A stretch of DNA of 41,269 bases from Gemmatimonadota bacterium (GTDB lineage Bacteria > Gemmatimonadota > Gemmatimonadetes > Longimicrobiales > Gaopeijiaceae), in NCBI GenBank assembly GCA_028874995.1, contig JAPPGM010000169.1, positions 6,566 to 47,834 of the forward strand, written 5' to 3'. Numbering within the stretch: the first letter of the stretch is position 1; every line of letters starts with the position of its first letter. Positions 1 through 41,269 of this stretch are shown here, piece after piece. Position numbers and translations under genes: made by a program. The notes beneath the pieces were generated by a model. The model searched no databases and was not told the DNA's origin. It saw only the letters and a program-made list of their open reading frames with translations.

Positions 1-549
1 CGACAAACCGTTGCGCGTCGTCACGTTCCTGTCGTGGACCATGCGCAGCAGCTTTCCGGACGCGTCGAAGAGATGGTAGGCCTGATGCTCCCGGTCCCCG
101 ACCACGATGATCCCGTTGCGCATGACACCGTAGGACGCAGGCCTGCCGAACTCCCCTGGGCCCTCGCCAGCGCGCCCGAACTCGCGCACGAAAGCGCCGG
201 AGCGATCGAAGACAACGATCCGGAGATCCGGCTCCAACGAGTCGCCCCCGTCATCGAAGACGTAGAGGTTGCCGTGCTCGTCAAAGGCGACCCGCTTGAT
301 CGACGCGAACAACTCCCAAGGCTCGCCGTCGACGGCTCCGACCCGGAAGACTTCCTCGAAATCGGCGTCGATCGGCCGGTCCTGGCCGGTCAGTGCCAGT
401 TTCTGGGGATGGGCGGCCGGCGCGCTGACGAGGGCGCCGGCCAGGACGCAGGCAGGCAGGAAGGCGAGCGGTGAGCGCCTCCGGTGGTGAGACGAATGAC
501 GTGGGCCTGATGGCTGGCGGGGGCTGGTTTCGCTTTCCGGGTCGATCAT
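1..549 (-). CDS. 6-bladed beta-propeller protein, N-terminal part (cut by window edge)
   Basis: The frame is open from an ATG at 547-549 to the window edge. An AGGAG-type ribosome site lies just upstream of the ATG. After a basic N-terminus there is a hydrophobic stretch (residues about 26-45) ending in A-x-A, which looks like an export signal. The mature part contains propeller blade signatures: D-x-x-G-N-L-Y-V-F-D, then G-R-A-G-E-G-P-G-E-F, then a second blade with V-V-G-D. It closely resembles the propeller protein at 9498-10814 (both have F-R-V-G-x-x-D-G-x-P-W-E and [11 protein letters not shown]). It is probably an exported protein; its ligand or partner is unknown. The reading frame of the broken M56 tail (281-979) runs through the first half of this gene in another frame; the propeller frame is the convincing one here. 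Confidence 0.8.
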   Translation of the reverse strand, partial: MIDPESETSPRQPSGPRHSSHHRRRSPLAFLPACVLAGALVSAPAAHPQKLALTGQDRPIDADFEEVFRVGAVDGEPWELFASIKRVAFDEHGNLYVFDDGGDSLEPDLRIVVFDRSGAFVREFGRAGEGPGEFGRPASYGVMRNGIIVVGDREHQAYHLFDASGKLLRMVHDRNVTTRNGLS

Positions 550-979
550 CCTCTGCTCCTGCGGAATCAGAACTGGGCTTCCAACCCATCGCCACGCGGA
601 TCCTTGCGTTGAGTTCCTTTACCCGACCACGCCACTCTCCAAACCGTTCCCTATCGTCGCGGTTTTGCCCGATCTCCCTGATTAGCTCTTGCATTTCGGC
701 CAGCGCGGCTCGCAGTTCGGCACTCTTGATATCCGTGAGATTCGCGGTCGAAATGGGGGACGAATAGTCGCCGAGCCAGATTCCGCGAGTGAGTTCCACG
801 CTCTCTCGAATCAACCTGATCGCGGCGGACCGGTCCTCGTCGTCGGGTAAGTCATGGTCAATGGCATAGCGGGCCAGGCGCCCGGACGCTGCTCCCGATA
901 CGTACGCGCTCAGTTCCCGGCCACGGCCTTCGCTGAGCACCCCGGATTCCATCGCTTCCCGGATGACCTCCTGGATCAT
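281..979 (-). pseudogene. C-terminal part of M56 peptidase, displaced by 32-bp duplication
   Basis: This frame continues the M56 protein that stops at 976. It begins with a second copy of I-Q-E-V-I-R-E-A-M-E, then runs on as a charged, helix-rich segment to about position 555. Removing one copy of the 32-bp tandem repeat at 946-1009 joins this frame to the M56 frame without a break. The duplication also creates an ATGA overlap (977-979 ATG, 976-978 TGA), so this part could be re-initiated as a separate polypeptide. The last about 90 codons (281-549) overlap the propeller gene in a different frame and are Arg/Pro-rich, so the true ancestral end was probably near 555. Function unknown; it would be the periplasmic C-terminal domain of the sensor. 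Confidence 0.6.
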
Positions 980-1009
980 TCCATCGCTTCCCGGATGACC
1001 TCCTGGATC
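946..1009. repeat. perfect 32-bp tandem duplication
   Basis: Positions 946-977 and 978-1009 are identical and adjacent. The unit is 32 bp, not a multiple of three, so it shifts the M56 reading frame. On the minus strand the junction reads ATGGAATGATCC, which supplies both the TGA that ends the upstream part and an ATG that could restart the downstream part. Confidence 0.95.
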
Positions 1010-2124
1010 TCCGCCTCGCGCCGGGAAAGAGATGCCACGAACTCGTCTACGGCGGCGGACACCTGATCCGGAGTGCCCAGCGCCGCTCCTTCGGCCGGGT
1101 CCATTGCCGCGTCTTGCTCGGTTGCCGTCGGTCGATCGCAGTAGATGAGCCCGAGCGGCAGCGCGCACACCACAGCCACCCAACCGGCGGAACGCACCAA
1201 GCGCCGAGCCGGAGTGCGGTTGTCGGTTGTAACGATCATTCGAAGTCTCCTTTCGAGTGCTTTGGTATGCCCGACGCCGCAAGCGGCACTCGCGGGCAGC
1301 GGAGGGCGGAAGCCGGTTGGTTCCGACGCGTTGGCGACGACCTGCAGCAGAGCCTTCGCATAGATCCTCGGACACGATGCCCCCGCGCCAACGGCGAGTT
1401 GGTCACAGCACGACTCCTCGGCGACGCGGAGCTGGTAACGGGCCCACCACGCGACCGGGTTCCACCAGAAGACGGAGCACGCCAGCCATTCCACCCAGCG
1501 CATCAGGTGGTCGCGGCGCCGGACATGAGCCAACTCGTGGGCCAGGATGGCGCGAAGCGCCGCGCCGCCCGGGTCGGCCAGCAGGAAGGACGGGATCAGC
1601 ATCCGGACCCTTGCCCCGCTCCACCACACCATGGGAGTCACGCGGGCGTTCGTGGTGCACAGTTCGGGCATCCGGGACAGGCCGAGGTCTCGGCCAACCG
1701 CGGCAGCCTCCCGCCGCAGCCATGCGGGCGCAGGCCGCACGGCCCTTTTCAGCGTGCGCCGGAAGAAAATCGTCCGCGTCGCCGTCCACCCCAGCAGCAC
1801 TACCGTGCCCAGCAGCCACAGGATCGCGAGAATCGGTTGGGCGATTGCCCGCGACTGCGGCTCCGCCAGGGGGTTGGGAGTGCCCTCGGCCACCACGACC
1901 TCGGCAACGCCGGCACCCCGCGCGGCGAGCGGAATCAGCGGCTCCGCCGGGAGCACCGGAAGCGAAATGACCGCCGGCACCAGCAGGGTCAACAGCACCA
2001 CCAGCCAGAGTGGGTAGGACACGGACGGACGGCCGACGCTGCGGTGAACAATCCACACCGCGCCGGCGAGCACGATCGACACTGCCAGCTTGGTAGCGCC
2101 GATCTGAAGCAGCAGGCCGGTCAT
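976..2124 (-). CDS. M56 family (BlaR1/MecR1-like) membrane metallopeptidase, truncated by frameshift
   Basis: The protein (382 residues) has an N-terminal block of membrane segments (residues about 8-27, 38-60, 97-117) followed by the M56 zinc protease core with H-E-L-A-H at residues 196-200 and an R-R-R-D-H-L stretch after it. A further membrane segment lies near residues 300-325. In the BlaR1/MecR1 family such proteins sense an envelope signal and inactivate the partner BlaI-type repressor. The start overlaps the repressor stop (ATGA at 2121-2124), so the two are translationally coupled. The catalytic domain is complete, but the C-terminal about 130 residues are displaced into another frame by the 32-bp duplication at 946-1009. 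Loss of the extracytoplasmic tail would be expected to affect sensing more than catalysis; this is inference. Confidence 0.88.
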   Translation of the reverse strand: MTGLLLQIGATKLAVSIVLAGAVWIVHRSVGRPSVSYPLWLVVLLTLLVPAVISLPVLPAEPLIPLAARGAGVAEVVVAEGTPNPLAEPQSRAIAQPILAILWLLGTVVLLGWTATRTIFFRRTLKRAVRPAPAWLRREAAAVGRDLGLSRMPELCTTNARVTPMVWWSGARVRMLIPSFLLADPGGAALRAILAHELAHVRRRDHLMRWVEWLACSVFWWNPVAWWARYQLRVAEESCCDQLAVGAGASCPRIYAKALLQVVANASEPTGFRPPLPASAACGVGHTKALERRLRMIVTTDNRTPARRLVRSAGWVAVVCALPLGLIYCDRPTATEQDAAMDPAEGAALGTPDQVSAAVDEFVASLSRREAEIQEVIREAME

Positions 2125-2492
2125 ATTTCATCCTCCAGAATGCGGTGCAGTCTCTCGATCTCGGCGTGCGACAGCTTCTTGTCGGCGACCAGGCGGGTGA
2201 TCATCGGCACGAGCGAGCCATGCGTGAGCCGGTTGGCGAGCGACTCCAGCTGGGCGCTCGCATAGGCGTCGCGGCTGATTGCGGGAGAGAACACACTGAT
2301 GCCCAGGTCTCGGTCGCGGTCCACGAAGCCCTTCGCGGCGAGGCGTTGCAGGAGCCGTTGTACGGTGCCGTGCTGCGGTTTGGACGTGTCGGGATAGAGC
2401 CGGTCGCGGATCTGGCGAGCGGTAGCGCGGCCTTTCCGCCAGAGGAGCTCCATGACCGCGAGCTCGGCGTTGGGCAGGGCGGGTATCGTCAT
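2121..2492 (-). CDS. blaI-like: BlaI/MecI/CopY family transcriptional repressor
   Basis: The 123-residue protein begins M-T-I-P-A-L-P-N-A-E and carries the family winged helix: A-V-M-E-L-L-W near residue 13, T-A-R-Q-I-R-D-R-L as helix 2, and H-G-T-V-Q-R-L-L-Q-R-L as the recognition helix. The C-terminal half is the helical dimerisation region. Such repressors bind a dyad at their own promoter and are cleaved after the partner M56 protein is activated. I chose the ATG at 2490-2492 because GAGG lies at a suitable distance and the conserved domain starts there; an upstream ATG at 2525 would add 11 residues and falls in the operator region. It is coupled to the M56 gene by an ATGA overlap. Target genes beyond its own operon are unknown. 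Confidence 0.9.
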   Translation of the reverse strand: MTIPALPNAELAVMELLWRKGRATARQIRDRLYPDTSKPQHGTVQRLLQRLAAKGFVDRDRDLGISVFSPAISRDAYASAQLESLANRLTHGSLVPMITRLVADKKLSHAEIERLHRILEDEI

Positions 2493-2514
2493 GGCAGGGA
2501 TCCTCGCTGGCAGG

Positions 2515-2563
2515 TGACACGACATAGCGTCGTCATGTTAAGACATGGTGTCGTGTATGTCAA
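2515..2563 (-). promoter_or_regulatory. promoter and nested dyad operator of the blaI-M56 operon
   Basis: On the minus strand TTGACA (2563-2558) is followed after 17 bp by TAACAT (2540-2535), a good sigma70-type promoter, with the blaI ATG about 40 bp downstream. The -10 box lies inside a perfect dyad CATG-TTAAGA-CATG (2534-2547, arms CATGT/ACATG). A second pair of arms, GACATA (2521-2526) and TATGTC (2556-2561), is centred within 1 bp of it. This arrangement fits autorepression by BlaI; binding itself is inferred. Confidence 0.65.
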
Positions 2564-2565
2564 GT

Positions 2566-2596
2566 CCACTGTCACCGGACACCACTGTCACCGGAC
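2566..2596. repeat. 16-bp direct repeat upstream of the blaI promoter
   Basis: CCACTGTCACCGGAC occurs at 2566-2580 and again at 2582-2596, separated by one base. It lies just upstream of the -35 box of the blaI promoter, a position suited to a second regulator or to a replication-slippage product. Confidence 0.8.
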
Positions 2597-2690
2597 TCCC
2601 TCCGTATGCGTGCACGGAAACGAGTTGCCTGCCTCGCTCCCCGAAGAACGACGAGAGGTTGCAGGGTGTGGTGACGCGGCTGAGGACCAC

Positions 2691-3884
2691 CTATCGCCTC
2701 ACCATCTCATACACCACGACGCTCTCCAAATCCATCTCGTCCCTCGACACCCCAAGCAGCAGCCCTCCGGCCACATCGAGAATCCGGAACCTGGCCGGAG
2801 CCTCAACCCCTCCCAGCCACTCCCCCTCCGATGAAATGACGGTGTACGGCGACCCCTCTTCCGGGTAGGCCAGCCGGTAGGAGGGCAGCCACACGTTTCC
2901 GTCGGCGTCGGCGAACGGGGCACCGAAGAGCGGCAGCGGCCGGCCGATCATGGCTCGATACCAGGACATGTCTTCCTGAACGATCTCCTCGAGCCGGGCA
3001 TCGGATACTTCGAAGTTCATCCGGCCCATCATTCGCTCATAGGCCTCGACGGGCTCCAGGTGTTCCTCGGTCAGCAGAGTGGGCTCGGCCCGCCACCGCA
3101 CGATCCGGGTTACGGTGCCGTCCGGCAGACGCCAGGTGATCTCAGGCCTGTCGGACCTCGTGTAGACGAATCGCCCGGAAGCGGCCGTGACCCAGCCAAG
3201 GGCCCTGATCGGGTTCATCAGCCCCGGCAAGCCCCGCGGCCAGTGGTCGTACGACGCGACCGTGTCGAGGGTGCCGGTTTCAGTATCGAACAACGACATG
3301 TGTCCGGCGAGCCACTCCTCCTCGATATCGACCCAGGAACGGTAGGGCACCCGGTCAAACAGCAGCAGCTCGCCGGATGGACCGATTCCCGCCACGCCGA
3401 GGTGGCCTACCCGAGGGAGCCTGGCAATGCGCGCGACCGAGTCGCCGACGAAGAGCGTGACGCGAGACTGACGACGGTCAGGCACAAGAACGCTGTCCTA
3501 CCCCAGGACGAACATGGAGTACGGGTAGATGACGTCGCCCGGCCCCTCTCCACGCCTGGCGAGCACCTCGTGTGCCGCGCCGTCCAGAGTCAGGACGACC
3601 AGTTCGCTGTTCTCCCGATCGGCAACGACCGCGCTCCCGTCCGGGAAGAGCCGGCCGACGCTGATGGACTGGAATTCGTAGTCGCCCGGGTTGGTTCCGT
3701 GGCGGTACAACGGCTCCTCCGCGATGGCGAAGGGCGGCTCGACCTCGGGCACGCCCGCGTACGCAACGATCTGGACGCCGGCGCTGTCCTCGATCTGGAT
3801 GGGGATGTCGGTGGGGGAAGGGGAGCGGTCCGCGCAGGCGGCGAGGCTGGACGTGGTGACAGCGAGGGTCACGCTTCTGGTCAT
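2691..3884 (-). pseudogene. 6-bladed beta-propeller lipoprotein interrupted by one in-frame amber codon
   Basis: One frame runs from ATG at 3884 to the stop at 2691 with a single interruption, TAG at 3500-3498. The first part (128 residues) has a signal ending in S-L-A-A-C, a lipobox, and the propeller motif R-R-G-E-G-P-G-D. The second part (from 3497) continues the fold without any shift of frame and ends V-V-Y-E-M-V-R-R, like the ends of the other propellers here. The sequence around the stop, F-V-L-G-(stop)-D-S-V-L-V, suggests a CAG to TAG change (Gln to amber). It may be a true nonsense mutation, a readthrough site or a base-call error. Full length would be 397 residues, the usual size of this family. 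Confidence 0.8.
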
Positions 3885-4118
3885 GGGTCAACGGTCCTTT
3901 CGCCGGGGGATGGTGGGTCGATTGATAGAGGGTTGTCGTGGCGAAATGGTTGCGGAACCCTTCATCGATTGTCACCTCCGCTCATGCGGGCCCTATCAAG
4001 TTGGCGCCATGCTCGACGGCCGACACCCCTTGACCAATGTCCCCGACCTTGACTCCATGACTCGTAGAGCGATGCTTCACGAAACGCCCATCAACACGAG
4101 TCAGCATCAGAGGAGCGA

Positions 4119-4688
4119 ATGCCGGGATTCTCATCGAGTCGGGAGCGGCGCCTGTGGATCTGGGCGCTCGCGGTGGTCGCGGCGATCTACTCGACGGCCG
4201 ATCTGGCACGGACGCTGGCCGACGCGCTGCGCGATAGCGGACTGCTCGAGTTCACCTCGCAGATGTTCACCGCCGGCATGTTCCTGGTCGGGGCGATGAT
4301 CCTGGTTCAGGGGTTGAGAGAACGCTCACGCGGCGTCGAAGTCGGCTTCGCGCTGGGCGTCACAGCGATCGCCATCATCGGATTCGCCCGGGGGATTTCC
4401 GCGGCCGAGCGTTCACATCTCATCGAGTACACTGTGCTGGCGCTCATCGTGCACGAAGCCCTGCTGGAACGGAGAGATCGGGGAAGGAACGTCCCGATAC
4501 CGGCAGTGCTGGCCATCGTGGGGACCACTCTGGCCGGGGTGGTCGACGAGTGCATCCAGTTCTTCCTGCCAAGCCGCACGTTCGACTGGTTCGATATCCT
4601 GGGCGACCTGGTGGCGAGTGTGGTGGCGGTCGGTTCGAGTGCGTCGCTAAGGTGGGTGCGGCGGTGGATCGGCAGGTTTCGCACGTGA
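4119..4688 (+). CDS. VanZ-like family membrane protein
   Basis: The 189-residue protein has four or five membrane segments (about residues 12-28, 48-64, 74-92, 106-114, 127-140 and 150-170). It carries the VanZ signatures: H-L-I-E-Y-T-V-L-A near residue 103 and D-E-C-I-Q-F-F-L-P-S-R followed by D-W-F-D-I-L-G-D near 142-160. VanZ of enterococci gives low-level teicoplanin resistance; most homologues in environmental bacteria have no known role. The ATG at 4119 has GAGGAG at a good distance. It stands alone between two accessory blocks. Confidence 0.85.
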   Translation: MPGFSSSRERRLWIWALAVVAAIYSTADLARTLADALRDSGLLEFTSQMFTAGMFLVGAMILVQGLRERSRGVEVGFALGVTAIAIIGFARGISAAERSHLIEYTVLALIVHEALLERRDRGRNVPIPAVLAIVGTTLAGVVDECIQFFLPSRTFDWFDILGDLVASVVAVGSSASLRWVRRWIGRFRT

Positions 4689-4739
4689 CAGTAGCTCGGT
4701 CAGTCTCGGCCGGGCGCTCCGGATCACCCCACGATGGCC

Positions 4740-4768
4740 TTGCCCCAGTATCAGATTGTAGCTACAAT
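4740..4768 (+). promoter_or_regulatory. promoter and palindromic operator of the RelB-type antitoxin gene
   Basis: TTGCCC (4740-4745) and TACAAT (4763-4768) are spaced 17 bp apart. The -10 box is inside a perfect 14-bp palindrome, ATTGTAGCTACAAT (4755-4768), with a further partial copy GCGCTAC just downstream. This is the usual layout for an autorepressed toxin-antitoxin operon. AGGAG at 4784-4788 serves the ATG at 4795. Confidence 0.6.
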
Positions 4769-4794
4769 TGCGCTACACCAGATAGGAGACCGCA

Positions 4795-5052
4795 ATGAGT
4801 TCCGGCAGCGTGGTACGCGCGAGAATCGACAGCGACACCAAGGCTCAAGCCACCGAAGCGCTCAAAGCCATGGGCCTCACAGTGTCCGACGTGATCCGCA
4901 TGGTGCTGTTGCGGGTTGCGGAAGAGAAGCGACTGCCGTTCACCGTCCAGGTACCGAATCCGACCACGGTGAGGGCGATGAGGGAGCTGGACGATGGCAA
5001 GGGTCAGCGGTTCAACAACGCCGAGGACCTGTTCCACGACCTCGACATCTGA
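4795..5052 (+). CDS. RelB/DinJ family antitoxin
   Basis: The 85-residue protein has the RelB/DinJ ribbon-helix-helix N-terminus (V-V-R-A-R-I-D, then A-L-K-A-M-G-L-T-V-S-D-V-I-R-M-V-L) and a C-terminal toxin-binding tail rich in acidic and aromatic residues. The family binds its own promoter and neutralises a RelE/YafQ-type mRNA interferase. Here the partner gene directly downstream is only a broken fragment, so the antitoxin appears to be orphaned. Confidence 0.85.
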   Translation: MSSGSVVRARIDSDTKAQATEALKAMGLTVSDVIRMVLLRVAEEKRLPFTVQVPNPTTVRAMRELDDGKGQRFNNAEDLFHDLDI

Positions 5053-5053
5053 C

Positions 5054-5180
5054 GTGCTGACCCCAGTCCGTTCCGCACAGTTCAATTCAAACGCGACGTG
5101 AGGAAAGCCCGGGCCCGTGGCAAGGACCTGAACAAGCTGCGGGTGCTGCTGGAGTCGCTGATCGAGCAGGAACCGCTGGC
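5054..5180 (+). pseudogene. YafQ/RelE-type toxin remnant (frameshifted and 3'-truncated)
   Basis: Directly after the antitoxin stop the frame GTG-CTG-ACC reads L-T-P-V-R-S-A-Q-F, the typical start of YafQ-like toxins. The expected continuation K-R-D-V-R-K-A-R-A-R-G-K-D-L-N-K-L-R-V-L-L follows in another frame, because TTCAA is duplicated near 5087-5096 (a 5-bp insertion). Similarity ends near 5180 after E-P-L-A, where the sequence becomes the antisense of the nuclease-like gene. The catalytic C-terminal half is missing. Confidence 0.65.
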
Positions 5181-5489
5181 CGCGTGGGCCGCGTATTCGA
5201 GTATCTGGCCGACGACCTTCCGATGGATCTCGGGGTTGTCGCGCAGCTTCACCTCGGCCAGCGTAGGCCGCGCATCCTGATCGATGATCAGATGGTCAAG
5301 CGACCACCGCGCACCGACATCCAGGGTCTCGGCGATCCCCTTCTCACGGCCGATCAGTATCCAGCGACGAGCGTCATCCGGCCGGACCTGCTCGCCGTCG
5401 ATCAGTTCGGGATACTCTGCGATCAGTTTCTGAAGATCGTCACCTTCCAATCGTCCCTCCTCCTGACGTATCCAGATTCGCTCGGCCAA
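5082..5489 (-). CDS. nuclease-like (possible PD-(D/E)XK) protein, 3' end replaced
   Basis: The first about 103 of 135 residues form a coherent protein: T-L-A-E-V-K-L-R-D-N-P-E-I-H-R-K-V-V-G-Q-I-L-E-Y-A. The E-V-K followed by R-K-V-V-G-Q helix resembles the core of PD-(D/E)XK-type endonuclease-like families; this assignment is tentative. After Y-A-A-H-A the frame runs into the antisense strand of the broken toxin gene and becomes Ser/Arg-rich, so the native C-terminus is lost. The start is TTG at 5489 with AAGGAG upstream. It follows the XRE-ImmA gene by 10 bp and is probably in the same transcript. Confidence 0.5.
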   Translation of the reverse strand: MAERIWIRQEEGRLEGDDLQKLIAEYPELIDGEQVRPDDARRWILIGREKGIAETLDVGARWSLDHLIIDQDARPTLAEVKLRDNPEIHRKVVGQILEYAAHAASGSCSISDSSSTRSLFRSLPRARAFLTSRLN

Positions 5490-5499
5490 AGTCTACTCC

Positions 5500-6588
5500 T
5501 TAGATCGAATGTGCGGCTGGGGGCCCACTAACCTGCCACTCCACCACCTCAAGCGACTCCCCCAGCAACGCCGCCCCCCGTACCGGCGAGATCAACTCCT
5601 CACCCACCGCCCGCCAAACCAGCCGCCTGAACCGCTGCGGCCTCTCAAACGCCCCAAACCCCTGCTCATCGCCCATCGGCTCCGGCTCCGTCGTCAGCCA
5701 GCCCCGCGCAAACGTAGCAAACGCCCGCCGAACTGCGGAAGCCCTGAGCACCCCCACCTGCCCTAGCCGCACCAACATCGCCGCCGCCGACACCCCATAC
5801 GCATGCTTGAGCCGCGCGATCTCGTAGTACGTCACCCGCCGCCGCCTCGCCCCCACCTTCTCTAGGAGATCCCGCCCCGGAACCAGGAACGCCCCCGCGA
5901 ATCGGTCCATCGCCCTCTCCAGCGTGATGCCAGGGTTTCCAGTCGACTTGATGATCTTGTGTGCGAGTTCGTGGGCCAGGGTGAAGCGCTTCCGTTCCAC
6001 GGTCGTCCGCGTGGACACCACGACCGCATCGGCGACCACCATGCCCTGTCGCATGGCCCGGCACGCCAGGCCGCTGATCCGCTCGGGGAGGTCGGCTTCG
6101 ACCACCTTGATCCCCTTTTCCTCCAGCAGCGCGCACAGGCTGGGCACCGGATTCATTCCGAGGTCCCACGCCTCTCGGAGCCGGTCGGCGCGCTCGTCGA
6201 TCTCCGCTTCGGTGGCGACGCAGTCGCAGCGGCAGTGCTCGAAACGATTGCCCGCCGGCGGAATGCCGATAACCTCCTCGATCGTCAGATACCGCTCGAG
6301 GTTGTCGATTAGGACGGCTTCGGCCCGGGCACGGTCACGGGAGGAAGTGCCCGAGTCCTTTCGGAATTCGAGTCCGTCGAGGACGTCGATCCGGTTGCTC
6401 ATGAGGAAGTCCAGCGAGACATCGAGCGCCTCGCCGAGGCCGACCAGAACCGCCGAGGAGGGCATCATCCTGCCTGCCTCGTACTTGCTGATGGCCTGCG
6501 CGGTGACTTGCGGATCCATCCGCTCGGCAAGCGCCCGCAGGGAAAGGCCCGCTCGTTTGCGGGCGAGCCGAAGTCGCTGTCCGAACAT
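5500..6588 (-). CDS. XRE-family HTH regulator fused to ImmA/IrrE metallopeptidase domain
   Basis: Residues about 2-65 are a Cro/C1-type helix-turn-helix (L-R-L-A-R-K-R-A-G-L-S-L-R-A-L-A, then A-Q-A-I-S-K-Y-E-A-G). The middle and C-terminal part is an ImmA/IrrE (DUF955-type) zinc peptidase with F-T-L-A-H-E-L-A-H-K-I-I; the H-E-x-x-H is at residues 206-210. Related proteins cleave or antagonise phage-type repressors in mobile elements and stress responses. I chose the ATG at 6588 because AGGAAG lies 7 bases upstream; an ATG at 6603 adds five residues but has no ribosome site. The gene is divergent from 6712-7119 across an interleaved promoter region that it may itself control. Confidence 0.87.
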   Translation of the reverse strand: MFGQRLRLARKRAGLSLRALAERMDPQVTAQAISKYEAGRMMPSSAVLVGLGEALDVSLDFLMSNRIDVLDGLEFRKDSGTSSRDRARAEAVLIDNLERYLTIEEVIGIPPAGNRFEHCRCDCVATEAEIDERADRLREAWDLGMNPVPSLCALLEEKGIKVVEADLPERISGLACRAMRQGMVVADAVVVSTRTTVERKRFTLAHELAHKIIKSTGNPGITLERAMDRFAGAFLVPGRDLLEKVGARRRRVTYYEIARLKHAYGVSAAAMLVRLGQVGVLRASAVRRAFATFARGWLTTEPEPMGDEQGFGAFERPQRFRRLVWRAVGEELISPVRGAALLGESLEVVEWQVSGPPAAHSI

Positions 6589-6620
6589 GCCGTACTTCCT
6601 CATCTTGGGGTGAGCGATGG

Positions 6621-6655
6621 TTGACAGTATATACGATAATGGGTATAGTTGTCAA
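6621..6655. promoter_or_regulatory. interleaved divergent promoters within one dyad
   Basis: Plus strand: TTGACA (6621-6626), 17 bp, TATAGT (6644-6649), reading toward the gene at 6712. Minus strand: TTGACA (6655-6650), 18 bp, TATACT (6631-6626), reading toward the XRE-ImmA gene. The two -35 boxes are the outer arms of an inverted repeat (TTGAC/GTCAA) and TATAC (6630-6634)/GTATA (6643-6647) form the inner arms, all centred near 6638. The -35 of each promoter overlaps or abuts the -10 of the other, so only one polymerase can sit there at a time. Confidence 0.75.
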
Positions 6656-6711
6656 CTCACAGTTGAAGTCATTCAAGTAATCTACGACAGTCAGCCCGAC
6701 GAGGAGGGGAC

Positions 6712-7119
6712 GTGGAGAACGAGACGCGGCAGCGACCGCACATCATGGAGCTCATCGCGAACGCACCGTGGCGCGAAGCCATCACCTACCGGGACTCGTG
6801 GCCCCACGAGTACGTGGTCGTCAGGAAGGACGGGCAGGAGGAGTTGCTGGCAGCGTTCTGCGAGCGGATCGAGCGGGGCGAGGGGATCGAGTGCCGGTTC
6901 TTCCACCAGACGCGCCCGTATCTGTTCCTCGGCGACCACAAGTACTGGATCATGGTGGATTGTGGAGAGGTCGATCTCGAGGCCGAGGAGGACGAGGTGC
7001 TGAATCGGGCGCGGCTGTATGGGGATCGGCGGGACTTCGTGATTCAGTGGGGGGATACGGGGAAGAGGGGAGACTATCCGGTGAGGCCGACGTTCGAACC
7101 GGGCGGGACCAGGGCGTAA
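6712..7119 (+). CDS. conserved hypothetical protein
   Basis: The 135-residue soluble protein has a compact core with W-P-H-E-Y-V-V-V-R-K-D-G-Q-E-E-L-L, F-C-E-R-I-E-R-G-E-G and F-F-H-Q-T-R-P-Y-L-F-L-G-D-H-K-Y-W. I recognise it as a conserved uncharacterised type but know no function. It has no signal peptide or membrane segment. The GTG start at 6712 has GGAGGGG upstream; an ATG at 6745 would remove 11 residues. It is transcribed divergently from the XRE-ImmA gene from a near-consensus promoter (6621-6649), which suggests regulation by that protein. Confidence 0.7.
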   Translation: MENETRQRPHIMELIANAPWREAITYRDSWPHEYVVVRKDGQEELLAAFCERIERGEGIECRFFHQTRPYLFLGDHKYWIMVDCGEVDLEAEEDEVLNRARLYGDRRDFVIQWGDTGKRGDYPVRPTFEPGGTRA

Positions 7120-7556
7120 CCTCAGCAGGGCCTGAGCACCCTGATCATGCGTCGGTGGATCTTGCAATCACTCTACCGTTGCCGTCCGTTACGTAGCGGT
7201 ACAAAGACCTTGCACTGATTCACTCAGCTCAGGTTGCCAATCCCGAAAGTCCATAGATGATACGCGAAACATCCTACGCCGGAGCGCGGAAGATCTGGCC
7301 GCGTTCATTGACCAGATAGTCGACACGCACGAGCCGGTCGACATCCGAAGGCGCGGAGCTCCACCCCATGGATCGAGCGATGCGCACAAGCCCGCAGCCA
7401 GCTGGACCCGATTCTCGCCTCCGAAATGGACCGCATCCGGTTGGTCTCGATTCGAGGATAGAGTTGGTCGGGAAGATTGGCGCCGACGCCAAGCCGCGGC
7501 AGAACGCGCCGACCTCCGCGCACACCGCTGCCATGCTCGTCGGGCCCGATGCCGAG
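7120..7556. other. 437-bp stretch without a supported gene
   Basis: No frame here is convincing. On the plus strand around 7249-7360 one frame reads D-L-A-A-F-I-D-Q-I-V-D-T-H-E-P-V-D-I-R-R-R-G, which resembles the core of Phd/YefM-type antitoxins, but it has no clear start and soon becomes nonsensical. It may be a decayed antitoxin gene. Base composition is less GC-rich than in the flanks. Confidence 0.35.
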
Positions 7557-7952
7557 TCAGAACTTATGGCCGGTCGTATTCTGATGCGGTCCGAGTGTAT
7601 CGATGACGGTCTTGAGGGAATCGATATCCTTGATAGCCTTCTCCAGTAAGTCCCCGACGTCTCTCAGGAGCGCGGCTTCTATACTATCTTGCTCGATGCG
7701 TCTCGCCTCTGTCCCGTCTTCGTTGCCCACGCATTTGTTTATGGCGACGGCACTAATCAGGGGGATGCAAGCTCCAAAGGCCCACTTGTAGGTCTCTCTC
7801 AGGATACGTTCTATGAGGTCAATTACCGTGATGACCGTAGTTCCGATGGCGGTTCCGACCAAGTCAAAGGGTAACCAGAAGGTAGCCCAAAGGAATATCC
7901 AGAGAGCTGTCCCCGCTTTCTTGACCGCGTCCCGAATGATCGTCCACTCCAT
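7557..7952 (-). CDS. small hypothetical membrane protein
   Basis: The 131-residue protein has two or three hydrophobic segments (about residues 15-30, 30-48 and 58-72) and a charged C-terminal helix with L-L-E-K-A-I-K-D-I-D-S-L-K. I do not recognise the family. The ATG has GAGAGG upstream. The gene and its surroundings are clearly less GC-rich than the rest of the window, which points to acquisition by transfer. It lies alone between a degenerate stretch and the ParB-like gene. Confidence 0.55.
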   Translation of the reverse strand: MEWTIIRDAVKKAGTALWIFLWATFWLPFDLVGTAIGTTVITVIDLIERILRETYKWAFGACIPLISAVAINKCVGNEDGTEARRIEQDSIEAALLRDVGDLLEKAIKDIDSLKTVIDTLGPHQNTTGHKF

Positions 7953-8294
7953 GATCCTCTCTCCCTTTCTGAGGCTGGTGCCTGGCCCAGCGAACGACGT
8001 AGTGCAACTCTATTCGACAGTCCACGGTGCATGATGTCAATGGTCGCCGAGAACTGACGCTTTGGCCATCGATAAACCAAACCTATGAGGATACGACTGC
8101 GGAGAGAGTATCCATGTCAGGTGACGGACCTCGTTTGCGATTCGATTCGTTGCGGTTTTGGCCGCCACGGTGGCTCGATCATCCGAAATGCGATTCGGCT
8201 GGCTAATCGCTTGACATGCCCCCCCACCCTCACCCATCCTAGCGCAATCGGATCGCGATACGAGGTGGGCATTCAAGGAACCGGAAGAAGAGGA
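7953..8294. other. 342-bp intergenic region
   Basis: This lies between the divergent membrane-protein gene and the ParB-like gene. A plus-strand frame is open through most of it and in frame with the ParB-like gene, but its codons look random and it lacks a ribosome site, so I treat it as noncoding leader and promoter DNA. Confidence 0.4.
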
Positions 8295-8999
8295 ATGACC
8301 GATCGACGATTCACCCGCCACCCCCTTTCGTTTCTCTGTGGTGACATGGACGCGGAATCCTTCAAGGCCCTGGTCAGTGACATTCGAGATCAGGGACAGC
8401 TTGAGCCGATCGATGTAGTCGGCGACGAGATTGTAGACGGGTGGCACCGCTACCGAGCCTGCCAGCTGCTCAAGCTTGAACCGAATACCCGAGTCCTCCC
8501 AGAAGGACTGGAACTGGTGGAGTACGTCCTGGGAAAGAACGCGCATCGTCGCCACATGACCTCGGAGCAGCGGGCGGCGGTCGTGATGCTCGCGGCCGAG
8601 TGGATGCCGGCTCATCGGCCTGCGGCGACGGAAAAGGGCGACACTGTGTCGCCCTTATCCAACAAGGCGGCAGGTGAACGGGCGGGCGTGAGCACAAGAA
8701 CGATTCAGCGGGTGAAGGCGCAGATTCGCGCGGGGCACGGGGAAGCGCTCGCCAGAGGATCTGAAACGCTCCGTTCACTAGCTGCGAAGGCGAGAAAGGA
8801 GGCTGCGTGCCGGGCACGGGAAAACGCCGCAATGGCGGGGGGCCAGCAGCGGCAGGAAAGATCGAAGGTCGCCGAACTGCGAGACCAGGTTGCGTTCCTC
8901 AAGACGGAGATTGAGAGAAAGAACGCCCGGATCACTGAGCTGATGGAGGAGGTGGAAAGGCTCACCCTGGAACGGGACGAGTTGATTGAGGGGGGTTGA
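8295..8999 (+). CDS. ParB/Srx-fold domain protein with C-terminal coiled coil
   Basis: The 234-residue protein starts M-T-D-R-R-F-T with AAGAGGA just upstream. Residues about 10-70 match a ParB N-terminal domain: H-P-L-S-F-L, D-I-R-D-Q-G-Q-L-E-P-I-D-V and D-G-W-H-R-Y-R-A-C. A helix-turn-helix-like part follows (N-K-A-A-G-E-R-A-G-V-S-T-R-T-I-Q-R-V-K). The last about 60 residues form a heptad-type coiled coil (V-A-E-L-R-D-Q-V-A-F-L-K-T-E-I-E-R-K). There is no ParA nearby, so it is unlikely to be a partition protein of its own; such ParB-like proteins are common in mobile elements and may bind DNA or act as nuclease or CTPase-type switches. Function here unknown. Confidence 0.75.
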   Translation: MTDRRFTRHPLSFLCGDMDAESFKALVSDIRDQGQLEPIDVVGDEIVDGWHRYRACQLLKLEPNTRVLPEGLELVEYVLGKNAHRRHMTSEQRAAVVMLAAEWMPAHRPAATEKGDTVSPLSNKAAGERAGVSTRTIQRVKAQIRAGHGEALARGSETLRSLAAKARKEAACRARENAAMAGGQQRQERSKVAELRDQVAFLKTEIERKNARITELMEEVERLTLERDELIEGG

Positions 9000-9153
9000 C
9001 CGGGGGTGAAGGTCCTGCAATTCGGGATGACGGTGACGCCGGGGCACTAACGGATCGGCCGATTGGGTGGCAGATTTGGCCTTGACGCCCGTACACCGTT
9101 ACGCGACACTATACGATCAAGATCCGAAGATTTCCAGGAATCCGGAGCCCAAA

Positions 9154-9480
9154 ATGCGAATGCTGAATCCCCCTCATCCGGGTGCGTTCGTGAGAACCGA
9201 GGTGATCGAACCCAATGACCTCACCGTGACGGCCGCGGCGAAAGTGCTCGGTGTTTCGCGTCCGGGCCTGTCGATGCTCCTGAACGGCCGGTCGGACCTG
9301 TCCGGCACCATGGCGCTGCGCATCGAGAAGGCGTTCGGCGTGAGGATGGACACCCTCATGCGCATGCAGTCGGCCTACGACATCGCCCGCACCCGGAGGC
9401 GGGAAGACGAGGTGACCGTGGAGCGCTATCGTCCCCCGGTCGATCCCGGTGTGCGTCGGAGAGACTCGGCCCCCCGGTGA
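9154..9480 (+). CDS. higA-like: HigA family antitoxin (orphan)
   Basis: The 108-residue protein begins [10 protein letters not shown] and has the HigA signature: [11 protein letters not shown], then a Cro/C1-type helix-turn-helix ([24 protein letters not shown]) and A-L-R-I-E-K-A-F-G. HigA normally binds its operon promoter and neutralises the HigB ribosome-dependent RNase encoded just upstream. No HigB gene is present in the about 150 bp upstream, nor downstream. The start at 9154 has GGAG upstream; the next gene begins immediately after its stop. Confidence 0.82.
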
Positions 9481-9497
9481 GCAGGAGCGTCCACAAC

Positions 9498-10814
9498 ATG
9501 CAGCCCTCCCCTGCGCGACTACTCCTCGCCACCGCCCTCCTCGCGGCCACCCTCCTCACCACCACCCCCCTCCCCGCCCAGCAAATCATCCAACTACCCC
9601 CCCACGACCACCACCTCCCCCCCACCTTCGAGGAAATCTTCCGCGTCGGCGTCCTCGACGGCGACCCCTGGGAGATGTTTGCGACCATCCCCAAGGTCGC
9701 CTTCGACGCCGCGGGCTACCTCTACATCTTCGACCGCGCGACCGGCAGCAGCAGCGCCGATCTGCGTGTCGTGATCTTCGACCGCTCGGGCGCGTTCGTT
9801 CGCGAGTTCGGGTCGGTGGGCGACGGGCCGGGCGAATTCAGGCAGCCGCGCAACTACGCGGTATTCCGCGACGGCACGGTTGTCGTGGGCGATATCGGAC
9901 ACAAGGCGTATCATCTCTTCGACCCGACCGGCGAGTTCCTGCGCATGGTGCGCATGGACCGGACAGAGACGAGCCGCCGGGTAAGCGACGACTTGGTGGT
10001 CACGCTCCAGGTCGTGCGGGCCATTCAGCCGGACCCCCGGGGCGGGGCCGTCTACACGCTGGAGGACGCCGAGACCGCGGACAGCGCCGCAGGGGAAGAG
10101 ATGGCGCCCGCGTACCGGACCATCGCCCACCATCGCCTGGACGGGGAGGACGTCGAGACCACCGCCGCCGTTCGCGCGTGGCATCCGCCTCCTGTGGACG
10201 CGGAGAGCAGTGTCAAGGTGTACGGCTCCGACGACTTGACGGATCTCATATCCAGACGACTGCGGAACACCCTGGACGCGAGCGCAAGCGCAATTCGGAA
10301 TCCTCCCATCTTCCAGCCCACCGTTCGGATGGCCGTGCTGCCGGACGGCGGGATCGTCTACTCCGATTCCACGGCGTACGCGCTGAAGATCACGGGTCCG
10401 GGTGGCGGACCGGCGGTGAGGACGATCACGCGGCCGTTCGACCCGCAGCCGGTCACCCCGCGGATCGAAGAGGAGTACAGGCGGAAACGGGAAGAGCGGG
10501 ACTCGCAGCAGGGCGTTCCCGCGGGTCGGATCAGCATCACGCTTCAGCGGGAGTCGTTCTATCCGGTCATTCCCGTCATCCGGCGGGTGCGCACCATGTG
10601 GGACGGCCGGATATGGGTCATGCGGCAGGGCGACGAACTCCTGGAAGACGGTCCCATCGACGTGCTGACAGCCGGCGGGGAGTACCTGGGGACCTACCGC
10701 GCGGGCGCCACGAAGATGCCGGACGCGTTCGGGCCGGATGGGCTGATGGCGTTTGTCGAGTTGGATGAGTATGACGTGGCGAGCGTGGTGGTGCGGAGGG
10801 TGGGTCCATCTTGA
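9498..10814 (+). CDS. 6-bladed beta-propeller protein, exported
   Basis: The 438-residue protein has a signal peptide (M-Q-P-S-P-A-R, a hydrophobic core, P-L-P-A-Q cleavage region near residue 28). Blades follow, with [11 protein letters not shown] and [10 protein letters not shown] near residue 110. It is the closest relative of the propeller at the left edge of the window. The ATG at 9498 is preferred to a GTG at 9477 that overlaps the antitoxin stop, since AGGAG lies upstream and the signal peptide begins there. A promoter for the next operon starts at its stop codon. Ligand unknown. Confidence 0.85.
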
Positions 10815-10863
10815 CGTGTCGCGCTGTTTACGTATACGATCATTATTAACACGTATACGTATA
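10811..10863 (+). promoter_or_regulatory. promoter and twin palindromic operators of VapBC-type operon 1
   Basis: CGTATACG occurs at 10831-10838 and 10852-10859, exactly 21 bp (two helical turns) apart; the second is part of the perfect palindrome ACGTATACGT. A possible promoter is TTGACG (10811-10816), 16 bp, TATACG (10833-10838), so the first operator covers the -10. ACACGTATAC (10849-10858) occurs identically before the second copy of the operon (15144-15153). Confidence 0.65.
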
Positions 10864-10878
10864 AAGTGACAACGCACC

Positions 10879-11100
10879 ATGAAACAGAAACTCACCATCA
10901 CCGTCGACCCCGAGGTTCTCGTTGCGGCGAAGCGCCACGCACGATCGCGCGGCGTGTCTCTGTCGTCGCTGATCGAACGCGCGCTCCGGCACGAGGCTGC
11001 CGTCGGCGAGCCATCCTTCACGTCGCGATGGAGAGGCCGGTTCCGCCCCGCGAACCGTGACGATCCCCGTTACGACGCATTGGCCCGGAAGTACCTTTGA
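10879..11100 (+). CDS. ribbon-helix-helix antitoxin (DUF6364/VapB-like), copy 1
   Basis: The 73-residue protein begins M-K-Q-K-L-T-I-T-V-D-P-E-V, followed by A-K-R-H-A-R-S-R-G-V-S-L-S-S-L-I-E-R, the ribbon and two helices of a DNA-binding antitoxin of the DUF6364 type. The C-terminal tail (F-R-P-A-N-R-D-D-P-R-Y) would bind the PIN toxin. Its stop overlaps the toxin start (TTGA at 11097-11100). The two palindromes upstream are its likely binding sites. It is nearly identical to the antitoxin at 15193. Confidence 0.87.
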   Translation: MKQKLTITVDPEVLVAAKRHARSRGVSLSSLIERALRHEAAVGEPSFTSRWRGRFRPANRDDPRYDALARKYL

Positions 11101-11504
11101 TACTGATCGACACGGACGTACTCATCGACGTGGCGCTCGACCGCCAACCGTTCTCCGACGCGGCTTCCGAACTGCTCGATCGCCTGCAGACAGGTCCGAA
11201 GCGGGCGTTCGTCGCGTGGCACACCCTGTCGAACTTCTACTACCTCGTCGCTCCCGCGAGCGGCGATTCGGATGTCCGCGCCTTCATCTCCGAGCTGGTT
11301 GGCTTCGTGGCTGTCGCGGACTGTGGCACGGACGCCATGGATTTCGCCCTCCAACTCGGTATGGCCGACTTCGAGGACGCCATGCAGGTCGCTGCCGCCC
11401 GTGCCAGCGGTGCCCGCTTCGTCATCACGAGGAACGTGCGGGACTTCCGTTCCTCCCCGATCCCCGCGATCACGCCGGCGGAGGCGCTGGAAGCGTTGTT
11501 CTGA
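11097..11504 (+). CDS. PIN-domain toxin (VapC-like), copy 1
   Basis: The 135-residue protein starts at TTG overlapping the antitoxin stop. It carries the PIN acidic residues in I-D-T-D-V-L-I-D (residues 4-11), in M-A-D-F-E-D-A (near 90) and in T-R-N-V-R-D-F (near 117). PIN toxins are Mg-dependent RNases that cut tRNA or rRNA. The set of catalytic acidic residues appears complete, so it is probably active and held by the antitoxin upstream. Same length as the copy at 15411, with no indels. Confidence 0.88.
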   Translation: MILIDTDVLIDVALDRQPFSDAASELLDRLQTGPKRAFVAWHTLSNFYYLVAPASGDSDVRAFISELVGFVAVADCGTDAMDFALQLGMADFEDAMQVAAARASGARFVITRNVRDFRSSPIPAITPAEALEALF

Positions 11505-11549
11505 AGGACCGGTTGCCGATCCAACACTCCATGCCTGGCCCCGGTGCTT

Positions 11550-12560
11550 TCACCCAGGCGAGTATCCGCTCTCCTCGAGGATCTTCCGGGCCGACAGCCG
11601 GAACAGATCGACGAGGGCGTCCTCACCGTGCCTCGCGATGTATGCTTCCGCGATTCTGTATCCGAGGAAATAGCCCACGTGTGTGGGTCCGTCGGGGTGC
11701 ACGCGCTTGTCGGCGGCCTGGTATCGATGGATGACGGCAGGGCTGGTGTCTCCGAGTTGCTCCATGGCCAGGTCCCAGAGCTCGGATTCATGAGCGATCG
11801 CCCAGTCCCATTCGGCCCTGGAATACCCCAGGGTCTCAGGGACGCTCTGGTCGTTGCCCCAGTAGGTGTCCTTGAAGTAGTCTGCCACGCCTTCGGTCAC
11901 GATGACGGCCAGCAAGTCCCAGGGTTTGGGTTCCGATTCCAGTCCGCGGATCACGTGTGCGACCTCGTGGGGAAGCGCCCAGCGCATGTCTTCGGGGCTC
12001 GAGTGATGGGCGAAGAACTCGACCAGCATGCGGCCATCCGTCAGCGCACCCATGCCTGCCCAACCGGGGCCATACACGAGGTACCATTGGGCGCACCCTC
12101 GAAATCCGGTCATCTCTTCGGCCTGTGCTGTTACATCGGCGATCAGACTAGGAAGGTCGACCTGAGTCGGAAAAGCTCTCTGAGGATGGCTGGCGAGATC
12201 GAGCTCGCGGCGTGCCCAACCGACAAAATCGCTGGCATACCCGTCCCAGAACTCCGCGTATGGCGCATACGCGCTGTCTCGGAGCATCTCCATCCGATTC
12301 GAGATGGACCCGCCAGCGGTGAGATGAACGGCGCGGACCTGGGCCTTCCACACGTTGTGGATCTCGACGCATCCATCCATCGCCGACTCGTACAGGGCGG
12401 GCTCCTCCCCCACGGCTTCGAAGAGCAGGGGCAGACCTTCGGGCGGCACATGGGGTGCGTTGCCACACGCCAACCCCGGGAATACCGCCAGCAGTGCCAC
12501 CAGCGTGGTGGCGGCGATCCGTACTGTACACGCGTCCCCTATGTAAACTCCACCTAACAT
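11550..12560 (-). CDS. DUF2268-like predicted zinc-protease lipoprotein
   Basis: The protein has a hydrophobic N-terminus ending in F-P-G-L-A-C-G, a lipobox. The mature part resembles DUF2268-type predicted metalloproteases: A-L-P-H-E-V-A-H-V-I-R-G (H-E-x-x-H) followed about 30 residues later by V-T-E-G-V-A-D-Y-F, which would supply the third zinc ligand and a conserved acidic residue. It is thus a probable membrane-anchored peptidase outside the cytoplasm. The start is uncertain: ATGs at 12593, 12581 and 12560 have no good ribosome site and lie upstream of the predicted -10 (12545-12540), so a GTG at 12500 is also possible. It is preceded by the shared dyad promoter at 12540-12580. Confidence 0.7.
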   Translation of the reverse strand: MLGGVYIGDACTVRIAATTLVALLAVFPGLACGNAPHVPPEGLPLLFEAVGEEPALYESAMDGCVEIHNVWKAQVRAVHLTAGGSISNRMEMLRDSAYAPYAEFWDGYASDFVGWARRELDLASHPQRAFPTQVDLPSLIADVTAQAEEMTGFRGCAQWYLVYGPGWAGMGALTDGRMLVEFFAHHSSPEDMRWALPHEVAHVIRGLESEPKPWDLLAVIVTEGVADYFKDTYWGNDQSVPETLGYSRAEWDWAIAHESELWDLAMEQLGDTSPAVIHRYQAADKRVHPDGPTHVGYFLGYRIAEAYIARHGEDALVDLFRLSARKILEESGYSPG

Positions 12561-12580
12561 TCTGACAACCCCAGTTGTCA
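12540..12580 (-). promoter_or_regulatory. shared dyad promoter, site P1
   Basis: Perfect dyad TGACAAC-CCCA-GTTGTCA at 12563-12580. On the minus strand the TTGTCA at 12568-12563 is spaced exactly 17 bp from TACATA (12545-12540), and the spacer ends in GTT. The same layout recurs at P2, P3 and P4. It precedes the DUF2268-like gene. Confidence 0.6.
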
Positions 12581-13893
12581 TTCTGCCCCCCACGTCACCC
12601 GATACCGCACCAATCTCGCCCTCCCCAGTTCATCCTCCTCCACGGCGACCATCACCGCGCCTCGCACCGCAACCACCTCCTGCCGCCGCGGCAGCGTCAC
12701 CACCCCGAGCACCTCGCCCGTTCCATCCAATACCGTCCACTGCGCGAACTCCCCCTCCTGCTCTTCCCGGCGAAGCCAGATCGACTCGTCCTGTCCCACG
12801 ACGAGGCTGGTGACCGCGGGCAAGGTCTCGGGAAGCACTCCCGAACGGCGCACGGGCCCCTCGAATTCGGCGCTCTCCGGCACGCCCTCTCTCTCGCCTC
12901 GCTGCATCGGGAACATCTCACCCACCTCGGTTTCGCTCAGCGCCCGGCGTAACAGGTCGTCCGTAAGCGGCGCGGGGGAGTAGGAGTACGACCGCGAGAA
13001 GACCGTGTCGGCCGAGGGACCGATGTGCGTGACCAGCACCGAGGGGCCCGCGGCGTCGTCTTCGCGAACCACGACGACCCCTCCTCCGCCCGGCATGGCG
13101 GCCGTGTGGGTTTCGCGCTGGAACGGTACCCGGATTCGGAAAGTGGCGGCCGGCGCGAGCCATGTTGAACTCCGTAAAGTAGTATTCGGACCAGGCCAGG
13201 GTGTCGACGATCCGGCCCTGTTCGTCCATCGTAAGCAGCGGAGAGCTGAATCCCGCCCGTCGGGCGCCGGGATCGGGAGGGTCTTGGGGAGGTCGCACCA
13301 TCCAGTTGGGGCTCATCAGCGCCAGGGCCGTTCGCCAGGATGGCCGAAGGGGGCGACCCCGGCGCATAGATCACCAGGGTGCCGGCTTCCTCCACGCGCC
13401 AGCTTTCGAAGTCGGCAACCCACGTGCGGAAATCGAGGAATCGCCCGTCGGTCGCAAACGTGTTGACCCGCATCAACTGGCGGTCGGTTGCGACCAGGGT
13501 GTCGCCTGCGAGCCAGATGGCCGAGAGCAGTATGAACTCGCCCGGCCCCTCGCCGCTTCGCCCGATCGTGCGGGTGATTTCGCCCGCCTCATCGATGACC
13601 CGTATGGTCCGGTCCCGCCGCTGCGCCACGAACACGTCCCCATCCGCCGAGATGACGAAGTTTGCGCCGGGATCCGCGCCGCCCCGAGGGTTGAAGGTGA
13701 GTTCGGTCGTCGCGACCAGTTCCGCTTCGATTGCAGGCCAGGCCGCGGGGTCGAGCGTTTCGGGTGCGCCCGAGGTGGGGGCCGGATTGGACGGATCGCA
13801 GGCCTGCAGGGTTGCGGTCGCAACGGCGACGAGTGCCGGGAGCGCGATGAGGCGGGCGCGGGGGTGGGGCTGGGTGGGGGCTGGGGACTTCAT
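12578..13893 (-). pseudogene. 6-bladed beta-propeller lipoprotein with two frameshifts
   Basis: Coding similarity passes through three frames. From ATG 13893 the signal peptide ends in A-T-L-Q-A-C (lipobox), then G-R-S-G-E-G-P-G-E-F, up to V-I-Y-A-P-G-S-P. The frame then changes at a run of five C (13349-13353; one C too many) and continues as W-R-T-A-L-A-L-M-S-P-N-W to about 13150. A second one-base gain there leads into the third frame, which ends at 12578 with R-Y-R-V-T-W-G-A-E. With both bases removed a normal protein of about 437 residues would result. Both breaks could be real or come from sequencing. Confidence 0.75.
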
Positions 13894-14115
13894 GGTGACG
13901 GACAACGTAGCGTGCCAGGCATCGAACTCAAGTCCGCGGAGAATCCAGGGGAGAACCGGGCCGCGATGTTGCACGAAACCGGGCTGAGAACTGTTGGGCA
14001 GGTAGTGGGGGAATCGGCAACCTTGATCGGTGGGCCGACTCTCCGATAGCATATCGACCCAGACCACTCCCGGCAGGCCATTGACACGCCCGGCGCACGA
14101 GAAGCGAGAAACACC

Positions 14116-15111
14116 ATGAATGCCGCGAACAGAATCCCCCTCTCGATCGCGAGTCCCTTTCTCGTCGGCATCCTGGTCGCAAGCCCCGCCTGCGAATCCT
14201 CAGGCCCCGCCTCCAACTGGAGCACCGTCCGAGAGACGCTCCCCTCCGGAGCCGTCCTCGTAACCAATACGCCCGCGGCCGACCCGTCACCGACATCGAT
14301 GCTGGTCGAGGAGCTGCGCGTCGGCTCCCTGGAGGGCGGACGGCCGGAATCCTTCGCGGCACTGAAGGGCCTGGTGGCGCTCCCCGGAGGCGGGTTCGCC
14401 GTTCTGGATTCGCAGGCTCAGGAAATTCGCGTCTTCGGGGCGGACGGGTCACACGTCGCGACCCACGGCCGCCCGGGCGAGGGGCCCGGCGAATTCGTCG
14501 ACGCAACCGGGCTGATGCTGGATCCCCGGGGGCGCATCTGGGCGGCGGATCCGCGTGGCGCGCGGCATGTCGGTGTTCGATCCGGTCGACGGGTTCCTGG
14601 AGTCCCTTCGTTACCGATCCTTGGTCCGAGGGTTTATCTGGCTGGGCATCATGACCGATCGCGGCCATATCCTGAAGCCCTCGATGTCGCTGCCGGACTT
14701 CCGACGGATGCTGCGAGTGTACGATTCCACGATGACGCAGATCGATTCGATCTTCTCCGCGGAAGAAGACGAGGGAGGGCGGACCGATCCCGAAGACAGG
14801 GAGAATCTCAGGGAATCGGGTGTAACGACGGAGATGGACTGGTCCCGAATCCCCAACGTGAAGCCGGCGCTGGAATCCATCTTCACGTCTGCGGAGGGGA
14901 ACGTCTGGGTCGAGATCCCCAACCTGAGCGGGGGGACGGACTACGATGTGCTGGCGAGTGATGGCACTTATCTGGGATCGGTGACCGCCGGCAACCTCGG
15001 TGTGTACCGCTGGCGCCGCCGGTTGTCGTTGGCGACACGTTCCTGGCGGTGGTAAGCGACGAGCTGGACGTGCCCTACGTCGTCCGTGCGAGGATTGTGC
15101 CGGTGGAGTGA
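14116..15111 (+). pseudogene. 6-bladed beta-propeller lipoprotein with two frameshifts and reduced length
   Basis: The gene starts with a lipoprotein signal (L-V-A-S-P-A-C near residue 26) and G-R-P-G-E-G-P-G-E-F. The first frame loses sense after D-P-R-G-A-R near 14565, where one extra base lies; the second frame resumes with M-S-V-F-D-P-V-D-G-F and runs to about 15010 (N-L-G-V-Y-R). A further shift at 15011-15012 leads to the third frame, P-P-V-V-V-G-D-T-F-L-A-V, ending at 15111 with R-I-V-P-V-E. About 330 codons in total, shorter than its relatives, so an internal deletion is possible as well. Confidence 0.72.
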
Positions 15112-15143
15112 GGCCGAGGTTTACCTTGGCCGGTTTGGCCGGA

Positions 15144-15173
15144 ACACGTATACTGTTTCGTGGACACGTATTC
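15144..15173 (+). promoter_or_regulatory. operator repeats of VapBC-type operon 2
   Basis: ACACGTATAC (15144-15153) and ACACGTATTC (15164-15173) are direct repeats 20 bp apart, ending 20 bp before the antitoxin ATG. The first is identical to 10849-10858 before operon 1. The palindromes are less perfect than in copy 1. Confidence 0.55.
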
Positions 15174-15192
15174 CATCGTCTGGAATCCAGCC

Positions 15193-15414
15193 ATGAAACA
15201 GAAGCTCACACTCACCGTGGATCCCGAGGTCGTCGTCGCCGCGAAGCGCTATGCACGATCGCGTGGCGTGTCGCTGTCTGCGCTGATCGAACGGAGGTTG
15301 CGCGAGGAGATGATCGTCGGCGAACCGTCCTTCGCCTCGCGCTGGAGAGGCCGGTTCCGCCCGGCGGACCGTGACGATCCCCGATACGAGGCGTTGGCCC
15401 GGAAGTATCTGTGA
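15193..15414 (+). CDS. ribbon-helix-helix antitoxin (DUF6364/VapB-like), copy 2
   Basis: This 73-residue protein matches the antitoxin at 10879 in length and in nearly all positions (M-K-Q-K-L-T-L-T-V-D-P-E-V-V-V-A-A-K-R). Differences cluster in the second helix and following residues (R-R-L-R-E-E-M-I instead of R-A-L-R-H-E-A-A), the area that could set specificity. It overlaps the toxin start by GTGA (15411-15414). Confidence 0.87.
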   Translation: MKQKLTLTVDPEVVVAAKRYARSRGVSLSALIERRLREEMIVGEPSFASRWRGRFRPADRDDPRYEALARKYL

Positions 15415-15818
15415 TCCTTATCGACACCGACATACTCATCGACGTGGCACTGGACCGCCGACCCTTCTCGGATCCCGCTGCCGAACTGCTCGATCGCCTG
15501 CAGACCGGGCCGAAACGAGCGTTCGTCGCGTGGCACACCGTGTCGAACTTCTACTACCTGGTTGCGTCGGCGCGGGGCGGTTCGGATGCGCGTGCCTTCA
15601 TCACCGAGCTGATTCGCTTCGTGGCTGTCGCGGACTGTGGCACGAATGCGGTCGCCTATGCCGCCGGGCTGGAAATGGCCGATTTCGAGGACGCGATGCA
15701 GGTCGCGGCGGCGAAGGCGTGCGGTGCCCGTTTCGTCGTCACTAGGAATGCGAAGGACTTCAAGCGGTCGCCGATTCCGGCGGTCACGCCACCGGAGGCG
15801 CTGGAAGTGGTGTTCTGA
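15411..15818 (+). CDS. PIN-domain toxin (VapC-like), copy 2
   Basis: The 135-residue protein starts at GTG overlapping the antitoxin stop. The PIN acidic residues are present (I-D-T-D-I-L-I-D, M-A-D-F-E-D-A, T-R-N-A-K-D-F). It aligns without gaps to the toxin at 11097; both operons span 626 bp and are offset by exactly 4314 bp. Predicted RNase, paired with the antitoxin upstream. Confidence 0.88.
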   Translation: MILIDTDILIDVALDRRPFSDPAAELLDRLQTGPKRAFVAWHTVSNFYYLVASARGGSDARAFITELIRFVAVADCGTNAVAYAAGLEMADFEDAMQVAAAKACGARFVVTRNAKDFKRSPIPAVTPPEALEVVF

Positions 15819-15833
15819 AGGCCGCTTGCGCGG

Positions 15834-16925
15834 TCAACTCCCCGGCCGCGCCCGGAATCTCAAAAGCCGGGTTTCATCCACGGTTTCTTCGCCAAGGAAG
15901 AAGAGCGTCTCCCCATCCGCCCCGACCAGGCGACCCGGAAGCGCAGTGTAGACGTTCCGGAGATTCAGGTCGTGATCATACTCGGTAAGCAGGGACACGC
16001 CGCCTTCGCCGGAACTCCGATACTGTCTGTACAGGCTGCCCGCGGCATACGCAGCACCCACGGTCAAGGTCGCTTGTTGGATCCATTCGCGCGTTGCCTG
16101 ATCCGGGGCAACCGGCTCGTCGCGTGGCAGCAACTGCGACCACTGCGGCGGCTCCGACGCCTGTGTGCAGATGTGAGAGCCTGTTTCGGAGAACAGGTGA
16201 ACGGCTGGCGTCACATCGAGCCCCAGGGCCAGCGAACCGCCCGGCAGGGCGACCCCCCATGCACCATCGACGATCATCTGGGTGTCGAAGAGGAGCTGAT
16301 CCGCGGGAAGGAACGATTCAGTGTGGGAACCGTCGAGAGAATAGATTCGGGCCATGTGGTTGCTGCCGCCCGGTGAGCCGACCAGGCCTCCAATGAGAAA
16401 GGTCGATTCATCGATGGCCACCAAGGCCCGAGGGTCCAGGTGCTCACGAAGCGGGAAAGTGTTCAGGACTTCCCCCGTCGAGTCGAAGAGCGTGGCAAGC
16501 ACTCTGCCGCCGTCGAGCGCCACGATCCGGTCGTCGGACAGGACCACGGCGTCGAAGAGAGCCGTGAACTCTCCAGGGCCCTCGCCCTCGCCACCCAGGA
16601 CCCGAATGATGCGCCCCTCCCCGTCCGCAAGCTTCAGGTCAAAGCTGCGACTGTCCGTCAAGAGCAGGTGACCCGAAGGCGAAACACTCAATGACCGGAC
16701 GGACAGGACGGGACTGGGGCCGGCGGTTGGGAACACCAGAGGTTCACGTGGCGCGAAGGCGTCCGCGAAGTCCCTGGTGTCCACGTCCTCCGAATGGGCG
16801 TCGCACTGACGACCGGAGACGGTTCCATGCTCCTGGTCCCAGCTGATCACCGGAAGGAGGGGAATCAGCAGTGACAGGCACAGGGCCAGGGAGGGCCGGG
16901 GAGACCCGGGATCGATCATGGTCAT
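15834..16925 (-). CDS. 6-bladed beta-propeller protein, exported
   Basis: The 363-residue protein has a hydrophobic signal (residues about 11-28) and no lipobox cysteine. Blade signatures include S-V-S-P-S-G-H-L-L-L-T-D and L-G-G-E-G-E-G-P-G-E-F near residue 115. Two ATGs (16925, 16919) could start it; AGAGAA precedes the first. It is convergent with the VapBC copy and 47 bp downstream of another propeller gene on the same strand, so the two are probably co-transcribed. Function unknown. Confidence 0.82.
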   Translation of the reverse strand: MTMIDPGSPRPSLALCLSLLIPLLPVISWDQEHGTVSGRQCDAHSEDVDTRDFADAFAPREPLVFPTAGPSPVLSVRSLSVSPSGHLLLTDSRSFDLKLADGEGRIIRVLGGEGEGPGEFTALFDAVVLSDDRIVALDGGRVLATLFDSTGEVLNTFPLREHLDPRALVAIDESTFLIGGLVGSPGGSNHMARIYSLDGSHTESFLPADQLLFDTQMIVDGAWGVALPGGSLALGLDVTPAVHLFSETGSHICTQASEPPQWSQLLPRDEPVAPDQATREWIQQATLTVGAAYAAGSLYRQYRSSGEGGVSLLTEYDHDLNLRNVYTALPGRLVGADGETLFFLGEETVDETRLLRFRARPGS

Positions 16926-16972
16926 GTTCTCTGGGCGGAGAGGTCGCGAAATGGCGCTCCGTCAACGATAAC

Positions 16973-18142
16973 CTATCCCTCCACCACCCCCCGCACCTCC
17001 ACCCGCTGCACCCCCAGATCATCACGCGTCCGCACCAGCGCCCAATCGTCCCCCACATCCAGCAGATGCACCCGCGGGGGCAGCACCAGCGTACGCACCC
17101 ACCTCCCCTCCCCGTCGAACCCGAACCACTCGTTCCGCTCCCCCGGACGGATGTAGTCGTGCACCCACAGGACTCCGTCATCCCCCACCAGAAGCCTGTC
17201 GTACGCCGGGAACTTCTCGGGCACGATCTCGCTTTCCCATTCCCAGGTGCTCTCGAAGCGCGCGCGCCAGTCGGGGTCGTCGTCGTCGCGGTAGCGTTCC
17301 TCGAGCGCGTCCCGGTACCGGTCGACATCTCCTTGGGTCACGGCCAGATCCGCGCCCTCCCAGCGGATCCGGCGGAGTGTCTCTCCCGTCCAGCCGACCA
17401 GCTCGACCTCGTAGTCTTCGCTGGTTCCGAGCCACACGCCCTCGTCGGTTGCGGCAAACACCACTTCGTGTGCCCAGATGCTTCCGGGCATGGAGCTGCC
17501 TGGACCGAGAAGCCTTTGTTCCGAGGACGGGATGTTCTCGCGCAGGGTGACGGTGGCCGTGCTTCCCAGTTCCGCGGAGCCCAGCGACAGGAGTTCACGA
17601 TAGAGCTCCCCGGGCTCGACGCTCTCCTCGCCCATCCCGACGCTGGACCCCAGGAAGCCCAGCCCCCCGCCGGGCGCACACGCGAAGTCGCGCAGCGGCA
17701 AGCCGTTGTACAGGAAGCGGTACTCGTTCACGAGATTCCCCTCCCCGTCGAACACGTAGACCCGCGTGGTCCAGATGTCGTACACGACGATCGACTCCTC
17801 GCTCGCGCACCCCTCCGCGATCCGGACGTATTCGAACTCGCCCGGACCCTCGCCCTCACGCCCGCGGCTCCACAGGTGCTCCCCCCGGGCGCTGAACCGC
17901 TGGACCCTGAAGTGCTGCCGGTCCGAAACGACCACGCTGCCGTCGGCGAGCCGGGCACCGGCGTTGATGCCGGCCAGGAGGTACTCGTTCGGCCCCTCGA
18001 GCATCCCGATGGAGAGGATGGGTTCGGCCGACAGGTGCAATTCGGTGGCCGGTCTCGGCTGGGGCGACTGGCCGCGGGCTGAAGGGTGCGCGGCGGCCAG
18101 CGCCAGCGCGGACAGGGTGGCGGCTTGAATCCAGCGGGTCAT
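16973..18142 (-). CDS. 6-bladed beta-propeller protein, exported
   Basis: The 389-residue protein starts M-T-R-W-I-Q with a signal peptide ending in S-A-R-G-Q. It has G-R-E-G-E-G-P-G-E-F and repeating blade strands of the type G-S-V-V-V-S-D and S-I-V-V-Y-D. A stretch rich in Asp and Arg (near residue 300: R-Y-R-D-D-D-D-P-D-W) may bind a cation. I chose the ATG at 18142 since the signal peptide starts there; an upstream ATG at 18187 is less likely. It is divergent from the gene at 18296. Confidence 0.84.
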   Translation of the reverse strand: MTRWIQAATLSALALAAAHPSARGQSPQPRPATELHLSAEPILSIGMLEGPNEYLLAGINAGARLADGSVVVSDRQHFRVQRFSARGEHLWSRGREGEGPGEFEYVRIAEGCASEESIVVYDIWTTRVYVFDGEGNLVNEYRFLYNGLPLRDFACAPGGGLGFLGSSVGMGEESVEPGELYRELLSLGSAELGSTATVTLRENIPSSEQRLLGPGSSMPGSIWAHEVVFAATDEGVWLGTSEDYEVELVGWTGETLRRIRWEGADLAVTQGDVDRYRDALEERYRDDDDPDWRARFESTWEWESEIVPEKFPAYDRLLVGDDGVLWVHDYIRPGERNEWFGFDGEGRWVRTLVLPPRVHLLDVGDDWALVRTRDDLGVQRVEVRGVVEG

Positions 18143-18295
18143 GGAATGGTCTCCCGGGGGGTGGCGGCAACTCTGGAGTGTGGACAATCATCCATATGGA
18201 TAGGGTTGCTTGGCGTACGGAGGAGGGCACGAGGCCCCGCGTCCGTGGGCGACGACAGATTGAAGCCGGCGAACAGGATCGCCGACCGGAAAGGT

Positions 18296-19318
18296 ATGAG
18301 TCCCATGAGGATTCCGAGAGCATTGGTGGGGGCGGCCGTGCTGTTTGCAGCGACGACATCACAAGCCGCCAGCCAGGTCATTCCCGGCCCCAACGGCCCG
18401 GTCGAGTTCATCGGGTTGCAGAAGTGGGACGCCCAGAGGCTGTTCGACGCCATCCGGGAGCTCGATCCCGACCGCCCCTTCCACGCCTGCGCCGCGGTCA
18501 TGAAGATGGATCTCGGGTTCGCCGATGCGGCCGCGTTCAGTTACATGACGGGTTTTTCGGCGGACAGTGAGCGCTACACGGTCGTGGTCGGCGTGGAGGA
18601 CAGCAGCGGGGTCAGGTACCGCCGGGCCGGAAGTGAGACGCTCGTGCTCCCGGAGACCTGGGAGAACCTGAAGACGCTTGTCAGCGAGGACATGGCCACG
18701 GTGGATGCGGCCGCGCAAACGCTCCACGCTTCCGATGACCAGGCGCGTGAATTCGCCGGTTTCATGGGTGCCGATCCCGAGACCCTTGCCAGGGTGCGGC
18801 ACCTGGTCCGCGGCGCGAACGGAGAGGAAGATCGCCGGCTCGCCCATGAGGTGCTCGCCAGGGATTCGGCACGGTGGGCCCGTGCGGCCGCCACCCTCGT
18901 CCTCGGCAACTTCATCGACGACGACAGGTCATGGCATGCTCTGGCGGGTTCGCTGATCGATTCGCAGACGCGAGTCCGCACGGTGGCCAGCGGCATCCTC
19001 ACGGGCCTGATCCTGCAAAAGCCGGATCCCGTCGACTGGTCCGGGGCCCGCGGCGCTCTGTCGGCCCTTTTCGGCGGGACGAATCCGTTCGCCTTCAGGG
19101 ATATGCTGGGTGTCCTGTCACTGACGGGCATCGACCCGGAGTTCGGGCAACAGCTGCTCCGCGAGAACCCCGACCTGCTTCTCGCGCACGCGGGAGCCGA
19201 GCATGAGCGTACCCGGGGGACGGCGCTGACCTTTCTGAAAGTCGTGAGCGGGGAGGACTTCGGGACGGATGTCGAGGCATGGACGGCGTGGGTGAAGGGT
19301 GGGGTGGGAGGACGTTGA
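18296..19318 (+). CDS. exported hypothetical protein, likely helical repeat (HEAT-type)
   Basis: The 340-residue protein starts M-S-P-M-R-I-P-R with a signal peptide ending in S-Q-A-A-S-Q near residue 24; the second ATG (18305) is an equal candidate since AAAGG lies at a better distance. The C-terminal half consists of alternating helices (A-R-W-A-R-A-A-A-T-L-V-L-G-N-F-I-D-D, then I-D-S-Q-T-R-V-R-T-V-A-S-G-I-L) that look like HEAT-type repeats. No catalytic motif is visible. Its stop overlaps the probable TTG start of the hydrolase downstream, so the two are likely one operon. Confidence 0.65.
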   Translation: MSPMRIPRALVGAAVLFAATTSQAASQVIPGPNGPVEFIGLQKWDAQRLFDAIRELDPDRPFHACAAVMKMDLGFADAAAFSYMTGFSADSERYTVVVGVEDSSGVRYRRAGSETLVLPETWENLKTLVSEDMATVDAAAQTLHASDDQAREFAGFMGADPETLARVRHLVRGANGEEDRRLAHEVLARDSARWARAAATLVLGNFIDDDRSWHALAGSLIDSQTRVRTVASGILTGLILQKPDPVDWSGARGALSALFGGTNPFAFRDMLGVLSLTGIDPEFGQQLLRENPDLLLAHAGAEHERTRGTALTFLKVVSGEDFGTDVEAWTAWVKGGVGGR

Positions 19319-20463
19319 GACAGGTCGCCAAAACGTGCGTTGTCCTCCGGATCACCCCTGTTTGCCTCCTCTTCGCCCCGACGCCCGCCACACCACAAGA
19401 AGGCCCGGACCACTTCAGAACGCTGCTGGATTCGGTCGTGCCCGCCTTGTTGGCCGAGCACGAGGTCCCGGGCCTGATCGTCGCCTACCTTCACGATGGG
19501 GTTCCCGCTTTGACCAAAGGGTACGGTGTCGCCGATCCTTCGTCTGAGCGAGTGATGGAGGCATCCACGCCAATGAACGTGGCCTCCCTTTCGAAGCCGG
19601 TGACGGCATGGGGAGTGCTCCGGCTCGCCGCGGAGGGTCACCTGGATCTCGCGCAGCCCGTCAATGAACGACTCACCCGGTGGCGCCTGTCCGACAGCGG
19701 TGACCGCTCTCGCGAGGTAACGGCGGGCCACCTGCTGGGTCACACCGCCGGCCTCAATGTGCCTTCCGCTCCGATGGTGCCGCTTGATCAGGCGAACATG
19801 ACGCTGCTGGCGGCGCTTTCAGGCGAGGTCGATGGGACGGCGGTCGCAATCGTGCAGGAGCCGGGCGCCTCCTGGCAGTACTCCGGAGGGGGATACATGG
19901 TGTTGGAGTTGCTGGTGGAGGAAGTGTCGGGTCAGCGGTTCGACGACTTCATGCGGGCAACCGTCTTCGAGCCGAATCTCATGACGGGCTCGACCTTCTC
20001 ACCGACCGGTGACGAGATACGGACGATCGCCGCCGGGACGGATTCGGAGGGCAACCCGGTAGCGCCATACAGGGTCATCGGTGCGGCGGCCGGAGGGCTG
20101 GTCACCAACGCGGCCGACATGGGCCGCCTCCTTGCGAGCTATTTCGAGCGAGCTGACGACGGCGCGACCGGACCCAGTGAGATGGCCGTGCACCTCCTCA
20201 ACGCTCCTACCGCTGAGGTCACAATTGAAGGTGTCGAGAACGCCTTCTACGGATACGGGCACGGCGTCTCGGGCCAGGATCCCGACCGGACCCTCTACCA
20301 CAGCGGCGGCAACCCGGGCGTGGTCGCATACATGATCGTGGCGCCATATCGCGGGATCGCCCTGTTCCTCGCCGCGAACAGCGATCGGGGCGCGGGGGTC
20401 CTGATTTCGCTCCTGGAGCTATGGGCGGACTTCCACCGAATTGGGCTGCCTCCGCTTTACTGA
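19315..20463 (+). CDS. serine hydrolase, beta-lactamase/PBP4-like (class C) family
   Basis: The protein has a hydrophobic N-terminus (C-V-V-L-R-I-T-P-V-C-L-L-F-A) and the three penicillin-binding motifs: S-L-S-K (S-x-x-K) near residue 82, Y-S-G-G-G-Y (Y-x-N position, here Gly instead of Asn), and H-S-G-G-N-P-G in place of the K-T-G motif near residue 345. This pattern is typical of the beta-lactamase-related exported esterases or peptidases rather than true beta-lactamases. I prefer the TTG at 19315, which overlaps the preceding stop and has GGGAGG upstream; an ATG at 19279 would add 12 residues. Substrate unknown. Confidence 0.85.
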   Translation: MRQVAKTCVVLRITPVCLLFAPTPATPQEGPDHFRTLLDSVVPALLAEHEVPGLIVAYLHDGVPALTKGYGVADPSSERVMEASTPMNVASLSKPVTAWGVLRLAAEGHLDLAQPVNERLTRWRLSDSGDRSREVTAGHLLGHTAGLNVPSAPMVPLDQANMTLLAALSGEVDGTAVAIVQEPGASWQYSGGGYMVLELLVEEVSGQRFDDFMRATVFEPNLMTGSTFSPTGDEIRTIAAGTDSEGNPVAPYRVIGAAAGGLVTNAADMGRLLASYFERADDGATGPSEMAVHLLNAPTAEVTIEGVENAFYGYGHGVSGQDPDRTLYHSGGNPGVVAYMIVAPYRGIALFLAANSDRGAGVLISLLELWADFHRIGLPPLY

Positions 20464-20550
20464 CGCTACCGGCCACCCATCCGCCAGCTCGTCCACGACC
20501 ACGCACTTTGCGTCTCACCCAGGCGAAGCGGCTTCGGTCTGGCGTTGGCA

Positions 20551-21963
20551 TCACCCACCCGGGAAGTAGTAGACCCGCTCATCGAAATCAACCGTCCACG
20601 ACCCCAGCGGCCACAGGTACTGGTGCGAGATCAGCGCATCCAGCATGAACCCGCTCCGCCAGAAGAAATCTTCCTCGACGAAGACGTTCCCCATCGCCTG
20701 CGTGGCGCCCTTCACCAACCCGTTCAAACCGTGCGACTCGATGGACACCCAGAAGTAGTCGGTGCCCTCGATCGCGTTGGTCTCGAGCCCCAGGAGCTCG
20801 ACCGTTTCGTCGACCACGATCATGGGCATGCTCATCGCGAGCCCCGAATCCATGAAGTAGTTGATCCCCTCGTGGCCGTTCAGACTGCCCTTCGCGACCA
20901 TGAGGTGCGTGCCCGCCATGAAAAAGGGCGCTACGACCGGTGGGGAGTCCCCGAAGGTGGCCATCACCTCGGCGAGGGCCTCGGGCGTGCGTTCCCGCAG
21001 CGTGATGCGGCGGTTGTCGTAGTCCATGGTGCTCAGGAACTGCTTGAGGATCTGCGTGGTGAAAACCCCGTCGCTGGTCTGGCCGAGCGCCTTCCAGGTG
21101 GCGCCGATCACCGGGACGTTGGTGAGGGTGACGTCGCCCATCCTCACCGTCCCGGCGACGCCGAGGGGCTCCTCGACCGTCTGGCCGCCCGTGTAGGCGT
21201 ACCGTGCCTGGCGGTTCGCGAGGGTGTTGAGTCCCAGGCTCGCGTAGATGTCCTTGTCGAGGTAGAGGCGGTCGCCGCCCGTGTCGAGGATGAGCGAGAC
21301 GGTCTGGCCGTTGACGTCGATGTCGACCATGGGGAGGGCGCCGGGCTGGGTGATGTCGTTGGTCATCTCCAGGTGGGCGACGCGATCGTCGGTGGCCCAT
21401 TCGATCCCGTATGGCTCGCCCTCGAACGCCTGCATGAACGCGAGGAGACTTGACTCGTCCTCTCCCTCCGCCGGCGTCGGCAGCTCTCGCGCCTGCGCGA
21501 ACCGGTTGGTCTGGTACCAGGTGAGGAACAGGCCCTGCCTCGCCCTCTCGTGATCCTCCGAGCCCGCGTCGGTTAGATCCATCAGCCGTCCGTACAGCGT
21601 TTCGGCGTGCCCGTAGTTGCCGAGCAGATACGCCATCCTGGCGGCGAGCTGCAGGTCGGCCGCGTTCGACGAAGAGGGGTCGCCGAGCGGTGCGATGACC
21701 TCGTCGGCCTCCCAGACGTTGCCGAGCCTGTAGAGGATGTCGGCGTAGGCGCGGCGGGTGGCGTCGTCGCCGGGGTTGGACTGGAAGTCTTCCGCCCGGG
21801 CGGGGAGGGCCGTTTCGACATCGGAGCGGAGCCGGAAGTCTTCGGCTTCAATGGCAGTCTCCATGTGGGATTCGCCATCCGTCTCGCCCTCGCATCCCCA
21901 TACGGCGAGGCTCGCCGGGAATACAGCGAGTGTGGCTGCCGCCTTCCGCATCGTGCGTGACAT
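20551..21963 (-). CDS. TPR plus retropepsin-like aspartic protease lipoprotein
   Basis: The 470-residue protein starts at ATG 21963 with AGGAGC upstream and has a lipoprotein signal (S-L-A-V-W-G-C). Residues about 45-170 are helical pairs like TPR repeats (D-I-L-Y-R-L-G-N-V-W-E-A-D, A-Y-L-L-G-N-Y-G-H-A-E-T-L-Y). A retropepsin-like domain follows with V-S-L-I-L-D-T-G-G-D at D227. A second motif, N-Y-F-M-D-S-G-L-A, lies at D372-S-G, so the protein has two D-[ST]-G motifs and may form a two-lobed site within one chain. It is transcribed from the shared dyad promoter P2 and is convergent with the hydrolase gene. Confidence 0.82.
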   Translation of the reverse strand: MSRTMRKAAATLAVFPASLAVWGCEGETDGESHMETAIEAEDFRLRSDVETALPARAEDFQSNPGDDATRRAYADILYRLGNVWEADEVIAPLGDPSSSNAADLQLAARMAYLLGNYGHAETLYGRLMDLTDAGSEDHERARQGLFLTWYQTNRFAQARELPTPAEGEDESSLLAFMQAFEGEPYGIEWATDDRVAHLEMTNDITQPGALPMVDIDVNGQTVSLILDTGGDRLYLDKDIYASLGLNTLANRQARYAYTGGQTVEEPLGVAGTVRMGDVTLTNVPVIGATWKALGQTSDGVFTTQILKQFLSTMDYDNRRITLRERTPEALAEVMATFGDSPPVVAPFFMAGTHLMVAKGSLNGHEGINYFMDSGLAMSMPMIVVDETVELLGLETNAIEGTDYFWVSIESHGLNGLVKGATQAMGNVFVEEDFFWRSGFMLDALISHQYLWPLGSWTVDFDERVYYFPGG

Positions 21964-22011
21964 GATCTTGCTCCTGATTGATGGGCATCTGCAGACATGA
22001 ATTCGCCACAA

Positions 22012-22040
22012 TATGTAAACTAACCATTACAAAATGACAA
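22012..22040 (-). promoter_or_regulatory. shared dyad promoter, site P2
   Basis: On the minus strand TTGTCA (22040-22035) is spaced 17 bp from TACATA (22017-22012), with the spacer ending in GTT. Both hexamers are identical to those of P1. The left dyad arm is weaker (GTCATTC). It precedes the TPR-aspartic protease gene, giving a leader of about 40 bases. Confidence 0.65.
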
Positions 22041-22082
22041 CTCCGAATGACATTTTTCGGCGCGTCCCGGCGGTTTTCCCTT

Positions 22083-23171
22083 TCAGGACTCCACGATCGT
22101 CCGCAGTTCCACCGTCTGCACACCAAGTTCGTCGAGGCGGAGGACCGCCACGGTGTTCCCGTCCACGGCCAGCACCCACAGCCTCTCCGAGGCGGACACC
22201 CGCCCGACGAGTTCGCCTTCCTGAGAGTACACGCTCCAGGCGCTGCCCCCATCGGGGACCAGGCCACCGTAGTGCGGCACCCACAGCGCATCGCCAACCG
22301 CGCGGCTCCGCACGTAGAAGGGGTAGAACCGGGGGAGGTCGTCACGGTCGATTCCGTCCAGGTCGGGAAGGGAATCACGGCCCGCGCGGGTGAGCCTGAT
22401 CGGCTCGATCGGCACGTCCGGCGGAAGTTCGTGGACCAGTTTGCCCGCCATGTCGAACGCCGGGATCGCCGGATCCTTGGTGTCGACGATGTGGTATTCC
22501 TCGCCCACTACGACGACAAAGGTCTGGCGGCGGTAGGGATAGATCCGCTTGGTCTCCGGCGAGGAGTAGTACTCGTAGCCCAGGTACGTCCCGAGGGTGC
22601 CGATGAAGTGGCCCTCCGCGTCGTACCTCGCCAGCCCGCGCTCGTCCCGTTGAATCATCGGCCTGTCCGGCCAACCGAACACCGACGCCGAAACGAGCAT
22701 GGAGCCATCGGGGAAGAACCCCTCGACCTCCGCCGTGTTGTAGTCTCCCCAGGGCCGGATGCGCACCGTGCGCTCCACCTCACCCACGCGGTTTCGAATG
22801 GTCACCCGCATGAGCCAGGAGTCGAAGGTGTAGAGCCTGTCGCCGACGGCCTGCAGCAGGTCGAGGTTCCCGTAGTCGCCCGGGCCTTCACCCTTCCGGC
22901 CGACCGCGCGGATCAGCTGCCCGGTCGTCCGGTCGTAGAACCGCAGCGAGTGCGTGCTTTCCTCGGCGATGATGAGCGCGTCGTCCGTGAACACGGCCCC
23001 GATCACCCTGTGGAGAGGCTCGTTCGGATCGTCGCCGATCGTGAAGAGAGGGGTGTCGTCGATCCGGGCGGTCAGTTGCCGGGGCGATCCTGGGCTGGCG
23101 GCGCCCAACTCGTCGGCGCGGCAGACCGCCAGCAGGACCACGAGCGTGGCGGTGGCAATGGGTCGGAACAT
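22083..23171 (-). CDS. 6-bladed beta-propeller protein, exported
   Basis: The 362-residue protein starts M-F-R-P-I-A-T with GGAGGGAAGA directly upstream. Its signal peptide has a Cys near residue 17 (L-L-A-V-C-R-A), not a clear lipobox. Blades include G-R-K-G-E-G-P-G-D-Y near residue 95 and the C-terminal L-G-V-Q-T-V-E-L-R-T-I-V-E-S, like the other members here. Promoter P3 lies about 130 bp upstream, making the leader unusually long. It is upstream of the aspartic-protease gene on the same strand. Confidence 0.84.
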   Translation of the reverse strand: MFRPIATATLVVLLAVCRADELGAASPGSPRQLTARIDDTPLFTIGDDPNEPLHRVIGAVFTDDALIIAEESTHSLRFYDRTTGQLIRAVGRKGEGPGDYGNLDLLQAVGDRLYTFDSWLMRVTIRNRVGEVERTVRIRPWGDYNTAEVEGFFPDGSMLVSASVFGWPDRPMIQRDERGLARYDAEGHFIGTLGTYLGYEYYSSPETKRIYPYRRQTFVVVVGEEYHIVDTKDPAIPAFDMAGKLVHELPPDVPIEPIRLTRAGRDSLPDLDGIDRDDLPRFYPFYVRSRAVGDALWVPHYGGLVPDGGSAWSVYSQEGELVGRVSASERLWVLAVDGNTVAVLRLDELGVQTVELRTIVES

Positions 23172-23306
23172 TCTTCCCTCCGGGCCAGGTGACGCGAGAT
23201 CAACGTTGCGTTCCGGTTCTCCGGCCCGCAAGCGTGTCCCGCGCCCATAACCGGGTAAACCCGCTACGACCGCCGGACCAGTCGCCTCCGGTTCCGGTGA
23301 CCAGCA

Positions 23307-23335
23307 ACCGTAAACCCGACTTTCCAGTTCGACAA
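23307..23335 (-). promoter_or_regulatory. shared dyad promoter, site P3
   Basis: On the minus strand TTGTCG (23335-23330) is spaced 17 bp from TACGGT (23312-23307), with the spacer ending in GGGTT. The dyad is TGTCAAC-TCTG-GTTGTCG, with one or two mismatches. It precedes the propeller gene at 22083-23171. Confidence 0.55.
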
Positions 23336-23392
23336 CCAGAGTTGACATCCCCGACTGACTACTCATTGCGAGGACGCGACTCAACCGCTTGA

Positions 23393-24358
23393 TTGACGGT
23401 CGAGCGGACACCCCTGCCGAATCGGGCCCACCGCCACGAGCGCCAAACGCAAAGGGAGCGACCCCTGCGACACAGTGCATCCTTCGCGTCCATCGCGGCG
23501 ACGCTGCTCAGCGCATGCGCCTCCGGAGGGCCCGCCCCGGTCGAACCATCTCGCGCGGCACCCGATCCCCACGCCAATCCGTTCGAGTACGAAGTCCCGT
23601 CGCCCCCCGCGGCCACGTACCGGTTGACCGACACCATGACCAGCGTCATGACCACGCCCAGCGGGGAAATGAACCTGTCCGTGGGATCCTCGGCCACGGT
23701 GGAACTGACCTTCGCGGCGGACCCCGCCGGCGTGCTCGTTTCCGGGAACGTGTCGGACTACTCCGCACGGCTGTCGAGTTCCATGATGCCCACCACGGAA
23801 ATCGGCAGCGACGACCTGTCGGGCAATCTCGAGTTCGTGATTGGGCCCATGGGTGATACGGAGGTGAAATCGATGCCCCGGGTCACCGGACCGCCGATGC
23901 TCTTCCGGTTCAACCCGTATGACCTGTTTCCGCGCTTTCCCGGCCATCGCCTGGAACCCGGAGATACCTGGGTCGATACCGTGACTGCGTCGGCGGACCA
24001 GATATCACTGGGCGCACTCCCGGCCACGGCGGAAAACACCACGGTCTATACCTACACGCGCGTTGGAGACACCGTCGTTGCCGGCCGGACCCTCCAGAAG
24101 ATTCAGGTGAGCGCGCTGGGAAGGTCGCAGCACTCCAGAGAGGTAGCCGGCGGGACGGTGTCGCAGGACATGACCAACACGTTGGAAGGCTTTGCCCTCT
24201 GGGACGCCGGCCGGGGACTCGTCGCGGTCCTGGAACTGGTCCGCACCGTAGACGGATCGACGTCGATGCAAGGCAGGTCGATGCCGATAGCCATGGCTGG
24301 ACCGCTAAGCCTGAGGCTGGTAGCGGCTGCCGCCCCCTCCCGCCCGCCAGACGAATGA
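23393..24358 (+). CDS. uncharacterised lipoprotein, paralogue of 36259-37065
   Basis: The protein has a lipobox (T-L-L-S-A-C-A-S-G-G near residue 42 of the longest form). The mature part starts F-E-Y-E-V-P-S-P-P-A-A-T-Y and alternates beta strands with conserved phrases shared with the protein at 36259: S-P-P-x-A-T-Y, P-G-D-T-W-x-D-T-V-T, V-Y-T-Y-T, and L-W-D-x-G-R-G-L-x-A-V. I do not recognise a named function. The start is unclear: TTG at 23393 gives a long N-terminus, whereas a CTG at 23465 has AAGGGAG upstream and begins the signal peptide sensibly. The truncated thioredoxin follows after 16 bp. Confidence 0.65.
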   Translation: MTVERTPLPNRAHRHERQTQRERPLRHSASFASIAATLLSACASGGPAPVEPSRAAPDPHANPFEYEVPSPPAATYRLTDTMTSVMTTPSGEMNLSVGSSATVELTFAADPAGVLVSGNVSDYSARLSSSMMPTTEIGSDDLSGNLEFVIGPMGDTEVKSMPRVTGPPMLFRFNPYDLFPRFPGHRLEPGDTWVDTVTASADQISLGALPATAENTTVYTYTRVGDTVVAGRTLQKIQVSALGRSQHSREVAGGTVSQDMTNTLEGFALWDAGRGLVAVLELVRTVDGSTSMQGRSMPIAMAGPLSLRLVAAAAPSRPPDE

Positions 24359-24400
24359 CCCCACGGAGGTTCCCATGAAGCCCTCCCCGATCAGCACGGC

Positions 24401-24793
24401 GTGGAATGGTCGCTGGGCGACCTGGCGGGGAAGGTCGTCGTCCTGAAGTTCTGGGCCACCTGGTGCGGCCCCTGCATCGCCGAGTTCCCGCACTTCGTGC
24501 AGCTGCTGGAGAAGTACGAAGACGACGACGAGGTCGTCTTCCTCACCGTCGCCACCGCGGGCTCACCACGGGAGGGCGTGGCCGAGCTTCTCTCGGAAAA
24601 CGGCTACACCTTTCCGGTCCTGCTCGATGACGAGGGGAAAGCGGTCGACTTCGAGATTCTCGGCTATCCGACGACCTTCTTCCTGGACCCGGACGGCCTG
24701 ATCCAGTTCAGGCGCGAGGGATTCGACCCGGACGGGTACGAGCGCCAGACGGCGATCCGGATCGACGCGTTGCGGGTGGGTGGGGGGCCATAG
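24401..24793 (+). CDS. TlpA/thioredoxin-like protein lacking its N-terminus
   Basis: The 130-residue frame has V-V-V-L-K-F-W-A-T-W-C-G-P-C (the W-C-G-P-C active site) and Y-P-T-T-F-F-L-D-P-D-G with the cis-Pro, typical of TlpA/ResA-like periplasmic thiol-disulfide proteins. Family members normally have a signal peptide and an N-terminal strand before this point. Here GGAGG and ATG (24375) start a different frame (M-K-P-S-P-I-S), and P-D-Q-H-G-V-E-W appears only in the thioredoxin frame, which has a stop upstream. The 5' part has therefore probably been deleted with a frame change at 24384-24390. The GTG at 24401 is only a formal start. Confidence 0.6.
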   Translation: MEWSLGDLAGKVVVLKFWATWCGPCIAEFPHFVQLLEKYEDDDEVVFLTVATAGSPREGVAELLSENGYTFPVLLDDEGKAVDFEILGYPTTFFLDPDGLIQFRREGFDPDGYERQTAIRIDALRVGGGP

Positions 24794-24874
24794 CCGGCCG
24801 TCGGCAGCCATCCCTCTGCGGCAGTTCCAGCGAGCCCCCGCCCGCACACTTGCCCTTCCCATCCGGCGCCGTTA

Positions 24875-24906
24875 GACTATTACAGTAGTCAACTAGTACA
24901 GTAGTC
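24875..24906 (+). promoter_or_regulatory. tandem ACTA-N6-TAGT operators
   Basis: ACTATTACAGTAGT (24876-24889) and ACTAGTACAGTAGT (24892-24905) are two copies of an interrupted palindrome, shifted by 16 bp. TACAGTAGTC is an exact direct repeat. They lie 60-90 bp upstream of the gene at 24963 and resemble binding sites of BlaI/CopY-type repressors in layout; the regulator is unknown, and the site is not the same as the dyad before blaI. Confidence 0.55.
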
Positions 24907-24962
24907 GTCTGGAGCCGATTTGAGTCCCGGACAGACTGCCAGTCTCCCGGAAGGAGCCAACA

Positions 24963-25883
24963 ATGAAGACTGTAATCGTATCCATGGCGGCGGTGGTCGC
25001 CCTGGGAACCGGCGTTCTTGCTCTCGCAGACGACGTTGAACCTGTCGCTCCCCCCTCCCAGGAGCAGCGGGAAGCCCGCAACAACTCCGACGCGGAGGAA
25101 CTCTACAACCTCGTGAAGCAAGCGCGTGGCGAACTGCGCGAGATGCGCGTCGACGCGGGGCTGAACGCTCACGCGCCTGGACCGCGGGCCGGCTGGGGGG
25201 AGGGGAAGGGCCATGGAGGCGGCGAAGGGAGCGCGGAACACGGCGGCAGGGAAGGCGGCGAGAGGCGCGGTGAGCACGGAGTTGGGGAAGGCGGCGGAGA
25301 AGGTGGGGAGCACGGCGGCCGTGAGCGTGGCGGACGTGGTGAAGGGGGCGAGGACGGCGGCACCTACCTCGCGAAGATGGCGAAGCAGAACAAGCTCTTC
25401 GCAAACGGGGCCCGCCTGGCCCTCCAGTTCAACCCCAACACGCAGGTCTTCGTGGGCTCGGTGACGAACACAACCGCGCGGACGCTCTCGCAGGTGCGCG
25501 TCGAGATACACCTGGACAACGGCACCGAGCTCGGCCCCACGAAGCGCACGAATGTCGGACCTGGCGAGACGATCCCCGTCGAACTCGGCGCATTCGGGCA
25601 CGAGTTCACTTCCTGGATCAGTCACCCCGAAGCCGGGATCGAACAGGGTCACGCCGTCGGGGAAGAAGAGAGCGGCGAAGGGCGCGGCGAGCATGGCGGT
25701 GAAGGCCGCGGTGACGGGGGTGGGGAGGCCGGCGAGCAGGGCGGGCACGGTCCCGGTGGTGATGCGGGCCGTCCGACCGACGCGGCCTACCGCCCGATGT
25801 ACAACCAGCTCCAGATCCTGCGAGGCGAGATGCACGCCTTCCAGGCCGAACTGAAGGCACGGTCCACGGGAGGGAGACCATGA
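24963..25883 (+). CDS. exported Gly/Glu/His-rich protein with small beta domain
   Basis: The 306-residue protein starts M-K-T-V-I-V-S with GGAAGGAG upstream and a signal peptide ending in L-A-L-A. A helical stretch (residues 33-65) is followed by a low-complexity tract of Gly, Glu, Arg and His (about 72-133; H-G-G-x-E-G-G-type units). A beta domain follows (about 150-205: V-F-V-G-S-V-T-N-T-T, then V-E-I-H-L-D-N-G-T-E-L-G-P), and then a second Gly/Glu/His tract and a C-terminal helix. His/Glu-rich tracts can bind metal ions; this is speculation. The beta domain is repeated in the next gene, which overlaps by ATGA (25880-25883). Confidence 0.7.
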   Translation: MKTVIVSMAAVVALGTGVLALADDVEPVAPPSQEQREARNNSDAEELYNLVKQARGELREMRVDAGLNAHAPGPRAGWGEGKGHGGGEGSAEHGGREGGERRGEHGVGEGGGEGGEHGGRERGGRGEGGEDGGTYLAKMAKQNKLFANGARLALQFNPNTQVFVGSVTNTTARTLSQVRVEIHLDNGTELGPTKRTNVGPGETIPVELGAFGHEFTSWISHPEAGIEQGHAVGEEESGEGRGEHGGEGRGDGGGEAGEQGGHGPGGDAGRPTDAAYRPMYNQLQILRGEMHAFQAELKARSTGGRP

Positions 25884-26296
25884 CTGCAGCTCCGATACCT
25901 GCGGCACGCCGCCGCAACCTGTCCCGGGTTGCGCTCTTGGCGTTCTCTGTCGCGCCCCTCGGCGTCTTCGCTTGTTCGACCGGGCACACCGAGGAGGGCG
26001 AATCCGGAATCCGGTACGCATTGACGGACACCGCCATGGTGGTCCGCGACGGCGTCAAGCTGGTTGCCTGGTACGACGCCTCGCGCGACGCGTTCCTCGG
26101 CACGGTCACGAACACCACGGACGCGACCATTCAGCGGGTCCGCGTCGAGATCCACCTGTCGAACGGAACCGAACTCGGTCCCACGCCCAATGTGGATCTC
26201 GATCCCGGGGAGAGCGACGGCTTCGAGCTGAACGCCAGCGGGCAGAGCTTCGTGTGGTGGAGCATCCATGTCGAGATCGGATCCGATTCCGGGTAG
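25880..26296 (+). CDS. exported small beta-domain protein
   Basis: The 138-residue protein has a signal with S-V-A-P-L-G-V-F-A-C-S (lipobox near residue 32), so it is probably a lipoprotein. The mature part is one beta domain nearly identical in phrasing to that of its neighbour: F-L-G-T-V-T-N-T-T, V-R-V-E-I-H-L-S-N-G-T-E-L-G-P-T, D-P-G-E-S. It overlaps the upstream gene by four bases and appears to have arisen by duplication of its domain. Function unknown. Confidence 0.72.
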   Translation: MTAAPIPAARRRNLSRVALLAFSVAPLGVFACSTGHTEEGESGIRYALTDTAMVVRDGVKLVAWYDASRDAFLGTVTNTTDATIQRVRVEIHLSNGTELGPTPNVDLDPGESDGFELNASGQSFVWWSIHVEIGSDSG

Positions 26297-26312
26297 CCCA
26301 CAAAGCCCGTGG

Positions 26313-26334
26313 CCGGGAGCCTCACCGCTCCCGG
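26313..26334. terminator. hairpin between convergent genes
   Basis: CCGGGAGC (26313-26320) and GCTCCCGG (26327-26334) form an 8-bp perfect stem with a 6-base loop. It sits between the convergent stops at 26296 and 26355. There is no T-tract on either strand, so the terminator role is an inference from position. Confidence 0.45.
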
Positions 26335-26354
26335 TCCGCGGGCGGCCTTGTCTG

Positions 26355-26984
26355 CTACGCTCCCGGCTCTCCCGCCCCCAACCCCAACTCCCCCTGTGCC
26401 CGGTCCCGCTTCGGCACCTCATGACAACGGCGGCACCGCGCCTCGTAGCTCTCCGCGCCCCCGACCTGGATCGTCGGCCCCTCCGCGGGCGCCGGCTTCC
26501 CGTCGATGAGGCGCTGGTTCTTCGTCGCCGGATCGCCGCACACCACGCAGATCGCGCTCAGCTTGTCGATCCGCTCCGCACGCGCCAGGAGGAGTCCCAT
26601 GGGACCGAAGGGCTCGCCGCGAAAGTCCATGTCGGTGCCGGCCACGATGACCCGCATCCCGGCGTCCGCCAGCGCATCGACAACCTCGCAGATGCCGTCG
26701 TCCAGGAACTGCGCCTCGTCGATGGCGACGACCTGCGTATCCGCGTCAACCTTTTCGGCGAGCTGCACGGAGTTTGACACTGGCTCGGCGTCGACCTGCC
26801 GCCCGTCGTGGGACGAGATCTGGAACTGGCCGCCGTAGCGGTCGTCGAGGTGGGACTTGAAGAGCTGGACCCGCCGGCCGGCGATGAGGGCGCGCCGAAT
26901 GCGCCGGATCAGTTCCTCGGACTTGCCGCTGAACATGACGCCGGCGACGACCTCGATCCATCCGTGCGCGGCTCCGTGTCGCAT
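26355..26984 (-). CDS. tdk: thymidine kinase (TK1 type)
   Basis: The 209-residue protein has the P-loop G-V-M-F-S-G-K-S (residues 15-22), the Walker B-like V-V-A-I-D-E-A-Q-F near residue 88, the lasso-type substrate region, and two zinc-binding cysteine pairs (C-V-V-C near 146 and C-R-R-C near 184). It phosphorylates thymidine in the pyrimidine salvage pathway using ATP, in the cytoplasm. The ATG has GGAGAG upstream. The C-terminal tail after the cysteines is short and typical. It lies downstream of the membrane protein gene by 18 bp and could share its transcript. Confidence 0.95.
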   Translation of the reverse strand: MRHGAAHGWIEVVAGVMFSGKSEELIRRIRRALIAGRRVQLFKSHLDDRYGGQFQISSHDGRQVDAEPVSNSVQLAEKVDADTQVVAIDEAQFLDDGICEVVDALADAGMRVIVAGTDMDFRGEPFGPMGLLLARAERIDKLSAICVVCGDPATKNQRLIDGKPAPAEGPTIQVGGAESYEARCRRCHEVPKRDRAQGELGLGAGEPGA

Positions 26985-27002
26985 GACTCTCCGGCGCGGG
27001 TC

Positions 27003-27743
27003 TCAGTACCCCAGCACGCCGTAGTTCCCGTCCAGTATCAGGCGCACTGACACGTACAGTCCGAAGGCCGGAACGAACACCCAGATCGCATTTGGCGCAA
27101 CGACATACCTGTACAGCTCGCCCCGGCTGACATGGGCCTGCCGCCCCGCCACGAAAAAGCTGACCCAGTACAGCGACGACACGTAGACCCACTGCCAGAA
27201 CAGCATGGCCCCAAGGATACCGGCGACCACCGCCGGGATGAGATCGACGGTGTAGGCCGCGTAGAGGACCAGCGTTGGAACGGGCGTCACGAAGCCGTTG
27301 CCGATGTCCGCGTTGAAGCCGAACGTTTCGCGATCCCGGTAGGACGGATCGACCATCGAATACGTCGCCCAGGCGTCCGCCCAGACCGCCGGAGACAGCA
27401 TCCGGCTCAGCGGCACCCTGGTGGTCAGGAATTCGACGGCAGGCGTGCGGCCGGTCTCCTTCCGCCGCCCACGCCAATACGCGGACCGTGCCGCGACGTA
27501 GTCCCGCCGGAAGAACAGGCACATCTCCCAGTAGCAGATCAGCAGGTTCGTCGAGAAGAACAGGCTGAACAGGCAGTGGATGACGTTGAAGCCGCCGTGG
27601 ACGTGGTAGCGGATACCGATGCCGGCGAGCGCCAGGAGCGCGATCAACAGGACAATGTGAAGTGCGACAGGGACTCCACGCCCGCCTGGTTGTTCGCTCT
27701 GGTCCGGATCCGTTCGCGCGGGGTCGTAGGCGCCCGTGCTCAT
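27003..27743 (-). CDS. multi-pass membrane protein of unknown function
   Basis: The 246-residue protein starts M-S-T-G-A-Y at 27743 with GAAGGA upstream. It has about five membrane segments (residues about 25-45, 52-72, 147-165, 170-190 and 215-235), with a conserved-looking C-Y-W-E-M-C-L-F-F after the second. I do not recognise the family. Its ATG overlaps the stop of the metalloprotease-like lipoprotein gene (ATGA at 27740-27743), so the two proteins are made together and may work together at the envelope. Confidence 0.65.
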   Translation of the reverse strand: MSTGAYDPARTDPDQSEQPGGRGVPVALHIVLLIALLALAGIGIRYHVHGGFNVIHCLFSLFFSTNLLICYWEMCLFFRRDYVAARSAYWRGRRKETGRTPAVEFLTTRVPLSRMLSPAVWADAWATYSMVDPSYRDRETFGFNADIGNGFVTPVPTLVLYAAYTVDLIPAVVAGILGAMLFWQWVYVSSLYWVSFFVAGRQAHVSRGELYRYVVAPNAIWVFVPAFGLYVSVRLILDGNYGVLGY

Positions 27744-28885
27744 CGACGGTTCCTTCGAGGTGGGATGGGGGGATCCTCGAAGCGGAGCGTGTCCCATCGT
27801 GCCGGCGGCGTCCCTGTGGCCGGCGGGGCCACCGCGATGGGCGGTGGAGGTGTGTACGGCGACATGTCCAGGTCTTCGCCGTCGAAGTAGGCCAGCCGGT
27901 TCGGAGTCGTCCTCGTCATGAGCCAGCGAACCTGGGCGTTCAGCCGCTCTGGCCGGTACCGAACCGCGAAGTACGGAAGAATGGTCTCCGCAACATCCTC
28001 CCGGTCGGGAAAGTCGTGCGCGTAGTCGGAGATGGCCACGCCGTCGGCCTGCTGGGCCGCGCGCCAGCCGGGCGAGTCCGAATGGTCGGGATCGAGCGAG
28101 GCGTGGGCGCCTTCGTGCATGAACACCTCTTCCAGGAACCCGTCGTTGACGGCCCGCCTCGTTCCCGGGTCCTCCGTATGGATCAGGATGCTCCCGTTGT
28201 AGGAATTGCCCCCGAAGGCCCCCTGGCCCGCATTCACCTCCACCTCCTGGAGGTTCGACAGGAGAGCCGCCGGGAGCCGTCCCATCGCTGGTCCGAAGAC
28301 CTCGATCTCCGCCTCGGCCGCCTCCGCGCTGCCGAACTCGGGATTGAACTGCCACTCCACAGTACGTTCGCCGAACCGCACGTCGAAGAGGTAGGCATTC
28401 ACCGTGATCCAGGCGTTGGCCCGCCTGTCGAAGATCTCCCTCCAACCGCGACCGGTGTAGGTGACGCTGCCGAACGACGAGGGGTCGTCAGGACCGAGTA
28501 TCTCCGGGGTCACCCATACCGTTCCGCTGAACGGCGGCTCTCCGGTGTGCGCGAGCCCGATATCGACCGTCTGGTCGGCGCGAACATCCACTTCAACGGT
28601 CTCTCGCCGGTAGCTGGGCGGGGCGCTGACGGTAATCCTGACCTTGCCCCCGGGGACGCCCGACAGCAGGTACCGCCCGATTGAATCGGTGTTCGTGGAT
28701 GCCGACGCTCCCTCTTCCAGCCGCACGGCCGCGCCGGGAATCGCCAGGCCCGGCATCCGGCTGTCGGTCACCGTGCCGGACAGCGTGAACGACCCCACCA
28801 CCGTCGGCCCGGTCTCCCCGCAGGAAACCGAGACCAGGCCGGTCAATGCCACCGACACGGCGATTGTGATTGGGCGACGCGTCAT
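27740..28885 (-). CDS. lipoprotein with carboxypeptidase-regulatory-like domain and metallopeptidase-like motif
   Basis: The 381-residue protein starts M-T-R-R-P-I-T and has a lipobox (L-V-S-V-S-C-G). Residues about 30-110 look like a carboxypeptidase-regulatory-like beta domain (F-T-L-S-G-T-V-T-D, S-I-G-R-Y-L-L-S-G-V-P-G-G). The second half carries F-M-H-E-G-A-H-A-S-L-D (H-E-x-x-H) near residue 260, followed by D-P-D-H-S-D-S-P-G-W, plausible further zinc ligands. No exact peptidase family is assigned. The Pro-rich C-terminus ends at the ATGA overlap with the membrane-protein gene. Confidence 0.68.
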   Translation of the reverse strand: MTRRPITIAVSVALTGLVSVSCGETGPTVVGSFTLSGTVTDSRMPGLAIPGAAVRLEEGASASTNTDSIGRYLLSGVPGGKVRITVSAPPSYRRETVEVDVRADQTVDIGLAHTGEPPFSGTVWVTPEILGPDDPSSFGSVTYTGRGWREIFDRRANAWITVNAYLFDVRFGERTVEWQFNPEFGSAEAAEAEIEVFGPAMGRLPAALLSNLQEVEVNAGQGAFGGNSYNGSILIHTEDPGTRRAVNDGFLEEVFMHEGAHASLDPDHSDSPGWRAAQQADGVAISDYAHDFPDREDVAETILPYFAVRYRPERLNAQVRWLMTRTTPNRLAYFDGEDLDMSPYTPPPPIAVAPPATGTPPARWDTLRFEDPPIPPRRNRR

Positions 28886-29012
28886 TCTCGTACACTCCGT
28901 CGGACACACTCGAACCGTTGCGCTCCACTCGACGAAAACCTACGGAAGCGGGCCGGTGGACGCACGGACGCGCCTTCCACCAGCCCCGCTGCCAGCACTA
29001 ACTTCCCCCACC

Positions 29013-30605
29013 ATGCCAACCCACTGGGCCATCGATCTCGGGACCTCCAACACGACCGTCTGCGAAGACCGGTCCGGGCAGCCGCACGTCGTCAACCTCC
29101 CCGACCAGGCGAAGCTGGAGCCCATCACGCAGACCCCGGTCATGCCGTCGTGCGTCTGCGTCATGGACCCGGACGGCGAAAAGGTCCTGATCGGGCAGGA
29201 GGCCGTCACTTACAACTGGGACGGACGGGCCACGGGCTTCGCACGCGGCTTCAAGCGCCACCTCGGCATGGAGAGCAGCCGGGCCATGGCGCGCGTGGGC
29301 GGAAGGACCTTCACCGCGCAGGACGTCGCGTCTCTCTTCCTGCGCGAGATCGTCGACACCCTCGAGGCACGATTCGGCGAGGAGGTAGCCGACGTCACCA
29401 TCGCGACGCCGAGCGGCTTCTACGAGACGTACCGGGCCGAACTCCAGGAGATCATCCGCCGTGTGAAGCGGCGCGGCTGGTGGGGACGCATCTGGGCGCG
29501 CCTTCGGGGGAAGCCGGGCGGGATCGTGTTCCGCACCCTGGACGAGCCCGTGGCGGCGGCGCTCGGCTACGGGGTCGATGTCGGACGCCCCACGACGGTG
29601 ATCGCCTTCGATTTCGGCGGTGGATCGATGGAAGCGGCGGTGGTGAGGACCCACGGCGCACGGACGGTCGAGACCGGCAGGGCGGAGGTGCTCGCCAAGC
29701 AGGCCGTCGAACTCGGCGGCGACGACATCGACCGCTGGATTCTGGAGCGGCTGGTCCCGTCGGCGCTGCACGACTGGCCCGAATGGGAGGTCGCGCTCCG
29801 CTGGGAGGCCGAGCGCGTCAAGCTGCTCGCGAGCGCGGGAAGCGAGGGCGACTTCACCTTCCGCAACGAATCGTATGGGAGGCTGGACTACCACGTCCTG
29901 CGCGACCTGCTCGCCGAAAACGGCCTCTACGCGCGCATCCGGGAGCTCCTGGACGACACGCTCACCGAGCTGCGGACCCGGCACGGCGTTCTCCCCGGCG
30001 CGATCGACGATGTCATCCTCGAAGGCGGTTCCACCCTGCTTCCCGAGGTGCGCAACGTCGTGGGCGACGTGCTCGGCCGCGACAAGGTGCGGGAGTGGCT
30101 GCCCTTCGCGGCCGTCGCGCGCGGCGCTTGCATCTTCGCCGGTGGCGCGCACGTCGAGGACTTCATCTACCACGACTACGCGATCCGGCTCCTTCCCGAG
30201 GACGACAAGGGGGCCGAGTACGAACTCCTCATCCCAGGCGGGACGCGCTTCCCCACGGTCGACGACTTCGTAACGCGCTACTACGCCCCCGGCTTCGACG
30301 GCCAGCGCCACATCAACCTCTTCATCTGCGAGGTCGGGCGCGTGGCCGGGCGTCCGGTGGACTGGACCGAGCGGCCGAACGGCTCCAGCTACTTCGTGCC
30401 CGGGACCGAGGGCGAACAGGCGTTCTGCCTGTGCCTCAACGAGGCGGACCCGGCGCTGCCGCTCAGTCCGGCCGGCAGCGGAGCCGCGCCCCGCCTGCGC
30501 GTGACCTATTCGGTTGATGAAAACCGCTGGCTGTGCGTAACGGTACATGACCTGCAGCGAAAGACCGACCTGAAGGTGAAACACCCGGTGGTAAGACTGC
30601 GATGA
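29013..30605 (+). CDS. Hsp70 family (DnaK-like) ATPase
   Basis: The 530-residue protein begins M-P-T-H-W-A-I-D-L-G-T-S-N-T, the phosphate-1 motif of the actin/Hsp70 fold. Other motifs are A-T-P-S-G-F-Y-E-T near 130, D-E-P-V-A-A-A-L-G-Y near 180, phosphate-2 D-F-G-G-G-S-M-E near 200, and the adenosine motif L-E-G-G-S-T-L-L-P near 337. After about residue 380 the standard substrate-binding domain is replaced by a shorter beta-rich region, so it is a divergent Hsp70 and not the housekeeping DnaK. There is no clear ribosome site before the ATG. It overlaps the HEAT-type gene by ATGA (30602-30605), implying a joint function. Confidence 0.88.
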   Translation: MPTHWAIDLGTSNTTVCEDRSGQPHVVNLPDQAKLEPITQTPVMPSCVCVMDPDGEKVLIGQEAVTYNWDGRATGFARGFKRHLGMESSRAMARVGGRTFTAQDVASLFLREIVDTLEARFGEEVADVTIATPSGFYETYRAELQEIIRRVKRRGWWGRIWARLRGKPGGIVFRTLDEPVAAALGYGVDVGRPTTVIAFDFGGGSMEAAVVRTHGARTVETGRAEVLAKQAVELGGDDIDRWILERLVPSALHDWPEWEVALRWEAERVKLLASAGSEGDFTFRNESYGRLDYHVLRDLLAENGLYARIRELLDDTLTELRTRHGVLPGAIDDVILEGGSTLLPEVRNVVGDVLGRDKVREWLPFAAVARGACIFAGGAHVEDFIYHDYAIRLLPEDDKGAEYELLIPGGTRFPTVDDFVTRYYAPGFDGQRHINLFICEVGRVAGRPVDWTERPNGSSYFVPGTEGEQAFCLCLNEADPALPLSPAGSGAAPRLRVTYSVDENRWLCVTVHDLQRKTDLKVKHPVVRLR

Positions 30606-31897
30606 GCGAGCTCAAATCCCTCTTCGGCCCTAGCCAGGAGAAGATCTGGCGGCGACTGTCCCGCGAAGTGGGCGGGCAGTTCCGCGAAGGAGGGATCTTT
30701 GCATCACACGCCGTCCAGGTTCGTGCCGAAGACTGGCTCATCACACTCGACACGTACGCGTTCAGCGACAGCGCAGGAGGCGGCACCTTCACGAGGCTCC
30801 GCGCCCCCTATTTCAATCCGGAGCGCTTCAGGTTCGAGATCTACCGTGCGAGCTTCTTCACCGAGTTGTGGAAGGGGATGGGGATGCAGGATATCGAGGT
30901 CGGCCATCCCCGGTTTGATCGTGACTTCGTGATCAAGGGCAATTCTCCTGGGCGGATACGGCGGCTCTTCGACAACGGGAAGATCCGCCGCCTCATCGAT
31001 GCCCAGCCGAAGATTCATCTGTCCGTCAAGGCGCACGAAGGGGTCTTCAGCAAGTTTCCCGCCGGGGTGGACGAACTTCACTCCGAGTCGGCCGGGACCA
31101 TCAAGGATCTGTCGCAGCTGCGCATGCTGTTCGACCTCTTTGCCGAGGTGCTGCAGCAGGTTTGCCACGAGGGGAAGGCGTACGAGGACGATGTCCGGAT
31201 CCACATGCGGCGGCTGCGTGCGCCCGGGGGGCAGATCAGGGACAAGTATGTCATCTGGGAGGGGGACAAGCCGCGACGCGACGCGGCTGCGGCGCTCGGA
31301 CGGCTGGGCGACCCCGCGGCCGGCCCCGCGCTCACCTCTGTTCTCACGGACAAGGACAACCTGCTCGTCGCGCGGGCGATCGAGGCACTCGCCCGGATCG
31401 GTGACGCGCGGGCGGTCGGCCCCCTCGTCCGCAGGCTCGGCGACACCAAGGCGGCCGAGGGCCGTCCCATCCGCGATCACGTTGCCGATGCATTGAGGGA
31501 ACTCGGTGAAGGGGCGCTCGTCGATGCCGTGCTGGCCGCGCTGGACGGCGACTTCGCGCGTCTCAAGGCGTACGACGGCGCATTCAGGGCGGAGATCATC
31601 GATGCGCTGGCCAATTCGATTCGCTGGCGCTCCGCCACGCACCCGGCGAACGCGCTGGCCGAAATCCACGCTGTGGAGGCGCTGCCGCGGCTCCGCGCAA
31701 TCCTGACCAACTACGGCAGGCGAAACCCCACCGGCCAGACGGTTGCAGACGTGATCAGGAGGCTCGAGTCACGCGCTTCGCTTCCCCGCGCCGCCACGGC
31801 GCCCGATGTCGAAGCTGACACGCTGCCACGTGCTGCGCGGGAGCCGGGGCCGGACACGCGGACGCTGCCGCGCGGCTCCCGGGGTCCGGAAGAATAG
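30602..31897 (+). CDS. HEAT-repeat protein coupled to the Hsp70 gene
   Basis: The 431-residue protein has an uncharacterised N-terminal domain (residues about 1-215: L-F-G-P-S-Q-E-K-I-W-R-R-L, then F-R-F-E-I-Y-R-A-S-F-F-T-E-L-W). HEAT/PBS-lyase-type repeats follow (D-A-A-A-A-L-G-R-L-G-D-P-A-A-G-P-A-L, A-I-E-A-L-A-R-I-G-D-A-R-A-V-G-P-L) to about residue 300. The last about 40 residues hold three short L-P-R-[AG]-[AS] repeats spaced 16-22 residues apart. No catalytic motif is visible; it may be a scaffold or client-binding partner of the Hsp70. It starts within the Hsp70 stop codon (ATGA). Confidence 0.75.
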   Translation: MSELKSLFGPSQEKIWRRLSREVGGQFREGGIFASHAVQVRAEDWLITLDTYAFSDSAGGGTFTRLRAPYFNPERFRFEIYRASFFTELWKGMGMQDIEVGHPRFDRDFVIKGNSPGRIRRLFDNGKIRRLIDAQPKIHLSVKAHEGVFSKFPAGVDELHSESAGTIKDLSQLRMLFDLFAEVLQQVCHEGKAYEDDVRIHMRRLRAPGGQIRDKYVIWEGDKPRRDAAAALGRLGDPAAGPALTSVLTDKDNLLVARAIEALARIGDARAVGPLVRRLGDTKAAEGRPIRDHVADALRELGEGALVDAVLAALDGDFARLKAYDGAFRAEIIDALANSIRWRSATHPANALAEIHAVEALPRLRAILTNYGRRNPTGQTVADVIRRLESRASLPRAATAPDVEADTLPRAAREPGPDTRTLPRGSRGPEE

Positions 31898-31918
31898 TGT
31901 TTGAAGACTCCCGGTCCG

Positions 31919-32239
31919 TCAGGCGCCGGGCAACCGATACGGCACGGACTTGCCGACCGCCTCGTCTACCGTCTCCGGAGTGATCAGAACGGTCACCGAT
32001 ACCGTGAGCGCGCCCGCTGCGGCGATGTTCAGGGAAAGCGCCGTGGCCGCGGCCTCGTCGGGAAGGTCGGCGATCAGGTAGAGGTCGCAGTCGCCGAAGG
32101 CGTAGTAGAACCCTTCCAGGGTGCCGCCCGCGCCTTCGATCGTCTGCCGCAGGGCGGCCTCCCGCCCGGTGCCGCCCTCGGCGAGCAGCCCCTTGAGGCC
32201 GGATTGGGTGTAACTGGTGCGAAACATGTACTTGGCCAT
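31919..32239 (-). CDS. GYD-domain protein
   Basis: The 106-residue protein starts M-A-K-Y-M-F-R-T-S-Y-T-Q-S-G-L-K-G-L and matches the small GYD-domain family (F-Y-Y-A-F-G-D-C-D-L-Y-L-I-A-D, then a ferredoxin-like fold and I-T-P-E-T-V-D-E-A). The family is cytoplasmic and of unknown function. An upstream ATG-containing frame exists but begins inside the promoter region; the start at 32239 matches the domain. Promoter P4 lies about 80 bp upstream. Confidence 0.85.
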   Translation of the reverse strand: MAKYMFRTSYTQSGLKGLLAEGGTGREAALRQTIEGAGGTLEGFYYAFGDCDLYLIADLPDEAAATALSLNIAAAGALTVSVTVLITPETVDEAVGKSVPYRLPGA

Positions 32240-32323
32240 CGCTGTCCTCGCAGCTTGGGATGGTTTCGATGATGGGGGGTCTAATGTAGCCGTCCGGTGG
32301 CCCACTTCCGCAATGGCGTGCGC

Positions 32324-32352
32324 TGTGGAAACCCCGCTTTCCATTCTGTCAA
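32324..32352 (-). promoter_or_regulatory. shared dyad promoter, site P4
   Basis: On the minus strand TTGACA (32352-32347) is spaced 17 bp from TCCACA (32329-32324), with the spacer ending in GGGGTT. The dyad is TGACAAC-CGCG-GTTGACA. It lies just after the amine-oxidase stop and precedes the GYD gene. The spacer resembles that of P3 at most positions (both contain TGGAAAG). Confidence 0.6.
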
Positions 32353-32373
32353 CCGCGGTTGTCATGCCGGGCA

Positions 32374-33519
32374 TCACCCCGGATCGATCTCCATCTTCCC
32401 CCGCAGACCCGACTCGAGCGCGCCCTGCATCCACCCCCGGGCGCCCGAGACGTGCTCTCCGGCGAAGTGCAACGGTCCCTCGGGCCGGGCGAGCGCGCTC
32501 GTGAGTTCACGGTCCTGGGTCGGCGTGGGCCACGCCCATGCGGCAAGGCTCCAGGGGTCGCGCCGCCACGAGTGTGACGTGCCGGACACGACGTGGCTGG
32601 AGATCCCCGGCAGGAAATCTTCCCAGTGGTCGAGGACGCGGGCCACGCGGGCATCGCCAACGAGCTCATCGAGTTCGTCCGCACGGGTTCCGTACACGTA
32701 CGTGAGCAGGACGCCTTCCGGGCCGTCCGCGTCCCAGGTCGGGTGCCAGAGTTCCTCGGGCCAGTCGGTCTCCCCCCAGCCGTTCAGGTCCTCGGCCTCC
32801 CAGAACCGTGTCCGCAAGCGGACGAAGACTCGCGTCGCGCTCTGGTAGCGGAAGCCCCCGTTCATCGCCTCGGTCTTTTCGGCCGAGAGACCCGGGGAAA
32901 ACCGGATGCCGGCCAATACGGGCACCGGAACCGTCACCAGGACCCTGTCCGATTCATAGGTGCGGCCGTCCAGGCACTGCGTGCTGACGGTGCTCCCGGC
33001 CACGACGTCGGTCACGGGCGATCCGGTGACCACGCGTTCGCCCAGCGCCGCGGCAAAGGCCTTGGGCAAGCGGTCGCTTCCACCCCGTATCTTCACGAAG
33101 TCCGGGCGTTCGGCGAGGAAGGCGCCCGGCGGAATCAACTCCCGCTCTCCGCCGCTGAACCCGAGGAAGAACCCGTCGCCCGGGTAGAAACGGTCCAGCT
33201 CCAGCCCGAAGTGGCGGGCGTACCGGAGGGTCAGGTCGTGCTGCGGCGGAATGCGCGCGGCCCCCGCCTCGGCGACGTGTCCGGGGGCAAGCGGGGAGCG
33301 GATCGTCAGGACGCGTCCGCCCACGCGCTCGCGTGCATCGAGGACCGTCACATCGTGCCCGGCCCGGAAGAGCTCGTACGCAGCGACCAGACCGGAGATT
33401 CCCGCACCGACCACGACGATGCGCAGCGGCCGGTCGACCTGGGTCGTGCAGGAGACCAGGCCCAACCCCGCGAGGCCGCCCGCGCGGATAATGAAGTCGC
33501 GTCGATTGATGGATTGCAC
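32374..33519 (-). CDS. FAD-dependent amine oxidase, Tat-exported
   Basis: The 381-residue protein starts at GTG 33519 and has a twin-arginine signal (N-R-R-D-F-I-I-R-A-G-G) ending in L-G-L-V-S-C, so it may be a lipoprotein. The FAD site is I-V-V-V-G-A-G-I-S-G-L-V-A-A-Y-E-L (residues about 34-50) with the R-V-G-G-R motif downstream, as in flavin monoamine oxidases and related enzymes. The C-terminal F-A-G-E-H-V-S-G-A-R-G-W-M-Q-G-A-L-E-S-G binds the flavin. Folding with FAD before export fits the Tat signal. Substrate unknown. It precedes the GYD gene on the same strand. Confidence 0.9.
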   Translation of the reverse strand: MQSINRRDFIIRAGGLAGLGLVSCTTQVDRPLRIVVVGAGISGLVAAYELFRAGHDVTVLDARERVGGRVLTIRSPLAPGHVAEAGAARIPPQHDLTLRYARHFGLELDRFYPGDGFFLGFSGGERELIPPGAFLAERPDFVKIRGGSDRLPKAFAAALGERVVTGSPVTDVVAGSTVSTQCLDGRTYESDRVLVTVPVPVLAGIRFSPGLSAEKTEAMNGGFRYQSATRVFVRLRTRFWEAEDLNGWGETDWPEELWHPTWDADGPEGVLLTYVYGTRADELDELVGDARVARVLDHWEDFLPGISSHVVSGTSHSWRRDPWSLAAWAWPTPTQDRELTSALARPEGPLHFAGEHVSGARGWMQGALESGLRGKMEIDPG

Positions 33520-33543
33520 GGGAAACCCGAAGCCCTGCCGGCC

Positions 33544-34008
33544 CTATTGGCTCCCGGCGTCCCAGCCGGCCGGCTCCCCCCCGGCGACCTCTGCCACGTG
33601 AACCACCCGGTCGGCAAGATAGGGATGCCTGCGCACCTTGTCGTGGAAGCGAGTGTCCGCCGTGATGACGGGATAGCCCTCGTGAATGGCCAGTGCCAGG
33701 TAGAAGCAGTCGTGGACGGGGTGCCCCAGATCTCTTGCGAGGCGTGCGCTGGAAGCGGCGAGCCGGCGCATCGAAAGAGGCGTGGCCACCGGAGCCTTGC
33801 GCAGCAGGTCCACCGCTTCGGCCAATTGCTCGGCGGCCATCTCACCATGCCGGTGCTTGGCGGCCAGAGCGCTTGTCGCCTCTGCAAAGAGCAGATCGGG
33901 CGCCAGAAGCGTGACACCCGAATCGAGCAGCGTTGCCGACTCCCCGGAGAGCGGTTCGGCGACGATCCACTTCACGGCCACGCTGGCATCCACCACATAC
34001 CCGGTCAC
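33544..34008 (-). CDS. PIN-domain toxin (VapC/FitB-like)
   Basis: The 154-residue protein begins M-T-G-Y-V-V-D-A-S-V-A-V-K-W, the first PIN acidic site, and has F-A-E-A-T (near 42), H-D-C-F-Y-L-A-L-A and T-A-D-T-R-F-H-D-K-V with the other acidic residues. It is a predicted RNase toxin. Its ATG overlaps the antitoxin stop (34005-34008). It is unrelated in detail to the two PIN toxins at 11 and 15 kb and represents a different subfamily. Confidence 0.88.
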   Translation of the reverse strand: MTGYVVDASVAVKWIVAEPLSGESATLLDSGVTLLAPDLLFAEATSALAAKHRHGEMAAEQLAEAVDLLRKAPVATPLSMRRLAASSARLARDLGHPVHDCFYLALAIHEGYPVITADTRFHDKVRRHPYLADRVVHVAEVAGGEPAGWDAGSQ

Positions 34009-34241
34009 TGGTGCGTGTCCCGGTCGCGGTCGGCGCGAATGGTGTCGGTGCTGTCGATCGAAGACGCGAGACGTTGGCGCATCGCCCGCGCCCGGTCGGC
34101 GAAGGAGCCCTCGGCCGGGAGCAGCGCCTTCTTCAGGATCTCGCGGTGCTCCGCTTCGGCGGACCTGCCGTTGGCCGCGGCGCGCCGCCGAAGGCCGTCG
34201 ACGATCTGACGGGAGAGCTTGCGAACAGTGAGTTGGGCCAT
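34005..34241 (-). CDS. ribbon-helix-helix antitoxin (FitA-like)
   Basis: The 78-residue protein begins M-A-Q-L-T-V-R-K-L-S-R-Q-I-V-D-G-L-R-R-R-A-A-A-N-G-R-S-A-E-A-E-H-R-E-I-L, a FitA/StbC-type DNA-binding antitoxin. The longer frame from 34403 reads through the promoter, so the start at 34241 is preferred although its ribosome site is weak. It would repress its own promoter and neutralise the PIN toxin downstream. Confidence 0.87.
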   Translation of the reverse strand: MAQLTVRKLSRQIVDGLRRRAAANGRSAEAEHREILKKALLPAEGSFADRARAMRQRLASSIDSTDTIRADRDRDTHQ

Positions 34242-34278
34242 TTTGTCTACTGTCGTTGAAGTGCCAGCAATGACACTT

Positions 34279-34307
34279 ATTGTATGATGTGATGGCAATG
34301 CTGTCAA
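34279..34307 (-). promoter_or_regulatory. promoter of the FitAB-type operon
   Basis: On the minus strand TTGACA (34307-34302) is followed after exactly 17 bp by TACAAT (34284-34279), a near-consensus promoter about 40 bp upstream of the antitoxin ATG. GCAATG recurs on both sides of it and may mark the operator. Confidence 0.7.
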
Positions 34308-34503
34308 TTCAGGATTGGCCCCGCGCTCCTGCCGGCTCCCGCCCAATACCTGAGAGCAAGGTCCCACCCCCGCGATTTGGCAAAGAGGCTGAAGGGCCGA
34401 CACTTCCTTCTCGAACCGCCGGGTACACTACCCGGCCTGTCACGACACTGGGGACCGGGTCTACTTTCCTGCGGCCCTTCACCACACCGAGGATCCAGTC
34501 ACC

Positions 34504-35424
34504 ATGCTCAGCACCACACCCCCTCTCCCCCGCCTCCCCCTCGCCGCCACCCTCACGGCGCTCACCCTCCTCACCGCCCCCTTCCCCCCCTCCGCCCTCC
34601 GCGCACAGGCCACCCCCGACCCCGGCCAGCGCGTCGCCCTCGTCACCGGCTCCACCTCCGGCCTCGGCCGCGAACTCGCCCACCGCCTCGGCGCGCGCGG
34701 CGACCACGTCATCGTCCACGGGCGCAACCGGGAGCGGGGCGCCGAAGTCGTGGATTCCATCAACGCGGCGGGGCCCGGGAGCGCCCGCTTCTACCGCGCC
34801 GACTTCGCGTCGTTCGCCGAGACCCGCGCCTTCGCCGAGACCCTTCTGGCCGACTACGACCGCCTCGACATCCTCATCAACAACGCCGGATTCGGGTCGG
34901 CTCCCAACGAGCGGCTCCTCTCCGAGGACGGGCACGAGTACCGGTTCCAGGTGAACTACCTGTCCACCTACCTGCTCACCCACATGCTCATGCCGCGCCT
35001 GCGGTCAAGCACCCCGTCGCGGATCGTGAACGTTTCGTCCGGCGCGCAGGCCCCGATCGACTTCGACGACGTGATGATCGAGAACAACTTCAGCGGGCGG
35101 CGCGCCTACGCCCAGAGCAAGCTCGCCCAGATCATGTTCACCCTCGACCTGGCCGAGGAACTGGAGGGGACGGACATTGTGGTCGGATCGCTCCATCCGG
35201 CGACCTACATGCCGACCGGCATGGTGCTGCGGCTGGGCGCCACCCCGCGCGCCACCATCGCGGAAGGGGCCGACGCGGTCATGCAGGTGGTCGACTCGGA
35301 CGACTTCGAGAGCGGTCAGTACTTCAACGGCCTCAGGCCGGCTCGTGCCAACGCCCAGGCGTACGACCCCGAAGCGCGCGCCCGGCTGAAGCGGCTGAGC
35401 CGGGAGCTTACGGGGATCCGCTGA
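34504..35424 (+). CDS. short-chain dehydrogenase/reductase with N-terminal signal peptide
   Basis: The 306-residue protein has a Leu/Pro-rich hydrophobic N-terminus (residues about 10-37, ending in A-L-R-A-Q) before the SDR domain. NAD(P) binding: T-G-S-T-S-G-L-G (near 47), D-F-A-S, N-N-A-G (near 125). Catalytic: V-S-S, then Y-A-Q-S-K (Y-x-x-x-K near 200). It resembles retinol-dehydrogenase-like SDRs. SDR enzymes are normally cytoplasmic; a cleavable signal is unusual because the cofactor is not present outside. The ATG at 34504 directly follows C-A-C-C; no strong ribosome site. Confidence 0.87.
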   Translation: MLSTTPPLPRLPLAATLTALTLLTAPFPPSALRAQATPDPGQRVALVTGSTSGLGRELAHRLGARGDHVIVHGRNRERGAEVVDSINAAGPGSARFYRADFASFAETRAFAETLLADYDRLDILINNAGFGSAPNERLLSEDGHEYRFQVNYLSTYLLTHMLMPRLRSSTPSRIVNVSSGAQAPIDFDDVMIENNFSGRRAYAQSKLAQIMFTLDLAEELEGTDIVVGSLHPATYMPTGMVLRLGATPRATIAEGADAVMQVVDSDDFESGQYFNGLRPARANAQAYDPEARARLKRLSRELTGIR

Positions 35425-35517
35425 CGACCGGGCGGCTGCCGGTGTTCCGGCGCTTCCGGGCCGGAGTCGGCGAGGGTCACCGGGTCCGCAACTTCGGCTT
35501 TCCGGGCCCGGGACGGC

Positions 35518-36057
35518 TCACCGGTCGTTCGAGAGATCCTGGTAGTAGCCGCCCACGATGACGAAGTCCCTGTCGGATACCGGCGAGTAGTACCGGATCG
35601 CGTAGCTGTCCTTGCAGAGAACGTCTTCCGGGTCGGCGGGATCGTCCCAGCACCATTCCACGAACCCGCCTCCCTCCTCGGCGCCGGTGGCCAGCATCTC
35701 CTGGACGACCAGGGTTCCCCGGTCGTCCTTCACGTTGCCGGCTCTCTTGCGGTCCATGTCCGGATCCTCGCCGTGGATGAACACCCGTCCCTCGGTGGTG
35801 AAGAGAATCACATAGACGTTGCCCACATTGTAGTCGCTGCCCTCCGTTCTGACTTCCTCCAGGACCCGGGTGCCCTCGTCCATGTCTTCGATCCGGCCGA
35901 AGACGGACTCGGCCCAGAGCACGAATCCCCTGAGCGTTTCCCTGTCGCGCACCTCGCCGGCGGTGACCTTCTCCACCTGGGCGTGAGCCGGGCGGGGGGA
36001 CGGGGCACTGAAGGCGAGAACGAACAGTGTCAGAATGATGGGGACGGATTTGACCAC
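35518..36057 (-). CDS. exported single-Cache-domain protein
   Basis: The 179-residue protein has a signal peptide (M-V-K-S-V-P, ending in P-A-H-A-Q) and one single-Cache-2-like sensor domain: Y-V-I-L-F-T-T-E-G-R-V-F-I-H-G-E-D-P and G-G-G-F-V-E-W-C-W-D-D-P. Such domains bind small ligands in the periplasm, usually as part of receptors; here there is no membrane anchor. It is nearly identical over its whole length to the first Cache domain of the protein at 37146-39722, including R-P-A-H-A-Q-V-E-K-V-T-A. It is probably a soluble ligand-binding protein. Confidence 0.8.
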   Translation of the reverse strand: MVKSVPIILTLFVLAFSAPSPRPAHAQVEKVTAGEVRDRETLRGFVLWAESVFGRIEDMDEGTRVLEEVRTEGSDYNVGNVYVILFTTEGRVFIHGEDPDMDRKRAGNVKDDRGTLVVQEMLATGAEEGGGFVEWCWDDPADPEDVLCKDSYAIRYYSPVSDRDFVIVGGYYQDLSNDR

Positions 36058-36258
36058 GGCGGGTTTTCGTGGGTTGGGGTGTCACACAAGGTCCAACACA
36101 AGGATACGTAGTGGCCGTCCCTCACGTCCATATCCAGAGGCCTGCGCGTGGCGCCGCCCCGGGACCGAAACTATCCTTTCACGATCTGCGTTACTTTGCC
36201 ACGTAACGCATCCGCGTGCACGCAATTCCCGAACCCCGCCTCGTCAAGGAACAGGATC
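36058..36258. promoter_or_regulatory. divergent intergenic region with perfect 8-bp inverted repeat
   Basis: TGCGTTAC (36187-36194) and GTAACGCA (36203-36210) form a perfect inverted repeat with an 8-bp loop, 49 bp before the lipoprotein ATG. It may be an operator for one or both of the divergent genes. No strong -35/-10 pair is evident. Confidence 0.45.
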
Positions 36259-37065
36259 ATGAACCGCCTCCCCGCCCTCGCCCTCGCCGCCCTGCTGATC
36301 ACGGCCTTCGCCCTGCCCGCCCCCTCGCCGCCCCAGCAGCTCGCCTACCGTCTCCCGTCTCCGCCCACCGCCACCTATCACGTTGTGGATACGACAAGGG
36401 TCACCATGACCATGCCGATGGGCCCCATGGAAGCGTCGGGCAATTCTTCCTTCACCTTCGCGGTGACATTCGCGGCCGAGCGTGATGGGGTCCGCGCTGC
36501 CGGGGAACTCACGGAGTTCGCGGCACAGGGGAACGAGCCGATGAGCGGCACGACCTCCATTAGCAGAGGCCAGGCGGGAGCCGGTGACTTCGACCTGCTG
36601 CTGGGACCGCAGGGGGTGGAGGAAGTGGTGGCCGGAGCGATCCGGGGAGCCGACAGCGATCTTCCCATGTGGTCGGATCCGACCGAAGGGATGTTCCCGC
36701 GCCTCCCTGCGGACGAAGTCCAACCGGGCGATACCTGGATGGATACCGTCACGCACGACGTTGCGGAAGGCACGAGAGTTGCCGTCTACACGTACACACT
36801 CGCCGACGAAACCGTCGTGGACGGCAGGCCCCGCCTCAGGGTCACGTTTTCCGCCGATGTCCGGCTCTTGTTCGAACCGGCTGGAGGAGCTGGGGACGAG
36901 CAGCTGACCGGCACGGAAACCGGCTTCTTCCTGTGGGACATCGGCAGAGGGCTCGCGGCTGTGGCGGAAGTCTCGCGGAGCTACGAGGGGAGTATCGACC
37001 TGGGGGGCGCGGGTCCCATGAGCATGAAGACCACCGCCGTGACCCGGGTCACGTTGGCGATGTAA
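36259..37065 (+). CDS. uncharacterised exported protein, paralogue of 23393-24358
   Basis: The 268-residue protein starts M-N-R-L-P-A-L-A-L with a signal peptide ending near A-P-S-P-P-Q. It shares with the lipoprotein at 23393 the phrases L-P-S-P-P-T-A-T-Y, P-G-D-T-W-M-D-T-V-T, V-Y-T-Y-T and L-W-D-I-G-R-G-L-A-A-V, in the same order, so the two are paralogues of one beta-rich family. It lacks a lipobox cysteine. I know no function. The ATG at 36259 is preferred to one at 36148, whose extra residues do not look like a signal. Confidence 0.68.
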   Translation: MNRLPALALAALLITAFALPAPSPPQQLAYRLPSPPTATYHVVDTTRVTMTMPMGPMEASGNSSFTFAVTFAAERDGVRAAGELTEFAAQGNEPMSGTTSISRGQAGAGDFDLLLGPQGVEEVVAGAIRGADSDLPMWSDPTEGMFPRLPADEVQPGDTWMDTVTHDVAEGTRVAVYTYTLADETVVDGRPRLRVTFSADVRLLFEPAGGAGDEQLTGTETGFFLWDIGRGLAAVAEVSRSYEGSIDLGGAGPMSMKTTAVTRVTLAM

Positions 37066-37098
37066 ACCGCAGTTGACGTTTTGTAAATCGCAGTTGTC
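37061..37098. repeat. two 17-bp direct repeats related to the shared promoter motif
   Basis: TGTAAACCGCAGTTGAC (37061-37077) and TGTAAATCGCAGTTGTC (37082-37098) are repeated with a 21-bp period. Read on the minus strand they contain G-T-C-A-A-C and G-T-T-T-A-C-A, the elements of the P1-P4 promoters, but at a different spacing. They lie between convergent genes, overlapping the stop of the upstream gene. Confidence 0.6.
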
Positions 37099-37145
37099 AG
37101 TACGGATCCCGGACTGCTCGCGAGTCGGTCTGCCGGACGGGCGTA

Positions 37146-39722
37146 CTACCAGCGCATGGATAGGTTCACCGTCGCACGATAGGCCCCATCCCGGCCGTGG
37201 GGGCCGGTGCTGCGCCCGGCCTCGATGCCCGCCACGACGCCGCGACCGAGCTGCAGGCGGCTGCCCAGCTGATAGCCGTAAACCCCGTGGCTGGCCAGCG
37301 CGACCGGTGCCGGCCGAGCCGGGTTTGCGATTCCGCCCGCCCCGAACCAGGCAGCGTCCAGCGGCTCCGACATCAGGAATCTCGCGTAGGGCGTGAAGAT
37401 GCCCCGGCCCGCCGGCGTTTCGATCCCGTACCCGATTTCCGCGTCCAATCCCCGGCGGCCGGGTCCGTAACCGTCGCGGCCGGGCGTCATCGCGGTTGCG
37501 CCCAGAGCCCACAGACGCGCCGCGCTGGTCGCCGTCGATCCCCAGGACGGCCTCACACCGAAGGACAGGCCGCGTCCGCCGCCCCCGGGGTTCAGGGTGA
37601 GGGATCCGCCGAGGCCCCACTCGTCGTAGCCGTCCTGCTCATGCACCATCAGCCTGCGACCGTGCATGCGGAGCGTCAGGCCGCGACCGGGATTGATGAC
37701 GGTCACCCCGCCGCCGACTTCCATGCCGATTCCGGTATCGATGTCACCGTCGCCGCCGTCATAGCGCATGGCCACGCGCAGCTGCGGCCGCATGGTGGAC
37801 GAGCCCATCGCCATTCCCGCCGACCCCTCGAGCATCACACGGACGCGGCTCGCATCGGTGTTCAGCTCCCTGCGTCCCTCGACCTCTTCCGATGTCATCC
37901 TCGCCATGAACGCGTCCGACCGAATCGCGAGTTCGAAGCCGCCGGCGTCCTCCGAGTGCAGAATCTCGGCCTTGAGCCCCAATCCGCCCATTCGCATCGA
38001 GATGGGGCTCTCGGGGTCCTTCTCTCCGCCTCCCTCGATGTTCAGGTTCCCGGACCCGTACCCGAGCACGCCCCAGGTGAAGAGCCGGTCACCGATTGCG
38101 AGGCGGGCGTAGGGGAATCCGCTGGTTAGAGTGGTTGTGATGTCACCGAAGTCGTCATCGCCCGGTCGGCCGAGTTCGAATCGGCCCGATCCGCGGCTGT
38201 GGGTCATTGCAAGTCCGGCGATCACCGATCCCAACGCGTAGTCGGCGCCGAGGGCCGCGGTCATGACCTCGCCATTGCCGAACCCCTCTCCCTTTTCGTT
38301 GGAGAATCGCATGATCTCCCCTCCACCCCAGAGCGAGTAGCCGGCCCCGCCTCCGGAGGCGCCGGGTGAGAGCTGGAAGGAGGTGCCGTCGACGAGCGCG
38401 TTGGCGGAATGCGGCAGCAGACCCGGCGGCGAGGGCCGCGCGCCGTTCCCGTGGCGGGCCGCCGCGCCGGCACGCGCGAGCAGGGAACCGAGGTAGGACA
38501 GGGCCTGGTCGTCGTAGGGATCGGTCACGCCGCGCAGGGCGCCGAAGTCGAGCGACTGCCCCCCGACCTCGACATGGTCCTCGGCGTAGTAGGGATGTGA
38601 GACCCGGTTGCCGATCATCTCCATCGCCTGGCTCGCCACTGACCGGCTGAACCGGTGGAGCCAGTCTTCGGCGGCCTGTTCCGCCTCCGCCGTCGAGAAA
38701 TTGCGGTAGAATCCCGCGCCGATGATGAATTCCTGCCCGGGGTAGAAATCGTAGTTGCTCGTGAACGAGAGCGCGTAACTCACCTTGGGCGATCCGATGT
38801 CCTCGTCGCCCTCCACCGTGGGATCATCCCAGAAATACTCGACGAATCCTCCCCCGGCCTGGGCCGCCGCGATGATCAGTTCGACGAACCTCGTTCCGTT
38901 GACGTCGACGAAATCCTCGGCGTAGCGGCCTTCCCGCCAGGGGTTGGCGCCGTGGAAGAGCACGTACGCCTCCGGCGTGAAGATGAAGAGGTAGATGGGA
39001 CCGGCCTTGAAGTGGCCGCCTTCTTCCCTCAGCACGGCCTTCCACTCGTTCGCGCGGGCGAACCCCACGAGGTCGAGCAGTTCGACCAGCCAGTCGAGCG
39101 AGCCGTGCACGAACTGCCTGAGTGTCTCCCGGTCCACCACGTCGGCTGCCCCGATCTGGGGCAGCGGAATCTCGGGGAGCGGCTCGCCGGCGTGCGTCAG
39201 ATCCTGGTAGTAGCCGCCCACGAGGACGAAGTTCACGTTCGCCACCGGGGAGAAATACTCGATAGCGTAGCTGTCCTTGCAGAAGACGTCCTCCGCGTCG
39301 GCAGGATCGTCCCAGCACCACTCCACGAACCCGCCTCCATCCTGGGCGCCGGTGCTCAACATCTGCTGTACGACGTGGGTTCCCTGGTCATCCTGCACGT
39401 TGACCACCAGCTTGCCGTCGATGTTCGGATCCTCGCCGTGGATGAACACATGACCCTCGGTGGTGAAGAGGATCACGTACATGTTCCCCGAGTTGTAGTC
39501 GCTGCCCTCGGTTCTGACCTCCTCCAGAAGCTGGGCGCCTTCGTTGATGTCGTCGATCTGGCTCATGACCGACTCGGCCCACAGGATGGATTTCCTGAGT
39601 GTCTCCTTGTCCACCACTTCGGCGGCGGTGACCTTCTCCACCTGGGCGTGAGCCGGGCGTGGGGGCGTGGTGGTGAGGGCGAAGATGAGCAACGTCAGAA
39701 AAGCAGGGGCAATTCTGAACAT
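37146..39722 (-). CDS. two Cache domains fused to an autotransporter-like outer-membrane barrel
   Basis: The 858-residue protein starts M-F-R-I-A-P with AGGAGA upstream and a signal peptide ending in P-A-H-A-Q. Residues about 25-180 form one single-Cache-type domain (F-T-T-E-G-H-V-F-I-H-G-E-D-P, G-G-G-F-V-E-W-C-W), and about 185-345 a second (Y-V-L-F-H-G-A-N-P, G-G-G-F-V-E-Y-F-W). A linker follows, then from about 465 to the end alternating amphipathic strands (Y-A-R-L-A-I-G-D-R-L-F-T-W-G, M-R-M-G-G-L-G-L-K-A-E-I) ending in N-L-S-M-R-W, a C-terminal aromatic typical of outer-membrane proteins. Cache domains normally sit on inner-membrane receptors, so this would display them at the outer membrane. 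Confidence 0.8.
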   Translation of the reverse strand: MFRIAPAFLTLLIFALTTTPPRPAHAQVEKVTAAEVVDKETLRKSILWAESVMSQIDDINEGAQLLEEVRTEGSDYNSGNMYVILFTTEGHVFIHGEDPNIDGKLVVNVQDDQGTHVVQQMLSTGAQDGGGFVEWCWDDPADAEDVFCKDSYAIEYFSPVANVNFVLVGGYYQDLTHAGEPLPEIPLPQIGAADVVDRETLRQFVHGSLDWLVELLDLVGFARANEWKAVLREEGGHFKAGPIYLFIFTPEAYVLFHGANPWREGRYAEDFVDVNGTRFVELIIAAAQAGGGFVEYFWDDPTVEGDEDIGSPKVSYALSFTSNYDFYPGQEFIIGAGFYRNFSTAEAEQAAEDWLHRFSRSVASQAMEMIGNRVSHPYYAEDHVEVGGQSLDFGALRGVTDPYDDQALSYLGSLLARAGAAARHGNGARPSPPGLLPHSANALVDGTSFQLSPGASGGGAGYSLWGGGEIMRFSNEKGEGFGNGEVMTAALGADYALGSVIAGLAMTHSRGSGRFELGRPGDDDFGDITTTLTSGFPYARLAIGDRLFTWGVLGYGSGNLNIEGGGEKDPESPISMRMGGLGLKAEILHSEDAGGFELAIRSDAFMARMTSEEVEGRRELNTDASRVRVMLEGSAGMAMGSSTMRPQLRVAMRYDGGDGDIDTGIGMEVGGGVTVINPGRGLTLRMHGRRLMVHEQDGYDEWGLGGSLTLNPGGGGRGLSFGVRPSWGSTATSAARLWALGATAMTPGRDGYGPGRRGLDAEIGYGIETPAGRGIFTPYARFLMSEPLDAAWFGAGGIANPARPAPVALASHGVYGYQLGSRLQLGRGVVAGIEAGRSTGPHGRDGAYRATVNLSMRW

Positions 39723-40171
39723 GAGCGAATCTCCTAGGTAGCTGTGCGGCAACGGGATGCGTCTAGGATACGTCACGGTGGTCGTAGTGTCCAGTTCTGG
39801 CGATGCTGTCGGCGGGCAGCAATGGGGGCGATTTCGGGCGCACATGTGGGCATCCGGAATGGCGCCGTGCCGGACCGGGGGCGACTTCGCGGAGTTCCGG
39901 CTGCCGTGGGGGCAGGCGGTACGCGCTGATCGTCGTGTTGGAATACTCTCGGCGGATGTGCCTGCGGTTCTACGAGCCCCAGACGATGGGTGTGGTCATC
40001 CCTGCTGGTCGTGGAGAAGATCGGCGGTCGTGGCTCTTCCGGGTGCCCGCGCGGCTGACAATACATGTGCCCAAGCGCGGGCAGGTTGACGCCACATGTC
40101 GGTCCGTCCACAATCAAGTGGAGGTTTGGAGTTTGCGGTAGCGTAGGTTGACTTCCGGGGAGTGAACTGTC
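39723..40171. other. intergenic region with IS21-type relic
   Basis: The stretch between the Cache-barrel gene and the adaptor gene holds no intact gene. Its centre is the transposase relic described separately. The rest shows no clear promoter except a GGGGAG-type ribosome site before the adaptor ATG at 40172. Confidence 0.5.
39880..40010 (+). pseudogene. IS21-family IstA transposase fragment, frameshifted
   Basis: The plus strand reads G-D-F-A-E-F-R-L-P-W-G in one frame, then after one base shift near 39914 G-R-R-Y-A-L-I-V-V-L-E-Y-S-R-R-M-C-L-R-F-Y-E-P-Q-T-M in the next. This is the DDE-catalytic region phrasing of IS21-type IstA transposases (D-F-x-x-F-x-L-P-W-G-R-R-x-A-L, then L-R-F-Y-x-x-Q-T-M). 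Only about 45 codons remain, with no IstB partner and no clear ends, so the element is a relic. Confidence 0.55.
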
Positions 40172-40810
40172 ATGCGCAACAGCAGTCTCGCCGCTATCGG
40201 CGCCATCGACCTCGGGACTGCGGCGACCGTAGCCCTCTCGCTCATCCTGGCGCCGGAGCCGGAAGGCCGAGACCTCCCGCCGCTGATCGCCTTTGCCCAG
40301 ATCGGCTCGGTGGCGGTCGGGTCCGGTGCGAGTCCCGTCTACGGGTCGGGTACTGTGCGGCCGAGAGCCGAAATCAACGTCGCACCTCAGGTCGGCAGAC
40401 GGGTCGTTCGGGTGAATCCGGGGTTCCGGAGCGGAGGCTGGGTGGAGGTGGGGCAGACGCTCTTCCGCATTGGCGAAACGGACTACGTGTACCGCCCGGT
40501 GGACAGGCCCGATCCGGCCAGTGGGACGCCGCCCCTGCTCCTGGGCGAGTTCGTCGACGTGGTGATCGAAGGCGTATCTCCAGATCACTACTTCCGGGCG
40601 CCACGCGCGGCGCTGCGACCGGGCAACCACGTCCGGGCCGCGACCGATGGCTCCGTCGTGAGCATCGTCTCCGTGCACGAGCTCCAGCGCGCAGATGACG
40701 AGGTGTTCTTCACCGACGCCCCGCGAGGTGGCCAGGCGGTGATCACCAGAGGACTTCAGTGCGCCACCGAAGTGATGCGCATCCAGACCGAAACCGACCC
40801 GGCGCGATGA
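40172..40810 (+). CDS. RND efflux periplasmic adaptor with large internal deletion
   Basis: The 212-residue protein starts with a membrane/signal segment and has the N-terminal adaptor phrase G-T-V-R-P-R-A-E-I-N-V-A-P-Q-V-G-R-R-V-V. After E-T-D-Y-V-Y-R it jumps straight to V-D-R-P-D-P-A-S-G-T-P-P-L-L-L-G-E-F-V-D-V-V-I-E-G, part of the late barrel domain. Family members are about 370-400 residues; the coiled-coil hairpin, most of the lipoyl domain and half of the barrel are missing, yet the frame is kept. The C-terminal domain (A-P-R-A-A-L-R-P-G-N-H-V) is intact. Its stop overlaps the permease ATG (40807-40810). It probably cannot bridge to an outer-membrane channel. Confidence 0.75.
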   Translation: MRNSSLAAIGAIDLGTAATVALSLILAPEPEGRDLPPLIAFAQIGSVAVGSGASPVYGSGTVRPRAEINVAPQVGRRVVRVNPGFRSGGWVEVGQTLFRIGETDYVYRPVDRPDPASGTPPLLLGEFVDVVIEGVSPDHYFRAPRAALRPGNHVRAATDGSVVSIVSVHELQRADDEVFFTDAPRGGQAVITRGLQCATEVMRIQTETDPAR

Positions 40811-41269
40811 ATCCCGGCGCGCGTTCCGAACCCGGCGATCGCCGCGAGCGGTCCGGCCCGCTCGCCTATATGGCCGGCAACGGCATCGCGGCCAATCTCC
40901 TGATGATGGGCATCGTTGCGGCCGGGCTCGTGTCCCTGACCGGCCTCGAGCGGGAAGCTTGGCCCATCACCCCCTTCTACCACATCGAAGTCTCGATGCC
41001 CTATCCCGGTGCCACGCCGGAGGAGATCGAGGAGTCGATCGTAGTCAAGATCGAGGACCGGGTCAGCGGGCTCGACGACGTGAAGGCGGTCAAGTCCGTA
41101 GCGGCTCCGGGCATCGCCTCCGTGCGGATCCAGATGGATTCCCGTACGGACATGGACCGGGCACTGGACGACATAGAATCTGCCGTCAATCGTATCCAGT
41201 CCTTCCCGGTCGGTGCCGAACGTCCCCGGTTCCAAGAGATGGACAACCGCTTCAGCATGATGCGGCTCA
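40807..41269 (+). CDS. RND efflux transporter permease, N-terminal part (cut by window edge)
   Basis: The frame is open from ATG 40807 to the window end (154 residues). It shows the AcrB/MdtB-type N-terminus: a first membrane segment (A-N-L-L-M-M-G-I-V-A-A-G-L), then E-V-S-M-P-Y-P-G-A-T-P-E-E-I-E-E-S-I-V-V-K-I-E-D and a porter-domain strand (V-R-I-Q-M-D-S). It is an inner-membrane proton antiporter; substrates cannot be read from this part. It is coupled to the deleted adaptor gene by an ATGA overlap. Confidence 0.9.
   Translation, partial: MNPGARSEPGDRRERSGPLAYMAGNGIAANLLMMGIVAAGLVSLTGLEREAWPITPFYHIEVSMPYPGATPEEIEESIVVKIEDRVSGLDDVKAVKSVAAPGIASVRIQMDSRTDMDRALDDIESAVNRIQSFPVGAERPRFQEMDNRFSMMRL

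Follow-up and report, generated by a model that had tools for sequence, protein, structure and literature searches.

The window analysed here, a stretch of 41,269 nucleotides from the 4.5-Mb genome (97% complete) of a Gemmatimonadota bacterium associated with sponges, contains one intact ORF on the minus strand at positions 37146..39722, which starts with ATG at 39722 and encodes, with no interruption, a protein of 858 residues. In this protein a signal peptide is followed by two sCache_2 domains, a helix and a C-terminal beta barrel. The signal peptide region (residues 1-27, 39642..39722, minus strand) has no lipobox and a modelled helix at residues 5-17, and judging from its sequence it is probably cleaved between AHA and Q. 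Cache1 (residues 28-177, 39192..39641) and Cache2 (residues 187-342, 38697..39164) are followed by the alpha helix (residues 344-374, 38601..38693) and the outer-membrane barrel (residues 462-858, 37149..38339), all encoded on the same strand. The Pfam family sCache_2 (PF17200, cut-off 25) was found twice in the protein with 98.3 bits over two stretches, and the stretch in Cache1 covers residues 72-177. Some 43 nt ahead of the start codon a sigma-70-like match was found; such matches occur at a rate little above chance. A second gene on the minus strand, at 35518..36057, starts with GTG and encodes a stand-alone secreted Cache1 paralogue of 179 residues with one PF17200 match (46.6 bits, cut-off 25), and the gap of 1,088 bp between the two holds an opposite-strand gene (36148..37065, plus strand) for a predicted secreted protein of 305 residues. 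Both the tandem Cache domains ahead of a barrel, which is of autotransporter type by its fold, and the nearby stand-alone copy of the first domain had been proposed in an earlier note made from the sequence alone, and both were confirmed.

The fusion gene is under purifying selection. Against the nearest species (locus L037), the whole gene had a Ka/Ks of 0.145, with 0.05 in Cache1, 0.10 in Cache2 and 0.17 in the barrel, and the values for the gene parts ranged from 0.05 to 0.27 across comparisons. That the locus is an artefact of assembly or reading frame, or a fusion no longer alive, is hardly conceivable: its public relatives are MAGs, which would leave room for such an error, but more than 20 genomes, at identities of 58-89%, and members of another phylum, at 30%, have the frame open without stops, and the low omega values of the gene parts also speak against it. 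The earlier note had named a frame error joining two genes as what would overturn it, and this was ruled out by the comparative data, the same full-length ORF being found in 22 of the 298 Gemmatimonadota genomes that were sampled, and in alphaproteobacterial MAGs. The 22 genomes all belong to three genera, and only one of their fusion genes has a stop, at or near the gene end. Within the genus, the full-length frame without stops was present in 11 of 23 genomes at 64-89% identity (the genome of the window excluded), and also in two members of the class. Relatives were found in some 25 public MAG contigs, and the alphaproteobacterial MAGs encode the same architecture with both Cache domains at about 30% identity to the window protein; one genome from the alphaproteobacterial search (G331) carries several copies. 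The label "Gammaproteobacteria" of the MAG with locus L062 is doubtful, the locus being 99.8% identical to G033. One Gemmatimonadota MAG (G221, contig C21) has, in addition to the Gemmatimonadota type, a Cache-barrel gene of the Alphaproteobacteria type (L120, L120:4339-6588, minus strand), which reflects either lateral transfer or contamination. When the neighbours of 34 loci were compared, no conserved operon or partner kinase common to the subclades was found; a sodium:dicarboxylate symporter (L039) or CstA (L045) lies nearby in some subclades and is not kept between them.

The AlphaFold2 model of the fusion protein (alignment of 27 rows, mean pLDDT 68.5) showed two confident Cache domains (pLDDT about 90), a confident helix at 344-374 (about 89), a disordered region at 379-460 and a barrel. 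The best PDB folds for residues 337-714 in Foldseek and VIA-align were autotransporter translocators with a pore helix, with VIA Z scores of 28.8 for Hbp, 28.3 for NalP, 27.4 for EspP, 26.7 for AIDA-I and 25.4 for EstA, whereas other barrel families stayed below 20. The alignments to Hbp, NalP and EspP start at residues 337-346, with helix 344-374 on the pore helix of the translocators, and the superposition on NalP gave an rmsd of 2.3 over 262 residues (model 346-712), on a model of middling confidence. The barrel folded alone gave the same autotransporter matches. The earlier note would have been overturned by a model in which the C-terminal part is not a barrel, and this did not occur. The Pfam Autotransporter family (PF03797, cut-off 26) was found in the alphaproteobacterial relatives L066 (35.7) and L068 (38.5), and its cut-off was not reached by the window protein itself. 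The C-terminus reads VNLSMRW, like a beta-signal, and its last residue W858 is invariant, as expected of an outer-membrane beta-signal. Proteins of the Omp85 family, to which barrel assembly is assigned, are present in the genome.

The two AlphaFold2 models, of the full protein and of the barrel alone, left the strand number at 12 or 18: twelve strands were modelled at residues 462-710, and six more were predicted up to residue 856 (strands 13-18, residues 718-856) with pLDDT of about 25-65. From first strand to C-terminus the barrel family mostly spans 363-393 residues, exceeding a 12-strand autotransporter by about 100, and L120 encodes a natural form of 749 residues that lacks this stretch of about 110 residues before the last strand, keeps the last strand and would have 12 strands. 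The family may include a 12-strand and an 18-strand form. Because the barrel is about 100 residues longer and its last six strands have low pLDDT, it is uncertain whether the fusion protein has a plain type Va barrel. The linker of about 85 residues (379-460) between helix and first strand is also longer than in solved autotransporters. The same barrel, in several cases with the preceding helix motif of the WLSRFGRTVA.QVV type, recurs in giant FN3/Calx-beta-like proteins of the same genomes, and therefore the barrel appears as a modular anchor onto which the Cache pair was placed. The genome of the window (G000) encodes five further proteins with this barrel (L003-L007, on contigs C100, C159 and C162), three of them on C100, in open frames of up to about 2,100 residues.

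Cache2 matched the PDB entries 4EXO, 2QHK and 4K08 in phmmer, and its fold was closest to 2QHK (VIA Z 14.9), 4K08 (14.1), 4EXO (14.0) and 5G4Y (13.8). In 4EXO the pyruvate is contacted by Y96, F98, H109, F148, W150 and K161 (PMC12415202), and in PscD the ligand contacts are Tyr90, Trp92, His103, Tyr143, Trp145 and Lys156 (PMC5062169). In the phmmer alignment the 4EXO contacts fall on Y244, F246, H257, Y296, W298 and K313 of Cache2, which has the complete Y/W(F)/H/Y(F)/W/K contact set of the C2/C3-carboxylate-binding sCache_2 subgroup. Four of these residues, H257, Y296, W298 and K313, do not vary among the 27 aligned sequences, which come from two phyla; as about 23% of the Cache2 columns in this alignment are invariant, four of six contacts by chance would be unlikely but still possible. 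The position that separates pyruvate receptors (His) from lactate receptors (Leu) is His, which argues against lactate. The ligand of Cache2 may accordingly be sought, from its pocket residues, among small C2/C3 carboxylates of the pyruvate, acetate, glycolate or propionate class. The corresponding positions of Cache1 are Y82, I84, H95, W135, W137 and K149, with two of six altered (I for F and W for Y), and the stand-alone copy has the same Y/I/H/W/W/K pocket, so the contact set is incomplete in both. In alphaproteobacterial Cache1 the W and K positions of the pocket are lost. Since these contacts are kept in Cache2 and altered or lost in Cache1, Cache2 is probably the conserved ligand module. 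Cache1 has Cys136 and Cys148 near its pocket in all 22 Gemmatimonadota rows, absent from Alphaproteobacteria, and the stand-alone copy also has two cysteines 12 residues apart; a small disulphide next to the Cache1 pocket is probable. Elsewhere in Gemmatimonadota (G325, G221 and G251), a Cache2-like protein was observed that stands alone, carries a signal of lipoprotein type (LAAVGGC) and has N in place of the pocket His (L117:~3200-3726, L118 and L119).

The earlier note had described the stand-alone copy as nearly identical to Cache1 in signal peptide and domain, and as recent. Neither description holds. The BLASTP alignment to Cache1 gave 120 identities in 177 positions (68%; about 34% to Cache2), with 12 of 27 residues identical in the signal peptide and 108 of 150 (72%) in the mature domain, and Ks between the stand-alone and fused domains was 0.43-0.78. 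Only two of 98 near genomes have the gene, those of the window's species and of G018 (locus L037), where it lies upstream of the fusion gene and not downstream as in the window. The tree places both stand-alone copies in one clade, which also holds the Cache1 domains from this group of species. A unit of 1.5 kb with the 305-residue gene and the stand-alone gene (window 35534-37070, L037:434-1971) lies to one side of the fusion gene in the window and to the other side in the sister species, and has moved as a block. The 305-residue protein matched no Pfam family above cut-off and is probably not part of the function. The mature domain of the stand-alone protein is under purifying selection (omega 0.15 against the L037 orthologue). 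A recent duplication is rejected by the Ks values, the tree and the sister-species copy across the fusion gene, and the gene appears from these comparisons to be an older, apparently functional, lineage-specific duplicate. As a soluble form it might act as a scavenger or competitor, as the earlier note suggested; being confined to this lineage, it cannot be a partner that the fusion needs.

In four genomes the fusion gene is split at identical codons just after Cache2, between GAG-FYR and NFST (split-gene pairs L060/L063, at L060:5000 and L063:5984, L111/L112, L113/L114 and L115/L116), and the element flanks have the common 10-bp core GTTCTACCGG. The insert in Ca. Palauibacter rhopaloidicola (L060/L063) is 6,344 bp long and encodes a beta-propeller protein and an Mrr-type nuclease besides its tyrosine integrase and relaxase. 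In G033 the flanking sequences agree at 99.5-99.9% with L062/L122, where the site is uninterrupted (empty site L062:~5990). Among 21 integrase loci scanned, only L060 and L129 (G139) have the Cache gene at the element end. The element adds a few codons to the end of the split Cache part, which is still under purifying selection, so occupancy could convert the anchored protein to a secreted two-Cache protein. The freed barrel part showed no visible decay, which would fit a recent or reversible insertion.

Gemmatimonadota have a diderm envelope, in which outer-membrane barrels are assembled by the BAM machinery and type Va barrels export their passenger. We favour, at a probability of about 0.62, the reading that the fusion protein is an autotransporter displaying C2/C3-carboxylate-binding Cache modules on the outer membrane. 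The protein would be a monomeric, type Va-like autotransporter, exported via its signal peptide; BAM would insert the C-terminal barrel, helix 344-374 would end up within the barrel pore, and the passenger with both sCache_2 domains would be carried to the cell surface and remain tethered there. Cache2 would bind a small C2/C3 carboxylate, Cache1 has a related but altered pocket beside its probable disulphide, and the stand-alone copy would be a lineage-specific soluble version of Cache1. Against this reading, a disulphide in Cache1 could hinder translocation, and neither a neighbour nor an operon is conserved that would point to a pathway. The most likely function would be surface capture or sensing of short carboxylates derived from a host or from microbes. 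The earlier note had suggested surface display or coupled sensing at the outer membrane: with the autotransporter barrel, we infer display as the likeliest topology, while the coupling was left without a partner protein or a conserved operon.

The other readings differ in where the Cache pair sits and in what it does there. If the barrel were a mere outer-membrane anchor, the Cache domains would stay in the periplasm, bind carboxylates entering through porins and possibly hand them over to inner-membrane transporters. The characterised sCache_2 receptor domains compared here form the extracytoplasmic portion of receptors in the inner membrane, the stand-alone copy is a soluble protein, the relatives of Cache2 at L117-L119 are of lipoprotein type, and the symporter and CstA neighbours would suit such a role; but these transporters change between subclades, helix and barrel match translocators that export the preceding part, and relatives with the same barrel have repeat passengers typical of surface proteins, and we consider a periplasmic location unlikely. 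A surface adhesin, in which the Cache pair no longer binds a free metabolite but a carboxylated group of polymers from the host or from microbes, would fit the sponge-associated lineages from which several of the fusion-bearing genomes come (by record names such as Ca. Palauibacter rhopaloidicola and the Palauibacterales paper) and the likeness of sister proteins with the same barrel to repeat adhesins. It is quite improbable, since sCache_2 pockets enclose small free ligands (PMC5062169) and a polymer binder would not need the complete small-carboxylate pocket kept in Cache2. Cache2 runs almost directly into the modelled pore helix, as the Cache domain of chemoreceptors runs into the second transmembrane helix, and on this likeness there is a slim chance that the protein is an outer-membrane receptor in which ligand binding shifts the pore helix and thereby gates the pore or signals across the outer membrane.

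Among the extracellular sensors of prokaryotes, no superfamily is larger than that of the Cache domains (PMC4822843). The sCache_2 domains of the chemoreceptors and kinases PscD, McpP, Adeh_3718, Vibrio parahaemolyticus 4EXO, MctS and CtpM have the fold (Z 14-15) and the C2/C3-carboxylate contacts in common with Cache2, but they lie at the inner membrane and are followed by a transmembrane helix and, in the cytoplasm, a signalling domain, whereas in the fusion protein a pore helix and an outer-membrane barrel come after them, with nothing cytoplasmic. A profile search found no MCPsignal domain in the genome of the window, with matches in control genomes, and only three sCache_2 matches, two in the fusion protein and one in the stand-alone protein. 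Type Va autotransporters, with a globular passenger (EstA, AaaA) or of the classical kind (Hbp, EspP, NalP, AIDA-I), are like the fusion protein in the signal peptide, N-terminal passenger, pore-helix-aligned helix, C-terminal barrel and terminal aromatic residue; they differ in having an enzyme or beta helix as passenger and not tandem ligand-binding sensor domains, in a barrel region about 100 residues shorter, and in lacking the long flexible linker from helix to first strand. The giant FN3/Calx-beta-like proteins (L003-L006, L021-L034) have the same barrel family and, in several of them, the helix of that motif type, with repeat arrays as passengers instead of Cache domains. A full-text search of a literature collection returned no relevant paper on Cache domains with an autotransporter, and this build seems undescribed; in our judgement a secretion type already known has here a new passenger, whose predicted ligand can be tested. 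Domains studied as parts of inner-membrane receptors are found here on a probable autotransporter of the outer membrane that is conserved in two phyla, so that a sensor domain would have been put to a second use at the cell surface, in a genome without chemoreceptors.

Further genes of the window were assigned by reading the sequence. Positions 33544-34403 (minus strand) encode a PIN-domain toxin paired with a small ribbon-helix-helix-like antitoxin, and positions 28644-31897 (plus strand) a Hsp70/DnaK-like protein and, after it, a HEAT-repeat-like one; L037 has retained both of the latter.
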